DNA of 5,842 bases from Actinomycetes bacterium (GTDB taxonomy: Bacteria > Actinomycetota > Actinomycetes > Actinomycetales > Beutenbergiaceae). The notes under the pieces are model-generated. The model had not been told where the DNA came from, made no database searches, and was given only the letters and a program-made list of their open reading frames with translations. The position numbers were made by a program, and so were the translations under genes. Positions 1 through 5,842 of this stretch are shown one piece after another; positions within the stretch are counted from its first letter, which is position 1; the number at the start of each line of letters is the position of its first letter. The DNA lies in NCBI GenBank assembly GCA_021793935.1, contig JAJYRV010000143.1:1-5842 (forward strand), in the 5' to 3' direction.

Positions 1-378
1 GGAGGCGTAGCGGTCACCGGAAACGAAGTCGGCGATCGGTTCACGCAGCGTCGCACCCGCGGCGAGCGCGGACTCGAGCCGGGCATCGACATCCGCGCAA
101 TAGAGCCCGAGCGAATAGCAAGCCCCTTCAGCGGGCGGAGGCACTGTACCGAACGCGGGGCTGGGTTCCCCGAGTTGCAACCGGCCCGCACCGAAGTCGA
201 GCTCCGCGTGCACGAGCGCCCCACCCATCTCCGTCACGCCGAGCACCTTCGCGCCGAACACATCCCGGTAGAAGTCGACGGCGGCCCTCGCCTGGGGGAT
301 GACGAGGAAGGGCGTGAGGGAGGTGAACGACGTCGGTACGCCCGCACGCGTGTATTTTCCGTTTACTGAAGAATCCAT
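1..378 (-). CDS. VOC-family (glyoxalase/PhnB-like) protein, C-terminus cut by window edge
   Basis: The first 126 codons of a minus-strand gene are present; the rest lies beyond position 1. The translation starts MDSSVNGKYTRAGVPTS and shows the PhnB-like VOC pattern: a first strand PFLVIPQA (residues 23-30), the helix AAVDFYRDVFGAKV (32-45), the strand HAELDFGAGRLQLGEPSP (57-74), and then GDRY (121-124), which in this family precedes the second half of the fold. VOC proteins are small cytosolic dimers. They include glyoxalases, dioxygenases and antibiotic-binding proteins, so the substrate cannot be named. The start at 378 is supported by a good ribosome-binding site, GAGGAGAA, 7 nt upstream (386-393 on this strand). 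The gene diverges from an AraC-type regulator, an arrangement often seen when the regulator controls its neighbour. The family call is firm; the function is open. Confidence 0.88.
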   Translation of the reverse strand, partial: MDSSVNGKYTRAGVPTSFTSLTPFLVIPQARAAVDFYRDVFGAKVLGVTEMGGALVHAELDFGAGRLQLGEPSPAFGTVPPPAEGACYSLGLYCADVDARLESALAAGATLREPIADFVSGDRYAS

Positions 379-427
379 GCCCTGATTCTCCTCGCAGGGG
401 AGGGGAGAAGGCTTGTAGATTCACGAC
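379..427. promoter_or_regulatory. Divergent VOC/AraC intergenic region with inverted repeat
   Basis: These 49 bp must carry promoter signals for both divergent genes. An inverted repeat TTCTCC (386-391) / GGAGAA (404-409), with 12 nt between the arms, could be an operator. Its left arm coincides with the ribosome-binding site of the VOC gene, so part of the symmetry may be accidental. I see no clear -10/-35 pair for the minus-strand gene. Confidence 0.35.
416..421 (+). promoter_or_regulatory. -10 box (TAGATT) for a leaderless araC-type transcript
   Basis: TAGATT fits the actinobacterial -10 pattern TANNNT and ends 6 nt before the ATG at 428. Transcription would then begin at or within a base of the start codon. 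No ribosome-binding site lies at normal distance; the purine run 397-411 ends 16 nt upstream. A leaderless mRNA is therefore the simplest reading. No recognisable -35 box. Confidence 0.5.
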
Positions 428-1219
428 ATGAACCCGAACCGCTCGCCTATGGATCCGGCCCCAGAGGACGGCCGGGGTGTGCTCTACCCCGCGAAGTTGC
501 CCCGCTTCATGCGGTACGGCCCGGGGGCTGAATCCGTGCATCTGGTGCAGTGGTTCTGGGTTCCGCGCTGGCAGCTCCCTGCTGGGGAATCGGTGCGGCA
601 GGAGATCCTTCCGTTTCCCGCCGCGAACCTCACGATCGCCGATGACGGTGTCTCCCTCACCGGGCCGAGTACCCGGCTCATTCACAAGGTGCTCGCCGGT
701 ACCGGGTGGGCGCTCGGCGTGCTTCTGCAACCCGCGGGGCTCGCGGCGCTGGGAGTCCACCCAGGTGATCTCGTTGACACGGTGGTGGACTGGCCCGGCG
801 TTGTTCCGGATGAGGTTGGCGGGGCAATGGCGGCGGGCGATGACGCCGGCGCGATCGACCTCGTGCGCACGTGGCTCGGGAACCTGCCGACACCTCCGCA
901 GCGCGCGGTTGAGGCGAATCGGCTCTTGCGGGTCGCTGCGCAGAGACCGGGCGTCACCACGCTCGGCGAGTTATCTGAGGCCCTGCACGCCTCGCCCCGC
1001 ACAGTGCAGCGCCTCGCCGAGGAATTCCTCGGCTTGAGCCCCCTCCAGGTGATCCGCCGGTACCGACTTCAGGAAGCTGCCAAACACCTTCGTGAAGGTA
1101 CGGAAACGATCGCTGGGATCGCCGCTCGGCTCGGCTACGCCGACCACGCGCATCTCACCCGGGATTTCCGCCGAACGTTCGGCTATGGCCCCCGCGAATA
1201 CCGCGCTGGGGCGGAGTAG
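428..1219 (+). CDS. AraC-family transcriptional regulator
   Basis: A 263-residue protein with a C-terminal AraC DNA-binding domain. The first helix-turn-helix is about residues 179-214 (LGELSEALHASPRTVQRLAEEF then LGLSPLQVIRRYRL). The second is about 227-260 (TIAGIAARLGYADHAHLTRDFRRTFGYGPREYRA). The GYADHAHLTRDFRRTFG segment is the classic AraC signature. Residues 18-110 (YPAKLPRFMRYG, VQWFWVPRW, EILPFPAANLTI, LGVLLQPAGLAALG) resemble the DUF6597-type sensing domain found in many AraC regulators; its ligand is unknown. The ATG at 428 has no ribosome-binding site but sits just after a -10 box, suggesting leaderless expression. An internal ATG at 449 is less likely. The gene is divergent from the VOC gene, its probable target, and ends 6 nt before the RNA methyltransferase, so the two could share a transcript. 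Confidence 0.92.
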   Translation: MNPNRSPMDPAPEDGRGVLYPAKLPRFMRYGPGAESVHLVQWFWVPRWQLPAGESVRQEILPFPAANLTIADDGVSLTGPSTRLIHKVLAGTGWALGVLLQPAGLAALGVHPGDLVDTVVDWPGVVPDEVGGAMAAGDDAGAIDLVRTWLGNLPTPPQRAVEANRLLRVAAQRPGVTTLGELSEALHASPRTVQRLAEEFLGLSPLQVIRRYRLQEAAKHLREGTETIAGIAARLGYADHAHLTRDFRRTFGYGPREYRAGAE

Positions 1220-1225
1220 GGAACA

Positions 1226-2074
1226 ATGGGCATCGTGCCTTCGATGACCAACCCCAACTCCGACCGCATCCGTAAAATCAGTATCCTGCGCACCGCCGCG
1301 GGCAGGCGACGGGCCGGTGCCTTCATCGTCGAAGGCCCGCAGAGCGTGCGTGAAGCCGCCGAACACGCGCCCGGTCTCGTGCGGGACCTGTACCTGAGCG
1401 TCGAGGCCTCCCAGCGTTATCCGGAAATCCTCGACGCCGCGGCCGACCGCGGCTTGTACTTGCATCTGTGCTCTCCCGACGTCATTGAGGCGATGAGTCC
1501 GGACGCCCAAGGAGTGGTGGCCGTGCTCACCTCGCCCGAGCGGCGCTGCACCGACTTCACTGCGCACGGGCGAAGCGGCGGCCGTTTCTTCGCCGGGCTC
1601 ATCGAGGCCCGCGACCCGGGCAACACCGGCGCAATCATCCGCGCCGCCGATGCCGCCGGGGCCGGGGGAGTAGTGCTCAGCGCCGGCAGCGTCGCGGTCG
1701 AGAACCCCAAAGTCGTCCGCTCGAGCGCGGGCTCACTCTTCCATCTGCCGATCACCACCGGCGCCCGTACCTCAGAACTCATCGACGCCGCGAAGGCCGC
1801 CGGCGTGCAGGTGCTCGCCACAACGGCGGAGGGGGAGCACCGGTTAGACGAATTTGCTGCTCCCACGCCTGCCAGCGGAATCAGCCTCGGGGCACCCACG
1901 CTGTGGCTGTTCGGTAATGAAGCCCACGGGCTGCCGAAGGAAGCACTGGAACTCGCGGACGCAACCATTGCCATCCCCATCTACGGGCACGCCGAAAGCC
2001 TCAACCTCGCAATGGCCGCGACGCTCTGCCTCTACGCCTCCGCCCAACACTGTGCGGCGCATCACAGCGCGTGA
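1226..2074 (+). CDS. TrmH/SpoU-family RNA 2'-O-ribose methyltransferase
   Basis: A 282-residue SPOUT enzyme that uses SAM to methylate a ribose 2'-OH in rRNA or tRNA. Residues 14-45 (RIRKISILRTAAGRRRAGAF then IVEGPQSVREA) match the N-terminal RNA-binding domain of this family. All three SpoU motifs are present: motif 1 NTGAIIRAADAAGAGGVVLS (133-152, with N133 and the catalytic-type R139), motif 2 LWLFGNEAHGLP (226-237), and motif 3 IPIYGHAESLNLAMAATLCLY (250-270), which form the trefoil knot that binds SAM. The length is normal for the group. GGAG at 1213-1216 lies 9 nt before the ATG at 1226; a second ATG at 1244 lacks such a site. The target nucleotide cannot be told from sequence. In many actinobacteria a similar gene sits between rplT and pheS; here the context differs, so rlmB should not be assumed. 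Confidence 0.93.
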   Translation: MGIVPSMTNPNSDRIRKISILRTAAGRRRAGAFIVEGPQSVREAAEHAPGLVRDLYLSVEASQRYPEILDAAADRGLYLHLCSPDVIEAMSPDAQGVVAVLTSPERRCTDFTAHGRSGGRFFAGLIEARDPGNTGAIIRAADAAGAGGVVLSAGSVAVENPKVVRSSAGSLFHLPITTGARTSELIDAAKAAGVQVLATTAEGEHRLDEFAAPTPASGISLGAPTLWLFGNEAHGLPKEALELADATIAIPIYGHAESLNLAMAATLCLYASAQHCAAHHSA

Positions 2075-2075
2075 G

Positions 2076-2104
2076 TTGACACATCAAGTATTGCGCCATA
2101 TCTT
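2076..2104 (+). promoter_or_regulatory. SigA-type promoter for the SAM-IV leader transcript
   Basis: A perfect -35 box TTGACA (2076-2081), a 17-nt spacer and a -10 box TATCTT (2099-2104) make this the strongest promoter match in the window. The -35 begins one base after the methyltransferase stop codon is complete (2072-2074). The predicted transcription start, about 2110-2112, falls at the 5' edge of the riboswitch aptamer, and this agreement supports both calls. Confidence 0.85.
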
Positions 2105-2110
2105 CAACAT

Positions 2111-2215
2111 TAGGTCCAGAGCGCCAGCATTAAGCCCCGGCTAGCTGGCCGGCAACCCTCCAGTTGCGGTGGGGTGCCCCGGGTGACGACCAGGCCCATG
2201 AGGCAAGCGCTACGA
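2111..2215 (+). promoter_or_regulatory. SAM-IV riboswitch aptamer
   Basis: The segment matches the remembered consensus of SAM-IV riboswitches, which bind S-adenosylmethionine in actinobacterial mRNAs. Conserved blocks are AAGCCCCGGC (2132-2141), GCTGGCCGGCAACCCTCC (2144-2161), GCGGTGGGGTGCCCCGGGTGA (2166-2186), GACCAGG (2188-2194) and GGCAAGCGC (2202-2210). Pairings that can be drawn: P1 GGTC (2113-2116) with GACC (2188-2191); P2 GCCAGC (2123-2128) with GCTGGC (2144-2149); and AGCGC (2120-2124) with GCGCT (2207-2211), consistent with a long-range contact. The hairpin that mycobacterial examples carry between GACCAGG and GGCAAGCGC is reduced here to seven bases (2195-2201). The aptamer starts at the predicted transcription start and lies upstream of a leader ORF and a flavin monooxygenase gene. 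High SAM would be expected to lower expression. Confidence 0.93.
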
Positions 2216-2228
2216 GGCCACCCGGCCC

Positions 2229-2241
2229 GAGGAAGAGGAAG
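2229..2241 (+). promoter_or_regulatory. Ribosome-binding site of the leader ORF
   Basis: The purine run GAGGAAGAGGAAG contains GAGGAAG (2229-2235), 8 nt before the ATG at 2244. It decides the leader ORF start: a real translation signal where no conventional gene follows. A small GGCC-ACCC-GGCC hairpin (2216-2227) sits directly before it, between the aptamer and the site, and could link the two. Confidence 0.65.
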
Positions 2242-2243
2242 AC

Positions 2244-2333
2244 ATGTTGCACCATCAGGCACACTCGCAGGTTTCAACCCGCCCAGTGCTGAGCATGATG
2301 ATGATGCGCATGTGTTGGTGCATGGCTGCCTAA
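2244..2333 (+). CDS. Met/Cys-rich leader peptide, 29 codons (putative attenuator ORF)
   Basis: The ORF begins MLHHQAHSQVSTRPVLS and ends MMMMRMCWCMAA, then stops with TAA at 2331-2333. The last 12 codons hold six Met and two Cys plus a Trp, four Met in a row: the pattern of a leader whose ribosome stalls when charged tRNA for those amino acids runs short. A good ribosome-binding site (2229-2235) precedes the ATG. The ORF is between a SAM-IV aptamer and a gene likely to act in sulfur metabolism, which fits methionine/cysteine sensing. The stop codon lies inside a possible hairpin (2317-2339), so a ribosome stalled on the Met/Cys codons would cover its 5' arm. No similarity to a known protein is expected or claimed; the peptide itself probably has no job after synthesis. 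The chief alternative is chance expansion of an ATG triplet repeat in untranslated leader RNA. Confidence 0.7.
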   Translation: MLHHQAHSQVSTRPVLSMMMMRMCWCMAA

Positions 2334-2435
2334 GCCACCTCGACCGGCATCTCGGGCTGACGTAATCGCCCCTTCGACTGCCACCCTCGGGAAGCGGCTC
2401 GCACACCCCAGGTCGCGTGACACGAACCTGCGTGC
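2317..2435 (+). other. Possible hairpins of the leader (switch region)
   Basis: Three candidate stems follow the Met/Cys codons. The first uses GGCT (2324-2327) and AGCC (2333-2336), with GGT (2317-2319) and ACC (2337-2339) able to extend it across the leader stop codon. The second is GCCCCTTC (2368-2375) with GAAGCGGC (2391-2398), seven pairs and one C-C mismatch. The third is CAGGT (2409-2413) with ACCTG (2426-2430), extended by GCAC (2401-2404) with GTGC (2432-2435). None is followed by a U-tract, so a classic intrinsic terminator is not evident. Such stems are easy to draw in GC-rich RNA and no energies were computed. Confidence 0.35.
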
Positions 2436-2447
2436 CTGCCCGCCTGA

Positions 2448-2475
2448 GTTACTTTCGCACACGATTGAAAGTGGC
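2448..2475 (+). promoter_or_regulatory. Hairpin sequestering the monooxygenase ribosome-binding site
   Basis: Bases 2448-2457 (GTTACTTTCG) pair without interruption with 2466-2475 (TGAAAGTGGC): ten pairs, three of them G-U, around an 8-nt loop. The 3' arm contains the only ribosome-binding-site candidate of the gene starting at 2483, GAAAGTGG (2467-2474), placed 8 nt before the ATG. Closing the stem would block initiation, so this looks like the output element of the leader. Confidence 0.6.
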
Positions 2476-2482
2476 ATGACCA

Positions 2483-3427
2483 ATGGCTTCAATTTTCCCT
2501 ACCCGCACCTCTGTACTCGCTGTCGATCTCACCTCCACCGGCGCACCCACCGCGTGGCAACGAGACCGTGATCCCGAAACGGAATCCTTCATCATGGCCC
2601 GCCTCGCCGGCTTGGCGAAGCTTCTCGACCACGCGGGCACCGACCTCATCGTGACCGGCGGGGAGTTCCGCCTCGGCGGGCGCCGCCGCCGTGACGACTA
2701 CTTGGATGGCGCGCTCGCCCTCTCCCGGCTTGGCCAACACACCGGCTCAGTCCGACTTGCCGCGAGCATCCCGCTCGCCGGGAACACCCCCACCGGGGTT
2801 GCTTCCGCCGTCGCCTCCGTCCACAAATCGACGGCGTGCCGTGGGGGATGGCAGGTGGACGCCCCCACCCCCGAACCGGCCCGGGGGGTTGAGGCGGTGA
2901 CCTCGACCTGGAAGGGCCGCGCTGACGCACCCGCCGTCGTCGTTAACGTTCGCAACGACGTCGACGTCGAGATCGCCGCTGCCCGCGCTACCGTCGCCCG
3001 CCTCCGGGTGGACACGGTGGAAGACGCGCGGAACCTGCGCAGCGCGATCCGCTCCGCCGCCACCGACTGGGGGCGTAACCCAGACGATGTCGCGGTGCTC
3101 GTGGATGTGCACTCCGTGCTCGCAGGAGAATCACAAGAGGCAGCGAACCGCGCGGCCTTCATCGCCGATCTCGGCGGCGAGCAACCCGCCGGCCTACTGC
3201 AGCACGCCGGCACGGTTTCGACGTTCGCGACCGTGTGGCAGAACTGGGTCCGAGCCGGAGCGGCCGACGGCTTCACGATCCTTCCGGGTTCAATCCCCAC
3301 GGACGTTCTCGCCATCGCCACCGGGCTCCTTCCGGAGCTCGATCGCCGCGGACTGCACGTGAAGGCCGACGCGCCCGCGGCCGCCCCGGAACGGGTACGC
3401 ACGCGCCGTCAGGCAATCGCTGCGTAG
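2483..3427 (+). CDS. LLM-class (luciferase-like) flavin-dependent monooxygenase, short form
   Basis: A 314-residue protein. The C-terminal part, [20 protein letters not shown] (251-270) followed by [11 protein letters not shown] (282-292), is typical of the NtaA/SnaA/DszA branch of luciferase-like monooxygenases, which use reduced flavin and O2. Weaker family echoes are [18 protein letters not shown] (43-60), [20 protein letters not shown] (79-98) and [11 protein letters not shown] (118-128), the place of the usual GRxGWNxVT motif. NtaA-type enzymes usually exceed 400 residues, so inner loops are missing, and several normally conserved positions differ; activity is not assured. An in-frame TGA at 2477-2479 fixes the start at 2483. 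The SAM-IV and Met/Cys leader suggests a role in organosulfur use or methionine-linked metabolism; this is inference. The reduced-flavin supplier is not in the window. proA starts 16 nt later. Confidence 0.8.
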
Positions 3428-3430
3428 CCA

Positions 3431-3436
3431 TACAAT
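3431..3436 (+). promoter_or_regulatory. -10 box (TACAAT) for a leaderless proA transcript
   Basis: TACAAT matches TANNNT and ends 7 nt before the proA ATG at 3444, so transcription would start at or next to the start codon. The nearby AAGGG (3437-3441) is only 2 nt from the ATG, too close to act as a ribosome-binding site. No clear -35 box. If used, this promoter frees proA from the sulfur-responsive leader upstream. Confidence 0.55.
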
Positions 3437-3443
3437 AAGGGTC

Positions 3444-4742
3444 ATGACTACCTCCGCTTTTTCTGACGCATCCGCGCCCACCGAGGTTGCGCGGGCGATC
3501 ACCGCGATCGCTAACGACGCCAAAAGCGCCTCTCGGCATTTAGCCCGGCTGACGCGCGCCGAGAAGGACGCTGCGCTGCAGGCGATGGCCTCCGCCCTGC
3601 GGGGCGAGGCCGAGCAGATCCTCGCCGCGAACGCACGTGACGTCCAGCGGGAGCGCGCCGGTGGAATGAGTGAGGCGATGATCGACCGCCTCACTCTCAC
3701 CGAGGAACGCATCGCCGGTATCGCCGATGCGCTGGGCGACCTCGCGGGGTTGCCCGACCCAATCGGGCAGGTCGTTCACGGTGAGCGTCTGCCGAACGGG
3801 TTGCGGGTGCGTCAGTTGCGGGTACCGATGGGCGTCGTCGGGATGATCTACGAAGCGCGGCCCAACGTTACCGTGGATGCCGCAGGGATCGCCGTGAAGT
3901 CCGGCAACGCCGTCATCCTGCGCGGCGGGAGCGCCGCCGAAGAAAGCAACATCGCCATCGTCGGTGTGCTCCAAGATGCGCTCGCCGGGGAGGGGCTCCC
4001 GCGGCACGCGGTGCAATCCATCGATGCCCACGGGCGCGAAGGGGCCACGGAGCTCATGCGGGCCCGCGGGCTCGTCGACGTGCTTATTCCCCGCGGGGGA
4101 GCGGGTCTCATCGAGACGGTGGTGACGAACTCCCTCGTCCCGGTCATCGAAACCGGGGTGGGGAACGTCCACCTATATATCGACGCATCGGCGGACCTCG
4201 ACCGAGCGGTGGAGATCGCCCTCAACGCCAAAGTGCAACGGCCCTCGGTGTGCAACGCTGCAGAGACCTTGCTTGTCCACGAGGAGATCGCGAAACAGTT
4301 CTTGCCCCGCGTGTACAACGCGCTCCGCGCCGAAGGGGTCACGCTCCACGCGGACGAGGCGGCAGCTGCGTTTGCTGCCGATGGCGAAGTGACGCTCGCG
4401 ACGGAGGCGGATTGGCACACCGAATACCTCGCCCTTGACCTCGCGGTGAAGATCGTTGCTGACCTCGATGAGGCGATCGACCACATCCGGACATACTCCT
4501 CCGGGCACACCGAGTCGATCGTCACGCGAGACACGACGGCGGCGCACAGGTTCAGCACCGAGCTGGATTCGGCGACGATCATGGTGAACGCTTCCACGCG
4601 GTTCACCGACGGCGGGGAGCTCGGGCTCGGCGCGGAGATCGGCATCTCGACCCAGAAGCTTCACGCCCGCGGGCCGATGGGGCTCGAGGCGCTCACGACG
4701 ACGAGCTGGATCGTTGAAGGTGACGGACATATCCGCCCGTAA
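3444..4742 (+). CDS. proA: Gamma-glutamyl phosphate reductase (proline biosynthesis)
   Basis: ProA reduces gamma-glutamyl phosphate with NADPH to glutamate-5-semialdehyde, the second step of proline synthesis, in the cytosol. The 432-residue protein is full length and matches the family throughout. Visible are [20 protein letters not shown] (130-149) and [11 protein letters not shown] (159-169) in the cofactor domain, and [13 protein letters not shown] (211-223). The catalytic cysteine C270 lies in [15 protein letters not shown] (263-277). Near the C-terminus are [10 protein letters not shown] (352-361) and [20 protein letters not shown] (394-413). It begins 16 nt after the monooxygenase gene but seems to have its own leaderless promoter in that gap. 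In many actinobacteria proB lies directly upstream of proA; here that place is taken by the monooxygenase. The order proA, small membrane gene, nadD downstream is common in the phylum. Confidence 0.98.
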
Positions 4743-4829
4743 TCACCAAAAATTTCTGCACCCGCCCAAAACCGTGGCAGACTGTAACTAGCCTGTCTCT
4801 GGCCCTCATGCTCATCGAAAGGATTGTTC

Positions 4830-4976
4830 ATGCGCAGCTCCCTCGTCGCGGCCAATGAAATCGTGACCGAGATGCAGATGCCCCCGCTCGCCTACGGCAT
4901 CGTCGCATTCACCATTCTCATTGCCCTGCTTGTGTTTACGTGGGGTTTCCGCTCTGTCTGGACGCGGCGTAAGTAA
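4830..4976 (+). CDS. Small single-span membrane protein, 48 residues
   Basis: The reading frame begins MRSSLVAANEIVTEMQMP, continues with a hydrophobic helix at about residues 20-38 (PPLAYGIVAFTILIALLVFTW falls at 18-38) and ends GFRSVWTRRK. The positive C-terminal tail suggests the C-terminus faces the cytoplasm. A clear ribosome-binding site GAAAGGA (4817-4823) lies 6 nt before the ATG. Tiny proteins of this design, with a MPPLAYG-like motif just before the helix, are familiar between proA and nadD in actinobacteria, but I know of no assigned function. The gene follows proA after 87 bp and precedes nadD by 18 bp, so it is probably transcribed with nadD. The coding call rests on the ribosome-binding site, sensible membrane topology and conserved position. 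Confidence 0.85.
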   Translation: MRSSLVAANEIVTEMQMPPLAYGIVAFTILIALLVFTWGFRSVWTRRK

Positions 4977-4994
4977 CGTTTCGGAACGGATGGC

Positions 4995-5651
4995 GTGGTG
5001 ACACCTGCTTCTCAGGCGCCGACTCGCATCGGCATCATGGGTGGTACCTTCGACCCCATTCACCACGGCCACCTCGTCGCCGCGAGCGAAGTCGCGAATG
5101 AGTTCGAGCTTGATGAAGTGATCTTCGTTCCCACCGGGGCGCAGCCGTTCAAGCTCAACCGGCGCGTTTCAGCGGCGGAACACCGGTACCTCATGGCGGT
5201 CATCGCCACGGCGTCGAACCCCCGGTTCACCGTGTCGAGGATCGAAATCGACCGGGAAGGGGTCACGTACACGATTGACACGCTGCGCCGCCTCAATCGC
5301 CAGTACCCCGACGCCGAACTGTTCTTCATCACTGGTGCCGACGCGTTGGATCAGATCCTGCAGTGGCGGGACGCCGATGAACTGTGGTCACTCGCGCACT
5401 TCGTAGGGGTGACCCGCCCCGGGCATCAGGTCGATACCGATGCGCTTCCGCCGGGGCAGTATTCGCTGCTGGAAATCCCCGCGATGGCGATCTCCTCCAC
5501 GGACTGCCGCGCCCGAGTGCGGGCGGAGAAACCCGTGTGGTATCTCGTGCCCGACGGCGTTGTACAGTACATCGGTAAGCATGGCTTGTACCTCAACGAA
5601 TCACGAGAGGGTGAGCTCCCCTCGGAGCGGATTGCTCAGGGACAATCGTGA
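4995..5651 (+). CDS. nadD: Nicotinate-nucleotide adenylyltransferase (NAD biosynthesis)
   Basis: NadD transfers AMP from ATP to nicotinate mononucleotide, giving deamido-NAD, in the cytosol. The 218-residue product has the nucleotidyltransferase signature [20 protein letters not shown] (12-31) with the HxGH motif at H23-H26. It also has [13 protein letters not shown] (41-53, substrate region), [14 protein letters not shown] (111-124) and, at the C-terminus, [13 protein letters not shown] (164-176) and [18 protein letters not shown] (183-200); all are standard for NadD. Two GTG codons stand in tandem at 4995 and 4998. The purine-rich GGAACGGA (4983-4990) is 4 nt from the first and 7 nt from the second, so the true start may be 4998. 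No in-frame ATG precedes the core. The stop codon overlaps the start of the next gene, suggesting translational coupling. Confidence 0.97.
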
Positions 5652-5842
5652 ACGAAGAACTTCCCACACCAGACCAGCCTCAATTCTCTCGGGACGAGCT
5701 TGCCCAGTTGGCGCGAGAGGACGGTCCGCCCCTGACCCGGCGTGAGTTGCGGCAGCGGGAACGCGCGCTGGAGACGGGTGCGCTCAAACGCGTCGAGGGG
5801 CGATTGGAGATCGCTGATCCGCAGCCCGCCGCTCAGGTGGAA
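5648..5842 (+). CDS. Hypothetical charged protein with LTRREL motif, N-terminal part
   Basis: Sixty-five codons are present before the window ends. The GTG start (5648-5650) shares bases with the nadD stop TGA (5649-5651), and AGGGA (5638-5642) lies 5 nt upstream. The translation starts [20 protein letters not shown] and includes [20 protein letters not shown] (28-47), a highly charged, probably helical stretch. LTRRELRxRERALE segments are common near the N-terminus of uncharacterised actinobacterial proteins, including ones encoded between nadD and the ribosome silencing factor gene rsfS. No enzyme domain is visible in this part; a membrane or secreted C-terminal portion cannot be excluded. 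Function unknown. Confidence 0.8.

Follow-up and report, generated by a model that had tools for sequence, protein, structure and literature searches.

A SAM-IV aptamer followed by a methionine- and cysteine-rich leader ORF upstream of an LLM gene in Actinomycetes

Organization of the locus

The DNA analyzed here (the window) is a stretch of 5,842 nucleotides from an Actinomycetes bacterium of the Beutenbergiaceae (GCA_021793935.1, contig JAJYRV010000143.1). Upstream of the gene for a short FMN-dependent monooxygenase-like protein (LLM gene), it contains a leader in which a SAM-IV aptamer is followed by a small ORF rich in methionine and cysteine codons (Table 1). This arrangement, with a promoter ahead of the aptamer and a ribosome-binding site in front of a 29-codon ORF, had been proposed in a sequence-only reading and is confirmed and extended by the present data.

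Table 1. Features of the leader and the adjacent genes in the window
Feature	Position	Strand	Remarks
Sigma-70-type promoter TTGACA-17-TATCTT	2076..2104	+	predicted start just upstream of aptamer
SAM-IV aptamer (RF00634)	2113..2215	+	96.8 bits, full-length model match (1-116)
Short hairpin GGCC-ACCC-GGCC, between aptamer and RBS of leader ORF	2216..2227	+	sequence
Shine-Dalgarno (SD) of leader ORF, purine-rich, GAGGAAGAGGAAGAC	2229..2242	+	sequence
Leader ORF MLHHQAHSQVSTRPVLSMMMMRMCWCMAA	2244..2333	+	29 codons; Met/Cys codons 2295-2324
Conserved RNA module (stop-codon hairpin, H1, H2)	2324..2438	+	model R2, covariation; no Rfam match
Hairpin H1, GGCA...UGCC with inner CGGGC...GCCCC	2346..2382	+	both-side changes in 3/7 pairs
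Hairpin H2, 7-nt loop [A/C]GUGACA (2416-2422), lower stem GCAC/GUGC	2401..2435	+	loop-anchored pair counts
Hairpin ACTTTC...GAAAGT over RBS of next gene	2451..2472	+	predicted fold
LLM gene, short FMN-dependent monooxygenase-like protein	2483..3427	+	314 aa, 1 Cys, 1 internal Met
proA, 16 nt downstream of LLM gene	3444..4742	+	co-transcription possible, own promoter also possible

The predicted promoter comprises 10 of 12 consensus matches and was the sole promoter-like site in 1990-2520, with shuffled sequences giving an average of 0.1. At the corresponding position, the 30 LLM leaders compared below showed a mean of 9.2 of 12 matches compared to 6.0 in composition shuffles, two of them being weak with only 5 and 7 matches. 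By cmscan, SAM-IV was determined as the only confident RNA family in the window, scoring above the gathering score of 38 (E 1.9e-17). The aptamer would be expected to bind SAM and to lower expression. The short hairpin between the aptamer and the leader ORF was rejected as a special feature, since such hairpins are common behind SAM-IV: the best stem behind the aptamer comprises at least 4 bp at 175 of the 191 other SAM-IV loci.

The leader ORF ends in SMMMMRMCWCMAA, with Met or Cys making up 8 of the last 16 residues. The LLM gene starts 149 nt beyond it. A short ORF with its own ribosome-binding site thus lies upstream of a gene whose link to sulfur is based on homology. Mycobacterial polycysteine attenuators are reportedly leaderless, going by the title of a 2020 study by Canestrari. 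The window ORF is not leaderless: about 130 nt separate it from the predicted start of the transcript, and it is preceded by an SD. A search of NCBIfam with this ORF gave 0 families at E<=1, so that it does not fall into the putative leader peptide family NF042934.

Compared to the NtaA/DmoA FMN-dependent monooxygenases, the LLM protein showed a weak similarity of 62.6 bits, which is below the cut-off. When the window protein was combined with 24 relatives into a profile, the closest solved structures by sequence were YtnJ/MoxC, dimethyl-sulfide monooxygenase and DszA; judged by these similarities, the LLM gene resembles sulfur-scavenging enzymes. The closest LLM proteins range from 99% downwards; the named relatives originate from a Beutenbergiaceae bacterium (47%) and Ruania halotolerans (46%). 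At SAM-IV loci, the LLM proteins contain 0.08% Cys and 0.21% Met (29 loci, 9158 aligned residues), compared to 1.25% and 1.77% in Actinomycetaceae homologs without SAM-IV (5 loci, 1358 residues), and for ProA 0.59-0.70% Cys and 1.5-2.0% Met were determined. The loci L265-L268 were used only for this comparison. Since the LLM protein avoids the amino acids that its leader seems to monitor, its composition would fit a gene made under sulfur starvation, and the low sulfur content can be regarded as an independent hint of expression when sulfur runs out. ProA was also found in 15 of 29 LLM loci with 1.5 kb flanks, and proA may have a promoter of its own besides read-through from the LLM gene.

The leader ORF in related loci

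For comparison, the LLM protein was searched in the 396 genomes of the order, 64 of which matched at E 1e-12. Direct searches of genome contigs with the LLM protein gave no relatives, and these were reached through proA loci and whole genomes. The best 30 loci of these 64 were used; the weaker matches were left out of the leader comparison. A SAM-IV aptamer was found upstream of the LLM gene in 29 of these best 30 loci (20/20 and 9/10), the exception being L129. All 29 relatives and the window contain an ORF of 25-34 codons with a Met/Cys-rich tail, starting 19-42 nt past the aptamer, where the starts were picked by the author among candidate frames and, due to the mechanical choice of the start codon, the distances are approximate. 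In the case of L123-L126, the ATG at +35 was chosen afterwards, although the GTG at +8 scored best. Examples of these ORFs are ATCVMCCCPMPA (L104), GACMCMCPCTKA (L102), SLMCCTPSACTCMR (L120), SMCMCGRPCMSV (L123) and RMCMCMSTCADRCCQR (L127). An SD-like site precedes the ORF in all 30 LLM leaders with a wider search pattern and in 27 of 30 with a narrower one.

As a measure for the tail, the sum of Met and Cys in the last 16 residues was determined for any ORF of 15-45 codons starting at most 260 nt behind the aptamer. A score of at least 4 was reached by 30/30 LLM-linked SAM-IV loci (29 relatives and the window; range 4-8) compared to 1/191 other SAM-IV loci, a set which includes other SAM-IV loci of the same genomes and, consisting of the best matches listed, leans to high scores. 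The single positive, L323, is a metY leader. In a smaller comparison set, 0/87 other SAM-IV loci reached 4 Met/Cys. Left out of the scoring were L184 (same site as L102) and L191 (241 bases), L205, L234, L252 and L258 were skipped as too short, and 25 repeat sites were merged. The 30 leaders are not independent, as 23 originate from one family of 24 genomes, 6 from outside this family and one is the window itself. Within this family, 23 genomes have the LLM gene, and the aptamer is present at all 23 loci. Relatives that keep the aptamer and lack a Met/Cys-rich ORF, which would speak against the sequence-only reading, were not observed: all 30 LLM-linked loci keep both.

Of the 849 codons of the leader ORFs, 108 encode Cys and 89 an internal Met (together 23%). 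Cysteine is encoded by TGT and TGC in equal numbers (54 each), compared to 1 TGT and 6 TGC in the five genes of the window. Among close ORFs of equal length, 12 pairs were compared, some of them with a sequence in common; 47 non-synonymous changes were counted compared to 7 synonymous ones, and the peptide as such is therefore without visible selection. Such divergence would be expected of a leader peptide whose function depends on a few particular codons, but it does not speak for translation. The pattern of ORF lengths was not used as evidence, the lengths being multiples of three by construction.

The missing purifying selection in close pairs would also agree with an untranslated ORF, in which the ATGTGC-type stretch would belong to an RNA fold and its Met/Cys coding would be incidental; the stretch indeed borders a structured module (see below). 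However, the enrichment is highest in the frame that is opened by the SD-preceded start, with a mean of 6.43 Met and Cys in the last 16 codons compared to 2.70 and 0.27 in the other frames, and clades of quite different nucleotide sequence (L120, L123, L127, L102) keep the Met/Cys codons. An untranslated ORF is therefore considered very improbable, and the leader ORF is presumably translated.

As a separate observation, the search alignments of L112 (G214) and L113 (G270) contain an in-frame TGA in the LLM gene; the aptamer and the leader ORF are present at both loci.

A conserved RNA module downstream of the ORF

Downstream of the Met/Cys codons, a hairpin at the stop codon, H1 and H2 were found in this order in Ruania-type relatives and in the window. 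For a structure of 25 pairs in 11 sequences, 86.9% of the cells were paired compared to 76.7% in shuffles and 32-49% in slid versions, with the structure being drawn from the same 11 sequences on which it was scored. Changes on both sides of a pair were observed in 29 cells compared to 9.2 in shuffles, a value reached by 0/500 shuffles, in which, as in all shuffle tests of this module, the relatedness among the sequences remains. Weaker measures were the number of pairs with both-side changes (8, reached by 10/500 shuffles) and the number of further pair types (15, reached by 104/500).

RNAalifold alone missed H2 because of gaps, and H2 was recounted with the loop as anchor. In 14 distinct sequences, the first four pairs of H2 were paired in 54 of 56 cells, which was reached by 0/5000 shuffles, and the lower stem was weaker with 56.8% of the cells. 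Two alignments with misplaced gaps (A4, A5) were left out of the counts. With a relaxed loop, H2 was detected in 21 of the 30 LLM leaders and is missing from 9, where a loop-like match without stem in L120 was excluded; with the strict loop and four pairs, it was found in 15/30 LLM leaders and 0/191 other SAM-IV loci.

The module in the window is detected at 41.6 bits by a covariance model built from seven sequences without the window (R2), with an E-value of 3.8e-7, or of 1.5e-5 in a search of 52 sources. This model also finds five unseen leaders (L106, L111, L113, L117, L118) and is weak or silent on other clades. With a further model (R1) and a cut-off of E 0.01, matches were obtained in 13 of the 396 genomes of the order, ten of which were in the model itself, with one site each and in all cases at an LLM leader. 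In Rfam, there was no match for the module in the window at E 1 and none in the relatives at the gathering score.

Since the H2 loop is nearly invariant while its stem covaries, a binding partner is suggested, and the loop may bind a protein or another RNA. The idea that the H2 loop pairs with the segment downstream of H1 was judged only by visual inspection and not retained.

Folding and termination

The "possible switching stems" of the sequence-only reading can be divided into two parts. While the conserved module behind the ORF is in agreement with stems at this place, no consistent refolding of H1 or H2 between the untranslated, stalled and terminating states was observed over 15 loci. 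The mean probability of H1 in 14 loci was 0.83 for the untranslated leader, 0.79 with a stalled ribosome and 0.83 once the ribosome had reached the stop codon; for H2, the respective values were 0.86, 0.72 and 0.78 (15 loci overall). In the window, H1 increased from 0.25 (untranslated) to 0.51 (stalled) and 0.87 (at the stop), and L102 showed the opposite direction with 0.73, 0.14 and 0.03.

The hairpin over the ribosome-binding site of the next gene, which had also been described from the sequence alone, is reproduced in the predicted fold, with an unpaired probability of 0.03-0.05 for the SD of the LLM gene in the window; 14 relatives showed a less buried SD (0.17-0.62). The mean exposure of this SD over 15 loci was unchanged by the ribosome position (0.37, 0.38 and 0.39), and an opening or closing of the SD by the ribosome was rejected due to its absence from these means. 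Intrinsic terminators were not detected in 1990-2520 (0 hits). Since there is neither a terminator nor a consistent refolding, a classical alternation of terminator and antiterminator is unsupported, and competing terminator structures as in a classical attenuator were not found.

The 110 nt behind the ORF comprise a C fraction of 0.44 and a G fraction of 0.31 (C/G 1.44), and C exceeds G in 30/30 LLM leaders. For comparison, the C/G ratio was 1.18 in the LLM coding region, 1.16 in the leader ORF and 1.00 in the aptamer. The C-rich stretch together with the missing intrinsic terminator weakly points to Rho. Since folding shows no general switch, the step downstream of stalling is the weakest part of the mechanism proposed below.

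The missing dependence of the fold on the ribosome position, together with the non-conserved body of the peptide, could also be explained by a simple relay. In this case, translation of the ORF itself would open the downstream RNA or block Rho, and the Met/Cys codons would slow down ribosomes under general sulfur stress without acting as a separate sensor. Against this stands the retention of the Met/Cys codons in 30/30 leaders while the rest of the peptide changes, as well as the recurrence of the same amino acids in the metY leaders described in the next section, and a relay is considered rather improbable.

Short Cys/Met ORFs at other SAM-IV loci

Shorter Cys ORFs upstream of metY fall outside the length range of 15-45 codons used above. 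Such ORFs, which start at +37 to +41 behind an SD-like site, are found for example in five metY leaders: MARSPMRCCCQ (L237), MRASLHPLTRCCCR (L243), MCCCRMN (L303), MCIRRMCCR (L233) and MTCRMPF (L141). With a criterion for this slot that was set after seeing examples (start at +22 to +49 behind an SD, and a minimum of one Cys and two Cys/Met in the last 12 residues), 28/30 LLM, 12/66 metY and 1/125 other SAM-IV loci were positive, compared to 0.3% per locus for shuffled slots. Where metY lies at most 110 nt from the aptamer (45 of the 66 loci), none was positive, whereas 12 of the 21 loci with metY further away were; the 110-nt cut was chosen from the list, and the metY starts, extrapolated from tblastn, are approximate. 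Because of this distribution (0/45 compared to 12/21), the slot behind SAM-IV seems to be occupied by the gene at some loci and by a Cys/Met leader ORF at others. At 102 of 185 other SAM-IV loci, the first long ORF with an SD starts at most 60 nt behind the aptamer, the start being chosen mechanically and the distance therefore approximate.

A second peptide family behind SAM-IV was observed in two Terrabacter loci (L082, L087; SAM-IV at 1501-1613). Their ORFs at +31 and +33 end in HVDL(S/L)RVSSALCR and exceed the cut-off of the NCBIfam "putative leader peptide" family NF042934.

Proposed mechanism

The sequence-only reading had interpreted the leader as a two-input device, with the aptamer reporting SAM and the ORF reporting charged Met- and Cys-tRNA. 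This interpretation is supported by the comparison, as the Met/Cys tail is kept in 30/30 leaders, the rest of the peptide diverges and the sulfur context fits. We consider it fairly probable that the two inputs act in series, i.e. that SAM-IV gates a Met/Cys attenuator ORF and the gene is on only if SAM and charged Met/Cys-tRNA are both low. The target of SAM-IV would be the small ORF in the slot behind the aptamer and not the enzyme gene: since the leader ORF occupies a slot in which SAM-IV often has its target gene, we infer that SAM controls its translation. With SAM bound, the leader ORF would stay untranslated and the LLM gene off. At low SAM, ribosomes would enter the leader ORF. If Met-tRNA and Cys-tRNA are charged, the ribosomes would reach the stop codon and the gene would remain off; if these tRNAs are scarce, the ribosomes would be held up at the Met/Cys codons and the LLM gene would be transcribed. 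Most likely, the stalled ribosome would counteract Rho, which would otherwise terminate transcription in the C-rich region downstream of the ORF.

Alternatively, both regulators could work in parallel, with SAM-IV acting on transcript elongation or decay and the peptide acting by codon stalling, so that the gene would answer either input (OR-like). Leader ORFs of the Met/Cys type without an aptamer do exist, as seen for L129 and reported for metL of S. lividans (PMC8079986), and the peptide can therefore work alone. However, the position of the ORF at +19 to +42, within the frequent slot of SAM-IV target genes, favors an action of SAM on ORF translation, and the parallel arrangement appears unlikely, although less so than the relay.

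If the serial arrangement holds true, the leader would be a natural case of a metabolite riboswitch governing the access to a ribosome-based amino acid sensor, and the cell could distinguish SAM shortage from a shortage of methionine or cysteine. Beyond the LLM leaders, the data point to tiny ORFs behind SAM-IV, also at metY, as a class that has received little attention. On balance, we lean slightly towards the wider view that SAM-IV in Actinomycetes has two modes, one with the enzyme gene in the slot and one with a Cys/Met leader ORF there and the gene displaced. The second mode would be a riboswitch-gated attenuator that evolved at LLM genes and metY and computes "NOT SAM AND uncharged Met/Cys-tRNA" without a T-box. 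To this, the LLM form would add the H1/H2 module with its nearly fixed GUGACA loop, which is maybe protein- or RNA-binding.

Comparison with known systems

The sequence-only reading knew of no described SAM-IV leader of this build, and among the open-licence papers listed in the literature searches no description of a SAM-IV leader with a Met/Cys ORF was found. The individual parts are of known kinds (leader peptides, SAM-I/T-box tandems). The leader shares with SAM-IV (RF00634) the sequence and structure of the aptamer, the sulfur-gene context and the 3' hairpin followed by an SD-preceded start; it differs in that the first ORF behind the aptamer is a Met/Cys-rich leader peptide instead of an enzyme gene.

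The predicted logic, on only with low SAM and uncharged Met-tRNA, corresponds to that of the SAM-I/T-box(Met) tandems, of which two examples upstream of metX and metY are described (PMC9481103). In these tandems, the tRNA is sensed by direct binding to the T-box, whereas the window leader would use the codons of its ORF and Cys in addition to Met. A T-box RNA was not detected in the window at E<=1, and the leader is thus not such a tandem; if the mechanism is true, it would be the Actinomycetes counterpart. In Xanthomonas, a SAM-I riboswitch likewise reads SAM and the tRNA state in one met leader, but there the uncharged initiator tRNA is bound directly by the expression platform, and the abstract mentions no leader peptide (PMC7270179).

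Among the leader peptides, metL of S. lividans (MSTTSDRTPATEATTTPGARCMCRRMCAF) upstream of metNIQ is similar in its 29 codons, its Met/Cys tail, its position beside a methionine-related operon and the lack of a typical terminator in the account given of it (PMC8079986). In contrast to the window ORF, metL is reported as leaderless, so that no aptamer precedes it, and belongs to another operon, and in the original work the emphasis lies on its methionine and threonine residues (PMC8079986). The mycobacterial Cys leader ORFs are also short, with Cys codons near the stop and, as far as the text on these leaders states, no conserved terminator, and Rho is a weak prediction there (PMC1262725). They are located at cys operons (PMC1262725), whereas the ORF in the window is SD-led, combines Met with Cys and lies behind an aptamer. 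The NCBIfam families NF042934, NF042936 and NF042933 are likewise short attenuator-type peptides, but matched neither the window ORF nor the six relatives tried. Compared to known attenuators, the cluster of codons for the presumed regulating amino acids near the ORF end is present in all 30 leaders (4-8 Met/Cys), and the charging of Met- and Cys-tRNA would be expected to affect expression of the LLM gene.

Further observations at LLM and proA loci

At L129 (about 1198-1359), the LLM-like gene without a SAM-IV match is preceded by a Cys-rich ORF (...CAAARCCCQTCS), which by eye looks leaderless behind a TTGACC/AAGACT promoter. At L003, an Actinomycetaceae locus whose LLM gene lacks SAM-IV, an upstream ORF with an SD in front of it is located at 4223-4312 and ends in NACRQRRMCS. 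This locus and L002 (just before 4245), whose LLM gene also has no SAM-IV, share the upstream stretch GTCTTGCTATTYGGAC, which gave no Rfam match at the gathering score. In the window, the sequence CATACAATAAGGGTCATG (3428-3446), located just upstream of proA, resembles by eye a -10 box with a leaderless start.
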